Assembly: GCA_001874335.1 (NCBI GenBank)
Contig: MPDE01000004.1
Span: forward strand, 186,001-250,000
Length of the DNA: 64,000 bases
Direction of reading: 5' to 3'
Source: Bacteroidetes bacterium MedPE-SWsnd-G2
Lineage (GTDB): Bacteria; Bacteroidota; Bacteroidia; Flavobacteriales; Flavobacteriaceae
Of the stretch, positions 1 through 64,000 are shown piece after piece; the first letter of the stretch is position 1; every line of letters starts with the position of its first letter. A program made the position numbers and the translations under genes. The notes beneath the pieces were generated by a model. That model was not told where the DNA came from. It made no database searches and saw only the letters and a list, made by a program, of their open reading frames with translations.

Positions 1-2
1 TT

Positions 3-371
3 TTTCGTTCTAAATTATCTGTGCTGCGTAAATCGTTGTTTTTATTTGACACGGTAGGAATAGGACTTTACACTATTATTGGTATTGAGAAAGGGTTGAG
101 TGTTGGTTTACATCCATTTATTTGTATTGGTTTAGGAACCATGTCAGCTTGTTTTGGAGGTGTAATTCGAGATACCTTATGTAACGAAATTCCAGTGATT
201 TTTAGACAAGAAGTATATGCTACCGCCTGTATTTTGGGTGGAGTCGTGTTCTTTGTCTTAAGTGGTTTTAACGTGCCCCAGGATGTTGCTTTATTAATTG
301 GTGGATTAGTAGTGATTACCGCGAGATTATTAGCTGTTAAATTTAAAATTAGCTTACCTAAAGTCTATTAA
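3..371 (+). CDS. Trimeric intracellular cation channel (TRIC/UPF0126) family protein, 5' partial
   Basis: The reading frame is open from the first bases of the window, so the start lies upstream and only the C-terminal part is present. Residues such as LFDTVGIGLYTIIGIEKG and CFGGVIRDTLCNEIPVIFRQ match the second repeat of UPF0126/TRIC-type membrane proteins, which are usually about 200 residues with seven membrane helices. The GGxxRD motif and the following short loop are the family hallmark. It probably forms a small cation (K+) channel in the inner membrane; the bacterial role is poorly defined. It converges with the cyclophilin gene only 3 bases downstream. Confidence 0.85.
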   Translation, partial: FRSKLSVLRKSLFLFDTVGIGLYTIIGIEKGLSVGLHPFICIGLGTMSACFGGVIRDTLCNEIPVIFRQEVYATACILGGVVFFVLSGFNVPQDVALLIGGLVVITARLLAVKFKISLPKVY

Positions 372-374
372 GAA

Positions 375-1088
375 TTACTCGATAATTTCTACTTTTCTAA
401 TGTAAACATTATGAAGAGGCCACTCGGCTTTATCGGTTTTTTGCTTAGCAATTTCATCAACAACATTCATTCCTTTAGTTACTTTTCCAAATATGGTAAA
501 ATCTCCATCTAAATGTGGCGCACCATTTTTAGCCTGCACAATGAAAAACTCATAAGGTGATGCTAATTTATGCGGATTTTCAATTTCACTACTCGGCATT
601 GAAATTACGCCCCGCACATGCTTAAAGCCTCTTTTTGTGTCTGTAGGAAGTAAATATTTCCCAATTTTTTTTCTTTTATTTAATACCTTCCTATTATCAC
701 TATTACCGCCTTGTATTATAAAATTATTTACAATTCTGTAAAACTGGGTATTGTCAAAGTAATTCTGTTTGGTAAGGAAAATAAAATTGGATCTATGAAA
801 CTTTGTTTCTTTGAAAAGTAGAATTTCAATATCTCCAAAATCTGTTTTAATTCTAACCTTATTTTCTTTATGTTCTTTGTTGTATTCCAAAAAGAAATCC
901 ATAGCATTCTTATCCGTTAAGAGGGGGTAGGTTCTTTTAGGTGTTACTACAGTGTCTTTAAGTGTTTTTTCTATCGGTTTTTTTAATTTCACCGAATCTT
1001 TCACGGGAACAGTTTTCTGTTTTGAAGATTTACTATCTTCACAGTTCGTTAAAAAAACAGAAATTAAAACAAGTATAATTAGTCGCAT
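375..1088 (-). CDS. Cyclophilin-type peptidyl-prolyl isomerase lipoprotein
   Basis: The likely start is the ATG at 1088, which gives MRLIILVLISVFLTNC, a short lipoprotein signal with a cysteine lipobox (LTNC). An ATG 12 codons upstream would bury the signal and overlap the divergent Nudix gene. After a Lys/Asp-rich linker the cyclophilin domain fills the C-terminal two thirds: FYRIVNNFIIQGG is the signature, and later segments (GVISMPSSE, FFIVQ, HLDGDFTIFGKVTKGMNVVDEI) follow cyclophilin order. It should catalyse Xaa-Pro cis-trans isomerisation at the periplasmic or outer-membrane face. Its start is 2 bases from the start of the divergent gene, so its promoter must lie inside that coding region. 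Confidence 0.85.
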   Translation of the reverse strand: MRLIILVLISVFLTNCEDSKSSKQKTVPVKDSVKLKKPIEKTLKDTVVTPKRTYPLLTDKNAMDFFLEYNKEHKENKVRIKTDFGDIEILLFKETKFHRSNFIFLTKQNYFDNTQFYRIVNNFIIQGGNSDNRKVLNKRKKIGKYLLPTDTKRGFKHVRGVISMPSSEIENPHKLASPYEFFIVQAKNGAPHLDGDFTIFGKVTKGMNVVDEIAKQKTDKAEWPLHNVYIRKVEIIE

Positions 1089-1090
1089 CG

Positions 1091-1732
1091 ATGGAGTTTG
1101 ATAAATTTTTAGAAGCCGTTTCAAAAGTAAAAAATATCTCGTTACCGGGAGAAGCGTCTCAGTTTAAAATGTCTCCACCATTTAGGTTAGAACTTGTCGA
1201 GAAGCAAAGAGAGGCTATGAAACATGCGAGAAAAGCATCTGTCTTAGCTTTGTTTTATCCCGATAGCATGCAAATAACAAATCTGGCGTTAATTTTAAGA
1301 AAAACATACAAAGGTGTGCATTCTGCACAGGTTGGATTTCCGGGTGGGAAAGTTGAAACCACCGATGAGTCTCTAAAACACACTGCCTTAAGAGAAACTC
1401 GGGAAGAGATTGGAGTACCCGAAGAAGATGTAATGGTTTTAAAAACCCTGTCAGAAATGTATATTCCACCAAGTAATTTTCATGTATATCCTTTTTTAGG
1501 TACAACATCAAAAACACCAAATTTTATTAAGCAAGACGAAGAAGTGGAGGCAATAATTGAAGTGAAATTATCTGATTTGGTTGATGACCAGTTTGTTGTG
1601 CAGAAAATTGTTATGGTTTCCAGTCAAAAAGAAGTAGAAGTTCCTGCCTACAATTTTGAAGGAAATGTTATTTGGGGGGCTACAGCAATGATGCTCAGTG
1701 AGATAAAAGACTTGTTAAAACAAGTGATTTAG
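1091..1732 (+). CDS. CoA pyrophosphatase (Nudix hydrolase, NudL/YeaB type)
   Basis: A 213-residue Nudix protein. The box runs from residue 85 (GGKVETTDESLKHTALRETR, then EEIGV), with the upstream HSAQVGFPGG segment that marks the CoA-specific NudL/NUDT7 subgroup. Members cleave CoA and acyl-CoA to 3',5'-ADP and phosphopantetheine; this is inferred from family membership. The E of the RE-x2-EE motif (residues 102, 105, 106) is intact. The ATG start at 1091 gives the N-terminal helix usual in the family. The gene diverges from the cyclophilin gene with 2 bases between starts and is followed 47 bases later by the acyltransferase. Confidence 0.9.
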   Translation: MEFDKFLEAVSKVKNISLPGEASQFKMSPPFRLELVEKQREAMKHARKASVLALFYPDSMQITNLALILRKTYKGVHSAQVGFPGGKVETTDESLKHTALRETREEIGVPEEDVMVLKTLSEMYIPPSNFHVYPFLGTTSKTPNFIKQDEEVEAIIEVKLSDLVDDQFVVQKIVMVSSQKEVEVPAYNFEGNVIWGATAMMLSEIKDLLKQVI

Positions 1733-1745
1733 TACAGTTTTTGTT

Positions 1746-1753
1746 TATTTTTG
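1746..1753 (+). promoter_or_regulatory. -7 box upstream of acyltransferase gene
   Basis: TATTTTTG matches the Bacteroidota -7 consensus TAnnTTTG exactly and lies 27 bases before the TTG start of the acyltransferase gene. No TTG stands at the best -33 distance, so only the -7 element is supported. Confidence 0.45.
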
Positions 1754-1779
1754 TAGTCTGAATTCAAAAATGAAATAAT

Positions 1780-2571
1780 TTGTTTAAACGTAATCCCTTT
1801 GGTCATATACTCTGGATTAAAAAACTTTTAATACGAGTTTTAGGAGCACTAACTCATAGACGTTATCGTGGATTTAACGATTTAAATATTGAAGGTTCAG
1901 AAATTATCAGGCAGTTGCCTGAAACAAATGTGTTGTTTATTTCCAATCACCAAACGTATTTTGCTGATGTAGTAGCCATGTTTCATGTGTTTAATGCAAG
2001 TCTTAGCGGAAGAAATGATTCTATTAAAAACGTAGGTTATCTATGGAATCCTAAGATGAATGTATATTATGTTGCGGCTAAGGAAACGATGAAATCTGGA
2101 TTGCTTCCTAAAATCCTAGCTTATGTTGGATCGGTGAGTATCGAACGTACATGGAGAGCTAAGGGTGAGGATGTCAATAGGCAGGTGAAAATGAGTGATA
2201 TTTCTAATATTGGAAAAGCCTTAGATGACGGTTGGGTGATTACATTTCCGCAAGGTACAACTACGCCTTTTAAACCAATTAGAAAAGGTACAGCTCACAT
2301 TATTAAAAGATACAAACCTGTTGTTGTCCCAATTGTAATTGATGGATTTAGACGTTCTTTTGATAAAAAAGGACTTTATGTTAAGAAGAAAAATATTCTT
2401 CAATCTATGGAGATTAAAGAGCCATTAGATATCGATTATGACAATGAATCTATTGCCGATATCGTTGAAAAAATTGAATATGCAATTGAGCAGCATCCTT
2501 CTTTTTTAAAGGTGCTTTCTGCAAAAGAACTTAAAGAACAGGAAGAATTAAACCAGAAAAGAAGGTTTTAA
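1780..2571 (+). CDS. 1-acyl-sn-glycerol-3-phosphate acyltransferase (PlsC-like), TTG start
   Basis: A lysophospholipid acyltransferase of 263 residues. The NHQTYFADVV segment is an NHx4D catalytic motif, and FPQGTTTPF is the glycerolipid-substrate motif (normally FPEGT). It should transfer an acyl chain to lysophosphatidic acid at the inner membrane. The start is odd: an in-frame stop lies at 1771-1773 and the first usable codon is TTG at 1780. A nearby ATG at 1770 is in another frame and would join this frame if one T (1776) were absent, giving MKNLFKRNPFGH. This hints at a recent one-base insertion or a read error. It overlaps the convergent membrane-protein gene by 4 bases. Confidence 0.87.
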   Translation: MFKRNPFGHILWIKKLLIRVLGALTHRRYRGFNDLNIEGSEIIRQLPETNVLFISNHQTYFADVVAMFHVFNASLSGRNDSIKNVGYLWNPKMNVYYVAAKETMKSGLLPKILAYVGSVSIERTWRAKGEDVNRQVKMSDISNIGKALDDGWVITFPQGTTTPFKPIRKGTAHIIKRYKPVVVPIVIDGFRRSFDKKGLYVKKKNILQSMEIKEPLDIDYDNESIADIVEKIEYAIEQHPSFLKVLSAKELKEQEELNQKRRF

Positions 2572-3209
2572 TCATTCAACTTTTTCAATTCCTTATAGTT
2601 TAAGTTTAGGCGTTTTAATAATAGGCCATATACTAGGTAATAAAATACTAACAGTACAGCTATAGCAGCTCCTAATGCTACAATTGTGAAAAAGAATATT
2701 TTTGCATAAAACATTAGTGCATCACCGTTGGCAGTTGCTTCTTCTATCTTAGCTCTAACCACTTCATTTTGTTCTATTTCTATGCCTAAAGCCACAAACG
2801 TGGCAATAACTAAGTAAATTAAATTAAAGGCTACATATTGTTTAACTGTTTTTCGGGTCTTTAATATGTTTTCCATTAAAATCTTAACATTGTCTGTAGC
2901 TGAAATGCTTTTATAGTTTCTAAAAAACAAATAAATAAAATATATGAGAATCGCATAGCCAATAACCGTCATCGGTATAAGTATGTTCTCTGCTCCTAGT
3001 TCGTCAAACGATCTAACACCTTTAGAGTCTTTTAAAGCAAATGACATAAGTGTCCAAAAAGCAAATTCTAAAACGCTGATGATTAAAATCCATTTTACGA
3101 TGGAAGATGATTTCTTAAGAATCATTTTATAAATTTCGTCGTAACTCAGCTTAGGGTATTCTGAGGTCTGGTTTTTCCAGTCTTTTTTTAATAGTTCTAA
3201 TTCATCCAT
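2568..3209 (-). CDS. Membrane protein paired with an ECF sigma factor
   Basis: A 213-residue protein with a soluble N-terminus (MDELELLKKDWKNQTSEYPK) and about four hydrophobic segments: near 38-60, 78-95, 125-142 and 170-200. It starts 4 bases after the ECF sigma gene and is surely co-transcribed with it. I infer that it may act as a membrane partner or anti-sigma-like regulator, because this pairing recurs in Flavobacteria, but I see no recognised anti-sigma (zinc-binding HxxxCxxC) motif. Related proteins are sometimes labelled beta-carotene 15,15'-monooxygenase in databases; nothing in this sequence supports that enzyme activity. Confidence 0.75.
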   Translation of the reverse strand: MDELELLKKDWKNQTSEYPKLSYDEIYKMILKKSSSIVKWILIISVLEFAFWTLMSFALKDSKGVRSFDELGAENILIPMTVIGYAILIYFIYLFFRNYKSISATDNVKILMENILKTRKTVKQYVAFNLIYLVIATFVALGIEIEQNEVVRAKIEEATANGDALMFYAKIFFFTIVALGAAIAVLLVFYYLVYGLLLKRLNLNYKELKKLND

Positions 3210-3213
3210 AATG

Positions 3214-3708
3214 TTACGGATTTAATATTTTTTTCAACTTAGTTTTAACCCTGTTCATTTTTACTCTCGCGTTTACAGGGGTAATACCTAAAGTTTCACT
3301 TATTTCTTTATAATCTTTATCCTCTAAATACAAAAAGACCAATGCCTTTTCGATGTCATTTAGTTTATGAACTGCCTTGTATAGGGATTTAAGTTGCTGT
3401 TCTTCTGTGTCGTCATACTCTTCAGATTTGATTTTGTATTGTAAACTATCAATCTCATAAGTATTTATAGTACGCTTGGATTTTCTATAAAGCGTAATCG
3501 CTGTGTTTAAGCCAACACGGTACATCCAAGTACTAAATTTAGCCTCACCTCTAAACTTTGGATAAGCCTTCCATAACTGTATTGTGATCTCTTGAAAAAG
3601 GTCGTTATGCGCATTTTGATTGTTAGTATAAAGTCTACACACTTTATGCACAATGTTTTGATGCTTTTCAAGTTGTTCTACAAAACTATGTTCGAGTTCT
3701 TTGTTCAA
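3214..3708 (-). CDS. RNA polymerase ECF-type sigma factor
   Basis: A 164-residue sigma-70 family protein. Region 2 contains NDLFQEITIQLWKAYPKFRG followed by KFSTWMYRVGLNTAI, the -10-recognition and core-binding segment. Region 4 near the C-terminus (LEDKDYKEISETLGITPVNA) is the helix-turn-helix that reads the -35 element. It directs RNA polymerase to a small regulon in response to a signal not visible here. The downstream membrane-protein gene 4 bases away is the likely regulator. No typical -7/-33 pair was clear upstream. Confidence 0.92.
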   Translation of the reverse strand: MNKELEHSFVEQLEKHQNIVHKVCRLYTNNQNAHNDLFQEITIQLWKAYPKFRGEAKFSTWMYRVGLNTAITLYRKSKRTINTYEIDSLQYKIKSEEYDDTEEQQLKSLYKAVHKLNDIEKALVFLYLEDKDYKEISETLGITPVNARVKMNRVKTKLKKILNP

Positions 3709-3783
3709 TTTTATTCGGTTAGCTATTTATATGTAGCTTTCAATTTTGATTTGTTACAAGAATTATAAAGAATGAAATGAGAA

Positions 3784-4467
3784 TTATTTATCTCGTCGTG
3801 ATTTTAAGTCTAATATGCCGAAAACAATGAGATACTGTGCTAATGCATAAGTATTCATTATGAGTAAATTACCGTGTTTTAGGGGTTCGTAAAATTTATT
3901 TATAGCTAAAAAGCTATCCGACACTAAAAAAAACAAAGCACCTAATAAAACCCATGCGTAACTAAACTTTGTAACTGCTCCCAATCTGGTATATGCCAAT
4001 ACAGCCATGGTCATGATTACGGCCATGTAGACAAATACAGGAATTGTAAAGTCATTTAAACCCGGGAATATTAAGTAGTTTAATCCTGATGCATAAATAA
4101 GCAGTAGGATTATAAAATATAATGGATTTACTTTTTTGTTTCGTTGTTTTAGAAAAGCGATACAATACATTATGTGAGCCAATAAAAAGCTGGCCAAACC
4201 TGCTAAAAAATAGTTTTCAGAAACGTTTACAAACATCAATAATACGTCTCCAGTTAAACTAAATAATAGTGCTAAACTAACAGTTATTTTAATTACTGTT
4301 TTTAAATGCTTGGCATGAGAAACAAAAAAAAGAAATAAGGATAACACAATTAGCGGTTTAGCATAATAGTGTAGATGGTGATAAGATTCGTTTTGAGCTG
4401 TAAACAGTTCAAACAGAACAATTAGAATATATAAAGGTGTAAATCTAAATATGGTTTGATTTTGCAA
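3784..4467 (-). CDS. YhhN family membrane protein (lysoplasmalogenase-like)
   Basis: A 227-residue, almost wholly hydrophobic protein with about eight membrane helices. The segment LLFSLTGDVLLMFVNVSENY carries the GDxxL motif of the YhhN family, and LLGALFFLVSDSFLAINKF carries the second conserved acidic site (SDS). Characterised relatives hydrolyse the vinyl ether bond of lysoplasmalogens or alkenyl lysolipids; here that is family inference only, since bacterial substrates are unclear. It stands alone between the sigma operon and the M48 protease on the same strand, 35 bases downstream of the protease stop. Confidence 0.8.
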   Translation of the reverse strand: MQNQTIFRFTPLYILIVLFELFTAQNESYHHLHYYAKPLIVLSLFLFFVSHAKHLKTVIKITVSLALLFSLTGDVLLMFVNVSENYFLAGLASFLLAHIMYCIAFLKQRNKKVNPLYFIILLLIYASGLNYLIFPGLNDFTIPVFVYMAVIMTMAVLAYTRLGAVTKFSYAWVLLGALFFLVSDSFLAINKFYEPLKHGNLLIMNTYALAQYLIVFGILDLKSRRDK

Positions 4468-4502
4468 TGTGATTTCTGCTAATGGTGAAACAACAAGTAG
4501 TA

Positions 4503-5369
4503 TTATTTAGGAAACATCTCCTGAAATGCTTTCCAAGAAGAGACATCTGATAGGGTTGTACTGCAGCCTAATTCCTTAACCATTTTGGCGACATCATCAA
4601 CTCTGTTTTGTGAACCAGGGTGATCACTTAAAAACTCAGGGATATTTACATCATTACCTTCTTCAATCATTTGAGCAAAAAAGCCAGCAACCCCATCACA
4701 AGAATATTTTGAGTCACTCAAATATTTTACAGACCACTCGTCTGCCTGCGCTTCTTGTTCTCTCCCATATTTTAAATTAACTAAATCTCTAAATATATCG
4801 GCAGCAACAATACCTCCTAAAGTAGTTGCAGGATTAGCTAATATAATGAAATCTACAACAGCACTTTTTCCATACTCCTTTTGAAGTTTCATGCTGGAAT
4901 GCCTTAACTCGGCATGAGCAATTTCGTGACCAATAACTCCAGCCAAATGATCTTCATGTTCAAGATATTTGATAATTCCTGAGTAAACATAAATATAGCC
5001 GCCAGGTACACAAAACGCATTTAAAACACTGTCGTTTTGAATGATTTTAACGTCGTCATATTTAAAAATGTCTTTATGTTTTATATGTGGGCTATCTACA
5101 ATGTCATTCACTAAATTTTGAAGATAATTATAAGCTTCTGGATATTCTGATTTTGGAAGAATTGGGTATTCCTCTGGTGATTGAGCAATAGATTGAACGG
5201 TTTGTTCTCCCAATTGTATATCATATTCCGCTTCAAATAAAGGGACTTCTCTAATAAAACCAAGGTAAATGGCAATAGGCATGGCGAGTAAAAGAATGAT
5301 GACTAAAAATCGTCTTACTTTCCATAATAAATTGCGGATTCCATTTATTACATTACTTAAAAAGTTCAT
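4503..5369 (-). CDS. M48 family zinc metalloprotease
   Basis: An M48 (Ste24/BepA/LoiP-like) peptidase. An N-terminal membrane segment (about residues 22-40) precedes the protease domain. Numbered from the upstream ATG at 5375, HEIAH at 150-154 gives two zinc histidines and the catalytic glutamate, and the third ligand is the Glu of QEAQADEW near 208. I prefer the ATG at 5369 (MNFLSNVING); 5375 is possible and adds two residues. It probably degrades misfolded envelope proteins from the periplasmic face of the inner membrane. Its start abuts a small divergent ORF. Confidence 0.88.
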   Translation of the reverse strand: MNFLSNVINGIRNLLWKVRRFLVIILLLAMPIAIYLGFIREVPLFEAEYDIQLGEQTVQSIAQSPEEYPILPKSEYPEAYNYLQNLVNDIVDSPHIKHKDIFKYDDVKIIQNDSVLNAFCVPGGYIYVYSGIIKYLEHEDHLAGVIGHEIAHAELRHSSMKLQKEYGKSAVVDFIILANPATTLGGIVAADIFRDLVNLKYGREQEAQADEWSVKYLSDSKYSCDGVAGFFAQMIEEGNDVNIPEFLSDHPGSQNRVDDVAKMVKELGCSTTLSDVSSWKAFQEMFPK

Positions 5370-5373
5370 TAAC

Positions 5374-5532
5374 ATGAAAAAGTGGTATTGGTTATATCTT
5401 TTAAATATAGCTGTTTTTTTCCAAATCTACGAAGTGAAAAATGGTATAATTGATTGGTTGTCAATATTTATTGCAGCTTTAAAAGAAAGTGATATTAATT
5501 TGATTATTTTTAATTATATAAATGAATTTTAA
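5374..5532 (+). CDS. Possible small hydrophobic protein (52 aa)
   Basis: An ATG at 5374 opens a 52-codon frame (MKKWYWLYLLNIAVFFQIYE at the start) that ends 6 bases before the MgtC-family gene. It is rich in aromatic and aliphatic residues and could be a single-pass membrane peptide. I recognise no family. Its start overlaps the start region of the divergent protease gene, and no ribosome binding site or promoter is obvious. It may be a chance frame in a promoter region; it is listed because its position directly ahead of a transporter gene would suit a co-transcribed small protein. Confidence 0.27.
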   Translation: MKKWYWLYLLNIAVFFQIYEVKNGIIDWLSIFIAALKESDINLIIFNYINEF

Positions 5533-5538
5533 AGTTTC

Positions 5539-6834
5539 ATGGAAGAAAAGTACATTATTGAAAACGCGCTTTTAAGACTGACGGAAATAGATCTTTTAAT
5601 TAGGTTGCTAATTGCAACAGGAATAGGGTTTGTTTTAGGGTTGGAAAGAGAGTTTTCAAAATTAGATGAGAAAGTAAATCAAATAGCTGGGATTAGAACG
5701 TTTTCTATAGTTTCTATTTTTGGTTTGATAACGGCTTTATTGGGTATTGTCTTTCTGCCTTGGATTTTTATTGTTGGACTTATAGGTGTTATTGTTTTGG
5801 TAGGTATTTCTTATCGAGTAAACGCTTCAAAAGGAGATATGGGGGGGACAACCGAGTTTGCTCTGTTCCTAGCATTTGTATTGGGAGGAGCAGTTTTACT
5901 AGGGTTCATAAAATCAAGTTTGGCAGTTACCGTTATTGTTTTGGTGATTTTGTCTTCAAAATTAAAATTGCATAATCTTGTCGGTCAATTAACTCAGAAA
6001 GAGATATTTGCATTCGTTCAATTTGTGGTGTTGGCAGTTTTGATTTTACCGTTCCTTCCAGATGTGAACATGGGGCCGTTTGATGTTGTAAATCCTCGTG
6101 AAATGGGATGGGTAATAGTACTTACATCAGGTATTGGTTTTGTGGGGTATATGCTGACTAAATTTATTGGTGCCAATAAAGGAATTTTAATCACAGGTTT
6201 ATTAGGTGGCATGGTTTCAAGTACCGTGGTAACCTGGACCTTTTCAAAAAAGAGTAAAGTTAGCCCTCAATTATCTGATACTTACGCGGTCGGTATTTTT
6301 GCCGCTGCCTGTGTTATGATTTGTAGAGTGTTTGTATTGGTTTATATTTTTAATGCTGATTTATTACCAGGATTGTTAACTCCACTTTTATTGGTTTTAG
6401 GCGTTGCAATTGCTGTGACTTGGTACTTTAATCTAAAACAAAAAAGTAATGAAAAAGTAATTGAAAATATTCCGTTAGGGGACCCCTTAAATATTAAGGA
6501 GGCTATTTCTTTTGGGTTTTTGTACACTGGTATTTTAATTTTGGTGAGTTATGCAAGTAGCACTTATGGCGATAGTGGAATTTACATTTCAAGTGCGATT
6601 AGTGCATTAACAGATATTGATGCCATTACTATTTCTGTGTCGAAATTGGCTGGTAAATCTATTAGTGTTCTTACGGCTCAAAATGCGATTCTTATAGCCA
6701 CATTATCTAATACGGTTGTCAAAATTGGTATTTCCCTTTATTCGGGAAGTAAAAAGCTTAAAAAGAATGTATTGCTGGGATATGGTGCCGTTTTTGTGGC
6801 TGGACTTGTTGGGTTTGTGATATTAAACCAATAA
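5539..6834 (+). CDS. MgtC/SapB family protein with DUF4010 domain
   Basis: A 431-residue multi-pass membrane protein. The first 140 residues form an MgtC/SapB domain: LLIATGIGFVLGLEREFSKL, then GIRTFSIVSIFGL, matches the MgtC pattern of G-x-ER followed by G-[IL]RT. The remaining 290 residues form a DUF4010 domain with about eight further helices and the segment ISALTDIDAITISVSKLAG. The two-domain form is common in Bacteroidota and Proteobacteria. Function is uncertain; MgtC proteins are tied to Mg2+ limitation and ATP synthase control, but that should not be assumed for this longer form. Confidence 0.85.
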   Translation: MEEKYIIENALLRLTEIDLLIRLLIATGIGFVLGLEREFSKLDEKVNQIAGIRTFSIVSIFGLITALLGIVFLPWIFIVGLIGVIVLVGISYRVNASKGDMGGTTEFALFLAFVLGGAVLLGFIKSSLAVTVIVLVILSSKLKLHNLVGQLTQKEIFAFVQFVVLAVLILPFLPDVNMGPFDVVNPREMGWVIVLTSGIGFVGYMLTKFIGANKGILITGLLGGMVSSTVVTWTFSKKSKVSPQLSDTYAVGIFAAACVMICRVFVLVYIFNADLLPGLLTPLLLVLGVAIAVTWYFNLKQKSNEKVIENIPLGDPLNIKEAISFGFLYTGILILVSYASSTYGDSGIYISSAISALTDIDAITISVSKLAGKSISVLTAQNAILIATLSNTVVKIGISLYSGSKKLKKNVLLGYGAVFVAGLVGFVILNQ

Positions 6835-6840
6835 CAATAA

Positions 6841-8265
6841 TTAGTCTTCACCTTTCAATTTTTTTAAGCCTTTGTCGAGAATTGGTATTTCTATACCAAT
6901 AATAAATCGCCAACGTGAAAACTCAATTTCAGTTATTCCGCCTTCGGTGTCATCAATACCGTCGGTTGGAAAATTAACAGGTTGAGCAAATTCTGATTGA
7001 CTATGCGAAAATGTGCAGCCTAATATTAGCTCTGCCCATGACATAGATAAATCGATTCCACCTCCATAATGAAAATAATTGGAAGCAAAATTAATGTCTT
7101 TACCAGCTTGATTTATTAAATCAAAAAGGTTAGCATTAGTGTCAAATGCCGAATAATCTGTTGAGAAACTTAAGTAACCTTTAAATTTTGGGCTAAAATA
7201 AAGTTCTGCGCCTAATCCAAAGTTGACAACAGCTTTTAGCTTTTCTTCAAATTTTAATTCTGGCGGGATTTCTGTATCACTATCTAATTCAGGAATTCTA
7301 ATTCTTGCATATAATTTTGAACTATTATACCATTCTACATTAAGGTGTAATTTGTTTCTACCTACAGGTATTCCTGCTCCAATTGCTATTGATAGCGGTT
7401 CAATTCGCTTTGTTTTTAGAGAGGTTAACTCATTTATAGTGAAGATGTCTTCATCGCTTGAACCTGCAAAAACTTCAATATAATTAAAAGATCCATCTTC
7501 ATAAATTTCCCAATAGGGTAAATTGATATTAAGTCCGAGTTCTATCTTTTTAGACGTTATGTATGAGATGCCCGCTTTCCAGTAGAGCCCCATAGATTCT
7601 TGATTAAATGAAATTTCCGAACTATAGCTTGCTGTTTGGTCTTCAGAATGCAACGCGACATAGTCTAATTCATTACTTCCAGAGTACTTATAAGTAGAGA
7701 AAAATCCAGAAATACCAACACTTAATTTCTCAGAAAAAGCATAGGCCCAGGTCACACCATACCATTCTTCTTTTTGGTCATTATTTAGCTTAACGCGACC
7801 AATAAAGGACTCATCACCTTCAAATTCTTCAAAAATATCTTCTTCAATTCTTGGGGTTTGATAATCTAAATCTACACTTGTGCGGTAGCGGGAAATAAAA
7901 GAATAGGCAAATTTGTGGTTTTCTAAAAAATCAACTTTAAAGGTTCCGGCCACCATACTTGGAATCCCGTTAAATTCCGAATTCCTAAGTTTTTCATTCT
8001 CTCCAAAAGCATCAGTTAAGGTGACCGTTCTCAATTGATAAGATTTTGCATTGATGGTAAATACGGCATTTTCAACTAAGGCTAATCGAGATGGGTTATA
8101 ATAGGTTAGACCTAAATCAGAGACACTACCGGTTACATTTCCATTTAATAAGATGGATTTATTACCAAAATTTTCCAACTTATAATTCCCTTGAGAATAC
8201 AAATTAATAGAACTGGTAATGCCTAATAAAAACAGTACTAATAAGATTGTTTTAGGGAATGACAT
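6841..8265 (-). CDS. Predicted outer-membrane beta-barrel protein
   Basis: The start at 8265 gives MSFPKTILLVLFLLGITSSI, a clean Sec signal ending before LYSQGNY; an ATG 8 codons upstream is less likely. The mature 450 residues show alternating polar/hydrophobic strands and aromatic-rich turns typical of a beta-barrel, and the N-terminal YYNPSRLALVENA segment resembles FadL/OMPP1-like and PorV-like barrels of Bacteroidota. The C-terminus is not a T9SS sorting domain. I cannot assign a substrate. It sits between the desaturase (same strand, upstream) and the convergent MgtC-family gene, leaving open a role linked to lipids or hydrophobic compounds. Confidence 0.7.
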   Translation of the reverse strand: MSFPKTILLVLFLLGITSSINLYSQGNYKLENFGNKSILLNGNVTGSVSDLGLTYYNPSRLALVENAVFTINAKSYQLRTVTLTDAFGENEKLRNSEFNGIPSMVAGTFKVDFLENHKFAYSFISRYRTSVDLDYQTPRIEEDIFEEFEGDESFIGRVKLNNDQKEEWYGVTWAYAFSEKLSVGISGFFSTYKYSGSNELDYVALHSEDQTASYSSEISFNQESMGLYWKAGISYITSKKIELGLNINLPYWEIYEDGSFNYIEVFAGSSDEDIFTINELTSLKTKRIEPLSIAIGAGIPVGRNKLHLNVEWYNSSKLYARIRIPELDSDTEIPPELKFEEKLKAVVNFGLGAELYFSPKFKGYLSFSTDYSAFDTNANLFDLINQAGKDINFASNYFHYGGGIDLSMSWAELILGCTFSHSQSEFAQPVNFPTDGIDDTEGGITEIEFSRWRFIIGIEIPILDKGLKKLKGED

Positions 8266-8299
8266 TCTAATAGGTGGTTTGATTGCCAATTGTTGAGTG

Positions 8300-9406
8300 T
8301 TAAAAAGTTTCTTCTAATATAGCGGTTTTTGTTAAAGCATTCCTTTTTACTAACTGATAATGATTATTTAACGCTTTCCACATAGAGTGTGATTTGTAGG
8401 GTAGGTTATTCTCTTTAGCATAGTCCTTAATCACCTTAGTTGCTTTACCTAAATAAATATTACTTAAATTAGGTACAATATGGTGAGCAACATGAAAGTT
8501 GAAATTGGCCATTAAATTTCTAGTGATCCAATTATTTGTGTTAATGTCTGAAGTGGTTTTTAATTGATGTTCCAACCAGGATGAGGGCATATTTAAATCA
8601 GAAGGTAATTCTGGGAACTCATTATCAATATTAGCATGAGGTGGTAATAGGATAATTAGTGAAAAAATACTTGCTGTTAAAGTAAGAATAAAAAAGCCTA
8701 AAAAAACCTGTGAAAATGGAATGCTAAAAACGAAAACAGGAATTATAAACATGTAAAAGAGATAAAAAAACTTAAAACTGAACAATTTAAAATATTCAAT
8801 CTTAGGAATAATTACCGCTTTTTTTATCATGCTATCGGTTTTGAAAAAATCTTTAAAATCTCGTACTATTAACCAATTGAATACATAGGTAGGGTAAAGT
8901 AAAAACATTAAAATATGTTGGTAATCATGAGGTTTAGAATGAGGTGCGTCTGGATAAATTTTAAAAAGTGGACTTTGCTCAATATCAGTATCCCAACCGT
9001 TTATGTTGGGGTAATTATGATGCATTATACGGTGTCTTAGTTTCCAGATATAACTGTTAACGCCTAAAATGTCGAAGAAATAAAGAAATAACCTGTTTAG
9101 TTTTTTGCTTTTAAAAATATTGTCATGACTTACTTCATGTATGATATTTAAGAAAATAAAAACCATTAGCAACCCTAAAACAAAGAAAATAAAAAGGTAT
9201 AATGCCGTGTTGTTTGCGACCGTTTGAGCAAATGCAAATAAAGAAATGTACAAAAGTATAAGTGTTACAGATTTTATTTGGATCCAAAATAATCCTTTGG
9301 GATGGTCCGGTTTAATTTCATCATGAATTCTTTTACTTAATCTTCGTAAATGATTAATGTCTTGACTTCTTCTGAATTTTGGTTTTTCTTGTAATTTTTT
9401 ATCCAT
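8300..9406 (-). CDS. Membrane fatty acid desaturase
   Basis: The family diiron histidine boxes are all present (numbered from the upstream ATG at 9418): HEVSHDN at 94-100 (HxxxH), HRIMHHNYPN from 129 (HxxHH) and HVAHHIVPN from 309 (HxxHH). Four hydrophobic stretches surround them, as expected for an acyl-lipid or acyl-CoA desaturase in the inner membrane. I choose the ATG at 9406 (MDKKLQEKPKF). The enzyme introduces a cis double bond into fatty acyl chains, usually to adjust membrane fluidity. A hydroxylase or ketolase of the same superfamily cannot be excluded. The downstream outer-membrane gene is 10 bases away. Confidence 0.88.
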   Translation of the reverse strand: MDKKLQEKPKFRRSQDINHLRRLSKRIHDEIKPDHPKGLFWIQIKSVTLILLYISLFAFAQTVANNTALYLFIFFVLGLLMVFIFLNIIHEVSHDNIFKSKKLNRLFLYFFDILGVNSYIWKLRHRIMHHNYPNINGWDTDIEQSPLFKIYPDAPHSKPHDYQHILMFLLYPTYVFNWLIVRDFKDFFKTDSMIKKAVIIPKIEYFKLFSFKFFYLFYMFIIPVFVFSIPFSQVFLGFFILTLTASIFSLIILLPPHANIDNEFPELPSDLNMPSSWLEHQLKTTSDINTNNWITRNLMANFNFHVAHHIVPNLSNIYLGKATKVIKDYAKENNLPYKSHSMWKALNNHYQLVKRNALTKTAILEETF

Positions 9407-9580
9407 ATATCTCAACATATTTAATTATAGTAAGACAGTACTTTAGTCTAAAAAAGAACTTATAGTAAACCATTTTAACTCCTAAAAGTTATTACAGTGC
9501 TATAAGTGTAATTAATTGATTACTAAAGTTATAGAATTGTTTAAAAAAAAACAAAATCTTAATCCAAAATTTAAAAAGGT

Positions 9581-10147
9581 TTAAATAGAGCTTGGTTTCC
9601 ACTTGATATTACACCCTATGCTTGGCTTCTGTTGGTCGAGTGGTGCTTTGTTTTCTATGAGTAGATTTATTGCCATTCTTAAGTCTTTACCATTAACAGG
9701 TTTTCCATTCCCAGGACGAGAATCATCTAATTGGCCGCGGTAAACTAGTTTTAGTTGTTGGTCAAATAAAAAGAAATCTGGGGTACAGGCAGCATCGTAG
9801 GCTTTAGCGATTTCCTGTGTTTCATCATAGAGATATGGAAAGATGAAATCTTCATCCAAAATTAATTTCTGCATTAATTCTGGAGCGTCCTCTGGGTGAT
9901 TTTCTACATCGTTACTTGATATTGCGATACAATTAATCCCTTGAGAAAGAAAGTCCTTTGCTAATTTGCTTAATTCGTCATTTACGTGTTTAACAAAAGG
10001 GCAGTGGTTACAAATAAACATTATTAAGGTCCCTTTTTCTCCTTTAAGTTCAGTGAGTGATTTTGATTTAAAATCAGTAGTATCTATAAGTTGAAAGTCT
10101 GGTGCTTTAGTTCCTAATGGAAGCATGTTTGAAGGTGTTCTTGCCAT
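9581..10147 (-). CDS. Thioredoxin-like (AhpC/TSA-type) protein
   Basis: From the ATG at 10147 the product is 188 residues (MARTPSNMLPLGTKAPDFQL). The fold is peroxiredoxin/thioredoxin-like: APDFQLIDT at the N-terminus and LIMFICNHCPFVKHVNDEL carrying a C-x2-C pair (CNHC) instead of the usual WCxxC. FFLFDQQLKLVYRGQLDDSRPG corresponds to the C-terminal strand and a conserved substrate-facing segment. This variant subgroup is common in Bacteroidota and Cyanobacteria and is predicted to be a cytoplasmic redox protein; its substrate is unknown. It diverges from csaA with 46 bases between starts. Confidence 0.82.
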   Translation of the reverse strand: MARTPSNMLPLGTKAPDFQLIDTTDFKSKSLTELKGEKGTLIMFICNHCPFVKHVNDELSKLAKDFLSQGINCIAISSNDVENHPEDAPELMQKLILDEDFIFPYLYDETQEIAKAYDAACTPDFFLFDQQLKLVYRGQLDDSRPGNGKPVNGKDLRMAINLLIENKAPLDQQKPSIGCNIKWKPSSI

Positions 10148-10193
10148 GATCTTGCGTTTCTTCAAATATCGCAAATATTTGTATTTTTAAATC

Positions 10194-10529
10194 ATGAAAC
10201 CAGAGCTAAATTTTCAAGATTTCTCTAAAATAGATATTAGAGTAGGCACTATTATAGAGGCAAATAATTTTCCAAAAGCTAGACATCCAGCCTACCAATT
10301 GGTGATTGATTTTGGAGCTTTGGGAATTAGAAAAACGTCTGCTCAAATTACAAAGCGCTATGATTTAAGCAATTTATTAGGCGTTCAAGTTTTGGCTGTT
10401 GTTAATTTTCCTAAAAAGCAAATTGCCAATTTTATGAGCGAGTGTTTAATTTTGGGCGCTGTAAATGCTGATGATGTGATTTTATTAAAGCCTGAACAAA
10501 AAATTAAAAACGGTACTTCAGTATCTTAA
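10194..10529 (+). CDS. csaA: CsaA-type tRNA-binding-domain protein
   Basis: A 111-residue stand-alone tRNA-binding (EMAP/ARC1-like) OB-fold. FSKIDIRVGTIIEANNFPKA is the classic start of the fold, and FPKKQIANFMSECLILGA matches the CsaA C-terminal dimer strand. CsaA proteins act as chaperones linked to protein export in Bacillus and bind tRNA-like structures; the exact role in Bacteroidota is not established. The length matches the family. It overlaps the convergent M14 peptidase gene by 4 bases. Confidence 0.9.
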   Translation: MKPELNFQDFSKIDIRVGTIIEANNFPKARHPAYQLVIDFGALGIRKTSAQITKRYDLSNLLGVQVLAVVNFPKKQIANFMSECLILGAVNADDVILLKPEQKIKNGTSVS

Positions 10530-13036
10530 TATAACCTACCAAAATAAATGGCATTCATTAATAGTTTGTTTGTGCCATACCAAAAGGCTCTAAAATTTGT
10601 GTTATCTGTGAATACTGAAATTTTTCCTTTGCCACGTCTCACCGATTTAAAAGGAACCGTTGATGCTAAACTATCCAAATTTCTTTTAGAAATGTAGCCG
10701 CTTAAAAGAGGGGATTTACTGTATTGAATAGGGTTGTTGTAAGATTGCTTATCTGGATTCATGAATATAGAAGTGTTCCTAAAAACAGGCAATTTATTGG
10801 CTTTATAACCAAAGTTGATGGGATGAGAACGGTCTAAAGTTGTTTCAAATATTGCACCACCTATAACTTGAGCTCCACGATAATTAGACTTTTGGTCAAA
10901 AGCAATATGTTTTGCTTCGAGGTCATTTTTCTTTAGTTCGACGTCAATTATTTTTTCGCTTTTAAGCCAGTTTATTGCATTTCGGTAGGCAATTAAATGC
11001 CCGCCATTTTGTGTCCAAAGTTTTAGTTTTTTTCCAATTTCCGGATTAAGTCCATAGGTGTTAGGTAAAATGATAGTATTGTATCGCTTTAAGTCCATTC
11101 TTGATAAATTAGATTGGTCTAATTTTGTGATTGGAATATTATATCGTTGATCAAACAAATGCCATATTTCACCAGCATCATAAGGTGATATGCCGTCTCC
11201 TACTATTAGGCCTACCTTTGGTAGACTTACAGATTTAAATTTGTTACTTCCTAAATCAATTCCGTTGGTTAACCCTGTATTTACTGAACTTATATTTACT
11301 TGGCATTCATTAGCGATTTCTTTGATGAGTTTAAAGAGGTTTTCAGGATTTAAATTTTGATTTGCCACAGGGATTAAAATCGTTCCGTAATCATAGGATT
11401 GTCCATTTAGTTTGAAGGGTGTTAAACCAACCTTAACTCTTATGTTTTTGGACATTAAAGCGTAAATAGCTTTAGGGGTTAAGTATTCATGCCATTCCAT
11501 GAGGTAGGCATAATTACTTTTAGAAACCAATTTACTTTTAGGTTCTATGAAAGAAGTAATTTTTTCACCAGCATGCTTTTGGTTTACATGCTCATCATAA
11601 TCTACATTAAATGCAAGAGGAAAAGTCCAAGCAGATACGTCATAAAAAATGCTATCTGTGAATTCTGTTCTTTTTTCAAACATTCCTTTTATGAGCTTGT
11701 AGTTTTTTTGATTGTAAGGAACAAAGTAGCTGTATCCTTTTTCATAATTATGTCCCTTATGCTTGAAGTTGTTTTTAATCTCATGAATATTTATGTGTTG
11801 TCTTTGAAGTATTTCTGCAAGGGCTTTTGTTTTACCTGCATCCTTGTAGTCTCCAAATACTAATCCTTCGCCATCAACTTGTTTTGAATCGGTTCTACTA
11901 GATTCGAAAAAACTAGCTTGATAATTAAGTAGTTCTGTTTTCATTGCTACAGCAGCTTCAATGGTCGATAGCCCTGCTGTGAGTTGGTTTTTAATGGTAA
12001 AAGGGAATCTTAGTAATCCGTTTGTAGTTTCTTGAATATGTCCTCTCGAGCTTGCTTGTTCAAACAAAATACCAATACCGCCATTAAGGTCAGGAAAAGT
12101 AGATCCCTTACCATAATAAAAATCGTCAAAGTCTTCTTCAGAATAGTATAATGAGCCAATTTTATCTAATGCACTTGCATGATATTTTGCTATCGATGCA
12201 GTAAGTGTTTGATTCATTTTAGGGGTTAAAGGATGTGTTCTTGATGCTACCCCAGGTTGAAAGAAGAAGGTAGAATTTTTACCCATTTCATGATGGTCGG
12301 TCAACACATTTGGTAACCAATCATGAAAGGTTTTAATCCTAGCTTGGGATTCTGGTAATTGAACTGGGAGCCAATCTCTGTTCATGTCAAACCAATAATG
12401 ATTGGTACGTCCGCCAGGCCAAACTTCATCATATTCTCTATCGTTGGGGTCAGGATTTAAAACATCACTTTTATTTGTATTTGCCCAATATGCAAATCGT
12501 TGAAGACCATCGGGGTTTAACGATGGATCGAATAAAATGACACTTTCATTTAATTGATTAATAGTTTCGGCTGAGGTCGAAGCAGCCAAATGATAAGCTA
12601 ATAATAAAGCTGCGTTAGATCCGCTGGCTTCGTTACCATGAATTGAAAACCCTTGATAAACAATAACAGGTCTGTTTGATGAGCTTTTGCTAGCTATGCC
12701 ATTTGTCGCATCGATATGCGCTTTTTTTATTGCATTAAGATTTTTATGATTTTCGGGAGAAGTGATTTTAAGTAATAGTAGAGGTCTACCTTCAAATGTT
12801 GTTCCTCTTGATTCTATTGAAATTCTATCTGATGACTGCGCTAAGGCATACATGTATTGCACGAGTTTGTCATGAGTAATATGCCATTCGCCTACTTTAT
12901 GACCAATTATAGATGATGGAGTTGGAATATTGGGATTGTAGTTTGAAGAATTGGGAAGGTAATAGTTTAATGAGGTCTGTGCTACAAACGAAAATTGAAT
13001 ACAGAAAATGGCAAGAAAGAGGACTTTAAATTTCAT
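10526..13036 (-). CDS. Secreted M14 family zinc carboxypeptidase-like metallopeptidase
   Basis: An 836-residue protein with a Sec signal (MKFKVLFLAIFCIQFSFVAQ). The M14 domain carries zinc ligands H133 and E136 in SIHGNEASGSN, the arginine of DMNRDW at 219-222, the third ligand in LTDHHEMGK (H248/H249) and the catalytic Glu in GILFEQASS near 326. A large C-terminal part, about residues 600-836, contains a flavodoxin/amidotransferase-like segment (VGLIVGDGISPYDAGEIWHL) that often follows M14 domains in Bacteroidota. It probably trims peptides in the periplasm. There is no T9SS sorting domain at the C-terminus. Confidence 0.88.
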   Translation of the reverse strand: MKFKVLFLAIFCIQFSFVAQTSLNYYLPNSSNYNPNIPTPSSIIGHKVGEWHITHDKLVQYMYALAQSSDRISIESRGTTFEGRPLLLLKITSPENHKNLNAIKKAHIDATNGIASKSSSNRPVIVYQGFSIHGNEASGSNAALLLAYHLAASTSAETINQLNESVILFDPSLNPDGLQRFAYWANTNKSDVLNPDPNDREYDEVWPGGRTNHYWFDMNRDWLPVQLPESQARIKTFHDWLPNVLTDHHEMGKNSTFFFQPGVASRTHPLTPKMNQTLTASIAKYHASALDKIGSLYYSEEDFDDFYYGKGSTFPDLNGGIGILFEQASSRGHIQETTNGLLRFPFTIKNQLTAGLSTIEAAVAMKTELLNYQASFFESSRTDSKQVDGEGLVFGDYKDAGKTKALAEILQRQHINIHEIKNNFKHKGHNYEKGYSYFVPYNQKNYKLIKGMFEKRTEFTDSIFYDVSAWTFPLAFNVDYDEHVNQKHAGEKITSFIEPKSKLVSKSNYAYLMEWHEYLTPKAIYALMSKNIRVKVGLTPFKLNGQSYDYGTILIPVANQNLNPENLFKLIKEIANECQVNISSVNTGLTNGIDLGSNKFKSVSLPKVGLIVGDGISPYDAGEIWHLFDQRYNIPITKLDQSNLSRMDLKRYNTIILPNTYGLNPEIGKKLKLWTQNGGHLIAYRNAINWLKSEKIIDVELKKNDLEAKHIAFDQKSNYRGAQVIGGAIFETTLDRSHPINFGYKANKLPVFRNTSIFMNPDKQSYNNPIQYSKSPLLSGYISKRNLDSLASTVPFKSVRRGKGKISVFTDNTNFRAFWYGTNKLLMNAIYFGRLY

Positions 13037-13065
13037 AATGAGTGGGTTGGAGTTTAAATATAAAA

Positions 13066-13095
13066 AAAACCGCTACTAAACTTAGTAACGGTTTT
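13066..13095 (-). terminator. Intrinsic terminator after DUF3276 gene
   Basis: The sequence aaaaccg-c-tacta pairs with tagta-a-cggtttt around the 4-base loop aact, with one internal mismatch. Read on the minus strand it is followed by a run of T, as expected for the transcript leaving the gene at 13120-13512. Confidence 0.7.
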
Positions 13096-13119
13096 AATAT
13101 TTTAACACTAATGCTTTGA

Positions 13120-13512
13120 TTATATATCTTCAAAGTTAACATCAGTAAAGCTTTCGGCAGGCGTGTTTTCAGCAAAAGCTGGCTGCGAATCGTTATCATA
13201 GAAGTGATCTTCTTTTTTGAAATCTTTTTGATGACGTTCGCTAATTACTTCCTTTCCCTTTTCATCAATTATAAATGAAGTCATTTCAGCTAAGATTTCA
13301 TTAAACTCGCTAAAGTCTTCTTTGTATAAGTAGATCTTATGTTTTTTGTAGTGAAAAGACCCATCTTCATTTGTAAACTTTTTACTTTCCGTAATTGTTA
13401 GATAATAATCTCCTGCTTTGGTTGCTCTTACGTCAAAAAAGTAAGTTCGTCTTCCTGCTCTTAAAACTTTGGAGAAAATCTCTTCTTTATCCATCATTCC
13501 GTTATCACTCAT
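13120..13512 (-). CDS. PUR-domain DNA/RNA-binding protein (DUF3276)
   Basis: A 130-residue protein. The core KVLRAGRRTYFFDVRATKAG, followed by DYYLTITESKKF, is the Bacteroidota form of the PUR repeat known from Pur-alpha and from the Borrelia regulator BpuR. Such proteins bind single-stranded nucleic acid and RNA. The C-terminal 30 residues are acidic and probably disordered. The role in Flavobacteria is not known to me; a global post-transcriptional regulator is a reasonable inference. A good intrinsic terminator follows. Confidence 0.85.
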   Translation of the reverse strand: MSDNGMMDKEEIFSKVLRAGRRTYFFDVRATKAGDYYLTITESKKFTNEDGSFHYKKHKIYLYKEDFSEFNEILAEMTSFIIDEKGKEVISERHQKDFKKEDHFYDNDSQPAFAENTPAESFTDVNFEDI

Positions 13513-13585
13513 AAGTATATTTTTAGATAGGTTATTTTGATTTAACCACCCAAAAATCTAAAAAAAATAAATAGGAACCAACAAT

Positions 13586-15346
13586 TTAAGAGATTTCTTT
13601 TTCGGTAAGTTGCTTAAGGAACAATTCTTTATAGTACCCTTCAGTGTTTACAAGGGTTTCATGGCTTCCTTCTTGCAAAATTTCACCCGAATCTAACACA
13701 ATTATTTTGTCAGCATTTTTAACAGAAGAGATTCTGTGACTAACAATTATTGTTGTTTTTTCAGCGGTAATTCCTTGCAGATTTTTTAGGATTTTTTCTT
13801 CGGTTTCTGTGTCAACCGCTGAAAGACAGTCATCAAACAATAAAATTTTAGGTTTTTTGATGATTGCCCTTGCAATAGAGACCCTTTGTTTTTGGCCACC
13901 AGATAGTGTTATTCCACGTTCTCCTAAAACGGTATCATATCCTTTTTTGAAGTCAACAATGTTTTTGTGAACATCGGCATTTTTTGCAGAAGCAATCATT
14001 TCTTCATCGGTAGCTTCTACTTTACCAAATTTAATGTTGTTTCTGATGCTTTCAGAGAATAAAAACGCATCCTGTGGGACATACCCTATGTCTTCTCTTA
14101 AGCTTTTTAAATGGATGTCTCTTATAGGTGTGTTGTCAATCAAAACTTCACCTTCTTGGGTGTCATACAATCTTCCTATTAAATCTAAAATAGTTGATTT
14201 CCCAGATCCAGTTTTTCCCAAGATAGCCAAAGTTTCACCTTTGTTTACTTTAAAAGATATTGAATTTAATGCGGTAATATTAGTGTCAGAATACGTGAAT
14301 TTTACATTTTTAAATTCAATGTCGCCAGAGAGCGGAGTGGGGTTTGGAACAAGATTTTTTATTTCAGGTTCTTGTTTTAAAAATTCATTAATCCTTTTTT
14401 GTGATGCTTCGGCTCGTTGCACAACAGATGTTACCCATCCAACAGTTGCAACTGGCCAAGTAAGCATGTTTACATAAATAATAAATTTTGCGATGACACC
14501 TATGCTTTCAATTTCTCCGTTTATGTATTGCGTACCTCCAATATAAATTACAATGATGTTACTCAACCCTATAAGTAAAATCATTAAAGGGAAAAACAAG
14601 GCTTGCACTTTGACCAAATCTATATTTTTATCTCTATTCTCATTAGATAAAACAGAAAAGTCGTCAGATACTTTTGCGGTCATTCCATAAGATTTAATGA
14701 TAGAAATACCACTAAAAGACTCCTGAGTAAAAGTTGAAAGTTTTGATAACCATTCTTGAACTATAGTGCTTTTTTTATGGATAGATTTACTAAGTATGTA
14801 TATAAAGTATGATAATATTGGTAAAGGAATTATAGTATACAAGGTAAGTTTCGGAGCTTGGTTAAACATGAGTATTAACGCAATAACAAATAAGGTTAAT
14901 GTATTTATACTATACATTATGGCAGGTCCCGCGTATTCTCTAACCTTACCAACATCCTCACTTATTCTATTCATTAAATCTCCAGTTCTATTGGCTTTGT
15001 AAAAACTTTGAGATAATTTTTGATATTGTTGGTATACCTCGTTTTTAAGATCATATTCAATGTACCGGGAAACATTAATAATTGTTTGGCGCATTAAAAA
15101 TGTAAATGCACCAGCAACAATAGCTGCACCTACGATATAAAGAATATTTAAAATGAGTTCTCTGCGCACTACGGCTATATCAGTAATTTCACCTTTTTGC
15201 CATTCTGCAATTACATCAATAGACGATCCAATTAGTTCTGGAGTGAATAACAGGAAGATACGTGCAATGATGGTAATGAATATTCCAGAGATTAGTCTGA
15301 ATCTATATTTATAAAAATATTTGTTAAGATGTTTAAGTTCTTTCAT
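13586..15346 (-). CDS. ABC transporter, fused permease-ATPase (exporter type)
   Basis: A 586-residue half transporter. Six membrane helices lie within about 1-310, and the ATPase domain from 340 contains Walker A GKTGSGKST (about 377-385), signature LSGGQ (481-485), Walker B ILLFDD (501-506) and the switch His in SHR (537). The residue after the Walker B Asp is Asp instead of the usual Glu, which in some heterodimeric exporters marks a degenerate ATP site. It belongs to the MsbA/BmrA/LmrA-like exporters; lipid or drug export is possible but not decidable. No partner half-transporter is adjacent. Confidence 0.9.
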   Translation of the reverse strand: MKELKHLNKYFYKYRFRLISGIFITIIARIFLLFTPELIGSSIDVIAEWQKGEITDIAVVRRELILNILYIVGAAIVAGAFTFLMRQTIINVSRYIEYDLKNEVYQQYQKLSQSFYKANRTGDLMNRISEDVGKVREYAGPAIMYSINTLTLFVIALILMFNQAPKLTLYTIIPLPILSYFIYILSKSIHKKSTIVQEWLSKLSTFTQESFSGISIIKSYGMTAKVSDDFSVLSNENRDKNIDLVKVQALFFPLMILLIGLSNIIVIYIGGTQYINGEIESIGVIAKFIIYVNMLTWPVATVGWVTSVVQRAEASQKRINEFLKQEPEIKNLVPNPTPLSGDIEFKNVKFTYSDTNITALNSISFKVNKGETLAILGKTGSGKSTILDLIGRLYDTQEGEVLIDNTPIRDIHLKSLREDIGYVPQDAFLFSESIRNNIKFGKVEATDEEMIASAKNADVHKNIVDFKKGYDTVLGERGITLSGGQKQRVSIARAIIKKPKILLFDDCLSAVDTETEEKILKNLQGITAEKTTIIVSHRISSVKNADKIIVLDSGEILQEGSHETLVNTEGYYKELFLKQLTEKEIS

Positions 15347-15403
15347 TCAGAGCGTCGAAATGAGGTTAAATATTATTGAATAATGATAAAAAGACGGATT
15401 ATC

Positions 15404-15434
15404 TTGCGCATACTTTAATTATAATTTATTTTTG
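15404..15434 (+). promoter_or_regulatory. Promoter of the leucine dehydrogenase gene
   Basis: TTG at 15404-15406, a 20-base spacer, then TATTTTTG at 15427-15434 match the Bacteroidota sigma-A promoter (TTG/TAnnTTTG). It predicts a leader of roughly 40 bases before the ATG at 15480. Confidence 0.7.
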
Positions 15435-15479
15435 CACCTCGATTTTACATAATCAACAAACCGCTTAATACATTTATAT

Positions 15480-16583
15480 ATGGTTACAGACGTAATTAGT
15501 TCAAAAGAACTTACAAAAATAGACCCTGTTTTTGGTCAAAATTCTTTCGATAATCACGAGCAAATTGTTTTTTGCAATGACAAAGATACTGGTTTAAAAG
15601 CAATAATAGGTATTCATAACACAGTTTTGGGACCAGCTCTTGGTGGAACAAGAATGTGGCAATACAATAACGAATGGGAAGCTCTTAATGATGTTTTAAG
15701 ACTATCTCGTGGTATGACTTTTAAATCTGCCATTACAGGATTGAACTTAGGTGGTGGTAAAGCTGTTATTATTGGTGATGCTAAAACTCAAAAAACGCCT
15801 GAATTAATGAAAAAGTTTGGAGAGTTTGTACATTCTTTAAGCGGACGTTACATTACGGCTGAGGATGTTGGTATGGAAACTGCCGATATGGATTTAGTTC
15901 GTGAAGTGACACCTTACGTTACCGGTATTTCAGAAAGCAAAGGTGGTGCAGGTAATCCTTCTCCAATTACTGCTTATGGTGTGTTTATGGGGATGAAAGC
16001 AGCGGCTAAATATCAATTTGGTTCTGATGTTTTAGAAGATAAAAAAGTACTTGTTCAAGGTATTGGTCATGTTGGTGAATCTTTAGTTGAGCATTTAACT
16101 AATGAAGGTGCTCAGGTAATTATTTCTGATATTAACCAAGAGCGTTTAGAAAACGTGAGCCAGAAGTATGGAGCTAAAATTTATACAGGTTCTGATATAT
16201 ACTCTGAGCAAATTGATGTATATGCACCTTGTGCTTTAGGAGCAACTATCAATGACGATACAGTTTATAAAATAAACGCTAAGGTTGTAGCTGGTGCAGC
16301 AAATAACCAATTGGCAGATGAAATAAAACACGGTGCGATTTTAAGAGAAAGAGGAATTGTTTATGCTCCGGATTTCTTAATCAATGCTGGTGGAATTATT
16401 AATGTTTACGCAGAATTAGAAAACTACGATAAGAAAGAAATTATGCGTAAGACAGAAAATATCTATAATACTACTTTAGAAATTTTAGATAATGCTCAAA
16501 CTAATGGTATTACTACTAATGAAGCAGCATTAAATATTGCTAAAGGTCGTATTGAAACACGTAAAAATGAGAATTTAAAGTAA
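15480..16583 (+). CDS. ldh: Leucine (branched-chain amino acid) dehydrogenase
   Basis: A 367-residue Glu/Leu/Phe/Val dehydrogenase. LGPALGGTRMWQY and SAITGLNLGGGKAVIIGD hold the substrate-binding glycine-rich and catalytic lysine segments; the NAD-binding Rossmann motif is VQGIGHVGESL. The size and the short N-terminus fit leucine dehydrogenase rather than glutamate dehydrogenase (about 445 residues). It converts leucine, isoleucine or valine to the 2-oxo acid with NAD+, the first step of branched-chain amino acid breakdown or the last of synthesis. It has its own promoter and appears monocistronic. Confidence 0.92.
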   Translation: MVTDVISSKELTKIDPVFGQNSFDNHEQIVFCNDKDTGLKAIIGIHNTVLGPALGGTRMWQYNNEWEALNDVLRLSRGMTFKSAITGLNLGGGKAVIIGDAKTQKTPELMKKFGEFVHSLSGRYITAEDVGMETADMDLVREVTPYVTGISESKGGAGNPSPITAYGVFMGMKAAAKYQFGSDVLEDKKVLVQGIGHVGESLVEHLTNEGAQVIISDINQERLENVSQKYGAKIYTGSDIYSEQIDVYAPCALGATINDDTVYKINAKVVAGAANNQLADEIKHGAILRERGIVYAPDFLINAGGIINVYAELENYDKKEIMRKTENIYNTTLEILDNAQTNGITTNEAALNIAKGRIETRKNENLK

Positions 16584-16626
16584 TTTAATTCCTCATTTAA
16601 TACTGTTCGATTAGAATAAAATATAT

Positions 16627-16634
16627 TATTTTTG
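16627..16634 (+). promoter_or_regulatory. -7 box upstream of nusB
   Basis: TATTTTTG matches TAnnTTTG. A weak -33 (TTC at 16606-16608, spacer 18) is present. The expected start of transcription, a few bases downstream, coincides with a strong hairpin at 16637-16664. Confidence 0.55.
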
Positions 16635-16636
16635 CA

Positions 16637-16664
16637 GGGCGAAAAGTCAATAGGCTTTTCGCCC
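16637..16664 (+). terminator. Strong GC hairpin between ldh and nusB (terminator or 5' mRNA hairpin)
   Basis: gggcgaaaag (16637-16646) pairs perfectly with cttttcgccc (16655-16664) around an 8-base loop, followed by tttata. It can end the leucine dehydrogenase transcript. It also begins right after the -7 box at 16627-16634, so it may instead be the capped 5' end of the nusB mRNA. Both roles are compatible. Confidence 0.6.
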
Positions 16665-16732
16665 TTTATATTGTTTAAATCTGGAAAGAATCAGAAAATA
16701 ATTCTGAACAAACCAATTAATAGTTCTTGTAC

Positions 16733-17677
16733 ATGCTAAACAGAAGACACATCCGTATTAAAGTAATGCAAACCCTATATGCATTCAAAGGAAATGAAAG
16801 TGATGATATCAAAAAGGATGAAAAATTCTTGTTAAATAGTCTTGAGGGCATGTATGATTTATACCTTGTAATGATGTCTCTTATGATAGAGATTCAAAAA
16901 AAGGCCGAGGATCATTTAAGAAAATCTCAAAAAAAATTATTAGCTACCGCAGAGGAAAAGAATCCTAACGAAAGATTCATTAATAACGAAGTTTTGTTAG
17001 CTATTAAAAATAACGTTCCACTTAAAATGGAATTAGAATCTCGAAAGATAGATAATTGGTATCTTGATTTTGAATATGTAGATATACTGCATAAAGCTAT
17101 TATCGAAAGTGATGTATATGCAGAGTATATGGCGAATCCAGATTCTAATTTCAACTTGGATAAGCAATTAGTAGTTGAAATCTTTTCAAAGATTATTGCT
17201 CCTAACGAAAAGTTATACGAATACATTGAAGACAAGAATTTAACTTGGATTGATGATTTACCTGTGGTAAATACGGCCATGTTAAAGCTTTTGAAAAAGG
17301 TAAAACCAAGTTCTCCTGAAACTCATTTTGTTCCGGATTTATATAAAGATGAAGAGGATAAAGAGTTTGCAGTTACTTTATTTAGAAAAACCCTTTTAAA
17401 CGGAAGTAAGCTAAATGAAGAAATTTCTAGTAAAACAAAGAACTGGGATTCTGAGCGAATCACAAGTATAGATGCCGTGTTAATGCGTATGGCAATAAGT
17501 GAGTTTCTTTACTTTAGTTCAATACCCGTAAAGGTTACCATAAACGAATATTTAGAAATTGCCAAAGAATATTCTACCCCAAAGAGTAGTATTTTTATCA
17601 ATGGTATTTTAGATAAATTGGTTAAAGAATATAAGGAAGATAATAAGCTAAATAAAATTGGTCGAGGCCTTATGTAA
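16733..17677 (+). CDS. nusB: Transcription antitermination protein NusB, long Bacteroidota form
   Basis: The ATG at 16733 (MLNRRHIRIKVMQTLYAFKG) is preferred over a TTG two codons upstream. NusB proteins are usually 130-160 residues; this one has 314. The start RRHIRIKVMQTLYAF and the C-terminal block (RITSIDAVLMRMAISEFLYF, VTINEYLEIAKEYSTPKSSI) belong to the NusB fold, and a long helical insertion of about 150 residues lies between them. NusB with NusE (S10) binds boxA RNA to support rRNA antitermination. The enlarged form is a known Bacteroidota trait, not a fusion peculiar to this strain. DUF1573 and yajC follow. Confidence 0.9.
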   Translation: MLNRRHIRIKVMQTLYAFKGNESDDIKKDEKFLLNSLEGMYDLYLVMMSLMIEIQKKAEDHLRKSQKKLLATAEEKNPNERFINNEVLLAIKNNVPLKMELESRKIDNWYLDFEYVDILHKAIIESDVYAEYMANPDSNFNLDKQLVVEIFSKIIAPNEKLYEYIEDKNLTWIDDLPVVNTAMLKLLKKVKPSSPETHFVPDLYKDEEDKEFAVTLFRKTLLNGSKLNEEISSKTKNWDSERITSIDAVLMRMAISEFLYFSSIPVKVTINEYLEIAKEYSTPKSSIFINGILDKLVKEYKEDNKLNKIGRGLM

Positions 17678-17787
17678 TAAGACTTAGTCTATTAAGAGAA
17701 GCATAAAAATTTTATACTTGTAGAAATAATTACTACATTTAGCCCCTCAAATAATCGAATTTAATAATAACTAAAAAAAATTACGCC

Positions 17788-18279
17788 ATGAAAAAAGTAA
17801 TCTTAGGATTAAGTGCTTTTTGTTTAATCGCATTTACTTCTTGTAAAGATGATGCAACACAAAAGGTTGATGAAACTAAAGTAGCAGCGGCAGCAGAAAG
17901 AGATGCATCGTCTTCTGAATTCCCTGTTATCTCGTTTGATGAAAAGGAACATGATTTTGGAACAATCAAGCAAGGAACTCCAGTAGAAACTGTTTTCACT
18001 TATACTAACACAGGAAAAGCTCCTTTAGTAGTAAGTAATATTAAAAGTACTTGTGGATGTACAGTACCTTCAGATTATAGTAAAGAGCCTTTAGCTCCTG
18101 GAGAGTCTTCTAAGTTCACTGTAAAGTTTAACGGTAAAGGTCAAAACCAAGTTCAAAAAACTGTAACCTTGACTACTAATACTGAAAAAGGATCTGAAAC
18201 TGTAAAAATTAAGGCTTTTGTTGAAAAAGACCCTAATGCTCCTGCAAAAGGACAGCCAGCTTCATTTAAAAAACAATAA
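17788..18279 (+). CDS. DUF1573 lipoprotein
   Basis: A 163-residue protein with a lipoprotein signal: MKKVILGLSAFCLIAFTSCK, with lipobox FTSC. The domain after residue 45 is DUF1573, an immunoglobulin-like (ASPM/SPD-2/Hydin-type) fold: FDEKEHDFGTIKQGTPVETV, then TGKAPLVVSNIKSTCGCTVP. The CGC pair is a conserved feature of the family. Function is unknown; the place between nusB and yajC is conserved in Flavobacteria and suggests a housekeeping envelope role. A Lys/Ala/Pro-rich tail closes the protein. Confidence 0.88.
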   Translation: MKKVILGLSAFCLIAFTSCKDDATQKVDETKVAAAAERDASSSEFPVISFDEKEHDFGTIKQGTPVETVFTYTNTGKAPLVVSNIKSTCGCTVPSDYSKEPLAPGESSKFTVKFNGKGQNQVQKTVTLTTNTEKGSETVKIKAFVEKDPNAPAKGQPASFKKQ

Positions 18280-18283
18280 TTAG

Positions 18284-18571
18284 ATGAGCGAAGGATTAAG
18301 TTCTTTTTTACCTTTTATAGCAATGTTTGTTGTGGTGTATTTCTTTATGATTGCGCCTCAAATGAAACGTGCTAAAAAGGAAAAAAAGTTTGCTAACGAA
18401 ATAAAAAAAGGAGATCGCGTTATTACCAAAAGCGGAATGCATGGTAAAATTGTCGAGCTTAATGATAAAGACGGTAGCTGTGTTATTGAAACACTTGCGG
18501 GTAAAATAAAATTTGACCGTAATGCAATTTCAATGGAAAGTAGCCAAAGGTTAAACACTCCTGCTAAATAG
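18284..18571 (+). CDS. yajC: Preprotein translocase subunit YajC
   Basis: A 95-residue protein with one N-terminal membrane helix (FLPFIAMFVVVYFFMIAPQM) followed by the basic KRAKKEKKFANEIKKGDRVI segment and the small beta domain (ITKSGMHGKIVELND) that defines YajC. It associates with SecDF-SecYEG and aids protein export. It begins 4 bases after the DUF1573 stop, so the two are co-translated. An intrinsic terminator follows. Confidence 0.94.
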   Translation: MSEGLSSFLPFIAMFVVVYFFMIAPQMKRAKKEKKFANEIKKGDRVITKSGMHGKIVELNDKDGSCVIETLAGKIKFDRNAISMESSQRLNTPAK

Positions 18572-18593
18572 GTCTTTACATATTTTATAAAAA

Positions 18594-18624
18594 AAAACCA
18601 CTTCAAATTGAAGTGGTTTTTTTA
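18594..18624. terminator. Bidirectional terminator between yajC and the YdeI-like gene
   Basis: aaaaccacttcaa pairs with ttgaagtggtttt, with A tracts on one side and T tracts on the other, so it can stop transcription of yajC (plus) and of the convergent gene at 18626 (minus). Confidence 0.8.
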
Positions 18625-18625
18625 T

Positions 18626-19225
18626 TTAACAATTTTTGTATTTATCATAAAGGCCCTTGCCAGCGAGAATCATTGGAGTAATTTTTTTCAGTCTCCCCAT
18701 TTTTGTAGCCTCTCGTTTAGCTGAGGAGATGTGCTCAGCATATTCTCTTTGTTTTCCTGGTGTTAAAGCCATAAAACAAGTTTCAAGCTCTGTATTAGAT
18801 TTAAATACAGTAATTAATTCAATGGGTAATTCTAACGTTTTTTTAGTTCGATTTGGTTTTACAACTTTACCCAACTTCTGATTTTCTATAGCTTCATTTA
18901 CGTAACTTTTTACTTGAGCTACATTTATGTCGCCTATAGAATTAAAACGCATTTGCATCAACGCTTGGGTTTTTCCTTCTTGAGCATTTACTAATAGCTT
19001 AGCTTCATCTTTAAGGAAAACACCATTAAAAAACCAAATAGCAAAATGGTTTTTAAAGGCACCAAAACCCATCACGTTTTTAGAGTTTAAAGTATATACT
19101 GGCGCGCTCCATTTTAAGGTTTCTTCTAATTCAGTTTGCAAAATAACTTCACGAAGCAAAATTAAGGCTTCTGCCCAATGCGCATTGATTTCGATGTATT
19201 CTTCAACAGAGGTCGCTTTTTTCAT
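18626..19225 (-). CDS. YdeI/OmpD-associated family protein (DUF1801 plus OmdA)
   Basis: A 199-residue cytoplasmic protein. The N-terminal 120 residues match DUF1801 (ETLKWSAPVYTLNSKNVMGF, then HFAIWFFNGVFLKD). The C-terminal 65 residues match the bacteriocin-protection OmdA/YdeI domain (FMALTPGKQREYAEHISSAK, then REATKMGRLKKITPMILAGK). Family members have been tied to peptide or polymyxin resistance in some enterobacteria, but the biochemical role is unknown. It lies 10 bases downstream of pepT on the same strand and is probably co-transcribed with it. Confidence 0.82.
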   Translation of the reverse strand: MKKATSVEEYIEINAHWAEALILLREVILQTELEETLKWSAPVYTLNSKNVMGFGAFKNHFAIWFFNGVFLKDEAKLLVNAQEGKTQALMQMRFNSIGDINVAQVKSYVNEAIENQKLGKVVKPNRTKKTLELPIELITVFKSNTELETCFMALTPGKQREYAEHISSAKREATKMGRLKKITPMILAGKGLYDKYKNC

Positions 19226-19235
19226 ACTATATTAT

Positions 19236-20471
19236 TTATTTGTCATACTTAGACGCTGTTAATTCTGCAATTTTGCAAATAACTTCGGTAGCTTTAAGGA
19301 TACTTTCTACAGGCACATATTCATAACGTCCATGGAAGTTATGTCCACCGGCAAAAATATTTGGACAAGGTAATCCCATATAACTTAATTGAGAACCGTC
19401 TGTACCACCTCTAATAGCTTTTATTAGTGGTTTAATATTTAATGCTTTCATAGCGTCTTCTGCAAGATCTACGATATGCATTACAGGCTCAACCTTTTCT
19501 TTCATATTAAAGTATTGATCTTTAATTTCAATAGAAACCGTGCCTTTTCCAAATTTAGTATTTAATTGGTCAACCAAATTTTGCATAGTCACTTTTCGCT
19601 CTTCAAACAAAGTTCTGTCGTGATCTCTAATGATATATTGCAGTGTTGTTTCTTCAACTTCACCTTTCATATCACATAAATGGAAAAAACCTTCGTAGCC
19701 TTCAGTTGTCTCTGGAGTTTCATTTCTTGATAGTCCATTAATAAACTCAGTAGCTATATACATTGAGTTTATTAATTTTCCTTTAGCATAACCAGGATGT
19801 ACAATTTTTCCTTTTACAGTTACAACCGCTCCAGCTGCATTAAAGTTCTCATATTCCAACTCCCCAATTTGACTTCCATCCATAGTGTAAGCCCAATCAG
19901 CATTAAATTTTTTAACATCAAACTTATGTGCGCCTCTACCAATTTCTTCATCTGGTGTAAATCCAACTCTAATTGGTCCATGTTTAATTTCTGGATGTTG
20001 GATTAAATATTCCATGGCAGAAACAATTTCGCAAATACCGGCTTTGTCATCTGCTCCTAAAAGCGTCGTACCATCTGTTGTAATTAAGGTCTGGCCCTTA
20101 TATAAAAGTAAGTCTTCAAAATAGTCTGGAGACAATACAATATTTTGTTCCTTATTAAGAATAATGTCTTTACCATCATAGTTTTCTATGATTTGTGGAT
20201 TTACATTTGCTCCAGTAAAATCTGGAGTAGTGTCAAAATGAGATACAAATCCAATAGTTGGCACATGGTGGTCTACATTACTGGGTAAAGTGGCCATAAT
20301 ATAGGCGTGCTCATCTATAGTAACATCTTCCATACCTATAGCTTTAAGCTCTTCTACCAACTTATTTGCTAAATCCCATTGCTTGGCTGTACTTGGTGTT
20401 GTGTCTGATTTTGGATCTGATTCTGTGTCTATTTTTACATAGCCAATAAATCGGTCTATAATGTGTTGCAT
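19236..20471 (-). CDS. pepT: Peptidase T (tripeptide aminopeptidase)
   Basis: A 411-residue M20B metallopeptidase, the usual length. The dinuclear zinc site is intact: H78 and D80 in [11 protein letters not shown]141 in [10 protein letters not shown]175 (catalytic) and E176 in [11 protein letters not shown], and the C-terminal histidine in [12 protein letters not shown]. It removes the N-terminal residue from tripeptides in the cytoplasm, completing peptide breakdown. The start ATG gives [20 protein letters not shown], which fits the family well. Confidence 0.94.
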
Positions 20472-20546
20472 TTGTATAAAATTTTAGGTTTGTAAAAGTA
20501 ACCATTAATTTCAAATGGAAACATGGCAAATATCACAAATGAATAG

Positions 20547-20554
20547 TATTTTTG
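20547..20554 (+). promoter_or_regulatory. -7 box of pyrD
   Basis: TATTTTTG (TAnnTTTG) lies 17 bases upstream of the ATG at 20572. Its position inside a possible N-terminal extension argues that the upstream ATG at 20515 is not the start of pyrD. Confidence 0.55.
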
Positions 20555-20571
20555 CACTAAATATTATTTCT

Positions 20572-21606
20572 ATGTATAAGGCTTTAATCCGAAGTGTATT
20601 ATTTCAATTTGACCCAGAAAAAGTACATCATTTCACTTTTAAAACAATTAGTTTTATTCATAAAATCCCTTTAGTTCCTGCTATTATTAGAGGTTTGTTT
20701 CAGGTTAATGACAAGAGGTTAGAACGAGAAGTATTTGGACTTAAGTTTAAAAACCCTGTTGGTCTTGCTGCTGGTTTTGATAAAAATGCAGTGCTTTTTA
20801 ATGAACTTGGAAATTTTGGATTTGGCTTTGTTGAAATAGGAACTGTAACACCAAGAGGACAAGTTGGAAATCCTAAAAAAAGATTGTTTCGGTTGAAAGC
20901 CGATAATGCAATTATTAATAGAATGGGATTCAATAATGAAGGTGTTGAAGCTGCTATTGAAAAGCTAAAAAAGAATAAAAAACAGATTATAATAGGCGGT
21001 AATATTGGTAAAAACACAGATACTGCCCCAGAAGGATATACTAAAGATTATTTAGATTGTTTTAATGCATTACATCCTTATGTAGATTATTTTGTATTGA
21101 ACGTAAGTTGTCCAAATGTAGGAAGCCATGCTAAACTAACGGATAAAGATTATTTGGAAGAATTGATTGGAGCAACTCAAAACGCTAACAGACAATTTGA
21201 AACTCAAAAACCTATTCTACTTAAAATTGCTCCTGATTTAAACGAAATTCAATTGGATGAAATCATCGAGTTGGTTGCTAAAACTAAATTGCAAGGGGTA
21301 ATCGCTTCAAATACATCGGTGTCAAGAGAAGGTCTTAAGGCTTCAAAAGCTCAATTAGATGAAATTGGAAATGGCGGATTAAGTGGATTACCTATAAAAG
21401 ATAAAAGTACAAAGGTAATTGCGTATTTGGCTAAAAAGAGTAACAAGGCTTTTCCAATTATTGGAGTAGGTGGAGTTCATAGTGCAAATGATGCTTTAGA
21501 AAAAATAGAAGCAGGAGCCGATTTAGTTCAGCTTTACACTGGCTTTATTTATGAAGGTCCGGCTTTGATAAAACAAATAAATAAAGCTCTATTGCAAAAG
21601 CAATAA
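20572..21606 (+). CDS. pyrD: Dihydroorotate dehydrogenase (quinone), class 2
   Basis: From the ATG at 20572 the product is 344 residues, typical of class 2 enzymes. The N-terminal membrane-associating helices ([20 protein letters not shown]) are present, which separates it from class 1. FMN-binding and catalytic segments follow: [29 protein letters not shown]-type motif as [11 protein letters not shown] with the catalytic Ser, and [20 protein letters not shown] near the end. It oxidises dihydroorotate to orotate with quinone as acceptor in pyrimidine synthesis. The -7 box just upstream supports this start. Confidence 0.94.
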
Positions 21607-21616
21607 AGCTTTAGCT

Positions 21617-22543
21617 CTACTGTTTAATAATTTTCCTATTGATAGAATTTCCGTTAGTAAAATCTACTTTTAATATATAAATGCCTTGATTTAAGTTTGA
21701 AATGTCTAATTCAACATTTGAAATTGATGTTGAGTTACTATTTTTTTGAAGGATTTTCTTCCCTAAAACATCATATAAGGCAATGTTTTCGATGGGATTG
21801 GCTTGGTGAGCTGTTATCGCTAATTCATTTTTTGCCGGGTTTGGATAGATTAAAGTTTGTTCGACATCACTTTGATTTATACCTAGAGTTGTGCTCACTA
21901 AAGTAATGGTTAAGGTTCCCATTTTTTCACTTCCAAATGGCGCAACATTAATTAAACTACTAATAGGTTCAAAAGGATCGGTGATAAGGTTGCTTGATGT
22001 ATAATCTGTCCCGCTATCGGTTCCTGCATCATAAGCAAACAAATCAATAGATATATTGTCTTTCCATGAATCTCCATCCCTTAGATTGAAACTATTAATG
22101 GCGATTATCCAATCTGGGCTCGGAGCAATCATTGATACTAAACTTAAAAGAGGAAAATCTTCAGAAACTGTTACATCTTCTAGAGTCGCCGAGCTAATAG
22201 CGGCAAAAGGCGAAAACCCTTGTTGTAACCATTGGTCTGCATCTCCGTCACTAATATAATCTGAAACTTCGTTAAATAAGTTAGTGTTAACGCCCGCTTC
22301 AGCAACGCTTTTAATTCCTGGTGATGCCAGCTGTCCCATTTCTAATAATCTAATTGATGCGTTATGAGTTGCTCCAACTAAATTTGACCAATGGGCGTTA
22401 CCAGGAACGGTTCCGTGATCTGTTGAATTCCATGAGCTTTGAAAGCTGATATCATAAATTGCTGATGATTGGGAGTGGGCAATTGAGGCTGTAAAAAGAG
22501 TGAGAATAAATAGGTAATAAAATCGAGAAGTAATTGTTTTCAT
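21617..22543 (-). CDS. Secreted spondin-domain protein with T9SS type A sorting domain
   Basis: A 308-residue secreted protein. The Sec signal (MKTITSRFYYLFILTLFTAS) is followed by a spondin_N-like domain over about 25-200: YDISFQSSWNSTDHGTVPGN, HWSNLVGATHNASIRLLEMG and SPDWIIAINSFNLRDGDSW follow that domain's order of conserved segments. The last 80 residues form a Por secretion (type A) sorting domain: LIYPNPAKNEL, then NIALYDVLGKKIL, and the end IYILKVDFTNGNSINRKIIK. It should be exported by the type IX system and anchored or released at the cell surface, perhaps with an adhesive role. It converges with pyrD. Confidence 0.85.
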   Translation of the reverse strand: MKTITSRFYYLFILTLFTASIAHSQSSAIYDISFQSSWNSTDHGTVPGNAHWSNLVGATHNASIRLLEMGQLASPGIKSVAEAGVNTNLFNEVSDYISDGDADQWLQQGFSPFAAISSATLEDVTVSEDFPLLSLVSMIAPSPDWIIAINSFNLRDGDSWKDNISIDLFAYDAGTDSGTDYTSSNLITDPFEPISSLINVAPFGSEKMGTLTITLVSTTLGINQSDVEQTLIYPNPAKNELAITAHQANPIENIALYDVLGKKILQKNSNSTSISNVELDISNLNQGIYILKVDFTNGNSINRKIIKQ

Positions 22544-22789
22544 AGTGTGGTTTTTTTAAGCAGTCGGTTTTGAAGAAAAATACTTACGGCTTCAATTAAA
22601 AAAAAGGAAATTAATTATTGATAATCAGGGGGTTGGTTGATTGTTGACTTATGTGTTATGTGATTTTTGAGCTTCATAATTTAAATTAAGCCAATAATTA
22701 AACAGGTTTTTAATGAGCTGATATTTAGCGGGTTGTGGTTACGAGTTGGTAGGAGATAAATTCATGTTCTTTTTTCTAGCTAAAATCAT

Positions 22790-22797
22790 TACTTTTG
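22790..22797 (+). promoter_or_regulatory. -7 box of the HMG-CoA lyase gene
   Basis: TACTTTTG (TAnnTTTG) stands 19 bases upstream of the ATG at 22817. The rest of the gap from 22544 shows no gene and no clear -33 TTG. Confidence 0.45.
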
Positions 22798-22816
22798 AAT
22801 CCAAATTAACACACCC

Positions 22817-23680
22817 ATGTCTTCTAAAGTCAAAATCATTGAGTGCCCGCGTGATGCCATGCAAGGAATAAAGGAATTTATTCCGACGGAGAAAAAGGTA
22901 CAGTACATCCAATCATTATTGCGAGTTGGTTTTGATAGTATAGATTTTGGGAGTTTTGTATCTCCGAGAGCAATTCCTCAAATGGTAGATACAGCAGAAG
23001 TGTTATCGCAATTAGATTTATCGAACACTAAAAGTAAGCTGTTAGCCATTATAGCTAATCTAAGAGGTGCTCAATCTGCTTGTGAACACACTGAAATTAA
23101 ATACTTGGGGTATCCGTTTTCTATTTCAGAGAATTTTCAAATGCGTAATACGCATAAAACCATTAGTCAATCAGTTGAGCTTTTACAGGAAATATTGAAT
23201 TTGGCCGATAAAAATGGTAAAGAAGTGGTGGCCTATTTGTCAATGGGCTTTGGTAATCCTTATGGAGACCCTTGGGATGTTGAGATAGTAGGCGAATGGA
23301 CCGAACGATTAGCTCAAATGGGAGTTAAAATTTTATCCCTTAGTGATACCGTTGGAACTTCAGATCCGGAAACTATAAATTACTTGTTTTCAAATTTAAT
23401 TCCCAAATACCCTAAAATTGAATTTGGGGCTCATTTGCATACTACGCCTTCAACTTGGCATGAAAAGGTAGACGCCGCATATAAAGCCGGTTGTTTAAGG
23501 TTTGACGGTGCTATACAGGGGTTTGGTGGATGCCCAATGGCTAAAGACGAGCTTACCGGAAATATGCCTACAGAAAAATTACTTTCTTATTTTACAACCC
23601 AAAAAAGGAATGACCTAAATGCTTTTAGTTTTGAAAGCGCTTATAACGAAGCCAGTAAAATTTTTAATACCTACCATTAA
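22817..23680 (+). CDS. Hydroxymethylglutaryl-CoA lyase
   Basis: A 287-residue TIM-barrel of the HMGL-like family. IECPRDAMQGIKEFIPTEKK is the N-terminal strand with the metal Asp (usually PRDG; here PRDA), FGAHLHTTPSTWHEKVDAAY carries the metal histidines (HxH), and FGGCPMAKDELTGNMPTEKL is the HMG-CoA lyase signature with its catalytic cysteine. It cleaves HMG-CoA to acetyl-CoA and acetoacetate, the last step of leucine breakdown, matching the leucine dehydrogenase 6 kb upstream. The Gly-to-Ala change in PRDA is a common Bacteroidota variant as far as I recall, and I regard it as benign. Confidence 0.9.
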   Translation: MSSKVKIIECPRDAMQGIKEFIPTEKKVQYIQSLLRVGFDSIDFGSFVSPRAIPQMVDTAEVLSQLDLSNTKSKLLAIIANLRGAQSACEHTEIKYLGYPFSISENFQMRNTHKTISQSVELLQEILNLADKNGKEVVAYLSMGFGNPYGDPWDVEIVGEWTERLAQMGVKILSLSDTVGTSDPETINYLFSNLIPKYPKIEFGAHLHTTPSTWHEKVDAAYKAGCLRFDGAIQGFGGCPMAKDELTGNMPTEKLLSYFTTQKRNDLNAFSFESAYNEASKIFNTYH

Positions 23681-23770
23681 GTAAGAAGGATTACTTTTAC
23701 TACTATCCTAATTTAAAATCCGTACTTAGTTTACAAAAGAATAAGTATATTGGATTAAAAATTAGAATAT

Positions 23771-24271
23771 ATGATTGCAATAATTGAAAAACTTCTTAAC
23801 GAACAAGTGAAATATGAAGCTTTAGCTTCAATGCAATATTTGGCTATGGCATCTTGGGCAGATTGTAATGGTTATAATGGAGTAGCCGATTTTTTTTATA
23901 ATCAATCAGAGGAAGAACGAATGCATATGACCAAATTGGTCAAGTTTGTAAACGAAAGAGGTGGTCGTACCATTATTCCTTCTCTCGCCCAACCAAAATT
24001 AGAATTTTCAGGTCTTTCGGAGCTTTTTAGTACATTTTTAAATAGTGAAGAGACCGTGACTCAGCATATTAATGAGATTATTTATGAGTGTTTAAAACAT
24101 AAAGATTATAATGTACATAACTTTATGCAATGGTATGTTACCGAGCAATTAGAAGAAGAGGCCCTCGCTCGCACCCTGTTAGACAAACTAAATATTATTG
24201 GTGATGATAAATCTGGGGTGTACTTATTTGATAGAGATATTCTTGAAATTAACTTAAATAAAGACGAATAG
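23771..24271 (+). CDS. ftnA: Non-haem ferritin
   Basis: A 166-residue ferritin. The four-helix diiron centre is complete: E in NEQVKYEALASMQYLAMASW, the E-x2-H pair in SEEERMHMTKLVKFVNERGG, and E/Q residues in the third and fourth helices (EQLEEEALARTLLDKL). It oxidises Fe2+ and stores it as a mineral inside a 24-subunit shell in the cytoplasm. A hairpin terminator lies 22 bases after the stop. No iron-responsive operator was recognised upstream. Confidence 0.95.
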   Translation: MIAIIEKLLNEQVKYEALASMQYLAMASWADCNGYNGVADFFYNQSEEERMHMTKLVKFVNERGGRTIIPSLAQPKLEFSGLSELFSTFLNSEETVTQHINEIIYECLKHKDYNVHNFMQWYVTEQLEEEALARTLLDKLNIIGDDKSGVYLFDRDILEINLNKDE

Positions 24272-24293
24272 TCGGTTGAAAATTTAACAATTA

Positions 24294-24320
24294 ATAGCGC
24301 ATTTATATGCGCTATATTTT
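24294..24320 (+). terminator. Terminator after ferritin
   Basis: atagcgcat (24294-24302) and atgcgctat (24307-24315) form a perfect 9-bp stem with loop ttat, followed by attttt. A TAnnTTTG box begins 6 bases after the stem, at 24321. Confidence 0.75.
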
Positions 24321-24328
24321 TAATTTTG
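24321..24328 (+). promoter_or_regulatory. -7 box ahead of the Cys/Lys-rich small ORF
   Basis: TAATTTTG matches TAnnTTTG and lies 40 bases upstream of the ATG at 24369, directly behind the ferritin terminator. There is no clear -33 TTG. Confidence 0.4.
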
Positions 24329-24368
24329 CGCTTTATTTAGATTAATTAAAAATAGATTAAGCCAATTA

Positions 24369-24500
24369 ATGAATTCAGTTGTTCTTTTAGACCGTCCACA
24401 ATTTCAATGTAGCACTTCATGTTGCGATAAAAAGAAGAAATGCTGTAAGAAGTATAAAAAGAAGGGGAAAACCAATTGTAAACGTTGCCCCAAATTTTAG
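24369..24500 (+). CDS. Small Cys/Lys-rich protein (43 aa), possible metal-binding peptide
   Basis: A complete 43-codon frame (ATG to TAG) in the ferritin-guaB gap. The product has seven cysteines (14, 18, 19, 25, 26, 37, 40) arranged C-x3-CC-x5-CC and C-x2-C, and about a dozen lysines, mostly at 21-34. It starts MNSVVLLDRPQF and ends TNCKRCPKF. The C-x2-C pair and two CC pairs suggest metal binding, or an unstructured nucleic-acid-binding peptide. It is flanked by a terminator and -7 box upstream. I recognise no family. Coding status rests on composition and position only. Confidence 0.55.
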   Translation: MNSVVLLDRPQFQCSTSCCDKKKKCCKKYKKKGKTNCKRCPKF

Positions 24501-24566
24501 TATATAGGTAATTATTCAGATCCAAACTATTCCATAATAATACAAGTTATTTCCATTTAGAATTAG

Positions 24567-24574
24567 TATCTTTG
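24567..24574 (+). promoter_or_regulatory. -7 box of guaB
   Basis: TATCTTTG is a consensus TAnnTTTG box 24 bases upstream of the ATG at 24599. No TTG is at the usual distance. Confidence 0.55.
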
Positions 24575-24598
24575 CACGCAATTAAATCTTAATTGCTC

Positions 24599-26071
24599 AT
24601 GATATCACATCAAAATAAAATTGTAGGTGAAGGTCTTACTTACGATGATGTACTTTTAGTACCAGCTTTCTCTGAAGTTCTTCCAAGAGAAGTTAGCATT
24701 CAATCAAAATTCACGAAAAACATTACTATTAATGTTCCTATTGTCTCTGCTGCTATGGATACAGTAACAGAAAGTGCAATGGCAATTGCTATTGCAAGAG
24801 AAGGAGGCATTGGTGTGCTTCACAAAAATATGACTATCGCTGCTCAGGCGAACGAGGTTAGAAAAGTGAAGCGAGCTGAAAGTGGTATGATTATCGATCC
24901 TGTAACTTTGCCTTTATCTGCAATTGTTGCAGATGCAAAGCAAAATATGGCCGAGCACAAAATTGGAGGTATTCCAATTGTGGATGAAAACGGATTGTTA
25001 AAAGGGATTGTGACTAATAGGGATTTGCGTTTTGAAAGAAATGACGATCGTCCTATAATAGAAGTAATGACCGATAATAATTTAGTAACTGCAGCTGAAG
25101 GAACATCTTTAAAAGATGCTGAGGTTATTTTGCAAAAAAATAAAATTGAAAAATTACCAGTAGTGGATGCTAATAACAAATTAGTTGGTCTTATTACCTT
25201 CAGGGATATTACTAAATTAACTCAAAAACCAATAGCAAATAAAGATACCTATGGTAGATTGAGAGTTGCTGCTGCATTGGGTGTTACTGGTGATGCTGTT
25301 GAAAGAGCGCAAGCTTTGGTGAAATCTGGTGTTGATGCAGTTATTATTGACACGGCTCATGGGCATACTAAAGGTGTGGTTAATGTATTAAAAACTATAA
25401 AATCTCAATTTCCTGATTTAGATGTGATAGTAGGAAATATTGCAACAGGTGCAGCTGCTAAATATTTGGTTGAAGCTGGTGCAGATGCTGTAAAAGTTGG
25501 TATTGGTCCAGGGTCTATTTGTACAACTCGAGTTGTTGCTGGTGTTGGTTTTCCACAATTTTCTGCAGTATTGGAAGTCGCAGAAGCAATTAAGGGATCT
25601 GGGATACCGGTTATTGCCGATGGTGGAATTAGATATACAGGAGATATTCCTAAAGCTATTGCTGCTGGGGCCGATTGTGTGATGTTAGGTTCATTACTTG
25701 CAGGTACAAAAGAATCTCCAGGAGAAACTATTATTTACGAAGGACGAAAGTTTAAATCATATAGAGGGATGGGCTCTGTTGAAGCTATGAAACAAGGTAG
25801 TAAAGACAGGTATTTTCAAGATGTTGAAGATGATATTAAGAAACTTGTTCCTGAAGGAATTGTGGGTAGAGTGCCTTACAAAGGTGATTTGTTTGAAAGC
25901 ATTCACCAATTTATCGGCGGATTAAGAGCTGGAATGGGGTACTGTGGTGCAAAGGATGTTGAAACTTTAAAAGAGACTGGTAGATTTGTGAAAATTACTG
26001 CTTCTGGAATCAATGAAAGTCATCCTCATGATGTTACAATTACAAAAGAATCTCCTAATTACTCGAGATAA
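24599..26071 (+). CDS. guaB: Inosine-5'-monophosphate dehydrogenase
   Basis: From the ATG at 24599 the product is 490 residues, the standard bacterial length. [19 protein letters not shown] opens the barrel, two CBS domains occupy about 95-205 ([20 protein letters not shown] and [19 protein letters not shown]), and [20 protein letters not shown] is the active-site loop with the catalytic cysteine. [19 protein letters not shown] marks the flap region. It oxidises IMP to XMP with NAD+, the committing step of guanine nucleotide synthesis. A consensus -7 box precedes it and a strong terminator follows. Confidence 0.96.
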
Positions 26072-26090
26072 TTTACATTATAAATTCAAA

Positions 26091-26121
26091 AAAAAGCCTC
26101 ATAGTTATATGAGGCTTTTTT
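26091..26121. terminator. Terminator between guaB and the lipoprotein gene
   Basis: aaaaagcctcat pairs with atgaggcttttt around loop agttat; A and T tracts on either side let it serve guaB (plus) and the convergent lipoprotein gene (minus). Confidence 0.85.
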
Positions 26122-26140
26122 ATGTTGTATCTATAGAGAA

Positions 26141-26446
26141 TTATTGTTTGTCTATGCATGATACTCTTACCATTGGTCCCATCATACAAATCCCTGCCAT
26201 TCCCTTGTCTTCAGTGTAGCTGACCACAATCTTTTGTAGATCTTCAAAATGAAATTCAAATTCATCCAAATTAAACGGTTGAACATTTGTACCGTCTTCC
26301 AATTCAAAAATCCAAGAGCAGCCATCTAATCCTTTCATGTCCTTTACAGTTGCAGAAACGCCATTAGGGCATTTTGTTTTCTTATTTTCTTTACAAGCTA
26401 CAGTGGTAAAAGTAACAGCTAAACATAATAACAATAGTTGTTTCAT
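26141..26446 (-). CDS. Small lipoprotein of unknown function
   Basis: A 101-residue protein with signal MKQLLLLCLAVTFTTVACKE, whose VAC lipobox predicts lipid attachment. The mature part holds KCPNGVSATVKDMKGLDGCS and later GMAGICMMGPMVRVSCIDKQ; four cysteines besides the lipobox one could form two disulfides. I recognise no named domain. Codon use and the signal support a real gene, and it converges with guaB at a shared terminator. Confidence 0.75.
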   Translation of the reverse strand: MKQLLLLCLAVTFTTVACKENKKTKCPNGVSATVKDMKGLDGCSWIFELEDGTNVQPFNLDEFEFHFEDLQKIVVSYTEDKGMAGICMMGPMVRVSCIDKQ

Positions 26447-26588
26447 TTTGTGCGTGTTTTAATTGGTTCACTTAAAGTAATGAAATGTTTTGAAAATGTT
26501 AGCAAAGTCTTAATACAATTATGTAATATGTTTTATTATATTTAATTCAAAATCAATTAGTTCAGTTATTACCAATCAATCTATAAAT

Positions 26589-27773
26589 ATGAAATATTTT
26601 CTAGTTTTATTCCTTTTCTGTTTTATATTTTCTAGTCAAGCCCAATTGCTTAGAATTAATTCTAAAGACTCATTAAATGGAAAACCTAAATCTACAGTTT
26701 ATGTGAAAGGAAATGTGAAAGTGAGTGGTTTTGTTGATTTTAAAGGTATACCAAATGAGTCTGCAGTAAATTTACCATCTATCCCAACGGCTCGTGATAG
26801 TGTAGCAAGTGATGCACAATATAGTGCAGATTTGTATCAATCCAGAATTGCTTTGGGCTCTGTATTGCAGACTGAAAAGTTAGGACCAATTGTTGGCTAT
26901 ATTGAAGGTGATTTTTATGGTAATGGTGGAGGAGGCTTTAGGCTTAGACATGCTTATATTACGATGAAAAATTTTAGAATTGGTCAATCATGGTCCGCGT
27001 TTACAGATGTAGATTCTTGGCCCAATATTACCGATTTTGATGGGCCAGCAACTGGAATTTGGGTGAGAAGCGCTCAAATATCATACAGATTTGATTTAAG
27101 TAATCAGAATTCAATTATGGTTTCTGTAGAAAAACCTACTGAAGATTTTAGCAGGTATTTAGAAATTGATGAATTTATCCAGCCCGCAAATCAATCGTAT
27201 CCTGATCTTATAGCACATTACCGCAGAAATTGGGCGAGGGGACATTTTCAATTTGGTGCCGTTGCGCGTTTAATTGAGTTCAGAAATGAAGACGAAGATA
27301 CCAATACTGTGTTTGGAGGGGGTATTAATCTTTCGGGGTCGATATTACCTAATGGTGTAGATAAATTTATCTGGCAAGCAGCCGCAGGTTCTGGGATCGC
27401 AAGGTATTTGGTGTCGTTTGGCGGAGGCGGATGGGATGCAGTTCCAAATTTGCAAGGTGGCATTGAAACAGTTAATACCTATGGCGGTTATGTGTCCTAT
27501 CAATATTATTGGGGAAATAAATTAAAGTTTGCCGAGGGCAACCAAAGCAAACTGAGCTCGACTTTAGTGTATGGCTATGTGCATTTAGGTAATCCGTTAG
27601 AAATACCTCAAGATAGTTTGATAACAGGCTCATATGCAAGTGCAAACTTGTATTGGCATTTGTTGCCAGAACTTAATTTTGCATTCGAAGGAATCTATGG
27701 CTATAGAACAGATGAATTTGGCTCATCAGGTGATGATGTGCGATTACAGTTTATAATGGAGTATTATTTCTAA
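26589..27773 (+). CDS. DcaP-like outer-membrane porin
   Basis: A 394-residue protein with a Sec signal (MKYFLVLFLFCFIFSSQAQ). The mature chain shows porin features: VYVKGNVKVSGFVDF at the N-terminus, LGPIVGYIEGDFYGNGGGGF with FRLRHAYITMKNFRIGQSWS, and a terminal aromatic (LQFIMEYYF) as barrel closure. The RHAYI and GQSWSAF segments resemble the DcaP family of trimeric porins that take up dicarboxylates and related acids. The substrate here is not known. It overlaps the convergent lipid-kinase gene by 4 bases. Confidence 0.8.
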   Translation: MKYFLVLFLFCFIFSSQAQLLRINSKDSLNGKPKSTVYVKGNVKVSGFVDFKGIPNESAVNLPSIPTARDSVASDAQYSADLYQSRIALGSVLQTEKLGPIVGYIEGDFYGNGGGGFRLRHAYITMKNFRIGQSWSAFTDVDSWPNITDFDGPATGIWVRSAQISYRFDLSNQNSIMVSVEKPTEDFSRYLEIDEFIQPANQSYPDLIAHYRRNWARGHFQFGAVARLIEFRNEDEDTNTVFGGGINLSGSILPNGVDKFIWQAAAGSGIARYLVSFGGGGWDAVPNLQGGIETVNTYGGYVSYQYYWGNKLKFAEGNQSKLSSTLVYGYVHLGNPLEIPQDSLITGSYASANLYWHLLPELNFAFEGIYGYRTDEFGSSGDDVRLQFIMEYYF

Positions 27774-28669
27774 GATTTAATATTTAGGTTTTTATAGCTC
27801 GTAATTAAATTAACGGCACCTTTTAATAGTTTTACATCTACAGTTTTGTGCATGCCAATAACTTCACCATCAAGTTGTAGCAATCTTGGTTCTTCAAAAG
27901 TGATTTGAGCTTCATTTGTAGTGATAACCATTGCGTTTTCGGTGTCTATAAATTTATCATCTAATTTAGATAGTCCTGCTTTTATCAAAGAAAGGGCATC
28001 TATTTTTTCAACGACTACTATTTCAAATTGGCCATCCATTGGATTACCATTTAAATTTAGAGGCACACCGGTACCGTATTTGCGCGAATTACAAATAGCA
28101 AACATGACTCCTTCCTTTTCGACCGTTTCTCCGTTGGCAACTATGGTGCCTTTAAATGCTTTTTGCACCTGAAGCCTTTCGGTAAAATACTTGGCGTATG
28201 TTGCCATACCTCGATTTGGGTCTTTGTCGTAGTCATCTACAATATTGGCGTTCAAACCTACATCACCAATATGAATGGTATAATGCTTATCATTTACCTT
28301 GAGCATATCCATTCCTTTTACGACCTCAGACATTATTAATTCCTTCAGAGCCTCCAATGGAACTGGGTTAACATAGAGCTCTGCCGCCATTCCGTTTGCC
28401 GAACCTAAAGGAATGATTCCCATTGGATAATTACTGCCGAGTAAAACTTCACTTGTAAAAAGCGTGGTTCCGTCGCCTCCAACCGAAGCTACTTTGTCCG
28501 GTTGATATTGGTCTAAAACAGCTTTTAATTCTATGACGTCATTTTTACCAGTCGTTTTAAAAATAGAAAAATCAATACCCATATTATGGCATAATTTTTT
28601 TGCTTGTTTAAGAAAAGGCTCTTTATTCACGCCTCCTGAAATAGGATTTACAACAAATAGTAATTTCAT
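27770..28669 (-). CDS. Diacylglycerol kinase family lipid kinase
   Basis: A 299-residue DAGK-catalytic-domain protein. LLFVVNPISGGVNKEPFLKQ is the N-terminal P-loop-like strand, SVGGDGTTLFTSEVLL holds the GGDGT motif, and MGIIPLGSANGMAAELYVNP is the third nucleotide-binding motif. These enzymes phosphorylate diacylglycerol, sphingoid bases or similar lipids at the membrane. It is the last gene of a three-gene operon; its start overlaps the App1-type phosphatase by 4 bases. The pairing of a lipid kinase with a phosphatidate phosphatase suggests a cycle between lipid alcohol and lipid phosphate. Confidence 0.9.
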   Translation of the reverse strand: MKLLFVVNPISGGVNKEPFLKQAKKLCHNMGIDFSIFKTTGKNDVIELKAVLDQYQPDKVASVGGDGTTLFTSEVLLGSNYPMGIIPLGSANGMAAELYVNPVPLEALKELIMSEVVKGMDMLKVNDKHYTIHIGDVGLNANIVDDYDKDPNRGMATYAKYFTERLQVQKAFKGTIVANGETVEKEGVMFAICNSRKYGTGVPLNLNGNPMDGQFEIVVVEKIDALSLIKAGLSKLDDKFIDTENAMVITTNEAQITFEEPRLLQLDGEVIGMHKTVDVKLLKGAVNLITSYKNLNIKS

Positions 28670-29607
28670 ATTAAATTGGATATTAGGTTTGAAAATGATT
28701 TTATCTCTTCGGTTAAATCATCCTCTTCGTTAAAGTAAAGTGATGGTACTCCAGTTGCCAAAAGTTTATTCCATTTATCTTCATTTTTAAAAAATGATTT
28801 CCGTTTAGTTTGCCTTATGTAAATTTTGACAATGTAGGGTTTAAATTGTTTTGCTATGGAGGTGTAAACATCCATATCCCGTTGTGAATCGTCTCCTATC
28901 AATACAAATTTTTTGTCAGGAGAATTTTCAATTATAAATCTAATATGATTGGTTTTATAATCTTTCCCTTTTTTAGGATCTAATAATTGATGCAGCTTTA
29001 AATAAGGCGTTAGATTTAAAACACCTTTTGGTAAATTATAAGTGCTGATAAAAACAGAAATATGATTAAATAAATTCCGCTCGCTTTTAGAGACATAAAA
29101 TACTCTTGCGTTTTGAGACTCAAAATGTTTTAATAGGGCTTGGGTAAATCCAATAACCTTTCTGTTTAAAGGCGATACAAAGGCAAGTGTGCTAATACGT
29201 TTAAAAAAATCGGCAGTGTAGGATACCATTATGGTGTCATCAATATCCGAAATCACATCGTATTTAGATGATGTCATAGGAAATGTCCTTGGATATGTTT
29301 GAATGCTGGGTAATTCTATTTCACTTGATTTTGAAAATAGTTTTATATCAGTAACATTTGCCTTATTGACAACAATTGAAAAACTTCCTTTTTTATTGGT
29401 AGAAGTAGAGAAATACTCATTATCTATTTTTAGCCTTATGTCTTTTAAGGCATAAGGAGAGATGAAATAGGTTTGAAGTAATTTAAATACATTTTTGAAA
29501 CTATTAATGGCCTTTAAGTGCATGTACGGCGAATCTCTTAAGAGTGTGCCTGTAATCAAGGACTTTCCTTTAAAATGTACATTAGATATTTGCCAAATAA
29601 TAGTCAT
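28666..29607 (-). CDS. App1 family phosphatidate phosphatase-like protein (DUF2183)
   Basis: A 313-residue protein. KYDVISDIDDTIMVSYTADF carries the DxDxT catalytic motif of HAD-type App1 phosphatases, ARVFYVSKSERNLFNHISVF is motif II, and KFVLIGDDSQRDMDVYTSIA holds the closing acidic motif GDDSQRD. Yeast App1 dephosphorylates phosphatidic acid. An N-terminal part of about 115 residues looks beta-rich (SPYALKDIRLKIDNEYFS). It is cytoplasmic by the lack of a signal. It overlaps its neighbours by 4 bases downstream and 1 base upstream. Confidence 0.85.
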   Translation of the reverse strand: MTIIWQISNVHFKGKSLITGTLLRDSPYMHLKAINSFKNVFKLLQTYFISPYALKDIRLKIDNEYFSTSTNKKGSFSIVVNKANVTDIKLFSKSSEIELPSIQTYPRTFPMTSSKYDVISDIDDTIMVSYTADFFKRISTLAFVSPLNRKVIGFTQALLKHFESQNARVFYVSKSERNLFNHISVFISTYNLPKGVLNLTPYLKLHQLLDPKKGKDYKTNHIRFIIENSPDKKFVLIGDDSQRDMDVYTSIAKQFKPYIVKIYIRQTKRKSFFKNEDKWNKLLATGVPSLYFNEEDDLTEEIKSFSNLISNLI

Positions 29608-29843
29608 TAGCTCTTATAAATCTGTCCTCGATGAGGTTTTAATGCGTCTCTAACGGGTTTCATTTCTTGCTCTTCCACAACCATAAAAGCAAGGGAGTGC
29701 ACATCGTTCACAACTTCCAAACCGGTAATGTTCAAGTGTAATTGTTCTGCAGAAATATATTCTTTTAAATGAATAATATGATGCTCTGCTATTTTTTTAG
29801 CATCAGGACCACGAAAGTCCCAAATTAGTTTTAGTCTTTTCAT
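29607..29843 (-). CDS. Conserved small protein of unknown function (78 aa)
   Basis: First gene of the operon with the App1-type phosphatase and the lipid kinase, overlapping the next gene by one base. The sequence starts MKRLKLIWDFRGPDAKKIAE and has a histidine-rich segment (HHIIHLKEYISAEQLHLNIT). The pattern looks like a small alpha/beta ferredoxin-like fold with helix-strand alternation, but I recognise no named family. Tight overlap supports translation coupling with the lipid-phosphate enzymes. Confidence 0.7.
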   Translation of the reverse strand: MKRLKLIWDFRGPDAKKIAEHHIIHLKEYISAEQLHLNITGLEVVNDVHSLAFMVVEEQEMKPVRDALKPHRGQIYKS

Positions 29844-29854
29844 TTTTAATTTTA

Positions 29855-29877
29855 AAATCAGTGCAATCTACTGATTT
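29855..29877. repeat. Inverted repeat upstream of the lipid-phosphate operon
   Basis: aaatcagt (29855-29862) and actgattt (29870-29877) form a perfect 8-bp palindrome with a 7-base spacer, 12 bases upstream of the operon's first ATG (29843). It could be an operator or a leader hairpin; no T tract marks it as a terminator. Confidence 0.45.
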
Positions 29878-30032
29878 GCTTTATGTTGTTTAATAAAAGT
29901 ATAAATTAATTATTAGAACGAGAGATAATGTTAGAGGAGAATTGGTTTTTGAATTTAAATAACTTGAATTACGATTTTAATGTATCCTAAACTCATGATA
30001 GTACTTCATTTTTTTAAGCTAAATTTCATACA

Positions 30033-30062
30033 TTGTTTTATAATTGAATTATGTTATTTTTG
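30033..30062 (+). promoter_or_regulatory. Promoter of the peptidyl-prolyl isomerase operon
   Basis: TTG (30033-30035), 19-base spacer, TATTTTTG (30055-30062): a full Bacteroidota promoter match 23 bases ahead of the first gene. Confidence 0.75.
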
Positions 30063-30085
30063 CTCATTGACAATCAAATTTACTT

Positions 30086-32032
30086 ATGAAAATTAAATAC
30101 ATCATAACCCTTTGTTTTATAGCTTTTACCCAACTTTTTTATGCTCAAAATTCAAAAGACGAAATTTTGTTTTGGATTGATGATGAGCCATTTAAAGTGT
30201 CCGAGTTTTTAAGAGTGTATAATAAAAACTTAGATTTAGTAAAAGATGACTCTCAAAAGGAAATTGATAAATACCTAGATATGTATGTCAATTATCAGCT
30301 TAAAATTAAAGAAGCGAAACAATTGGATTACGATCAGAAACCTACTTACAAAAGAGAGTTTAGAAATTATAAAGCACAATTGACAAAAAATTATATGTCT
30401 GAAAGCCGCGTGACTTATAGTTTGGTGAAAGAGGCTTACGAGCGGTTAAATTATGACGTTGATGTAAGTCATGTTTTGGTGAAATTTGATGCCGACCTTA
30501 AAGATACAACTCAGGTTTACAATCAAATTTTAGGTTTGAGAAATAAGTTTGAAGCAGAAGGCTTTGATAAATTACAGAAAAGCGTGCATAATGGTAAAAC
30601 AATATTTGCAGAGGATCTGGGCTATTTTACAGCTTTTAAAATGGTTTATGATTTTGAAACTGTAGCTTATAACACTCCGGTTGGTGAAATTTCTCAACCC
30701 TTTAGAACCCGTTTTGGTTACCATGTTTTAAAAGTTAACGCAAAGCGAAAAAATAGAGGAGAGGTTACAGTTGCTCATATTATGGTGTCTAATAAACAAA
30801 AGGACAATGCCATAAATCCTGAAAAACGAATAAACGAAATTTATCAAAGAATTGAACAAGGCGAAAAGTTTGAAGCTCTTGCAGCTCAATTTTCTGATGA
30901 TTTAAGTTCTTCTAAAAAAGGAGGTGCTTTAAAACCATTTTCAAGTGGACAATTAAGCTCAACAGAGTTTGAAGAAGCTGCATTTGCTTTAAATAATGAA
31001 GGTGAAGTGTCTCATCCTATCAGAACAGATTATGGGTGGCACATCATAAGGTTAATTAGAAAAAAGCCAATTAGGTCTTTTGAAGAAATGAAGCCAGAAT
31101 TAGAAGCTAAGATTAAAAGAGATGATCGCTCAAAATTGATTAATAATGCTTTGGCTCAAGATTTAAAAAAGAAATATGATTTTAAGAGTAATGCTTCAAC
31201 TTTAGACTACTTTAATTCAATATTAAACGATACTTATTTCAATAGAGGTTGGAAAATACCTGAGAGCTTTAAAGACAATCTTGTGCTTTTTAATTTTGCC
31301 GATACAACCTATACAAGTGCAGATTTTGGAAAACATTTGCAGAAAACACAAAGAGGATTTCAAGGCAAAAAATTAGATTTTACCGATTTGGTGAAAGGTC
31401 AATTTGAAACTTATAGTAATAATAGCGTAATTTCATATCACGAATCACATTTAGCAGAAACTAATGCCGAATTTGCAGCTGTGCTTAAAGAATATCAAGA
31501 TGGCTTATTGTTATTTGATTTAATGGAAGATCAAGTTTGGCAAAAAGCGGTTACAGATACTGTAGGACTTAAAAATTACTATTTAGCAAATAAAAATAAC
31601 TATGTTTGGGAAGACAGGGTTGATGCCGTAATCTTTTCAGGAGCGAAAAAATCGGATTTAAAAGAGGTTGTTGCAAGACTCAATAAAGGAGAAGCTATAG
31701 ACGTTATAAATGCAGATTTAAACACTGGAAAAGAACAAAAGGTAATTGTTTCTAAAAATGTATTTGAAACGAATCATCCATCTTTACCAGAAAAATTAGA
31801 ACTTAAAAAAGGAGTGTCTAAAATTTATAGTTATAATGACTCGTATCAAGTGATTGTTATAAACGAAGTTATGCCAAAAGGCCCAAAATCTTTTGAAGAA
31901 GCAAAAGGAAAAGCAATAAGTGATTATCAAAATAGTATTGAAACTAATTGGATAAATGATTTAAAGGCTAAAAGTGAAATTAAAGTAAATGAAACTGCTT
32001 TAAAAAACGTAAAAACTCAAGTACTTAATTAG
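30086..32032 (+). CDS. Periplasmic PpiC-type peptidyl-prolyl isomerase
   Basis: A 648-residue protein with a Sec signal (MKIKYIITLCFIAFTQLFYAQ; the cut follows FYA). Two parvulin (PpiC) domains lie side by side: VSHVLVKFDADL to TRFGYHVLKVNAK (about 120-215), then VAHIMVSNKQ to RTDYGWHIIRLIRK (about 223-325). The second half holds no recognised domain and looks helical. It probably helps fold outer-membrane proteins in the periplasm, like SurA or PpiD. It is the first gene of a four-gene run: its TAG stop shares bases with the GTG start of the next. Confidence 0.88.
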   Translation: MKIKYIITLCFIAFTQLFYAQNSKDEILFWIDDEPFKVSEFLRVYNKNLDLVKDDSQKEIDKYLDMYVNYQLKIKEAKQLDYDQKPTYKREFRNYKAQLTKNYMSESRVTYSLVKEAYERLNYDVDVSHVLVKFDADLKDTTQVYNQILGLRNKFEAEGFDKLQKSVHNGKTIFAEDLGYFTAFKMVYDFETVAYNTPVGEISQPFRTRFGYHVLKVNAKRKNRGEVTVAHIMVSNKQKDNAINPEKRINEIYQRIEQGEKFEALAAQFSDDLSSSKKGGALKPFSSGQLSSTEFEEAAFALNNEGEVSHPIRTDYGWHIIRLIRKKPIRSFEEMKPELEAKIKRDDRSKLINNALAQDLKKKYDFKSNASTLDYFNSILNDTYFNRGWKIPESFKDNLVLFNFADTTYTSADFGKHLQKTQRGFQGKKLDFTDLVKGQFETYSNNSVISYHESHLAETNAEFAAVLKEYQDGLLLFDLMEDQVWQKAVTDTVGLKNYYLANKNNYVWEDRVDAVIFSGAKKSDLKEVVARLNKGEAIDVINADLNTGKEQKVIVSKNVFETNHPSLPEKLELKKGVSKIYSYNDSYQVIVINEVMPKGPKSFEEAKGKAISDYQNSIETNWINDLKAKSEIKVNETALKNVKTQVLN

Positions 32033-32892
32033 TGCAAAAAACAATAAAAATAGTATCCATTTTTATACTGCTTTTCAGTATTCAATCGTGTGATTATTTT
32101 CAACCGAAAGATGAGGTTGATGCTGTTGCTCGCGTGAATGAAACCTATCTTTATAAGTCAGACTTAAAAGGCTTAGTGCCATTTGAGTCAAGTCAGGAAG
32201 ATAGTTTGAGTATTGTAACTACGTTTATTAATAAATGGGCAAGTAACCAATTGTTACTGCAAGGTGCTGAGGTAAATTTACCTGAACGCAACAGAATAGA
32301 GTTTGATAAATTGGTAAATCAATACCGTACAGATTTATTGACAAATGCCTATTTAGATGCATTGGTTCAAAAAAATATTAAGGATGAAGTCACCGAAGAA
32401 GAAATGCTTCAGGTGTATGAAAATAATAGCGAATCATTCAAAATAAACGAAGAATTAATTCAGTTTAGATTTGTTCAATTGGCATTAAATGCAACCAACG
32501 TAAAGGAGGTCGAAAAGAGATTTAAATCCTTTAAAGAAGACGATAGAACTTATCTCGACTCCATATCATTACAGTTTAAATCCTTTACTTTAAACGATTC
32601 GTCTTGGGTGAAATATAATCAGGTCAAAAATAAAATTTCTGTCATTACAGAACAAAACCAAAAAGAACTGTTAAAAAAATCTAATTTTTTACAACTCAAA
32701 GATTCAATAGACCTATATTTGATTAAAATTAATGACGTGCTTTTTGCCAATTCGCAAGCGCCGTTACAATACGTAAAACCAACTATAGAGCAGATTGTAA
32801 TTAACAAAAGAAAATTGGAGTTGATAAGACAACTTGAAAAGGATATTACAAAGGATGCAATTAAAAATAATCAATTTGAAATTTACAACTAA
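32032..32892 (+). CDS. SurA/PpiC-related lipoprotein lacking a clear isomerase domain
   Basis: A GTG start overlaps the stop of the gene before it (TAGTG). The lipoprotein signal IVSIFILLFSIQSCDYF ends in a QSC lipobox. The 286-residue chain has SurA-like N-terminal helices (VDAVARVNETYLYKSDLKGL), but between residues 115 and 250 I cannot find the parvulin signature (GHIL or GxxxxPF and GYH blocks seen in both neighbours). I infer a chaperone-only member of the PPIase trio, tethered to a membrane. Another explanation is strong divergence of the parvulin fold. Confidence 0.8.
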   Translation: MQKTIKIVSIFILLFSIQSCDYFQPKDEVDAVARVNETYLYKSDLKGLVPFESSQEDSLSIVTTFINKWASNQLLLQGAEVNLPERNRIEFDKLVNQYRTDLLTNAYLDALVQKNIKDEVTEEEMLQVYENNSESFKINEELIQFRFVQLALNATNVKEVEKRFKSFKEDDRTYLDSISLQFKSFTLNDSSWVKYNQVKNKISVITEQNQKELLKKSNFLQLKDSIDLYLIKINDVLFANSQAPLQYVKPTIEQIVINKRKLELIRQLEKDITKDAIKNNQFEIYN

Positions 32893-32893
32893 T

Positions 32894-34300
32894 ATGAAAT
32901 TACTAATGGCATTTGCCATAGGGATGGGGGCTATGTCTCTTAATGCGCAAGAGATTATTGAAGATAAAGTAGAAGAAAAAGTAGTTGATACTGTTAAGAC
33001 TTCAAATAGAACTAAAGTAGATGGAGTCGTTGCCGTGGTTGGTGATTACGTGGTTTTAGATTCAGATGTAGACAAAGAGTTTATTCAGCTTCAAGCAAGA
33101 GGTGTATCAACCGCCGATATTACAAGATGTGAATTATTTGGTAAACTACTTGAGGATAGATTGTATACGCATCACGCGATCCAAGATAGTATAGTAATTA
33201 ACGAGTTAGAAATAAGATCTACTATTGATCAACAAATAGCTGCCTTTTTAGAAGAAACAGGTTCAATGGCAGAACTGTTGAAATTCTATAACAAAGATAC
33301 TGAGCAGAGTTTAAGAGATGAGATGTTCGAAATTAATAAAAACGGAAAATTGGCTCTTGAAATGCAACGTAAAATTGTAGAAAATGTAGAGGTCACTCCA
33401 GAAGAAGTTAGAGGCTATTTTAACAGAGAGCTAAAAGAAGATCCTCCTGTATTTGGAACAGAATTAAAGGTTGCACAAATCGTAATCATTCCAGAAGTAA
33501 CAGATGTTGAACGCCAAAAGGTAATTGATAGACTTAAAGGTTTTAAGGCAGATGTTATAGAAAACGGTGCGAGTTTTACCTCTAAAGCTGTTTTGTATAC
33601 TGATGATGTTGCTTCAAAGAAAACCGGTGGAAAATATACACTAAACCGTAAACGACCTCAGATGGTTAAGGAGTTTAGAGATGTCGCTTTTTCTTTAGAA
33701 GAAGGTGAAATTTCAGATCCTTTTGAAACAGATTTTGGATATCATATTATTTTCTTAGAAAAAATTAGAGGTCAAGAATATGATGTAAGACATATTTTAT
33801 TGAGACCAGCTATTACGTCTGAAAGTATTAAAAAAGCGAAGGAAGAAATTAATGAAATTCGTAAAAACATTGTAGAAGGAAATATAACCTTTGCTGATGC
33901 TGCACGTGAATCAAGTGATGAAAAAGAAACACGTAACGATGGTGGGCAATTAATTAATCCAAGAACGCAGGATTATAGCTTTGAGTTGACTAAAATGGAT
34001 CCAGAATTATATACTCAAATAGAAAACCTTAAAGATGGGGAAGTAAGTTTGGTATTTCAAGATGAGGATCGTGTAAATAGAGTTAAGTTTAAAATCTTAA
34101 CGGTAACGGATAGAATTGATGAACATGAAGCAAACTTTGCTCGTGATTATTTAAAGATTAAATCCTTAGCCGAACAGGATAAACAATTTGAGGCGATTGA
34201 AGAATGGCAGGACGAAAAAATTAAGGATACCTATATTAAGATTAATGGCGAATACAGAGATTGTGAGTATAAAAGTAATTGGTTAAAAAGCGAAAAATAA
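32894..34300 (+). CDS. Periplasmic SurA-like peptidyl-prolyl isomerase
   Basis: The ATG at 32894 starts a signal peptide (MKLLMAFAIGMGAMSLNAQ); upstream in-frame codons overlap the gene before it. The N-terminal chaperone part (VDGVVAVVGDYVVLDSDVDK) matches SurA_N, and two parvulin domains follow: TELKVAQIVIIPEV to ETDFGYHIIFLEK, and YDVRHILLRPAIT onward with DGGQLINPRTQ. It should chaperone and isomerise unfolded outer-membrane proteins. The gap after the previous stop is one base, so coupling is expected. SurA of E. coli has 428 residues, this one 468. Confidence 0.92.
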   Translation: MKLLMAFAIGMGAMSLNAQEIIEDKVEEKVVDTVKTSNRTKVDGVVAVVGDYVVLDSDVDKEFIQLQARGVSTADITRCELFGKLLEDRLYTHHAIQDSIVINELEIRSTIDQQIAAFLEETGSMAELLKFYNKDTEQSLRDEMFEINKNGKLALEMQRKIVENVEVTPEEVRGYFNRELKEDPPVFGTELKVAQIVIIPEVTDVERQKVIDRLKGFKADVIENGASFTSKAVLYTDDVASKKTGGKYTLNRKRPQMVKEFRDVAFSLEEGEISDPFETDFGYHIIFLEKIRGQEYDVRHILLRPAITSESIKKAKEEINEIRKNIVEGNITFADAARESSDEKETRNDGGQLINPRTQDYSFELTKMDPELYTQIENLKDGEVSLVFQDEDRVNRVKFKILTVTDRIDEHEANFARDYLKIKSLAEQDKQFEAIEEWQDEKIKDTYIKINGEYRDCEYKSNWLKSEK

Positions 34301-34301
34301 T

Positions 34302-35255
34302 ATGTCTGATGTAGCTGCCGTTGAGCAATTTGTTAAAAAATATAATGCCTTAAAATCTGAAGTAGCCAAAGTAATTATTGGTCAAGACGAAGTCGTAAAT
34401 CAGATTTTAATTTCAATATTTTCAGGTGGTCATGCCTTATTAATAGGTGTGCCCGGATTGGCAAAAACATTGATGGTAAATACAATTTCCCAAGCTCTTG
34501 GACTAGATTTTAAACGTATTCAGTTTACTCCAGATTTAATGCCAAGTGATATCTTAGGTAGTGAAATTTTAGATGAGAGTAGACACTTCAAATTTATTAA
34601 AGGGCCAATATTTTCAAATATTATTTTGGCTGACGAAATTAACCGTACTCCACCAAAAACTCAAGCAGCACTTTTAGAAGCCATGCAAGAGAGAGCGGTA
34701 ACGGTTGCAGGTCACCATTACAAACTAAGTTTACCGTATTTTGTATTAGCAACTCAAAACCCTATTGAGCAAGAAGGAACTTATCCGTTACCTGAAGCCC
34801 AGTTAGACCGTTTTATGTTTGCTATTAACTTAGAGTATCCATCGTTTCAGGAAGAAGTAGATGTGGTTAAAGCAACTACAACAGATCAGCAACAAACGGT
34901 AAATGCTTTATTTACGGCTGATGAAATTATTAACTACCAACAAGTAATTAGACGTATTCCAGTTGCAGACAATGTTATTGAATACGCTGTTTCAATGGTT
35001 GGAAAAACCAGGCCTAATTCTACCGAAGCATCGCCTTTGGTAAAGGAATATGTAGATTGGGGTGCTGGACCAAGAGCTTCTCAAAATCTAATTTTAGCTG
35101 CTAAAACTCATGCAGCAATAAATGGTAAATTCTCTCCAGATATTGAAGATATCCAAGCTGTTTCAGAAGGGATTTTGAGACATAGAATTATTAAAAACTA
35201 CAAAGCAGAGGCTGAAGGTGTTTCTGATCGTAGGATTATTGAAAGTCTTTTTTAA
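34302..35255 (+). CDS. MoxR family AAA ATPase
   Basis: A 317-residue AAA_3 ATPase. Walker A is LIGVPGLAKTLMV, Walker B is IILADEINRTPPKTQAALLE, and FVLATQNPIEQEGTYPLPEA is the sensor-1 and MoxR signature segment; the C-terminal lid follows (GPRASQNLILAAKTHAAING). MoxR proteins act as chaperone-like ATPases, usually with a downstream DUF58 (VWA-like) and VWA genes. Here none follows: it is the last gene of the isomerase operon, with a non-coding gap after it. Its proximity to SurA-like genes suggests a role in envelope protein maturation. Confidence 0.9.
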   Translation: MSDVAAVEQFVKKYNALKSEVAKVIIGQDEVVNQILISIFSGGHALLIGVPGLAKTLMVNTISQALGLDFKRIQFTPDLMPSDILGSEILDESRHFKFIKGPIFSNIILADEINRTPPKTQAALLEAMQERAVTVAGHHYKLSLPYFVLATQNPIEQEGTYPLPEAQLDRFMFAINLEYPSFQEEVDVVKATTTDQQQTVNALFTADEIINYQQVIRRIPVADNVIEYAVSMVGKTRPNSTEASPLVKEYVDWGAGPRASQNLILAAKTHAAINGKFSPDIEDIQAVSEGILRHRIIKNYKAEAEGVSDRRIIESLF

Positions 35256-35596
35256 TCAAAAATTGATAATTTAATAAAAATCACCGCCCTAAATTTAAGA
35301 AATATTAAATTTTTGGGTTAAACGGTGTGTTATTTTGAAATATATTCAATGTTTGGTTATTTTTCTTGCATATTTTTTAACTTTCGTTCATATTTACTAC
35401 ATTTGCGGCACTTAAAACTCAATTTAAAAATTATAAAATTTTTACGCTAAGCGTTGGGTATTGCTACGATATAAAAAGAGAATGCAGTTATGGAGTTATT
35501 ACTGCTTGTTTACTGCAACATGTAAACATTTAACTCGTGCTTCAATTGTTGTCGATGAATCTACCTACGCCGATGTAAAATTGAAAACACTACTGT
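35256..35596 (+). other. Long gene-free gap: moxR tail hairpin, acnB promoter and leader
   Basis: This 341-base gap begins with an imperfect structured element: caccg (35282-35286) pairs with cggtg (35323-35327) and inner aaattt segments pair, without a T tract. A -7 box TACATTTG at 35398-35405 predicts an acnB leader of about 185 bases, unusually long. The leader holds a hairpin arm pair gtttac/gtaaac (loop tgcaacat) and a 42-codon upstream ORF from ATG 35482 to TAA 35610, which overlaps the acnB start by 14 bases in another frame. The ORF's protein has no recognisable family. Confidence 0.5.
35398..35405 (+). promoter_or_regulatory. -7 box of acnB
   Basis: TACATTTG matches TAnnTTTG. A TTG at 35366-35368 is too far (29 bases) for a standard -33. 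Confidence 0.45.
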
Positions 35597-38377
35597 ATGA
35601 ACACCTATAAAGATTACATCAAAGAAATTGAAGAAAGAAAAGCTGTTGGGCTTCACCCTAAACCAATTGATGATGCTAAGCTATTAAGCGAAATTATTGC
35701 TCAAATTAAGGATGAGAAGAACGAATACCGTAAGGATTCTTTAAATTTTTTCATTTATAATACATTACCAGGAACCACTAGTGCGGCTGGTGCTAAGGCT
35801 AAATTTTTAAAAGAAATTATCCTTGGTGAATCTGTATTAGAAGAAATTTCTCCTGCTTTTGCTTTTGAGCAGTTATCTCATATGAAAGGTGGACCTTCTA
35901 TTGAAGTGTTATTAGATTTAGCTTTAGATACTACAGACGATAATATAGCTAAAGAAGCAGCAAAAGTGTTGAAAACACAGGTGTTCCTTTATGAAGCTGA
36001 TACTGCTCGTTTAGAAAAGGCGTATGCAGATGGAAGTGTTATTGCAAAAGAAATTATTGAGAGTTATGCGCAGGCAGAGTTCTTTACTAAACTTCCTGAG
36101 TTAGAAGAAGAAGTTCAAGTGGTAACTTTTGTTGCTGGAGTTGGTGATATTTCAACAGATTTACTTTCACCTGGTAGTGATGCTCACTCAAGATCAGATC
36201 GTGAATTACACGGTCAATGTTTGTTTGAGCATAATAAAGACATGCAAAATGAACTTTTAGCACTTAAAAAACAACACGCTGATAAACGTGTCATGTTAGT
36301 TGCTGAAAAAGGAACTATGGGCGTTGGATCTTCAAGAATGTCAGGAGTAAACAACGTAGCATTATGGACAGGTGTTCAAGCTAGTCCATATGTACCGTTT
36401 ATAAATATTGCACCTGTTATTGCTGGTACAAACGGTATTTCTCCAATATTCTTAACTACAGTTGGTGTAACTGGTGGTATAGGTTTAGATCTTAAAAACT
36501 GGGTAAAACAGAAGGACGAAAACGGAAATACTATTATTGATGCAGATGGTGAACCAGTTTTAAAACAAGAATATTCAATTGAGACAGGTACCGTTTTAAC
36601 AATCAATACTAAAGAAAAGAAATTATATAGTGGAGACACCTTCTTAAAAGATATTTCAGCGGCATTTACGCCTCAGAAAATGGAATTTATGAAAGCAGGA
36701 GGTTCTTATGCTGTTGTTTTTGGTAAAAAATTACAAACATTTGCAGCTAAGACTTTAGGTATAGATGTGCCTCAAGTATATGCAACTTCTAAAGAAATTT
36801 CAATAGAAGGACAAGGCTTAACAGCTGTAGAAAAAATATTCAATAAGAATGCGGTTGGAACGACTCCAGGTAAAACATTGCATGCAGGTTCTGATGTTCG
36901 TGTTGAAGTAAATATTGTAGGATCTCAAGATACTACAGGATTAATGACTTCTCAAGAATTAGAGATGATGGCCGCTACTGTGGTTTCTCCAATTGTTGAT
37001 GCAGGTTATCAATCTGGATGTCATACGGCATCTGTATGGGATGATAAGTCAAAGGCTAACATTCCAAGATTAATGCAATTTATGAATGACTTCGGATTAA
37101 TTACGGCACGTGACCCTAAAGGTCAATACCATGCAATGACCGATGTAATTCATAAAGTATTAAATGATATTGCTGTTGATGACTGGGATGTTATTATTGG
37201 TGGTGATTCGCATACACGTATGTCTAAAGGTGTTGCTTTTGGTGCCGATTCAGGTACGGTTGCATTAGCATTAGCTACTGGTGAAGCTACCATGCCGATT
37301 CCACAATCGGTAAAAGTTACATTTAAAGGTAATATGAGAAGCTTCATGGATTTCCGTGATGTTGTTCATGCTACACAACAACAAATGTTGAAGCAGTTTG
37401 GTGGAGAAAATGTTTTCCAAGGTCGAATTATTGAGGTTCACATAGGTACACTAACTGCCGATCAAGCCTTTACTTTTACAGATTGGACTGCAGAAATGAA
37501 AGCTAAGGCTTCTATTTGTATTTCGGAAGATGAAACATTAATTGAATCATTGGAAATTGCAAGAGATCGTATCCTTATCATGATTGAGAAAGGTATGGAT
37601 AACGAAAAGCAAATGTTACAAGGTTTAGTTGATAAAGCTAATAACAGAATAGAAGAAGTGAAATCTGGTTCAAAATCGGCATTAAAACCTGATGCAGATG
37701 CTAAGTATCACGCAGAGGTAGTTGTTGATTTAGATGAAATTGCAGAGCCAATGATTGCTGATCCAGATGTGAATAATGACGACGTTTCTAAGCGTTATAC
37801 TCACGATACAATTAGACCTTTATCTTTCTATGGAGGAACAAAACAAGTTGATTTAGGATTTGTTGGTTCTTGTATGGTACATAAAGGAGATATGCAGATT
37901 TTAGCTCAAATGCTAAAAAATATTGAAACACAACAAGGTAAAGTAGAGTTTAAAGCACCATTAGTTGTTGCACCTCCTACTTATAATATTGTTGATGAAT
38001 TAAAAGCTGAAGGTGATTGGGATGTCTTAGAGAAATACTCTGGATTCGTTTTTAACGATAATGATCCTAAAGGTGCAGCACGAACAAAATATGAAAATAT
38101 GTTGTATTTGGAGCGTCCTGGTTGCAACCTTTGTATGGGTAACCAAGAAAAAGCAGAACCTGGTGATACTGTAATGGCAACTTCTACACGATTATTCCAA
38201 GGTCGTGTTGTTAAGGATTCTGGTGAGAAGAAAGGTGAGTCTTTATTATCTTCAACTCCAGTTGTTGTGTTATCTACTATTTTAGGAAGAACGCCTACAA
38301 TGAGTGAATATGAAACAGCTGTTGAAGGAATTGTTTTAACTAAGTTTAAGCCTTCACAAAAAGAACTAGTAATGTAA
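35597..38377 (+). CDS. acnB: Bifunctional aconitate hydratase 2 / 2-methylisocitrate dehydratase
   Basis: A 926-residue AcnB-type enzyme. The N-terminal HEAT-like domain (NTYKDYIKEIEERKAVGLHP, then NTLPGTTSAAGAKAKFLKEI) and the swivel domain ahead of the catalytic core are diagnostic of AcnB rather than AcnA. Fe-S cluster cysteines appear in FVGSCMVHKGDM and in RPGCNLCMGNQEKAEPGDT (C-x2-C). It converts citrate to isocitrate in the TCA cycle and can hydrate 2-methylaconitate. It has a long leader with an overlapping ORF, suggesting post-transcriptional control, and is followed by a strong terminator. Confidence 0.95.
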   Translation: MNTYKDYIKEIEERKAVGLHPKPIDDAKLLSEIIAQIKDEKNEYRKDSLNFFIYNTLPGTTSAAGAKAKFLKEIILGESVLEEISPAFAFEQLSHMKGGPSIEVLLDLALDTTDDNIAKEAAKVLKTQVFLYEADTARLEKAYADGSVIAKEIIESYAQAEFFTKLPELEEEVQVVTFVAGVGDISTDLLSPGSDAHSRSDRELHGQCLFEHNKDMQNELLALKKQHADKRVMLVAEKGTMGVGSSRMSGVNNVALWTGVQASPYVPFINIAPVIAGTNGISPIFLTTVGVTGGIGLDLKNWVKQKDENGNTIIDADGEPVLKQEYSIETGTVLTINTKEKKLYSGDTFLKDISAAFTPQKMEFMKAGGSYAVVFGKKLQTFAAKTLGIDVPQVYATSKEISIEGQGLTAVEKIFNKNAVGTTPGKTLHAGSDVRVEVNIVGSQDTTGLMTSQELEMMAATVVSPIVDAGYQSGCHTASVWDDKSKANIPRLMQFMNDFGLITARDPKGQYHAMTDVIHKVLNDIAVDDWDVIIGGDSHTRMSKGVAFGADSGTVALALATGEATMPIPQSVKVTFKGNMRSFMDFRDVVHATQQQMLKQFGGENVFQGRIIEVHIGTLTADQAFTFTDWTAEMKAKASICISEDETLIESLEIARDRILIMIEKGMDNEKQMLQGLVDKANNRIEEVKSGSKSALKPDADAKYHAEVVVDLDEIAEPMIADPDVNNDDVSKRYTHDTIRPLSFYGGTKQVDLGFVGSCMVHKGDMQILAQMLKNIETQQGKVEFKAPLVVAPPTYNIVDELKAEGDWDVLEKYSGFVFNDNDPKGAARTKYENMLYLERPGCNLCMGNQEKAEPGDTVMATSTRLFQGRVVKDSGEKKGESLLSSTPVVVLSTILGRTPTMSEYETAVEGIVLTKFKPSQKELVM

Positions 38378-38396
38378 TTTATTACTTTATAAATAT

Positions 38397-38430
38397 AAAA
38401 AAGCTCAAGTCCCTGACTTGAGCTTTTTTT
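38397..38430 (+). terminator. Terminator after acnB
   Basis: aaaaaagctcaagt pairs with acttgagctttttt around loop ccctg, followed by a T tract. Confidence 0.87.
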
Positions 38431-38518
38431 TGCTCCAAACTTGTTTAAGTTTGATACTATGAGTTTCAGTTATAACAGTATTAAAATTGTCTATTTTTTA
38501 CCTGCATTAATAGTGTTC

Positions 38519-38526
38519 TAATTTTG
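38519..38526 (+). promoter_or_regulatory. -7 box of the second aconitase gene
   Basis: TAATTTTG (TAnnTTTG) lies 36 bases before the ATG at 38563, downstream of the acnB terminator, so the second aconitase can be expressed independently. Confidence 0.45.
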
Positions 38527-38562
38527 TATCTTGGAAGGAGAAAAAACTAAAAAACACTAAAT

Positions 38563-40830
38563 ATGGCATTTGATATTGATATGATAAAAAAGGTGTATGC
38601 CAAGATGGTTAACCGTGTAGATACTGCTCGTGAAATTGTTGGTCACCCTTTGACTTTATCAGAAAAGATTTTATACTCGCATCTCTGGGACGGGAATGCG
38701 AATAAAGCATTTACAAGAGGAAAAGATTATGTCGATTTTTCACCTGATAGGATTGCGTGTCAAGATGCAACTGCGCAAATGGCATTGTTGCAATTTATGC
38801 AAGCAGGGAAGTCTAAGGTTGCAGTGCCAACTACAGTGCATTGTGATCACTTAATTCAGGCTAAAGAAGGCGCGTCGAAAGATTTAAAACGTGCAAATGA
38901 TGTGAGTAGTGAGGTCTTTGACTTTTTAGCTTCTGTATCTAATAAATACGGAATTGGATTCTGGAAACCTGGCGCCGGTATAATTCATCAGGTGGTATTA
39001 GAAAATTATGCTTTTCCTGGCGGAATGATGATTGGTACCGACTCACATACTGTTAACGCAGGAGGATTAGGAATGGTTGCTATTGGAGTTGGAGGAGCTG
39101 ATGCGGTTGATGTCATGGCAGGAATGCCATGGGAGCTAAAATTTCCTAAGCTTATTGGAGTTAAGCTAAGCGGTAAATTATCTGGTTGGACTTCTCCTAA
39201 GGATGTAATTCTTAAAGTGGCCGAAATATTAACAGTAAAAGGAGGTACTGGTGCTATAGTAGAATATTTTGGACCTGGAGCAACAGCAATGTCCTGTACT
39301 GGTAAAGGTACAATTTGTAATATGGGAGCAGAGATTGGCGCAACCACTTCAACTTTTGGTTACGACGATTCAATGGAGCGTTATTTAAGAGCAACAGATC
39401 GTGAAGATGTTGCAGATGCTGCAAATCAAGTTAAAACTTACCTTACTGCAGATGCAGAAGTATATGAGAACCCTGAGCAATATTTTGACCAAGTTATAGA
39501 AATTAATCTTTCAGAATTAGGTCCGCTATTAAACGGCCCTTTTACTCCAGACTTATCGACGACAGTAGGATCTGAAATGACTGAAAAAGCAAATAGTAAC
39601 AATTGGCCGTTAAAAGTGGAATGGGGTTTAATAGGTTCTTGTACAAATTCCTCTTATGAAGATCTCTCAAGGGCGGCTTCAATTGCACAACAAGCTTTAG
39701 ATAAAGGATTAAAAACAAAAGCTGAATTTGGAATTAACCCAGGATCTGAACAAGTGAGGTATACTGCAGATAGAGATGGTATTTTAAGTGTTTTTGAAAA
39801 ATTGGACGCTACAATTTTCACTAATGCTTGTGGTCCTTGTATCGGACAATGGGCGCGTTACAGTGATCCTAAAAATGCTCCTAAAAATAGTATTGTTCAT
39901 TCTTTCAATAGAAACTTTGCTAAACGTGCAGATGGTAATCCTAATACTCATGCTTTTGTAGCATCACCGGAAATTACGGCTGCAATAGCCATTGCAGGAA
40001 GGCTCGATTTTAATCCTTTGAAAGATGCTTTAATCAATGACAAGGGAGAAGAAGTTATGTTGGATGAGCCAACTGGATGGGAATTACCACCAAAAGGGTT
40101 TGAAGTTAAAGAGAATGGATATGTTGAGCCCATGGAAGATGGTTCTGGAATACAAATAAGTGTTAGTGAAACATCTGAAAGGTTAGAGTTGTTAACGCCA
40201 TTTGAGCCTATCGGGAACAGTATTAATAATGCTAAATTACTAATCAAGGCATTTGGAAAATGTACTACAGATCATATTTCAATGGCTGGTCCATGGTTAA
40301 GATATAGAGGGCACTTAGATAATATTTCTAATAACTGTTTAATTGGTGCCGTCAATGCGTTTAATAAGCAAACCAATTTCGTGAAAAACCAACTTACAGG
40401 GGAATATGGTGGTGTTCCAGATGTGCAAAGAGCTTATAAGAAAGCGGGAATTAAAACCATTGTTGTTGGGGATCATAATTATGGTGAAGGATCATCAAGG
40501 GAGCACGCAGCTATGGAGCCAAGGCATTTAGGGGTTGCAGCTGTGATTGTAAAATCATTTGCTCGAATTCATGAAACAAATTTAAAAAAGCAAGGAATGT
40601 TAGGTTTAACCTTTGCAAATGAGAGCGATTATGATTTATTCCAAGAAGATGATACGATTAACTTTTTAGATTTAGATCAATTCGCAGCAGGAAGACCACT
40701 TAATTTAGAGTTGGTTCATTTAGATGGTTCAAAAGATACGGTTGTAGCAAATCATACGTATAACCAATCTCAAATTGAATGGTATCATGAAGGATCTGCG
40801 CTAAACCTTATTAAAAAACAAAATGCATAG
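38563..40830 (+). CDS. acnA: Aconitate hydratase (mitochondrial-type AcnA family)
   Basis: A 755-residue aconitase of the eukaryotic mitochondrial type. Residues include [40 protein letters not shown] (substrate loop), [15 protein letters not shown] for the first cluster cysteine, and [12 protein letters not shown] with the C-x2-C pair. The swivel domain at the end ([20 protein letters not shown]) carries the usual catalytic serine segment. It is a separate family from the AcnB encoded just upstream, so the pair is not a recent duplication. It interconverts citrate and isocitrate in the cytoplasm. Confidence 0.95.
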
Positions 40831-40842
40831 CACATTATAAGT

Positions 40843-40873
40843 AAAAAGCCTCTGATTACGGAGGCTTTCTTTT
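40843..40873 (+). terminator. Terminator after the second aconitase
   Basis: aaaaagcctc pairs with gaggcttt around loop tgattacg, followed by ctttttt-like T-rich sequence. Confidence 0.75.
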
Positions 40874-40886
40874 TAGTTAATAGTTG

Positions 40887-40894
40887 TAATTTTG
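40887..40894 (+). promoter_or_regulatory. -7 box of the TlpA-like gene
   Basis: TAATTTTG (TAnnTTTG) lies 22 bases before the ATG at 40917. No clear -33 TTG. Confidence 0.4.
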
Positions 40895-40916
40895 ACTTCT
40901 ATATAAAAGTGAAATT

Positions 40917-41492
40917 ATGTCAAAACCAAAGGGAGGCAAAAAGCAGATTAGTAATATTCTATTTATTATTTTTATAGCTCTTCTGTTAATTCCTCAAACC
41001 AGACGTCCAATTCAAGTTGCCTTAAATTCTATAAAGGTGGCGATTTTTAGTCCATCAATAATTGATGATTCGGAAGTTGAAAAGCTGCTGACTTATAATT
41101 GGGAATTACAAAATGAGAATGGTTTAAAAATAAATTTTGAGGATTATAAAGGTGAGGTTGTTTTAATTAATTTTTGGGCAACTTGGTGTCCACCTTGTAT
41201 TGCTGAAATGCCGAGTTTAGATGAATTGTATAAAGATTATAATGGAAAAGTAAAGTTTCTATTTGTTACCAACGAGGATATAGCAACAGTCCAAAAGTTT
41301 AAAAAGAAAAAAGATTTTCAATTTAAAATGCATTCTTCATTGTCAAGTATTCCGGCTCAATTTGAAACGTCCAGTATCCCCAGAACTTTTATATTAAGTA
41401 AGACAGGCAAAATAGTAGTTGATGAAACAGGTGCTGCAGATTGGAATAGTGATAGAACACGCGAATTATTGAATCGTTTATTATCTGAATAA
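40917..41492 (+). CDS. TlpA-like membrane-anchored thioredoxin-fold protein
   Basis: A 191-residue protein with one N-terminal membrane anchor (ISNILFIIFIALLLIPQTRR), leaving the thioredoxin domain in the periplasm. VVLINFWATWCPPCIAEMPS holds the WCxxC redox site (CPPC), and SSIPRTFILSKTGKIVVDET carries the cis-proline. It probably reduces or isomerises disulfides in exported proteins, or serves cytochrome c maturation (CcmG-like). It converges with crtY, overlapping it by 12 bases. Confidence 0.88.
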   Translation: MSKPKGGKKQISNILFIIFIALLLIPQTRRPIQVALNSIKVAIFSPSIIDDSEVEKLLTYNWELQNENGLKINFEDYKGEVVLINFWATWCPPCIAEMPSLDELYKDYNGKVKFLFVTNEDIATVQKFKKKKDFQFKMHSSLSSIPAQFETSSIPRTFILSKTGKIVVDETGAADWNSDRTRELLNRLLSE

Positions 41493-42656
41493 TACACGAA
41501 AAAATGCTTTTATAAAACTGATAGAAAACAGCGACAACATAATTTTTAAGTCTTGGAAAATTGTAGTTTGTTCATCTAAGTAATTAAATACCATTTGAAT
41601 TGAGTTTTTGGAGTAAAACTTAGTGAATATCCATTCTCCTTTGTTGTTTTCGTTGGCCAAAACGTTTAAGAATATACGATCATATAAGCGATATCTCCAT
41701 TTGGAAGCTGGAGGGTCAATTGTTTTATTTTCTTTTAATTGAGTGACAATGCGCTTCACAAAAGTTTCGGTACGTTTAAAGGAATAACCGGTAGATGGTT
41801 TTACCCAACCACCTGCGGTTCCAATTTTTGTAATAAATTTTGTGTTATCGGAATTAAAATTGAAATCAGTCATTGGTATTATACCCTTTTCAACTTCAAG
41901 TGTTTTATAATTTTTTATGTTTAAAACGTTTAGAATGTAATCTTCAATGGCATTGTCGTAAACGGAGTCATTAACAAGGTTTAAATTGAAAAATGTAAAT
42001 TCAATAAGAGCCTTGTTTTTAGATAATGGTAGGACATACATAAAACTGCTACTTTTACCATGTTTTACGGTAAAATCCATTATTGTGAAATTGTTATGAG
42101 AAAAAGAAATGTCTTCTGTTTCAATGAACACGCCCTTAAAATGTTGCTTAAGTTTTATACTTTTTGTGTCTGATAAAAAAGATTGAGGTAATCTGCTGTC
42201 AAAAACATGCGCTGCTTTAATACTGTGCTCCCCACAATTTATTACGGCATGATTTGTAGTATTATTGGAGGTGATTCCTGAGACCTCTTTATTCAACCAC
42301 GTGATATTTTCGTTGGTATTAACCTTTGCTTTTATATCAGAGTAGAAATCGATAGCTCTTATCATTTTATAGCTATACGGGGATAAAGTCATGTCAATGG
42401 TTTTCGAACTGCTTTTAAATTCAGTTTCGGACCAGGAGTGATGAACTAAATGTTTCCAATTACCATTTCCTTGTTCCCAGAAGCACCAGGTTTTATCGTT
42501 TTCAGATTTAGAAGATTTATCAATTATTACAATTGATTTCGATTTAAAAAAAGGGTCAGTTAATAGTTGATTTGCGAGTTGAAGACCAGATAGTCCTGCT
42601 CCAACTATTGCATAGTCATAAACAAAAGACGCGTTTTCTTGAGGATTATGGTTCAA
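41481..42656 (-). CDS. crtY: Lycopene beta-cyclase
   Basis: A 391-residue FAD-dependent cyclase. YDYAIVGAGLSGLQLANQLL is the Rossmann dinucleotide-binding start, DKTWCFWEQGNGNWKHLVHH matches the CrtY signature (NHTWSF-type), and GTAGGWVKPSTGYSFKRTE matches the conserved GxAGGxxxPTTGYSF segment. It cyclises both ends of lycopene to beta-carotene at the membrane. It is the last gene of the crt operon, with a single-base step from crtZ. Confidence 0.93.
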   Translation of the reverse strand: MNHNPQENASFVYDYAIVGAGLSGLQLANQLLTDPFFKSKSIVIIDKSSKSENDKTWCFWEQGNGNWKHLVHHSWSETEFKSSSKTIDMTLSPYSYKMIRAIDFYSDIKAKVNTNENITWLNKEVSGITSNNTTNHAVINCGEHSIKAAHVFDSRLPQSFLSDTKSIKLKQHFKGVFIETEDISFSHNNFTIMDFTVKHGKSSSFMYVLPLSKNKALIEFTFFNLNLVNDSVYDNAIEDYILNVLNIKNYKTLEVEKGIIPMTDFNFNSDNTKFITKIGTAGGWVKPSTGYSFKRTETFVKRIVTQLKENKTIDPPASKWRYRLYDRIFLNVLANENNKGEWIFTKFYSKNSIQMVFNYLDEQTTIFQDLKIMLSLFSISFIKAFFRVLFR

Positions 42657-43112
42657 TTATCTTTTGAAATATTTAAATGGAACAACAAGCATTCCGAAGC
42701 ATTCTCCTTTTGATTTGCCTAAGTGTTTATGGTGCATTTTGTGAGCACGTCTTACGCCTTTAGCATACCAATTGTTACTATTTCTGAAAAGTTTAAACCG
42801 TTGATGAATAAAAATATCATGAACTAAAAAATAAGTAGCTCCATAGGCCATAATGCCTAAACCAATAGGTAATGTGAACCAAACATTTTCATAACTCCAT
42901 AAGTAAAAACAAATGATACTAACGACAGCGTAGAATATAAAAAAGGCGTCGTTTCGTTCAAACCAACTGCTATGGTCCTTTTTGTGGTGATCCTTATGTA
43001 AATGCCACAAAAAACCGTGCATCACATATTTATGTGTAAACCAAGCCATAAATTCCATAATAGAAAATGTCGTCAAAAATAGTAGTATCCAATACAATGT
43101 GCGCATGCTCAA
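42657..43112 (-). CDS. crtZ: Beta-carotene hydroxylase
   Basis: A 151-residue membrane diiron hydroxylase. The histidine clusters needed for the non-haem diiron centre are present: WFTHKYVMHGFLWHLHKDHH (HxxxxH and HxxHH), LVHDIFIHQRF (HxxxxH) and HKMHHKHLGKSKG (HxxHH). It hydroxylates beta-carotene at the 3 and 3' positions, giving beta-cryptoxanthin and zeaxanthin. Placed directly between crtB and crtY with spacings of 2 and 0 bases. Confidence 0.93.
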   Translation of the reverse strand: MSMRTLYWILLFLTTFSIMEFMAWFTHKYVMHGFLWHLHKDHHKKDHSSWFERNDAFFIFYAVVSIICFYLWSYENVWFTLPIGLGIMAYGATYFLVHDIFIHQRFKLFRNSNNWYAKGVRRAHKMHHKHLGKSKGECFGMLVVPFKYFKR

Positions 43113-43114
43113 AT

Positions 43115-43954
43115 TTAAATTAAATTTAATTGATATTTGACATAGCTTCTTGTAAGAAGCTCAATTTTTTTATAGTTGGCTACGCGTATTCTTGTGGTTT
43201 TAATTTTTGGTGCAGGTGTGTTTTTTAGTTTTATAAGTAATTGTCTATAGTATCTGTAAGCAGTGAAAACCCCAAATTTGGCGTCAATAGGAAGTTGTTT
43301 TATGCCTACCAAGCCCGCTTTGAAGTCAGCCTCAATATCAGCAATAATTTCTTGCTTTGCTTTTTCGTTGAGTTGAGATAAATCTGTATTAGGAAAATAA
43401 CTTCTGTTTAACTCATCTTGATCAGCTTTTAAATCTCTTAAGAAATTTACTTTTTGAAATGCTGAACCTAATCGCATTGCTGATGCCTTTAAATTATTAT
43501 ATTTTGTTTGATCTCCTTTTACAAATACTTTGAGGCACATTAACCCAACAACATCGGCAGAACCATAAATGTAGTTTTGATACTCTTCAATGGTTAAATA
43601 ATCGCTTTTAGAAAGATCTAATCTCATGCTTGACATGAACGCATCAACTAAGTCACGATCTAAATTATATTTGTGGTAAGTTTCTTGAAACGCATTTAAA
43701 ATTGGGTTTAAACTAATTTTACTGGTCAGTGCATGATCCAAATCTTTTTCAAAACCATTAAATAATTGTTCTTTGTCATAGTCATGAAATGAGTCGACAA
43801 TTTCATCTGCAAATCTCACAAAGCCATAAATATTATAAATATCCTGTCTAATACTTGGAGATAACATTTTGGTTGCAAGAGCAAACGATGTACTATAGGC
43901 CTTTGTAACTGCCTTACTGCAAGAATAGGAAACTTGATCAAAGATTGATTTCAT
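43115..43954 (-). CDS. crtB: Phytoene synthase
   Basis: A 279-residue trans-isoprenyl diphosphate synthase of the phytoene/squalene synthase family. The Asp-rich motifs are FVRFADEIVDSFHDYDKE (first, DExxD) and KVNFLRDLKADQDELNRSYF (second, DxxxD), and the YIYGSADVVGLMCLKVF segment is the CrtB flap. It condenses two geranylgeranyl-PP into phytoene. Squalene synthase is unlikely given the adjacent crtI. The GGPP synthase gene is not in this window. Confidence 0.94.
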   Translation of the reverse strand: MKSIFDQVSYSCSKAVTKAYSTSFALATKMLSPSIRQDIYNIYGFVRFADEIVDSFHDYDKEQLFNGFEKDLDHALTSKISLNPILNAFQETYHKYNLDRDLVDAFMSSMRLDLSKSDYLTIEEYQNYIYGSADVVGLMCLKVFVKGDQTKYNNLKASAMRLGSAFQKVNFLRDLKADQDELNRSYFPNTDLSQLNEKAKQEIIADIEADFKAGLVGIKQLPIDAKFGVFTAYRYYRQLLIKLKNTPAPKIKTTRIRVANYKKIELLTRSYVKYQLNLI

Positions 43955-43963
43955 GGTTGAGTG

Positions 43964-45427
43964 TTAGTTGTTTTGAGTGTTAATTAGGTCTGCTACGAGT
44001 TTTCCCGAAATTAAAGAGGGAGGAACACCTGGTCCAGGTACCGTAAGCTGTCCGGTAAAAAATAAATTCTTAACCTTTTTACTTTGTAATTTTGGTCGCA
44101 GAAAGGCGGTTTGTAATAAGGTGTTGGCCATTCCATAAGCATTTCCTTTATACGAATTATAGTCTTCTACAAAATCATTTACGCAGTAACTCTTCTTAAA
44201 GATAATATTATTCTTAACATCTTGAGAGGTTAGTTGTTCAAATCTTGAGATAATGATATCAAAATATTGAGCCCTTAACGCTTCGGTGTCTTCCAGCCCT
44301 GGAGCTAGGGGAATTAAAAATATCCCAGCTTCTTTATTTTCTGGAGCAGCACTGTAATCTGTTATTGAAGGGAAACTAGCGTAAAACAAAGGTTTTTCAG
44401 GCCAACTCGGTGAATCATAAATGGACTTTGCATGTTTGTCGAAATCGACATCAAAAAATAAAGTATGATGATTTACGTTTTTAAGTTTTTTATCAAAACC
44501 AACGTAAAACAGGAGAGAGGATGGTGCAAACGTTTTTCTTTCCCAATAAGCTTCAGAATACTGTCTAAAAGCTTTTGGTAATAAAGATTCAGAATGGTGA
44601 TAGTCAGCTCCGCTTAAAACAATATCTGCATGTATATCTTGACCATTGGTTTTGACACCAGATGCATTTCCTTTTTTAATTAATATTTGTTCAACATTGG
44701 AGTTAGTTTGGATTTTAACGCCCAAGGACCTTGCCAGTTCTTCTATGGCAAGAATTACTTGATACATCCCTTTTTTAGGATGAAAGGTGCCAATACCAAA
44801 ATCTGCGTAGTTCATAAAACTGTAAAAGGAAGGGGTGTCGCTTGGTTTGGCACCTAAAAATAGTACTGGAAACTCTAAAATTTTAACGAGTCTTTCATTA
44901 TTAAAGTTTTTCCGAACATCTTTTTTAATTGTTCCAAAAAACTGATTTATTTTTTTGATAGTAGTTGGGGTAACAAGTTCCCATGGTGATTTACCGGGTC
45001 TGTAAACCAAGTCTTTTATGGCAACATTGTAATTGTCTTGGGCATCACTTATAAACTCTTTTAGCTTAACAGAGCTACCCTTTTCTTCAGCCTCAAAGGC
45101 TGAACATATTTTATCTAAGGTATCTTCTATGGTGATGTAATCATCCTTTCCAAAATAGACAGAATAGGCAGGGTTTAGTTTTTCAAGTTGATAGTAGTCT
45201 TCGGGAGTTTTATTGAAATCACTAAAAAAACGTTCGAATACATCTGGCATCCAATACCAAGTTGGTCCTATATCAAATGTAAAACCATCCTTTTTATATT
45301 GTCTAGCTCGTCCACCAATAGTTGAGTTTTTTTCTAAAATTGTGACCTTATGCCCGGCTTTGGCTAGGTAGCAGGATGCGGCTAATGCCGAAAATCCAGA
45401 GCCAATAATTAATATATCTTTTTTCAT
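43964..45427 (-). CDS. crtI: Phytoene desaturase (CrtI type)
   Basis: A 487-residue FAD protein. DILIIGSGFSALAASCYLAK is the nucleotide-binding fold with ILEKNSTIGGRARQYKKDGF following as usual in CrtI, and LFFTGQLTVPGPGVPPSLIS is the conserved C-terminal FAD segment (TVPGxGVPxxLISG). It introduces four double bonds into phytoene to make lycopene. It starts at 45427, 9 bases ahead of crtB in the operon. The upstream 52-base gap to the regulator holds an inverted repeat and a -7-like box. Confidence 0.95.
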   Translation of the reverse strand: MKKDILIIGSGFSALAASCYLAKAGHKVTILEKNSTIGGRARQYKKDGFTFDIGPTWYWMPDVFERFFSDFNKTPEDYYQLEKLNPAYSVYFGKDDYITIEDTLDKICSAFEAEEKGSSVKLKEFISDAQDNYNVAIKDLVYRPGKSPWELVTPTTIKKINQFFGTIKKDVRKNFNNERLVKILEFPVLFLGAKPSDTPSFYSFMNYADFGIGTFHPKKGMYQVILAIEELARSLGVKIQTNSNVEQILIKKGNASGVKTNGQDIHADIVLSGADYHHSESLLPKAFRQYSEAYWERKTFAPSSLLFYVGFDKKLKNVNHHTLFFDVDFDKHAKSIYDSPSWPEKPLFYASFPSITDYSAAPENKEAGIFLIPLAPGLEDTEALRAQYFDIIISRFEQLTSQDVKNNIIFKKSYCVNDFVEDYNSYKGNAYGMANTLLQTAFLRPKLQSKKVKNLFFTGQLTVPGPGVPPSLISGKLVADLINTQNN

Positions 45428-45428
45428 T

Positions 45429-45456
45429 GTTTAACAAATCTATGAAAAAGTTAAAC
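45429..45456. promoter_or_regulatory. Candidate operator over the crtI promoter
   Basis: GTTTAAC (45429-45435) and GTTAAAC (45450-45456) form a perfect inverted repeat, 14-base spacer, centre spacing 21 bases (two helix turns). On the minus strand a TAnnTTTG box (TAGATTTG, 45442 to 45435) lies between the arms, 7 bases from the crtI ATG. It is well placed for repression by a MerR-type dimer. A matching half-site, ATTAAAC (46395-46401), lies ahead of the regulator gene. Confidence 0.55.
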
Positions 45457-45479
45457 AAAAAGAAAACGTCAAACGAATT

Positions 45480-46379
45480 TTACAATTTTTTAACTAAAGC
45501 TTCAATGGATTCAAAAGTAGAAATGGATTTTGGAAGTTGCTCTAAATCAATTGATTCTATACGTCTGCCTAATATCCAAAATTCATGTTTTTTGTCAGTA
45601 ATAATTTTACTTTCAAACTCTTTTAAATAGTCATTTATATCATCAATCTGCGGCATTACCGTAAAATACGAAATAAAAGTTATGTTATCATAAAAGTCGA
45701 TCACATCAGAAAGGCTGTTTAAAGGTACGCTTTGTCCCAAAAAGATAGAATGATGTTTGTGTGCAATAAGTTCGTAGTTTAAATAAAGTAAACCTAATTC
45801 ATGAACTTCATGTTCTGGTAGAAATAATACAAATGTCTTTGATGAACTGATATTAGCTTTAGATTGTAATATCTCTGTATGGATACCTATTTTTTGCCTA
45901 ATTAGCCCAGAAATAAAATGCTCGTGTGAAGGCGTAATTGTATTAGTTTGCCAAAGCAGACCTATTTCTTTTAACAATGGAATGAAATAATCTTTAAAAA
46001 TTTCTGAAAAATTGAGTTCTTCAGAAATCGAATTATAGGTTTTATAAAATAATGTTTGGTCAAAATTTAGCATCGACATTTTAAAGGAATTTAAAACGTG
46101 TTCCTTAGAATCGGATTGCATACTAATTTCCTTAACTAATACAGGAATATTTTCTTCTGGTAAATTGGCTATTTTAGAGATTTTATAGCCATTTTGATTT
46201 AGATAACTAACGTTTAATAGTTTTTGAAAATTTTTGAGATCGTAAAACCTAATGTTAGTTTCTGTTCTACTTGGCTCAAGTAAGCCGTATCGTTTTTCCC
46301 AAATGCGTATAGTGTGAGCCTTAATACCTGTTAAATTTTCAAGATCTTTAATGCTAAACTGACTCTTTATATTGTTCAT
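45480..46379 (-). CDS. CarH/LitR-like MerR regulator with B12-binding-type domain
   Basis: A 299-residue regulator. The MerR helix-turn-helix covers about 8-75 (FSIKDLENLTGIKAHTIRIW, then EKRYGLLEPSRT). The helical region 95-170 contains W143 then E153-H154, the W-x9-EH motif with which CarH caps adenosylcobalamin. The following domain holds E191-x-H193-x2-G196, matching the B12 DxHxxG motif with Asp replaced by Glu; LGQSVPLNSL corresponds to the SxL segment. I infer a light- and B12-responsive repressor of the crt genes. Binding of B12 is unproven, and the Asp-to-Glu change could matter. Confidence 0.85.
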   Translation of the reverse strand: MNNIKSQFSIKDLENLTGIKAHTIRIWEKRYGLLEPSRTETNIRFYDLKNFQKLLNVSYLNQNGYKISKIANLPEENIPVLVKEISMQSDSKEHVLNSFKMSMLNFDQTLFYKTYNSISEELNFSEIFKDYFIPLLKEIGLLWQTNTITPSHEHFISGLIRQKIGIHTEILQSKANISSSKTFVLFLPEHEVHELGLLYLNYELIAHKHHSIFLGQSVPLNSLSDVIDFYDNITFISYFTVMPQIDDINDYLKEFESKIITDKKHEFWILGRRIESIDLEQLPKSISTFESIEALVKKL

Positions 46380-46400
46380 TATTTATAGTAATATATTAAA

Positions 46401-46430
46401 CAAAAATAGGGAAAATATAAAGTAAGGCAA
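46401..46430 (-). promoter_or_regulatory. Promoter of the CarH-like regulator gene
   Basis: On the minus strand TTG (46430-46428), 19-base spacer, TATTTTTG (46408-46401) give a full consensus promoter 22 bases ahead of the ATG at 46379. The half-site ATTAAAC overlaps its downstream edge. Confidence 0.7.
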
Positions 46431-46579
46431 TAAAATTAACGTATAATTAAGTTTGAAGTATAGAAAATGATATTTATGACGCTACAATTACAACTGAAGT
46501 TTTTAAAGGTTGTCATTGAAAAAAGAGAGGTTGAATTCTAATACTTAGTAATTTAGATGTATTTCAAATTCATGCAAAA

Positions 46580-46608
46580 AAAAAGTTAAGCAAACTGCTT
46601 AACTTTTT
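46580..46608 (-). terminator. Terminator after tRNA-Lys copy 1
   Basis: aaaaagttaagca pairs with tgcttaacttttt around a 3-base loop; read on the minus strand it directly follows the tRNA. Confidence 0.75.
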
Positions 46609-46609
46609 G

Positions 46610-46682
46610 TGACCTGGCTGGGGCTCGAACCCAGGACCCTCTCCTTAAAAGGGAGATGCTCTACCAACTGAGCTACCAGGTC
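46610..46682 (-). tRNA. tRNA-Lys (anticodon TTT), copy 1
   Basis: Read on the minus strand: acceptor GACCTGG pairs with CCAGGTC (7 bp), D-arm GCTCAGTTGGTAGAGC, anticodon stem-loop TCTCC-CTTTTAA-GGAGA with anticodon TTT, T-arm CTGGG-TTCGAGC-CCCAG, discriminator A. No encoded CCA. It is identical in sequence to the copy at 46950-47022. Confidence 0.96.
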
Positions 46683-46713
46683 TAACGTTGTGTTTATTTC
46701 TCTAACGCGGGTG

Positions 46714-46721
46714 CAAATATA
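46714..46721 (-). promoter_or_regulatory. -7 box of tRNA-Lys copy 1
   Basis: TATATTTG on the minus strand matches TAnnTTTG about 31 bases upstream of the tRNA. No TTG at the -33 distance, unlike copy 2. Confidence 0.5.
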
Positions 46722-46810
46722 ATAACATTTTTTGTATTTAGAATATAAAAATGTGAAATAAATTGAAAGAAAAATAACTTTTAAAACATCATTTAAAATT
46801 CTATTAAAAG

Positions 46811-46894
46811 TGCGCACGAGAAGACTCGAACTTCCACGATCTTAAGATCACTAACCCCTCAAGCTAGCGCGTCTACCAATTCCGCCACGTGCGC
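46811..46894 (-). tRNA. tRNA-Leu (anticodon GAG)
   Basis: Read on the minus strand: acceptor GCGCACG pairs with CGTGCGC, D-arm GCGGAATTGGTAGACGC, anticodon stem CTAGC/GTTAG around TTGAGGG with anticodon GAG, a long variable arm (TGATCTTAAGATCGT) typical of class II tRNAs, and T-arm GAAG-TTCGAGT-CTTC. Discriminator A. No CCA is encoded. It sits between the two tRNA-Lys copies and has no promoter of its own that I can see. Confidence 0.95.
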
Positions 46895-46918
46895 ATTAAA
46901 AAGAAATATAAATGTAAA

Positions 46919-46948
46919 AAAAAAGTTAAGCAAATGCTTAACTTTTTT
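46919..46948 (-). terminator. Terminator after tRNA-Lys copy 2
   Basis: aaaaaagttaagca pairs with tgcttaactttttt; it lies between tRNA-Lys copy 2 and tRNA-Leu, which raises the question of how tRNA-Leu is transcribed. Confidence 0.7.
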
Positions 46949-46949
46949 G

Positions 46950-47022
46950 TGACCTGGCTGGGGCTCGAACCCAGGACCCTCTCCTTAAAAGGGAGATGCT
47001 CTACCAACTGAGCTACCAGGTC
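46950..47022 (-). tRNA. tRNA-Lys (anticodon TTT), copy 2
   Basis: Identical to the copy at 46610-46682 across the full cloverleaf, with anticodon TTT and discriminator A. First gene of the tRNA island in the direction of transcription. Confidence 0.96.
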
Positions 47023-47052
47023 TAACGTTGTTTTGTTTTCCTAACGCGGGTG

Positions 47053-47082
47053 CAAATATAACATCTATTTTTCGTTATGCAA
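47053..47082 (-). promoter_or_regulatory. Promoter of the tRNA island (tRNA-Lys copy 2)
   Basis: On the minus strand TTG (47082-47080), 19-base spacer, TATATTTG (47060-47053): a full promoter match 30 bases from the tRNA. Confidence 0.7.
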
Positions 47083-47156
47083 GGTCTTTTTTAAGTTTTT
47101 TTTCTTTTTTTTGCAGTATGATTTATAACTGTTTTAAACTCAGTAAATAATATACA

Positions 47157-47678
47157 ATGAAGATTATTATTTTAGGTTACATGGGGGCTGGGAAGTCTAC
47201 TATAGGTAAAAACTTGGCAAACAATCTGGGTTTAAATTTTATTGATTTAGACGATTTTATAATACAAAAGGAGTCGCTTTCAATTAAAGATATATTTAAT
47301 ACAAAAGGCGAATTGTATTTTAGAAAAGTGGAACGGAAATATCTTTCTGAAATTATGCAGTCCCCTAATGATTTTATTTTGAGTGTTGGGGGAGGCACAC
47401 CGTGTTATGGTGATAATCTAAACCTGATTAATGAAAACGAGAATAGTCGTTCAATTTATCTAAAGGGAAGTATTCCCTTTTTAGCCATTCGCTTATTCAA
47501 TGAAAAAGAGCAAAGACCTTTAATAGCTCATCTGAAAGATATGGACCAATTGACCGAGTTTTTAGGCAAACATTTGTTTGAAAGAAATCAGTTTTATAAT
47601 AAAGCCGACCAGACTATAGTCATAGATAATAAATCAATTTCAGAAATAACAGAAGAGATTAAAGCAACATTAATCTAA
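47157..47678 (+). CDS. aroK: Shikimate kinase
   Basis: A 173-residue P-loop kinase. KIIILGYMGAGKSTIGKNLA carries Walker A, NFIDLDDFI the shikimate-binding Asp, LYFRKVERKYLSEI the FRxxE motif and ILSVGGGTPCY the GGG motif. RPLIAHLKDMD is the lid with its conserved Arg. It phosphorylates shikimate at the 3-position in chorismate synthesis. It overlaps the convergent phosphoribosyltransferase gene by 9 bases. Confidence 0.95.
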   Translation: MKIIILGYMGAGKSTIGKNLANNLGLNFIDLDDFIIQKESLSIKDIFNTKGELYFRKVERKYLSEIMQSPNDFILSVGGGTPCYGDNLNLINENENSRSIYLKGSIPFLAIRLFNEKEQRPLIAHLKDMDQLTEFLGKHLFERNQFYNKADQTIVIDNKSISEITEEIKATLI

Positions 47679-48173
47679 ATAAGCCTGACTGTCCTTACCT
47701 GTTAAAATTACTTCAACATGTTCATGAATTGAAGTGGATAGAGAAATTCCTTTAAAATCTGCTTTTACGGGATACTTTTTATGGTTTCTATTAACCAAAA
47801 CAGCGGTTTTAAATTGTTTTAAAGGGACATCTAAAAAGTGTTTCACACCATATATTAAGGTGCTACCTGAATTTAAAACATCATCAATTAACACCACTGA
47901 TTTGTTACTGTATTCTTCTGCAGGAATAGAAGTTTCAATTTTTGACTGTGGCGCCTTTTTATTGATTTTTACTTTGCAAAGAATTGGATTTAAATCTGAA
48001 ATCTTTTCAAGAATGGTTTTCAGTTTTTTAGCCATGACATAACCATTGCTATCAATACCAGCTAAAACAATTTCTGTTTCATCAACATTACTTTCATAAA
48101 TTTGATACGCTATTCGTCTTAATTTATGAGTGATTTGCTTTTGAGTTAGTATGGTGTTTTGAGTTTCATTCAT
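47670..48173 (-). CDS. Phosphoribosyltransferase family protein (PyrR-like fold)
   Basis: A 167-residue PRTase. KSVVLIDDVLNSGSTLIYGV is the PRPP-binding loop (two acidic residues, then SGxT), and VLAGIDSNGYVMAKKLKTIL is the N-terminal strand-helix. The size and pattern fit PyrR-like or hypoxanthine/uracil PRTases; the label PyrR regulator is common for this group in Bacteroidota but I cannot see features proving RNA binding. Likely cytoplasmic. The S4 protein gene lies 83 bases upstream on the same strand. Confidence 0.82.
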   Translation of the reverse strand: MNETQNTILTQKQITHKLRRIAYQIYESNVDETEIVLAGIDSNGYVMAKKLKTILEKISDLNPILCKVKINKKAPQSKIETSIPAEEYSNKSVVLIDDVLNSGSTLIYGVKHFLDVPLKQFKTAVLVNRNHKKYPVKADFKGISLSTSIHEHVEVILTGKDSQAYLD

Positions 48174-48255
48174 GGATTAGAATATTTATTCAAATATAAA
48201 AAATACGTTTGCCAAAATCTAAACAGTACTTTTAAAAAAATAGAATATTTAACGA

Positions 48256-48636
48256 TTAATTTTCATCTTCAGGTTCTGTCGTGTAATCATCAATGTCTCT
48301 TCTGTCTTTTTTTGTAGGTCTACCTGTTCCTTTTTTACGGTAATGATCTTTAGCAAATTTTATTAATTCTTGCGCTTCAAATTCAGATTTAGGAGTGGTA
48401 TCAGTTCGATACAAATCAACCAATTTAGCTCCAACTCTATTAGGAGGTAATTCAATAACCTGCATGGAGTAGTTTATTTGATTTTTTCTAACCGTAATTT
48501 TATCACTTGGGTATACGTCACGACTGGGCTTTACGGCACTATCATTTATCCTAACGTGACCTTTTTTACAAGCATTTGTAGCAATGCTTCTGGTCTTAAA
48601 ATATCTAACACACCAAAGGTATTTATCTATACGCAT
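48256..48636 (-). CDS. S4-domain RNA-binding protein (HslR/Hsp15-like)
   Basis: A 126-residue protein. The S4 domain fills the first 60 residues: MRIDKYLWCVRYFKTRSIAT, then NACKKGHVRINDSAVKPSRD. The basic and acidic tail (KKGTGRPTKKDRRDIDDY) is typical of the HslR/Hsp15 group. Hsp15 recognises stalled 50S subunits carrying peptidyl-tRNA and helps recycle them. That role is inferred from homology. Confidence 0.87.
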   Translation of the reverse strand: MRIDKYLWCVRYFKTRSIATNACKKGHVRINDSAVKPSRDVYPSDKITVRKNQINYSMQVIELPPNRVGAKLVDLYRTDTTPKSEFEAQELIKFAKDHYRKKGTGRPTKKDRRDIDDYTTEPEDEN

Positions 48637-48774
48637 ATGAATATTAAAAAATCTACGTTAATCTTATTGTACAAAAATATTATATTATTGTATCTTGCGC
48701 CTCAAAAATAAGCATTAAAGTACCTTTATTTGTGGAGGTTCTTCAATTACTTTAAAAAAAGAAAAATACATTCT

Positions 48775-49716
48775 ATGAAAATAAATAAGTATGTCGTTGC
48801 GCTAATAATTTCAGGTTTTTTAGGAATTATGGCGTGTACTCCAGATGACGACAATGTTGAGTTAGTTCCTGAAAGAGATAGAACAGAACAACAGGTGGTG
48901 GATAATGACTCATTACTTGGATACTTTGAAACCCATTATTATAATTCAAGTCTTTTTGAAGTTCCAGGAAACTACTCATTAGATGATATCGTCATCACAG
49001 AATTACCTAAAGACGATAACGGTAATTATTTAGCTTTACCAGATCCAGACAATAATACGTTATTAATGGATGATGTAGAAGAGCATACAACGGTTTATCA
49101 AGAAACAGATTATAAATATTATATTTTAAGGTTAAACCAAGGTGGTGGCGAAGCTTCTCCTTATTTTGTGGATGATGTTAGAATTAACTACAAAGGTAAT
49201 TTAATGGACGAAGATGTGTTTGATAGCACAGTTAACCCTACAACTTTTGACTTAATAAATTTAATTAGAGGGTGGCAGTTAGTTTTGCCACAATTTAATG
49301 AAAGTACAGGATTTATTAACAACCCTGATGGAACAGTACAATTTGAAAACTATGGCTTTGGTGTTATGTTTTTACCTTCTGGTTTAGGATATTATTCTGC
49401 ACCTCCTATTGGTGTGCCATCTTATTCTAACATGATTTTTAAATTTGAATTATACCAAACAGAAATTAACGATCATGAGGCAGATAACGTACCTTCTTAC
49501 TTAGAAGATTTAGATCAAGATTTAGATATATTTAATGATGATACCGATGGCGATGATATTCCTAACTTTTTAGATCTGGATGATGACGGTGATGGGATAT
49601 TCACAGCTTTCGAAGACATTGATGGCGATGGAGATCCTACAAACGATATTGGAGCAAACGGAATCCCAAAGTATTTAGATCCTGAAGAAACAGAATCAAC
49701 CGAAGATGATAATTAA
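48775..49716 (+). CDS. FKBP-type peptidyl-prolyl isomerase lipoprotein with Ca-binding C-terminal repeats
   Basis: From the ATG at 48775 the product is 313 residues. The lipoprotein signal MKINKYVVALIISGFLGIMAC ends in MAC. The FKBP domain lies in the middle (DDVRINYKGNLMDEDVFDST, then LIRGWQLVLPQFNE, then SYSNMIFKFELYQTEI). The C-terminal 70 residues are acidic repeats of the type DxDxDG: DLDQDLDIFNDDTDGDDIPN, DLDDDGDGIFTAFEDIDGDG, like thrombospondin type 3 calcium sites. It is probably a surface or periplasmic isomerase whose tail binds Ca2+. An upstream ATG at 48730 is possible but would hide the signal. Confidence 0.88.
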   Translation: MKINKYVVALIISGFLGIMACTPDDDNVELVPERDRTEQQVVDNDSLLGYFETHYYNSSLFEVPGNYSLDDIVITELPKDDNGNYLALPDPDNNTLLMDDVEEHTTVYQETDYKYYILRLNQGGGEASPYFVDDVRINYKGNLMDEDVFDSTVNPTTFDLINLIRGWQLVLPQFNESTGFINNPDGTVQFENYGFGVMFLPSGLGYYSAPPIGVPSYSNMIFKFELYQTEINDHEADNVPSYLEDLDQDLDIFNDDTDGDDIPNFLDLDDDGDGIFTAFEDIDGDGDPTNDIGANGIPKYLDPEETESTEDDN

Positions 49717-49732
49717 TCTAATTACAGTAAAT

Positions 49733-49760
49733 AAAAAAGCACCTATGAGGTGCTTTTTTT
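49733..49760 (+). terminator. Terminator after the FKBP gene
   Basis: aaaaaagcacct pairs with aggtgctttttt around loop atg, followed by more T. Confidence 0.85.
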
Positions 49761-49772
49761 AGGCCTAATTTT

Positions 49773-49850
49773 AACTGAATACAACTGAATACAACTGAAT
49801 ACAACTGAATACAACTGAATACAACTGAATACAACTGAATACAACTGAAT
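49773..49850. repeat. Tandem repeat of a 10-bp unit, ACAACTGAAT, about 7.8 copies
   Basis: Seven perfect consecutive copies (49781-49850) preceded by a partial copy aactgaat (49773-49780). It lies between two terminators of convergent genes and codes for nothing. No variation between full copies, which implies recent slippage expansion. Confidence 0.97.
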
Positions 49851-49861
49851 AGTAATAAAAA

Positions 49862-49890
49862 AAGCCGCTAATTAATAGCGGCTCTTTTTA
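49862..49890 (-). terminator. Terminator after the porin gene
   Basis: agccgcta (49863-49870) pairs with tagcggct (49876-49883) around loop attaa. On the minus strand the stem is followed by a T run. Confidence 0.8.
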
Positions 49891-49907
49891 TTTTTATAAT
49901 GAATGAA

Positions 49908-50519
49908 TTAACTCTTATTTTTATTCTTTCCGCCTTTTAGGCCAAATGAAACGCTTAAAATTAATTGTTCTGGACGCGTATCTAAGGTTCCTAATACAAT
50001 GCCGTTATTATCTAAAAGATTAGCTTCATTAGAGCTAAAACCTCTTTCGTATCTTAAATCAATACCAAGGTTGCCTAAATTAACGCCTACACCAAAATGT
50101 AAACCTGCAGTGATATTGTCATCTAAATCAGAGATGTTTAAATTCTCAAAATTCTTGTCAATGATAAATTGAAAAGCTGGGCCTACAAAAACATTTAAAG
50201 GGCCAATCAGTCTAAATCCAACCAATAAAGGCGCATCAATACGTTTTAATGTTAGCTCACCTGCGCTGTAATCACTTTTGGTTTGTGTATACATTAACTC
50301 AGGTTTGAAAAATATACCTCTTCCAATTTTACCATATACACCTAAATGAAATCCAACGTTACCGTCAGGGTCTTCAGCTGCATCAGTTACAGAATTGACA
50401 ATATCTCCATTGGAGTTGTAGTTTAGACCACCTTTTATTCCAAATCCAGATTTACCTTGCGCAAAACTGCCAATGCTAAATAATAAACAGACTAATCCCG
50501 TTAAAAATAATTTTTTCAT
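49908..50519 (-). CDS. Outer-membrane beta-barrel protein (porin-like, OMP_b-brl_2)
   Basis: A 203-residue protein with a Sec signal (MKKLFLTGLVCLLFSIGSFAQ). The mature part has the compact eight-strand barrel pattern: GFGIKGGLNYNSNGDIVNSV, GFHLGVYGKIGRGIFFKPEL, DAPLLVGFRLIGPLNVFVGP, and the end RPEQLILSVSFGLKGGKNKN. This PorT/OmpW-size family is very common in Bacteroidota; individual roles are mostly unknown. It has its own terminator and probably its own promoter. Confidence 0.85.
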   Translation of the reverse strand: MKKLFLTGLVCLLFSIGSFAQGKSGFGIKGGLNYNSNGDIVNSVTDAAEDPDGNVGFHLGVYGKIGRGIFFKPELMYTQTKSDYSAGELTLKRIDAPLLVGFRLIGPLNVFVGPAFQFIIDKNFENLNISDLDDNITAGLHFGVGVNLGNLGIDLRYERGFSSNEANLLDNNGIVLGTLDTRPEQLILSVSFGLKGGKNKNKS

Positions 50520-50557
50520 AGTTTTTGGTTTATAACAAAAACGGAATATAGTAAGAA

Positions 50558-51511
50558 TTATTTTCTTTTCATTACGGTTTCAGAAGCCTTTACAATTGCT
50601 TCGCAATTAAGACCATACTTTTCCATTAGCTGAGCAGGGGTTCCTGATTCACCAAAAGTATCCATTGTAGCTACATATTCTTGTGGAGTTGGATTGTTCA
50701 TAGATAATGTTCTAGCAACACTTTCTCCTAATCCACCCAAAATATTATGCTCTTCAGCAGTAACGATACAACCAGTTTTAGCAACAGATTTTAAAATAAT
50801 TTCTTCATCTAATGGTTTAATAGTGTGAATGTTTATCACTTCTGCACTAACACCTTTTTCTTCTAAAGCTTCTGCTGCTAATAAGGCCTCCCAAACAAGG
50901 TGACCTGTTGCAACGATAGTTACATCAGTTCCTTCAGACATTAAAACACCTTTGCCTATTTCAAATTTCTCATCAGCAGGCGTGTAGTTTGGCACTACAG
51001 GACGACCAAATCTTAAATAAACAGGTCCGTCATGTTCAGCAATTGCAATAGTTGCTGCTTTAGTTTGGTTGTAATCACAAGTATTGATTACTGTCATACC
51101 AGGTAACATTTTCATTAACCCGATATCTTCTAATATTTGATGTGTTGCTCCATCTTCTCCAAGAGTAAGACCCGCGTGAGAAGCACAAACTTTTACATTT
51201 TTACCAGAGTATGCAATTGATTGTCTGATTTGGTCATAAACACGACCTGTAGAGAAGTTAGCAAAGGTTCCAGTAAAAGGAATTTTACCTCCAACAGTTA
51301 AACCTGCAGCAATTCCCATCATGTTAGCTTCTGCAATACCAATTTGAAAAAACCTTTCAGGGTTTTCTTCAATAAATTTGTTCATTTTTAAAGAACCAAT
51401 TAAATCAGCACATAATGCCACGACATTAGGGTTAGTTCTTCCAAGTTCTGCTAAACCAGCTCCAAATCCTGAACGGGTGTCTTTACTTCCTTGATTTATA
51501 TATTTTTTCAT
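50558..51511 (-). CDS. Transketolase, C-terminal subunit
   Basis: A 317-residue protein with the pyrimidine-binding and C-terminal transketolase domains: NPERFFQIGIAEANMMGIAA contains the catalytic Glu for thiamine activation, HAGLTLGEDGATHQILEDIG is the substrate loop, and VTIVATGHLVWEALLAAEAL opens the third domain. Bacteroidota and many other bacteria split transketolase into two polypeptides; together they transfer two-carbon units in the non-oxidative pentose phosphate pathway. It follows the N-terminal subunit gene after 23 bases. Confidence 0.92.
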   Translation of the reverse strand: MKKYINQGSKDTRSGFGAGLAELGRTNPNVVALCADLIGSLKMNKFIEENPERFFQIGIAEANMMGIAAGLTVGGKIPFTGTFANFSTGRVYDQIRQSIAYSGKNVKVCASHAGLTLGEDGATHQILEDIGLMKMLPGMTVINTCDYNQTKAATIAIAEHDGPVYLRFGRPVVPNYTPADEKFEIGKGVLMSEGTDVTIVATGHLVWEALLAAEALEEKGVSAEVINIHTIKPLDEEIILKSVAKTGCIVTAEEHNILGGLGESVARTLSMNNPTPQEYVATMDTFGESGTPAQLMEKYGLNCEAIVKASETVMKRK

Positions 51512-51534
51512 TTTTGTTGTCTTAAAAGTTGGAA

Positions 51535-52380
51535 TTAATAATCACCTAAAGTTTCAGGGTTTTGTTCTAAGCCTATCGCTAATTGCTCGTCGTTTGGAGC
51601 TTTACCATGCCAAGCATGAGTGTGCATCATAAAATCAACACCGTTACCCATTACTGTTTTTAATAATACGCAAACTGGCTTTCCTTGTCCTGTTTTAGAC
51701 TTGGCAATTGCCATACCATCTATAATAGATTGGATGTCATTACCGTTTTCAATTTCAACTACTGTCCAGTCAAATGCTTCAAATTTAGTTTTAACATCAC
51801 CAAGAGATAAAACTGTATCAGTAGATCCATCAATTTGTTGACCGTTTAAATCAACCGTGCAAATTAAATTGTCAACTTTATTACTAGAAGCATACATAAT
51901 GGCTTCCCAGTTTTGTCCTTCTTGTAATTCACCATCACCGTGTAAAGAGTACACTAATTTTGAATCTCCATTAAGTTTTTTAGCTTGAGCAGCACCTAAT
52001 GCCACAGACATCCCTTGACCTAATGAGCCAGAAGCGATTCTAATACCTGGTAAACCTTCGTGAGTTGTTGGGTGACCTTGTAATCTCGAATTTAATATTC
52101 TAAATGTATTTAATTCTTCAACCGGAAAATAACCTGTACGAGCAAGTACGCTATACATTACAGGAGAAATATGACCGTTAGATAAGAAGAATAAATCCTC
52201 ACCATTCCCGTCCATATCAAATCCTTCTTTTCTTTCCATAATTTCATTGTACAAAGTAACCAAGAACTCTGCACAACCTAGTGAACCTCCTGGGTGACCA
52301 GAATTCACTTTATGAACCATTCGTAAAATATCTCTACGAGTTTGTGTGGTTAAATCTTCTAAATGTTGTGTGTTTGACAT
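51535..52380 (-). CDS. Transketolase, N-terminal (TPP-binding) subunit
   Basis: A 281-residue protein. VNSGHPGGSLGCAEFLVTLY is the pyrophosphate-binding start, and YSLHGDGELQEGQNWEAIMY is the thiamine diphosphate motif (GDG and about 27 residues later DLNGQQ, the N that binds Mg2+). TMGNGVDFMMHTHAWHGKAP carries substrate-binding histidines. It forms one active transketolase with the next gene's product. A full promoter precedes it. Confidence 0.93.
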   Translation of the reverse strand: MSNTQHLEDLTTQTRRDILRMVHKVNSGHPGGSLGCAEFLVTLYNEIMERKEGFDMDGNGEDLFFLSNGHISPVMYSVLARTGYFPVEELNTFRILNSRLQGHPTTHEGLPGIRIASGSLGQGMSVALGAAQAKKLNGDSKLVYSLHGDGELQEGQNWEAIMYASSNKVDNLICTVDLNGQQIDGSTDTVLSLGDVKTKFEAFDWTVVEIENGNDIQSIIDGMAIAKSKTGQGKPVCVLLKTVMGNGVDFMMHTHAWHGKAPNDEQLAIGLEQNPETLGDY

Positions 52381-52406
52381 ATTAAAGTACTTATATTTTT
52401 CAACCC

Positions 52407-52436
52407 CAAAAATAAGTCTTTATCATAGCTTAACAA
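52407..52436 (-). promoter_or_regulatory. Promoter of the transketolase operon
   Basis: On the minus strand TTG (52436-52434), 19-base spacer, TATTTTTG (52414-52407): a full consensus promoter 27 bases ahead of the ATG at 52380. Confidence 0.75.
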
Positions 52437-52501
52437 AGTAAAGATTGTCCATTTTTAGTAAAGGTTTTCTGAGAGATGTTAATTTTATTTTTTTATTCTA
52501 A

Positions 52502-52530
52502 TTGATATCGTTTTTACTTAATTATCTTTG
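52502..52530 (+). promoter_or_regulatory. Promoter of tgt
   Basis: TTG (52502-52504), 18-base spacer, TATCTTTG (52523-52530). The -7 box covers an upstream ATG-like codon at 52528, so translation must begin at 52552. Confidence 0.75.
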
Positions 52531-52551
52531 CCTTCTTATGAAATTTTGATT

Positions 52552-53682
52552 ATGAATTTTGACTTAAAAGCACAGGATTTACCAACAAAAGCAAGAGCAG
52601 GTGTTATTACAACTGATCATGGTAAAATAGAAACTCCAATTTTTATGCCTGTAGGTACAGTTGCATCTGTAAAAGGTGTTCACCAAAGAGAGCTAAAACA
52701 AGATATAAATCCTGATATTATTTTAGGAAACACCTATCACCTTTACTTAAGACCTCAGACTGAAATTCTTGAAAAAGCAGGTGGACTGCATAAATTCATG
52801 AATTGGGATCGTAACATTTTGACTGATTCTGGTGGATATCAAGTGTACTCTTTAAGTTCTAATCGAAAAATTAAAGAAGAAGGCGTTAAATTTAAATCGC
52901 ATATTGATGGGAGTTACCATGTGTTTACTCCAGAAAATGTGATGGAAATTCAAAGAACCATTGGTGCAGATATTATCATGGCCTTTGATGAATGTACACC
53001 ATACCCTTGCGATTATAGGTATGCTAAACGATCAATGCATATGACGCATAGATGGTTGGAAAGATGTATAAGTCATTTAGACAAAACACCTCTTAAGTAT
53101 GATTATAATCAAGCTTTTTTTCCTATTGTTCAAGGAAGTACGTATAAAGATTTAAGGCAACAATCTGCCGAATATATAGCTGGTGTTGGAGCTGAAGGTA
53201 ATGCTATTGGTGGATTATCAGTAGGTGAACCAGCCGAAGAAATGTATGCAATGACAGAAGTTGTAACAGCCATTTTACCAGAAGATAAACCAAGATATTT
53301 GATGGGAGTTGGAACACCTATCAATATTTTAGAAAATATTGCGTTAGGTGTAGATATGTTTGACTGTGTGATGCCTACAAGAAATGCAAGAAACGGAATG
53401 TTGTTTACGGCTCATGGTTCTATTAATATCAAGAATTTGAAATGGAGAGATGATTTTTCTCCTATTGATGAAATGGGAATCACCTTTGTAGATACTGAAT
53501 ACAGTAAAGCTTACTTGAGACATTTGTTTACTGTAAACGAAATGTTAGGAAAACAAATTGCAACCATCCATAATTTAGGATTTTATATGTGGTTGGTTAG
53601 GGAAGCAAGAAAACATATATTAGCAGGAGATTTCGGAGTTTGGAAAGAAAAAATGGTGAAACAAATGGATAAGCGTTTGTAG
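52552..53682 (+). CDS. tgt: tRNA-guanine transglycosylase (queuosine), zinc cysteines missing
   Basis: The ATG at 52552 gives MNFDLKAQDLPTKARAGVIT, 376 residues. Catalytic residues are in place: the base-catalysis Asp of ILTDSGGYQVYSL (about 92) and the nucleophile Asp of DMFDCVMPTRNARNG (about 271). The zinc site is altered: where E. coli has C-x-C-x2-C before NYSRAYL, this protein has MGITFVDTEYSKAYL and no cysteine, though the fourth ligand, His of ATIHNLGFY (about 340), remains. It should exchange G34 for preQ1 in tRNAs with GUN anticodons. First gene of an operon with the LptF/G-like permease. Confidence 0.93.
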   Translation: MNFDLKAQDLPTKARAGVITTDHGKIETPIFMPVGTVASVKGVHQRELKQDINPDIILGNTYHLYLRPQTEILEKAGGLHKFMNWDRNILTDSGGYQVYSLSSNRKIKEEGVKFKSHIDGSYHVFTPENVMEIQRTIGADIIMAFDECTPYPCDYRYAKRSMHMTHRWLERCISHLDKTPLKYDYNQAFFPIVQGSTYKDLRQQSAEYIAGVGAEGNAIGGLSVGEPAEEMYAMTEVVTAILPEDKPRYLMGVGTPINILENIALGVDMFDCVMPTRNARNGMLFTAHGSINIKNLKWRDDFSPIDEMGITFVDTEYSKAYLRHLFTVNEMLGKQIATIHNLGFYMWLVREARKHILAGDFGVWKEKMVKQMDKRL

Positions 53683-53685
53683 CAA

Positions 53686-54762
53686 ATGAAAATATTAGAT
53701 TGGTATATTCTTAAACGTTATTTACTAACTTTTACAGTGATGTTATTGCTGTTTGTTCCTATTGGAATAATTGTTGATTTAGCGGAAAAAATTGGTAAAA
53801 TATTAGAAAATGAGGCACCCTTTTCTGCGGTAGCCTTGTATTACTTTGATTTCACCTTATACTTTGCCCATCTTTTATTTCCATTATTTTTATTCCTATC
53901 CGTAATTTGGTTTACTTCAAAACTGGCTAATAATACAGAAATTGTAGCTTTTTTGAGCTCAGGAGTTTCCTACACAAGATTCTTAAGGCCTTACATGATT
54001 GGCGCTACAATTGTGTCTTTGTTTGCATTAGTATTGGGAATGTATCTAGCTCCTGAGGCAAGTAAGGGATTTAACGAATTTAAATATGAGTATTTAAAGA
54101 AAGGAAAACAAGTAAGGCAAACTCAAAATGTATATCGTCAAATCAATGAAACCGATTATATATACGTTAGTAATTTTAACGCTGAAAAGAAAACTGGTAA
54201 CAATTTTACTTTTGAGCATTTTGAAGGCAATCAATTAAAGTATAAAATATTTGCCAATACCATAAAATTTGAAGAAAAAGATACTACTTACCGTCTGGTT
54301 TCTTATGTGAAAAGAACAATTTCTGAAAATGGAGATATTATTGAGCGAGCTAGACGAAAAGATACTGTATTTAGTTTTGATTTAGAAGATTTGACTCCAG
54401 TTACATATATCGCCGAAACCTTAAATTACAAAGAATTAAACGAGTTTATTGAAAAGGAAAAAATAAGAGGGTCTTCAGATATTGGGCGCTATGAAGTGGT
54501 AAAGTATAAAAAATGGAGCTTACCTGTATCCGTTTTTATTCTAACAATTATAGCAGTAGCTGTTTCGGCCAAAAAGAGAAGAGGAGGAATGGGAGTGAAT
54601 CTGGCTTTTGGTATAACCATTGCCATGGTATATGTGTTTTTTGATAAGGTGTTTGGCGTAATGGCTGAGCAATCAGATTTCCCTCCATTGGTGGCCGTTT
54701 GGTTTCCAAATTTTATATTTGGAATATTGGCTATATATCTTCTAAATAATGCGAGACGATAA
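53686..54762 (+). CDS. LptF/LptG family permease (YjgP/YjgQ)
   Basis: A 358-residue inner-membrane protein with the six-helix LptFG layout: MKILDWYILKRYLLTFTVML at the start, three helices, a periplasmic jellyroll domain between about 125 and 265 (VRQTQNVYRQINETDYIYVS), and three C-terminal helices including VFILTIIAVAVSAKKRRGGM. It is the permease part of the LptB2FG lipopolysaccharide exporter. Bacteroidota often have two such genes apart; the partner is not in this window. It begins 3 bases after tgt. Confidence 0.9.
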   Translation: MKILDWYILKRYLLTFTVMLLLFVPIGIIVDLAEKIGKILENEAPFSAVALYYFDFTLYFAHLLFPLFLFLSVIWFTSKLANNTEIVAFLSSGVSYTRFLRPYMIGATIVSLFALVLGMYLAPEASKGFNEFKYEYLKKGKQVRQTQNVYRQINETDYIYVSNFNAEKKTGNNFTFEHFEGNQLKYKIFANTIKFEEKDTTYRLVSYVKRTISENGDIIERARRKDTVFSFDLEDLTPVTYIAETLNYKELNEFIEKEKIRGSSDIGRYEVVKYKKWSLPVSVFILTIIAVAVSAKKRRGGMGVNLAFGITIAMVYVFFDKVFGVMAEQSDFPPLVAVWFPNFIFGILAIYLLNNARR

Positions 54763-55639
54763 ACTCAAAAATTACCTTCATTTACACCTTCTGGTTTTTA
54801 TTGCTGGATTCACGGCCATACTTGGTGAGGTAATTACAATTGGATCCATTTCCTTAGTTTGGTACCGCATGTTACTTGCAGGTGTTTTAATGTTTGGGTT
54901 CATTAAACTTACTAAAGTAGATATTGCCGCTTCTAAATCTCAAATTCTAAAGTTTTCTGGAGCTGGTATTTTAATAGCGCTGCATTGGATTACCTTTTTT
55001 GAGGCCATAAACCAGTCTAATGTTTCTATTACATTAGCGATGTTTTCAACCGGTGCATTTTTCGCTTCGTTTATAGAGCCTATTTTTTATAAGAGACGCA
55101 TTATTTGGTACGAAATATTATTTGGCTGTATTGTAATATTTGGTGTTTTTTTAATTACTCAAAGTAGTGGGGCTTACGTTTATGGCATTGTATTAGGTGT
55201 AATCTCAGCTTTTTTATCCTCTTTATTTGCTGTAATAAATGGGACTTTTGTAAAAAACCATGAAGCTACAGTCATATCCTTCTATGAGTTTATAAGTGGT
55301 GTAATATTTATAAGTGCTTATATTTTGTGTTTTCAAGGTGGGTTTACAATCGAGTTTTTTACAATGTCAGTGATGGATTGGATTTACCTTTTCATTCTTG
55401 CTTCTGTATGTACTGCCTATGCCTTTATTGGCTCGGTGAAAGTGATGAAGTTTATCAGTCCTTATACGGTTGTATTGACTTTTAACTTAGAGCCTGTTTA
55501 TGGTATTTTACTTGCATTATTGCTTTTTCCTGAAAAAGAAACCATGAATTCTCAGTTCTATTATGGTGCATTTTTAATTTTAGGTACTGTTTTACTGGAG
55601 GGTATCTTAAAAAACACTAAAAAGAAACTTTCTATTTAA
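54749..55639 (+). CDS. DMT-superfamily EamA-type transporter
   Basis: A 296-residue protein with about ten membrane helices in two EamA repeats. The first (LVFIAGFTAILGEVITIGSI, then VWYRMLLAGVLMFGFIKLTK) and the second (YGIVLGVISAFLSSLFAVIN) show the family's helix pattern, and YTVVLTFNLEPVYGILLALL closes it as usual. Substrate unknown; relatives export amino acids or metabolites. The start overlaps the permease gene by 14 bases, so it is the third gene of the tgt operon. Confidence 0.9.
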   Translation: MRDDKLKNYLHLHLLVFIAGFTAILGEVITIGSISLVWYRMLLAGVLMFGFIKLTKVDIAASKSQILKFSGAGILIALHWITFFEAINQSNVSITLAMFSTGAFFASFIEPIFYKRRIIWYEILFGCIVIFGVFLITQSSGAYVYGIVLGVISAFLSSLFAVINGTFVKNHEATVISFYEFISGVIFISAYILCFQGGFTIEFFTMSVMDWIYLFILASVCTAYAFIGSVKVMKFISPYTVVLTFNLEPVYGILLALLLFPEKETMNSQFYYGAFLILGTVLLEGILKNTKKKLSI

Positions 55640-55659
55640 TCAAACCCGATTAAAGTTTT

Positions 55660-55667
55660 TATATTTG
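55660..55667 (+). promoter_or_regulatory. -7 box of accA
   Basis: TATATTTG matches TAnnTTTG and lies 27 bases before the accA ATG. No clear -33 TTG. Confidence 0.5.
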
Positions 55668-55694
55668 TAGGCTAACTAAAAGTATACTGATTCT

Positions 55695-56648
55695 ATGGAA
55701 TATTTAGAATTTGAACTTCCTATAAAAGACTTGGAAGATCAATTACAAAAATGTAAACTGATTGGAGAAGAGAGTGAGATTGATGTTACGGAGACTTGCA
55801 CGCAAATTGAAGAAAAATTAGCGGCAACCAAAAAAGAAATTTACAAAAACCTATCTGCTTGGCAGCGTGTACAGTTGTCAAGACATCCAAATAGACCTTA
55901 CACATTAGATCACATTAAAGCACTTTGTGGTGATTCTTTTTTAGAATTACACGGTGATAGAAATGTGAAAGATGACAAAGCCATGATTGGTGGTCTTGGT
56001 AAAATTGGAGACCAAACCTATATGTTTATTGGTCAACAAAAAGGATATAACACTAAAACTCGACAATACAGAAACTTTGGTATGTCTAATCCTGAAGGAT
56101 ATAGAAAAGCCTTACGTTTAATGAAATCTGCAGAGAAATTTAATATTCCTGTAGTGAGTTTAGTCGATACTCCTGGTGCATACCCTGGATTAGAAGCTGA
56201 AGAGCGTGGTCAGGGAGAAGCTATTGCCAGAAATATTTTGGAAATGACACGTTTAAAAGTTCCTATTATTACCATAATTATTGGTGAAGGAGCTTCAGGC
56301 GGAGCTTTAGGTATTGGTGTTGGAGACAAAGTATTAATGTTAGAAAATACATGGTACTCTGTAATCTCTCCAGAATCTTGTTCTTCAATTTTATGGAGAA
56401 GCTGGGAATATAAAGAACAAGCTGCAGAAGCTTTAAAATTAACAGCAAAAGACATGAAACGTCTTAAATTAGTAGATGATATCATTAAGGAGCCATTAGG
56501 TGGAGCACATAGAGATAGAGAAGCTACTTTTAACTCTGTTAGAAAATCTATAGTTAAGTCTTTTGATGAACTTAAAAACTTATCACCAAAAGATTTAGTA
56601 ATTCAGCGTATGGATAAATATGCTGAAATGGGAGTCTATAAAGGCTAA
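55695..56648 (+). CDS. accA: Acetyl-CoA carboxylase carboxyltransferase subunit alpha
   Basis: A 317-residue protein of standard length. The N-terminal coiled segment ([20 protein letters not shown]) is followed by the crotonase-like core: [39 protein letters not shown] and [20 protein letters not shown], the CoA-carboxyltransferase signature. It pairs with AccD to carboxylate acetyl-CoA to malonyl-CoA, the first step of fatty acid synthesis. accD, accB and accC are not in the window. Confidence 0.96.
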
Positions 56649-56670
56649 TCCCTTTAAACATTACAAGATA

Positions 56671-56702
56671 AAAAAAACTGGAGGCTCAACTTCAGTTTTT
56701 TT
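56671..56702 (+). terminator. Terminator after accA
   Basis: aaaaaaactggag pairs with cttcagttttttt (one G-U pair) around loop gctcaa, followed by T. Confidence 0.75.
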
Positions 56703-56815
56703 TAGCGCTATTAACAATATAATCAAGTTATTAACAGTTAAATTGTTGAATACTTGTTAAGATTGAACTTTATAAAAAGTCATATTGTCTTAACATTTTA
56801 TTTACATTCGTTCAC

Positions 56816-58360
56816 ATGAAGCAACCAAATCAATTACAAGGCTATAAAGTAGACAAAAGTACTATTATTAGCTTAGAAAAAGGTAAGATACCGCCGCAAG
56901 CCCTTGATTTAGAAGAGGTCGTGCTTGGTGCAATGATGATTGACAAAAAGGGTGTAGATGAAGTAATTGATATTTTAAGCCCCGATGCATTCTACAAAGA
57001 AGCGCATAAATTTATTTTTGAAGCCATTTTCAAGTTGTTTGAAGATAGTCAACCAGTCGATTTATTAACTGTTTCTACGCAATTAAAAAAAGATGGGAAA
57101 TTAGATTTAGCTGGTGGTGATTTTTATCTTATTTCATTAACCCAAAGAGTGTCATCTTCTGCTCATATTGAGTTTCATGCTCGTATTATTTTACAGAAGT
57201 TTATTCAACGTAGTTTGATTAAAATATCTAACGAAATAATTGAAGAGGCTTATGATGAGACTAAGGATGTATTTGATTTATTGGATACAGCAGAATCAAA
57301 ACTATACGAAGTCACCCAAGGAAATGTAAAGAAATCGACGGAAACAGCTCAAAGTTTGGTAATTCAAGCTAAAAAGAAAATTCAGGAGATTTCAAATCAA
57401 GAAGGGATGAGTGGTGTGCCGTCTGGTTTTGATAAATTAGATAAACTTACTTCTGGTTGGCAGCCTTCCGATTTAATTATTGTTGCTGCACGTCCGGGTA
57501 TGGGAAAAACAGCTCTTACCTTATCTATGGCAAGAAATATTGCTGTAGGTCAAAATATTCCAGTTGCGTTTTTCTCCTTAGAGATGGCATCTGTACAGTT
57601 AATTACACGTTTGATCTCAAGTGAAACAGGTTTGTCTTCAGAGAAATTAAGAACGGGTAAATTAGAAAAGCATGAATGGGAGCAGCTTAATGTAAAGGTA
57701 AAAGCATTAGAAAACGCGCCATTGTTTATTGATGATACACCTTCTTTATCAATTTTTGATTTAAGAGCAAAGGCAAGACGTTTGGCTTCCCAATATGGCA
57801 TTAAAATGATTGTTATTGATTATTTACAGTTAATGACAGCTGGAGGAAGTAAGAATGGAGGAAATCGTGAGCAAGAAATATCCATGATTTCTCGAAATTT
57901 GAAAGCCTTAGCAAAAGAACTTTATGTACCAGTAATTGCTTTATCACAGTTATCTCGTGCGGTTGAAACCCGTGGAGGTAGCAAAAGGCCATTGCTTTCT
58001 GATCTTCGTGAGTCTGGTGCAATTGAGCAGGATGCAGATATTGTATCATTTATCTACAGACCTGAATATTACAAAATTGATGAGTGGGATGACGAAGAGC
58101 GTTCTCCAACTGCTGGTCAAGGTGAATTTATTGTAGCTAAACACAGAAATGGTGGTTTAGAAAATATAAGATTGAAATTTATCGGTAACCTCGGTAAGTT
58201 TGATAATCTCGATGAGTTTGATACTCCTTTTGGTGAATTTCATAGTAAAATGAACGAAGGAGATAATGAGGGCGGATTTAACCCTAGTAATTTTCCATCA
58301 GCATCAGATGCCTTTGGTCCTCCAGACCCAGGACCGTCAGATGATGATGTGCCATTTTAA
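56816..58360 (+). CDS. dnaB: Replicative DNA helicase DnaB
   Basis: A 514-residue RecA-like hexameric helicase. The N-terminal helical domain covers about 15-120 (PPQALDLEEVVLGAMMIDKK). Walker A is VAARPGMGKTALTLSM, Walker B is KMIVIDYLQLMTA, and LSQLSRAVETRGGSKRPLLS, then DLRESGAIEQDADI, carries the arginine finger and conserved DnaB motifs. The C-terminus is a Gly/Asp/Pro-rich tail of about 40 residues, common in the phylum. It unwinds DNA at the replication fork. No intein was seen, since all motifs run without interruption. Confidence 0.96.
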   Translation: MKQPNQLQGYKVDKSTIISLEKGKIPPQALDLEEVVLGAMMIDKKGVDEVIDILSPDAFYKEAHKFIFEAIFKLFEDSQPVDLLTVSTQLKKDGKLDLAGGDFYLISLTQRVSSSAHIEFHARIILQKFIQRSLIKISNEIIEEAYDETKDVFDLLDTAESKLYEVTQGNVKKSTETAQSLVIQAKKKIQEISNQEGMSGVPSGFDKLDKLTSGWQPSDLIIVAARPGMGKTALTLSMARNIAVGQNIPVAFFSLEMASVQLITRLISSETGLSSEKLRTGKLEKHEWEQLNVKVKALENAPLFIDDTPSLSIFDLRAKARRLASQYGIKMIVIDYLQLMTAGGSKNGGNREQEISMISRNLKALAKELYVPVIALSQLSRAVETRGGSKRPLLSDLRESGAIEQDADIVSFIYRPEYYKIDEWDDEERSPTAGQGEFIVAKHRNGGLENIRLKFIGNLGKFDNLDEFDTPFGEFHSKMNEGDNEGGFNPSNFPSASDAFGPPDPGPSDDDVPF

Positions 58361-58377
58361 TTAAATTAATTAATAGC

Positions 58378-58418
58378 AAAAGCAGTAAAAGCAAAATAAC
58401 TTTTACTGCTTTTTTTAT
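58378..58418 (+). terminator. Terminator after dnaB
   Basis: agcagtaaaag (58381-58391) pairs with cttttactgct (58400-58410), 8-base loop, then a T tract. Confidence 0.85.
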
Positions 58419-58429
58419 TTAATTTCAGT

Positions 58430-58437
58430 TAACTTTG
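58430..58437 (+). promoter_or_regulatory. -7 box of the AI-2E family transporter gene
   Basis: TAACTTTG matches TAnnTTTG and follows the dnaB terminator; 31 bases to the ATG at 58469. Confidence 0.5.
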
Positions 58438-58468
58438 CGGGCTTATTAATTAGGAAAAAGTTTTGAAA

Positions 58469-59509
58469 ATGGACCAAAGAAAGACTACAAATATGTTATT
58501 ACTTGCATTAGTAATTCCTGTTATATTTTATTTGCTTCACATTCTTAAATTTATTTTTATTCCATTAGTTTTTTCAATGTTTATAGCATTGTTGTTTTTG
58601 CCTTTGATGAGATGGTTACAAAGAAAAAACGTGCATAAATATTTGAGTATAGGAATTGTGTTAGTTATTATTATAGCTGCACTGAAGCTTGGAGTTGACG
58701 TTATTAAGTTATCTAGTCAGGAAATAATGGCTTCTGATACTCAGTTTTTTGAAAAAGCAGAAACTAAAATTACAGATCTTGTAATTTCTATTCAAGAGGG
58801 ATTAGGAATGAAACAATCAGAATCTAATCCCGAGTCCATCAAAGATTCACTTTTAAATAAGGATGCTTTGATGACAAACTTTGGTTCTACATTAGGTTTC
58901 TTGAATAAAACATTAACCATGGTATTAATGACCATGTTTTTTGTTGTGCTTTGGTTAGCTGAATCTATCAACGTCCAGAAATTAATGCATAAAACCATTT
59001 TAAAGAAAAAGCACGCTGCCATAAAAGCGTTTAGAAAAATTGAAAAAGATTTAATCAAGTTTATTAAAGTTAAGTTTTTAGTGAGTTTACTTACCGGTAT
59101 AGGGACAGGTTTAGCATGTGTTTATTTTGATGTGAGCTTCCCTATTTTCTGGGGATTCTTTGCGTTTATTATAAATTTTGTGCAAATGGTAGGATCCTTT
59201 ATAGCTGTTATATCATTATCAATTTTTGCGTTGGTAGAGTTAGACCCAACAAGTCATTTGTTCTTTTTTGTTCTAGCCATTACAATGGTTCAGGTGTTAT
59301 TTGGAGCTATTTTGGAGCCCGTATTTATGGGTAAATCCTTTTCAATAAATATTATAACTGTTCTTGTGATGTTAATGTTTTGGGGCTTCCTTTGGGGAAT
59401 ACCAGGATTAATAATGGCTATTCCAATTACTGTATTCTTTAAAATTATATTTGAACAATTTCCGAGTACAAAAATTGTAGCAAGTATAATTTCCGGCTCT
59501 GATAATTAG
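58469..59509 (+). CDS. AI-2E family transporter
   Basis: From the ATG at 58469 the product is 346 residues (MDQRKTTNMLLLALVIPVIF); a TTG two codons upstream is less likely. About eight membrane helices, with the family's long soluble segment in the middle (about 90-140). The C-terminal half holds LEPVFMGKSFSINIITVLVM and FWGFLWGIPGLIMAIPITVF, the two signature stretches of the family. Members export autoinducer 2 or, in other cases, act as Na+/H+ antiporters; the substrate here cannot be told from sequence. Confidence 0.9.
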   Translation: MDQRKTTNMLLLALVIPVIFYLLHILKFIFIPLVFSMFIALLFLPLMRWLQRKNVHKYLSIGIVLVIIIAALKLGVDVIKLSSQEIMASDTQFFEKAETKITDLVISIQEGLGMKQSESNPESIKDSLLNKDALMTNFGSTLGFLNKTLTMVLMTMFFVVLWLAESINVQKLMHKTILKKKHAAIKAFRKIEKDLIKFIKVKFLVSLLTGIGTGLACVYFDVSFPIFWGFFAFIINFVQMVGSFIAVISLSIFALVELDPTSHLFFFVLAITMVQVLFGAILEPVFMGKSFSINIITVLVMLMFWGFLWGIPGLIMAIPITVFFKIIFEQFPSTKIVASIISGSDN

Positions 59510-59580
59510 TATTAGCATTTTAGCTTTAATATTTCCTTAAAGCCTTATAATTCACTACATTTTTTAACTATCTTTCATTT

Positions 59581-60840
59581 ATGAAAAAGATAGTTATAGT
59601 ATTATTTTTAATATGTAATATAAGCTCTTTATATGCGTCTTATGTCCTAATCCCGATGGATGCTGATGGCCAAGAGAACCATTTGAAGGCCTACGGAATT
59701 ACCTATTGGACTTTAGAGAGACAAGCCAAAGTAAAATGGTTATTAAACTATAGAGGAGGTTCCTTTTTACTCCCTGATTCTGATGAAATTCGAAGAGAAT
59801 GCCAAATTAGAGGCGTTACTTTTGAAGTTATTTCAAATTCTAAAGCCGAAGAAATTTTAGTTGAAATTAGCAGTCCGTCAAAAAATATGGAGGCTGTGGT
59901 TTTGGAAAAAGCTCCTAAAATTGCGGTTTATTCACCGAAAGGAAAGCAACCTTGGGATGATGCCGTAACCATGGTATTGACTTATGCCGAAATCCCATAT
60001 GAAACGATTTACGACGAAGAAGTCTTAAATGACGCTCTTTTATTGTATGATTGGTTGCATTTGCACCATGAAGATTTTACTGGGCAATACGGGAAATTTT
60101 ATAGAGTTTACCGTTCTGCTGCATGGTATATGAATGAGAAAAAACAAGCTGAGAATTTGGCTGCAAGTCTAGGGTATTCAAAAGTTTCAAATGAGAAATT
60201 AGATGTGGCATTAAAGATTAGAGATTACGTTGTAGGTGGTGGTTTTATGTTTGCCATGTGTTCTGCAACCGATAGTTTTGATATCGCATTGTCTGCCGAA
60301 GGAGTAGATATTTGCGAACCAATGTTTGATGGAGATGGTAGTGATCCCAATTATCAGTCGAGAATTAATTATAATAAGACCTTTGCCTTTAAGGATTATG
60401 TGTTAGAACGCAGTCCCAATGTTTATGAGTTTTCTTCAATAGATATGACTTCTAAACGAAAAATACCACCGACAACAGATTATTTTTCATTAATGGATTT
60501 CTCTGCAAAATGGGATCCCATTCCAACGATGCTATGCCAAAATCATACGGCATTGATTAAGGGATTTATGGGACAAACAACTTCATTTACCAGGTCCCAA
60601 ATTAAATCAAATGTATTAGTTATGGGTGAAAACAAAACTAATAATGAGGCAAAATATATTCATGGAATTAAGGGAAAAGGATTTTTTACTTTTTATGGTG
60701 GCCATGACCCTGAAGATTACACCCATAGAGTAGGGGACCCTAAAACCGAATTAGATTTGCACCCCACATCACCTGGCTATAGGTTGATTTTGAATAATGT
60801 GTTGTTTCCTGCGGCTAAGAAGAAGAAACAAAAAACATAA
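59581..60840 (+). CDS. Secreted glutamine-amidotransferase-fold protein (often labelled asparagine synthetase B)
   Basis: A 419-residue protein with a signal peptide (MKKIVIVLFLICNISSLYAS). The chain after about 110 looks like a class I amidotransferase/ThuA-like fold: KIAVYSPKGKQPWDDAVTMV as the first strand, YDWLHLHHEDFTGQYGKFYR, then GGGFMFAMCSATDSFDIALS as a nucleophile-elbow-like turn with a cysteine, and GFFTFYGGHDPEDYTHRVGD as a late His/Asp segment. I see no asparagine synthetase domain (no N-terminal Cys2 nucleophile, no SGGxDS ATP loop). Function is unknown. The cyclase gene begins 9 bases after it. Confidence 0.8.
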   Translation: MKKIVIVLFLICNISSLYASYVLIPMDADGQENHLKAYGITYWTLERQAKVKWLLNYRGGSFLLPDSDEIRRECQIRGVTFEVISNSKAEEILVEISSPSKNMEAVVLEKAPKIAVYSPKGKQPWDDAVTMVLTYAEIPYETIYDEEVLNDALLLYDWLHLHHEDFTGQYGKFYRVYRSAAWYMNEKKQAENLAASLGYSKVSNEKLDVALKIRDYVVGGGFMFAMCSATDSFDIALSAEGVDICEPMFDGDGSDPNYQSRINYNKTFAFKDYVLERSPNVYEFSSIDMTSKRKIPPTTDYFSLMDFSAKWDPIPTMLCQNHTALIKGFMGQTTSFTRSQIKSNVLVMGENKTNNEAKYIHGIKGKGFFTFYGGHDPEDYTHRVGDPKTELDLHPTSPGYRLILNNVLFPAAKKKKQKT

Positions 60841-60849
60841 TTTTGAGTA

Positions 60850-61932
60850 TTGATCTTTACTCGAAGTTTTAAATACGGCCTTTTTATAACCATTCAATCT
60901 GTTTTGTTTTGGGTTATAGCATCTGGCTTAATTGTTATTTTTAGATATTATGGGCTTGAAGAAGAAGAGGCTTTCGAGTATTCTCCTCTTTATAATGTGT
61001 CCTTAATGGAGTGGGCTGATGTTGTCGTTTACACCGGAATTTCTTTCGGACTTGTCTATGCATCTGTCGAGCTTCTTTATGAGAAATATTTGGGTAAGAA
61101 ATGGTCTCTTGGTCTTATCGCTTTATCGAAATCTATTATTTATTTAATCTTTTTAATTACGGTCATGTCTTTCGTTACCATTGAATTGGAAGAACGCATG
61201 GATATAGACATTGCTAATGATGTGGGATGGTGGAGACAAAGTAAGTTTTTTTGGGTAGCAGTTTTGTACGCATCCATCAGCTCTTTAATATTTACCTTTA
61301 TAAAAATGGCAATTGATAAATTTGGAAGGGGTGTATTTGTGAAAATGCTTTTTGGTGTTTATCGTAAACCTCAAGAAGAAGAGCGAATTTTTATGTTTTT
61401 AGATTTGAAAGACTCTACTTCAATTGCAGAAAGTTTAGGGCATTTAAAATATAGCCAATTTATTCAGCAATGCTTTTCAGATCTTAATGCGATTGTAAAT
61501 AAATACGATGCCGAAATTTATCAGTATGTGGGTGATGAAGCAGTACTTAGTTGGCCAATTAAACGAGGATTAAAAAAATGCAATTGTATTGAATTATTTT
61601 TTGCATTTGAAACACTTATAGGGAAGAAGAAAAGTAGATATCTAAATAAATTTGGTAGAGTTCCTAAATTTAAAGCTGGAGTACATGGTGGTAAATTGAT
61701 GATTGCAGAAGTAGGAGTAGTTAAAAAGGAATTGGCCTATCATGGTGATGTGATTAATACAACCGCAAGAATTCAAGCACTATGCAATTCTCTAAATGCC
61801 TCCCTCTTATTGTCTAAATATGTTTGGGATAAACTAGAGGTTTCTAATAAGTTTGAAGTTCATGATTCTGATATAGTAGAATTGCGAGGTAAAAAAGAAC
61901 GTCTTGAGATTGTGTCGGTTTTGCAGAAATAA
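60850..61932 (+). CDS. Membrane-bound class III adenylate/guanylate cyclase, TTG start
   Basis: A 360-residue protein. Four N-terminal membrane helices (within about 1-160) precede a class III cyclase domain: IFMFLDLKDSTSIAESLGHL has the first metal Asp, YQYVGDEAVLSWPIKRGLKK the second, and YHGDVINTTARIQALCNSLN the transition-state Asn and Arg. The start is TTG at 60850, since a TGA lies two codons upstream and no ATG or GTG fits. It probably makes cAMP from ATP at the membrane; guanylate activity is possible. It is likely co-transcribed with the amidotransferase-fold gene. Confidence 0.9.
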   Translation: MIFTRSFKYGLFITIQSVLFWVIASGLIVIFRYYGLEEEEAFEYSPLYNVSLMEWADVVVYTGISFGLVYASVELLYEKYLGKKWSLGLIALSKSIIYLIFLITVMSFVTIELEERMDIDIANDVGWWRQSKFFWVAVLYASISSLIFTFIKMAIDKFGRGVFVKMLFGVYRKPQEEERIFMFLDLKDSTSIAESLGHLKYSQFIQQCFSDLNAIVNKYDAEIYQYVGDEAVLSWPIKRGLKKCNCIELFFAFETLIGKKKSRYLNKFGRVPKFKAGVHGGKLMIAEVGVVKKELAYHGDVINTTARIQALCNSLNASLLLSKYVWDKLEVSNKFEVHDSDIVELRGKKERLEIVSVLQK

Positions 61933-61940
61933 ATAAAAAA

Positions 61941-61968
61941 AAGCCGACTCCAAAGAGTCGGCTTTTAT
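61941..61968. terminator. Terminator between the cyclase gene and rplT
   Basis: aagccgactc pairs with gagtcggctt around loop caaa, with A and T tracts on opposite sides, so it can serve both convergent transcripts. Confidence 0.87.
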
Positions 61969-62002
61969 AAGCGAAATGATGTTATTATTTAGGCAAAGCG
62001 CC

Positions 62003-62347
62003 TTATTTTACTTTATTTACAATAGCTTCAAAAGCTGCAGGGTTATTCATCGCTAAATCTGCAAGAACCTTACGGTTTAATTCGATATCGTTAGCTTTTA
62101 ATTTCCCCATAAATCTTGAATAAGACATTCCATATTGTCTAGCTCCTGCGTTAATACGCATAATCCATAACGAACGGAATGTTCTCTTTTTATTTCTACG
62201 GTCTCTGTACGAATATTGCATCGCTTTGTCAACCGCGTTTTTCGCTACTGTCCAAACGTTTTTACGTCTTCCAAAGTAGCCTTTTGCTTGTTTAAGAACC
62301 TTTTTTCTTCTAGCTCTTTTTGCAACAGAATTTACTGATCTTGGCAT
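62003..62347 (-). CDS. rplT: 50S ribosomal protein L20
   Basis: From the ATG at 62347 the product is 114 residues ([20 protein letters not shown]), the normal length; an ATG 15 codons upstream would add a non-conserved tail. [20 protein letters not shown] and [12 protein letters not shown]-like segments ([20 protein letters not shown], then [16 protein letters not shown]) match L20. It binds 23S rRNA early in 50S assembly. Last gene of the thrS-infC-rpmI-rplT operon. Confidence 0.97.
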
Positions 62348-62453
62348 TTCTTTTAATGTTTTTTGTAGTAGGCGGTCAAAATTAATTGACACTTGCTAAA
62401 TACTTTTGCCTAACTCCAGGGTTTATAAATTAGTTTAACCGGTTAAAACCGTA

Positions 62454-62651
62454 TTACTTTAAACGTAACATTGTTTTAACATTGTTTTCGTCTGACTTAT
62501 GTACTAATGTATCATGAGTCAAAGCAAGCTTACGCTTTTTAGATTTTTTAGTCAAAATGTGACTTTTAAAAGCGTGCTTTCTTTTAATCTTACCAGTGCC
62601 AGTTAGTTTAAAACGTTTCTTAGCACTTGATTTAGTTTTCATTTTAGGCAT
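62454..62651 (-). CDS. rpmI: 50S ribosomal protein L35
   Basis: A 65-residue, very basic protein. [20 protein letters not shown], then [20 protein letters not shown], is the L35 sequence. It lies between infC and rplT in the conserved order, with 106 bases to rplT and 54 to infC. Confidence 0.97.
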
Positions 62652-62705
62652 CTTCTCCTAGTTTTATTTCGTTTCGCTTATTCTCTTAAAATCCGTTTGA
62701 TTGGA

Positions 62706-63257
62706 TTATTTATTCTTCTTTGGTGCGATGAACATTGTCATACGCTTACCTTCTAATTTCGGCATTTGTTCAACCTTTCCAAACTCTTCCAAATCTTGAG
62801 CTAATTTTAGCAACAATATTTGTCCTTGTTCCTTAAACACAATAGATCTTCCTTTAAAGAATACAAATGCTTTTAATTTAGCACCTTCTTTTAAAAACTT
62901 CTCAGCGTGTTTCTTTTTAAACTGATAATCATGATCATCAGTTTGTGGACCAAAACGAATTTCTTTAACTATAACTTTAGTAGCCTTTGATTTTAAAGCT
63001 TTGTCACGTTTCTTCTGTTCGTAAAGAAACTTCTTGTAGTCCATAACTTTACATACAGGCGGTTCTGCTTTTGGTGAGATTTCTACCAAATCAAAACCTT
63101 GCTTGTCAGCAATGGCTAATGCTTCTCTGGTTGAATAAATACCAACTTCTACATTGTCACCTACTAATCTTACTTTTTCGGCTCTAATGTTTGCGTTAAT
63201 TTTGTGCTGCTCCTCTTTTACAACTTTTCGGGAGTAGTTTCTTCTACGTATTGCTAT
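62706..63257 (-). CDS. infC: Translation initiation factor IF-3, AUA start
   Basis: The conserved N-terminal domain extends upstream of the first ATG/GTG-type codon: read on the minus strand from 63257, ATA GCA ATA CGT AGA AGA gives (M)[20 protein letters not shown], then [20 protein letters not shown]. An in-frame TAA lies two codons further upstream, so the start must be ATA (63257-63255) or the GTC before it. The result is 183 residues, the normal length. The C-terminal domain holds [22 protein letters not shown]-3 keeps 30S free and checks start codons; infC genes of other bacteria also use rare starts (AUU in E. coli) for autoregulation. Confidence 0.93.
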
Positions 63258-63288
63258 GACTTAAATATTTTAGTTAAACTTATGTTTG

Positions 63289-64000
63289 TTATTTAAAGGT
63301 TTTTAATGTTTTGTTTATATCAGCTTTTATTATTTCAGAAAAGGCTTCAATAGATATAGAGCCTAAATCCTCACCTCCGTGCTGACGTACGCTTATTTCA
63401 TTGTTTGCCGCTTCTTGCTCACCGATAATAATCATGTAAGGTACTTTATTCATTTCCGATTCACGGATTTTTTTACCTATAGTTTCATTTCTATTATCTA
63501 CAAGGGCGCGAATTTCGTGATTTTCTAACAAATTTAAAACTTTTTCCGCGTATTTTTCATATTTCTCACTAATTGACAGTACCATAACTTGAGTTGGCAT
63601 TAACCAAATCGGGAAATTTCCCCCAGTATGTTCTAACAATATAGCAATAAATCTTTCCATACTACCAAATGGAGCTCTATGAATCATAACTGGTCGGTGT
63701 AGTTCATTATCACTGCCTTTGTATGTTAAATCAAATCGCTCTGGTAGGTTGTAATCCACTTGAATTGTACCTAATTGCCAACTACGCCCTAAGGCATCTT
63801 TTACCATAAAATCTAATTTAGGTCCGTAGAAGGCTGCTTCACCAGTTTCTATAACATAATTTAAATTTTTGTCTTTAGCTGCATTGATTATGGCTTGTTC
63901 TGCTTTTTCCCAATTTTCAGTATCTCCAATATATTTACCTGGGTTTTCAGGGTCTCTTACAGATACTTGAGCTGTAAAGTTTTCAAATCCAAGAGAACCA
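63289..64000 (-). CDS. thrS: Threonyl-tRNA synthetase, C-terminal part (5' cut by window end)
   Basis: The frame stays open to the right edge, so the N-terminal and most of the catalytic domain lie outside. Visible parts are the catalytic end ([20 protein letters not shown], then [20 protein letters not shown] and [20 protein letters not shown], class II motif 3) and the anticodon-binding domain ([20 protein letters not shown], then [20 protein letters not shown]). It charges tRNA-Thr. It is first in the operon, 31 bases before infC. Confidence 0.96.

Follow-up and report, generated by a model that had tools for sequence, protein, structure and literature searches.

The question raised by this locus is which signal controls a flavobacterial carotenoid (crt) cluster, by which operator, and how many other genes would answer to the same regulator. 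The window is the whole stretch of DNA that was analysed (64,000 nucleotides from Bacteroidetes bacterium MedPE-SWsnd-G2, Flavobacteriaceae). The regulator encoded beside crtI is probably a repressor of the CarH type (class I LitR-like), which would repress in the dark with coenzyme B12, would be relieved by light and would head a family-wide set of photo-response genes.

The regulator gene (45480..46379, minus strand; 299 aa) was assigned from the ORF list, Pfam, an alignment and a fold model. The neighbouring crtI gene (43964..45427, minus) encodes a phytoene desaturase whose best NCBIfam model is NF058655 (730 bits, cut-off 640). This is the model of a bifunctional phytoene desaturase/3,4-desaturase; since its cut-off is exceeded, products other than zeaxanthin are possible. 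The cluster also includes a crtB-like gene of the squalene/phytoene synthase family (43115..43954, minus; PF00494), a histidine-box hydroxylase gene without a Pfam or NCBIfam match (42657..43112, minus), which is taken to be crtZ-like from its His boxes and position, and a crtY-like lycopene cyclase gene (41481..42656, minus; PF05834). Three tRNA genes (Lys, Leu, Lys; 46609-47022) lie between the regulator gene and a neighbour that is presumably shikimate-kinase-like.

The regulator comprises an HTH domain (about residues 1-75; PF13411, MerR_1, 53.6 bits), a four-helix bundle with W143-x9-E153-H154 (PF02607, B12-binding_2, 33.8 bits) and a Rossmann-type domain with E191-x-H193-x2-G196, in which the Pfam Rossmann B12-binding domain gave no match at E 0.001. 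The CarH equivalog model NF052513 is the top of the 9 NCBIfam models listed, with 63.1 bits for a cut-off of 400, which is not reached. The AlphaFold model (35 aligned homologues; pLDDT 90.0, pTM 0.84) has as its best solved-structure match the CarH of Thermus thermophilus on DNA (5c8e; Z 18.0 over 269 residues; Foldseek E 4.6e-13), with 18% identity in the structural alignment and an rmsd of 11.6 over both domains. Most CarH B12-domain entries give Z 16.9-17.9 and rmsd 2.5-2.7. The B12 domain of a Chloracidobacterium MerR protein (Z 17.7) and photocobilins (Z 17.2) are tied with CarH in this list. Among the homologues listed, the nearest named ones belong to Winogradskyella (up to 64% identity; near-identical records are perhaps omitted). 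The aligned set consists of the best-scoring homologues, from 54 loci, and is biased to near relatives. W143, E153, E191 and H193 are found in all 54 homologues, H154 in 53 and G196 in 51; in the recognition helix, RxWE(R/K)RY, residues R25, W27, E28, R30 and Y31 are kept in 54/54. The earlier note had placed both B12 motifs correctly in this minus-strand ORF (the second reads E191-V-H193-E-L-G196), and its description of the protein as CarH-like is borne out by comparison, through the CarH-type fold and the capping motif of the homologues.

Other positions of the B12 domain are less canonical. S237 is found in 46/54 homologues (Thr in 7/54); its position departs by one residue from the x41 spacing published for Sx(T/V). 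In the GG motif, G271 is kept in 51/54 and the second Gly in 1/54, mostly replaced by Lys, Arg or Gln. The residue after W143 is Gln (Q144), not His, in 52/54; the corresponding His of T. thermophilus CarH (CarHTt) becomes the upper ligand once exposed to light, according to the available excerpt of PMC8156234. The PDB contains dark-state and light-state structures of the cobalamin domain of CarHTt H132A (entry titles), so Gln after Trp need not block B12 binding. Positions 192 and 217 were mapped onto CarHTt by pairwise alignment. Position 192 is I/V/M/G/L/F (mostly I/V) in the 54 homologues, with no Arg at the dimer salt-bridge position, and position 217 is S/T/N; the T. thermophilus-type Arg-Asp pair is thus absent. 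The residues of this CarHTt dimer salt bridge (an Arg beside the axial His, presumably R176, and an Asp) are in part assumed.

The Glu at position 191 is of another kind. An Asp-to-Glu change as a lineage trait, as the earlier note had it, is ruled out: the aligned residues of T. thermophilus CarH are E-R-H-E-I-G and the classic motif is given as D/ExHx2G in the part of PMC9304148 that describes it, so E191 is ordinary for a CarH. The other lineage-specific detail then proposed, the operator, holds, since its layout differs from that of the CarH operators described in the same excerpt. Judged from the alignment, the real departures from CarH appear to be the Gln after Trp, the loss of the second Gly of GG and the lack of the salt-bridge Arg.

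Operator O1 is predicted at the crtI promoter (45429..45456, minus): GTTTAAC (45450-45456) and GTTAAAC (45429-45435), separated by N14. Since the regulator gene and crtI are on the same strand and 52 nt apart, O1 stands between tandem genes. It covers a -7 box of the Bacteroidetes type, TAGATTTG (45435..45442, minus), the last G of which is common to the right half-site. The perfect repeat described in the earlier note, over the -7 box and 7 bases from the ATG, is exact. The 7 nt between this box and the crtI ATG lead to the prediction of a leaderless or near-leaderless crtI mRNA. The -7 boxes at operator sites are in line with the flavobacterial RpoD promoter TTGNTANNTTTG located before the rhodopsin gene of Dokdonia MED134 (PMC3587595, in the excerpt available). 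The half-sites of O1 are two inverted TnnACA, 21 bp apart, TAAACA lying within GTTAAACA. CarH operators of Thermus and Bacillus consist of tandem 11-bp direct repeats with the core TnnACA, as far as PMC9304148 was available. TnnACA half-sites over or next to a promoter element, as in CarH/LitR systems, are thus found here in the sequence (TAAACA, and TGAACA at the regulator gene), and the three or four tandem 11-bp direct repeats of the T. thermophilus/B. megaterium type are not: there are two inverted half-sites at 21 bp.

In the own genome (3.04 Mb), GTTWAAC-N{12,16}-GTTWAAC is found at two places, both with N14, and the reversed pattern at none; given how often the half-sites occur in the window, about 0.05 perfect copies of the repeat would be expected. 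A chance repeat is ruled out by this expectation and by the reversed-pattern controls in the own genome and in the family. A relaxed own-genome scan (up to 3 mismatches) was rejected as evidence: it gives 355 matches per strand vs 731 for the reversed pattern, and use was therefore restricted to sites that have 0-1 mismatch or a promoter context.

Operator O2 is predicted at the regulator's own gene (46374..46401, minus): GTTTAAT (46395-46401)-N14-AATGAAC (46374-46380). The -7 box of the regulator promoter, TATTTTTG (46401..46408, minus; CAAAAATA on plus), is fused to the left half-site. The ATTAAAC that the earlier note had seen touching the regulator promoter is found at 46395-46401, where it abuts CAAAAATA, and is only the left half of O2. 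The right half-site holds the start codon (46377-46379) and codon 2 (ATGAACA); TGAACA fits TnnACA, in the same register as TAAACA at crtI. In 41/54 relatives, TTTGT begins 25 nt before the regulator start codon, so that the -7 box runs into a left half-site at -22. Each of these 41 also has (A/T)TGAAC as start codon and codon 2, N14 downstream of the left half-site. The autoregulation proposed earlier thus gains a predicted site by comparison. At codon 2, Asn is encoded by AAC in 41 genes and by AAT in 2, vs 424 AAC and 823 AAT for the Asn codons of the same genes from codon 4 on (Fisher p 8e-17; phylogeny is ignored in this value, as in those for the crtI side and rhodopsin). In the two genes with AAT, the right half-site lies upstream of the ATG instead: at N15 with GTTAAAC intact in L042, at N14 as an imperfect ATAGAAC in L019. 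The left half-site with its -7 box is found with up to 2 mismatches in 48/54 loci (reversed control 7/54). The operator of the regulator gene thus appears to be complete, which is a new observation, with a half-site formed by the start codon and codon 2; selection acting on the DNA apparently preserves these two codons for the repressor. In L018, a divergent SDR-type gene and the regulator share an upstream region with one N14 site, GTTTAAT..ATTAAAC.

The strict motif GTTTAAYN7TANNTTTGTTAAAC was searched in 298 family genomes, with the reversed pattern as control. It is found at 126 sites in 93/298 genomes, the reversed pattern at none. When the inner spacer is freed to N2-N12, 136 sites are found (126 with N7, 7 with N8, 2 with N6, 1 with N2) and the reversed pattern gives 5 in all. 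The regulator search gave a match in 244/299 genomes. The strict motif is present in 92/243 regulator-bearing genomes vs 1/55 others (G102, 81% complete); 151/243 regulator-bearing genomes have no strict-pattern match.

The crtI side was examined in 49/54 loci, those in which the crtI start was found. The operator precedes crtI (up to 2 mismatches) in 38 of the 41 loci where the two genes are 35 nt or more apart and in none of the 8 with a shorter gap; the conservation across Flavobacteriaceae intergenic regions that the earlier note had suggested checking is therefore found in the separated relatives. The shorter-gap pairs look like one operon behind the regulator's own operator. Over all 54 loci, an operator lies near the regulator stop in 39 (reversed control 2/54). 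No operator is found at crtI in the 11 loci from genomes without a detected regulator. In two of these 11, L184 (G170) and L185 (G082), CrtI is 76% identical to that of the window and the shikimate-kinase-like neighbour is kept, with regulator and operator both absent; these are probable natural deletions of regulator and operator. The comparative case for the predicted regulator, operator and targets, made at the level of sequence, is strong.

The classification, by the first downstream ORF, covered 89 distinct sites of the 126 strict ones: 28 lie before crtI, 58 before other genes and 3 have no ORF. crtI is under-counted here because sites beside the regulator gene were mostly left out of the classification. 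The 58 other genes encode FAS1/fasciclin proteins (32), GLPGLI proteins (14), crtW-like proteins (3; 241 bits, under the model cut-off of 350), MsrA (2), flavin-reductase-like proteins (2) and, one each, a DASH cryptochrome, a rhodopsin, a MutS-like protein, a protein with a Sortilin match below its cut-off (L134) and one unassigned protein. The groups were obtained by single-linkage BLASTP and named from profile-scanned members, only some per group being scanned. Zeaxanthin synthesis, the target named in the earlier note, stands in that the operator precedes crtI and is too narrow in that the motif marks far more genes. Targets predicted for the own genome are crtI, a FAS1 gene (C1:35192), a GLPGLI gene (C12:134873) and a CIA30-SDR gene (C9:10394), with a second GLPGLI gene (C17:103402) and a second FAS1 gene (C9:16505) outside the strict pattern. 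DASH cryptochrome genes have the operator (up to 2 mismatches) within 400 nt in 4/30 fetched loci (reversed control 0/30) and within 1480 nt in 8/30 (reversed control 1/30); with such low counts, they are a weaker target than rhodopsin.

Some sites are given here for themselves. At C12:138568, a site with 2 mismatches precedes a TetR-like/ABC1-kinase operon and its -7 box points the wrong way. At G000:C16:95140-95167 (L120 9141-9168; L064 1501-1528), a strict operator with its -7 box is followed by no ORF; a terminator-like hairpin with a T run lies about 160-190 nt downstream, which makes it a candidate light-controlled small RNA. The layout is similar in G300 (L165 1025). The body of the putative small RNA is not conserved: the only full match is the own genome and the others are short, many of them being the operator; Rfam gave no match at the G000:C16 place. 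In L103 (1501-2955), the operator is followed by a small zinc-ribbon-like ORF (CPVC...CSQRC), presumably DUF2256-like, and then by a DASH cryptochrome gene. In L146, one site (2629, minus) precedes an apparent short FAS1 remnant and the other an intact FAS1 gene.

For rhodopsin, the test began from the genes: of the 74 rhodopsin matches, 70 were fetched, G090 and the three weakest being left aside, and L237 was then dropped for its short upstream stretch, which gives the upstream regions of 69 family loci (L224-L253, L284-L323). The operator (up to 2 mismatches) is found in 32/69, vs 1/69 for the reversed control; with up to 3 mismatches, the numbers are 45 vs 4. With the spacer set to 14, 32 loci are found; with any other length in the range 8-20, the number is 0 to 4. 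In many of these operators, the -7 box ends just before the right half-site. Loci with the operator amount to 30/57 in regulator-bearing genomes, the other 27/57 being outside 2 mismatches, and to 2/12 in genomes without a detected regulator, which were labelled by hand from the regulator search (the two are G169, 73% complete, and G102, 81% complete); taken alone, this association has p 0.03, phylogeny ignored. The three top-scoring rhodopsin loci (L224-L226) have 4-6 mismatches and are perhaps another rhodopsin type. The own genome has no rhodopsin match.

The mechanism proposed is as follows. In the dark, the regulator would carry adenosylcobalamin, with H193 as the lower ligand and W143, E153 and H154 capping the adenosyl group. 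It would oligomerise, and two of its DNA-binding domains would each occupy one TnnACA half-site. The half-sites, GTTAAACA and its mirror, face outward at a distance of 21 bp, or two helical turns, so that the bound regulator would cover the -7 box and the transcription start of crtI, of its own gene and of the other targets. It would then block the housekeeping RNA polymerase: at this distance the half-sites share a face of the double helix and span the -7 box, so a bridging dimer or tetramer should exclude the polymerase. Light would break the cobalt-carbon bond and the complex would disassemble, which would turn on carotenoid, rhodopsin, repair and envelope-protein genes. B12 binding, DNA binding, the oligomeric state and light as the signal are predicted attributes. 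The lost salt-bridge residue and the altered operator geometry may fit each other. The fullest version of this proposal is favoured with clear reserve: a Flavobacteriaceae CarH-type B12 light repressor would directly control proteorhodopsin, carotenoid (retinal precursor), cryptochrome, methionine-sulfoxide repair and FAS1/GLPGLI genes from a dyad operator unlike the known CarH tandem repeats, through a remodelled oligomer, its own start codon being a half-site.

Cofactor supply is plausible, since the PF01923 adenosyltransferase is present in the own genome and in 275/298 family genomes; this is only permissive for B12 binding. When only genomes of 90% completeness or more are counted, 3/about 220 with the regulator lack PF01923 (G008, G087 and G302, the latter by absence from the positive rows) vs 8/about 28 without the regulator, G261 being counted among those without (sole match HTH-like, E 3.8e-4); small genomes confound this contrast, which therefore supports the proposal weakly.

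It is unlikely that the regulator represses through these operators and is no longer a B12 photoreceptor, whether by acting without B12 (partner protein, redox, metabolite) or by sensing B12 supply and not light. The loss of one half of GG, Q144 for His and the altered dimer-interface residues would suit this reading; so would Pseudomonas class II LitR, which are held not to bind B12, use the symmetric TGTACA-N12-TGTACA and of which one answers to a LOV photoreceptor (PMC9758184, available excerpt), and the B12-independent CarA (PMC9304148, in part). CarA of Myxococcus xanthus, however, has lost the Trp of Wx9EH according to the same excerpt, whereas here 53-54/54 homologues retain W, E and H as well as the axial His. 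The fold is nearest to holo-CarH and other B12 photoreceptor domains, the frequency of the adenosyltransferase (275/298 genomes) also argues for B12, and carotenoid, cryptochrome and rhodopsin genes are among the predicted targets.

Many MerR proteins activate, and classical ones do so from between promoter elements, which would make the regulator an activator; this is improbable, since the -7 box and the probable transcription start lie under the operator, and since crtI is retained, behind another upstream sequence, in genomes that lack the regulator, which is more readily explained if a repressor was lost. The characterised CarH proteins also repress, as described in the available part of PMC9304148. 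We infer repression and not activation from the operator position and from the crtI genes kept where the regulator is absent. It is hardly probable at all that the repeat is an extended promoter, e.g. one read by an alternative sigma factor, or that a different, unlinked regulator binds it. The fusion of the right half-site to the -7 box at O1-type sites and the sites far from the regulator gene could be read in this way, but in O2 the -7 box is on the left half-site and the right half-site is on the start codon with the spacing still N14, the own-genome CIA30 site has no TAnnTTTG box, no sites are found at crtI where the regulator is absent, and TnnACA, the known CarH core, lies within GTTAAACA.

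A CarH-type repressor is thus the reading retained, and the place of the regulator among proteins of the CarH/LitR kind is well supported; its predicted operator is unusual and its predicted target set is wide and partly unexpected. T. thermophilus CarH has a carotenoid target too. With this CarH, a class I LitR (5c8d, 5c8e), the regulator shares the domain order, the fold, the Wx9EH cap, ExHx2G with the axial His, the recognition-helix residues, the TnnACA half-site and the promoter overlap. The differences are an identity of 18% in the structural alignment, Gln at the position of H132, the lack of Arg at that of R176, one inverted half-site pair at 21 bp and not tandem 11-bp direct repeats, and a wider predicted target set that includes rhodopsin in many relatives. 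M. xanthus CarA/CarH are likewise MerR and B12-domain repressors of crt genes (repression being predicted here); their operators also hold inverted repeats, but as several 11-bp repeats over about 55 bp (PMC9304148, available part), and the Trp lost in CarA is kept in the window's regulator. Pseudomonas class II LitR (PplR1, PmlR2) have symmetric two-half-site operators and regulate light-inducible genes including a photolyase gene; unlike the window's regulator, they use TGTACA half-sites with N12 and have only the helix-bundle half of the B12 domain, and for PmlR2 a LOV protein is the photoreceptor (PMC9758184, same excerpt). Their site, TGTACA-N12-TGTACA, means that operators made of two symmetric half-sites have a precedent in the wider family. 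MliR of Bizionia argentinensis is also a MerR protein of a marine flavobacterium; unlike the window's regulator, it has no effector domain and has an iron-related role, according to the part of PMC9478572 available. For the light-induced crt genes of Chryseobacterium, the available part of PMC7064467 reports no car or lit genes and states that a new regulator may exist. In the open-licence literature, no paper on a flavobacterial regulator, operator or target set like these was found among the matches listed.

The elements that are new here are the complete predicted operator of the regulator's own gene, the family-wide motif targets (crtI, FAS1, GLPGLI, crtW-like, MsrA, cryptochrome) and the rhodopsin link. 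In the sunlit sea, flavobacteria rank among the principal heterotrophs that carry rhodopsin. A 28-bp motif of fixed geometry, a named regulator and a list of targets make their light response testable, and FAS1 lipoproteins and GLPGLI proteins gain a candidate role in photoprotection. If the proposal is true, light-harvesting would be tied to two outside cues: light, and the availability of coenzyme B12, which the repressor uses as its cofactor.
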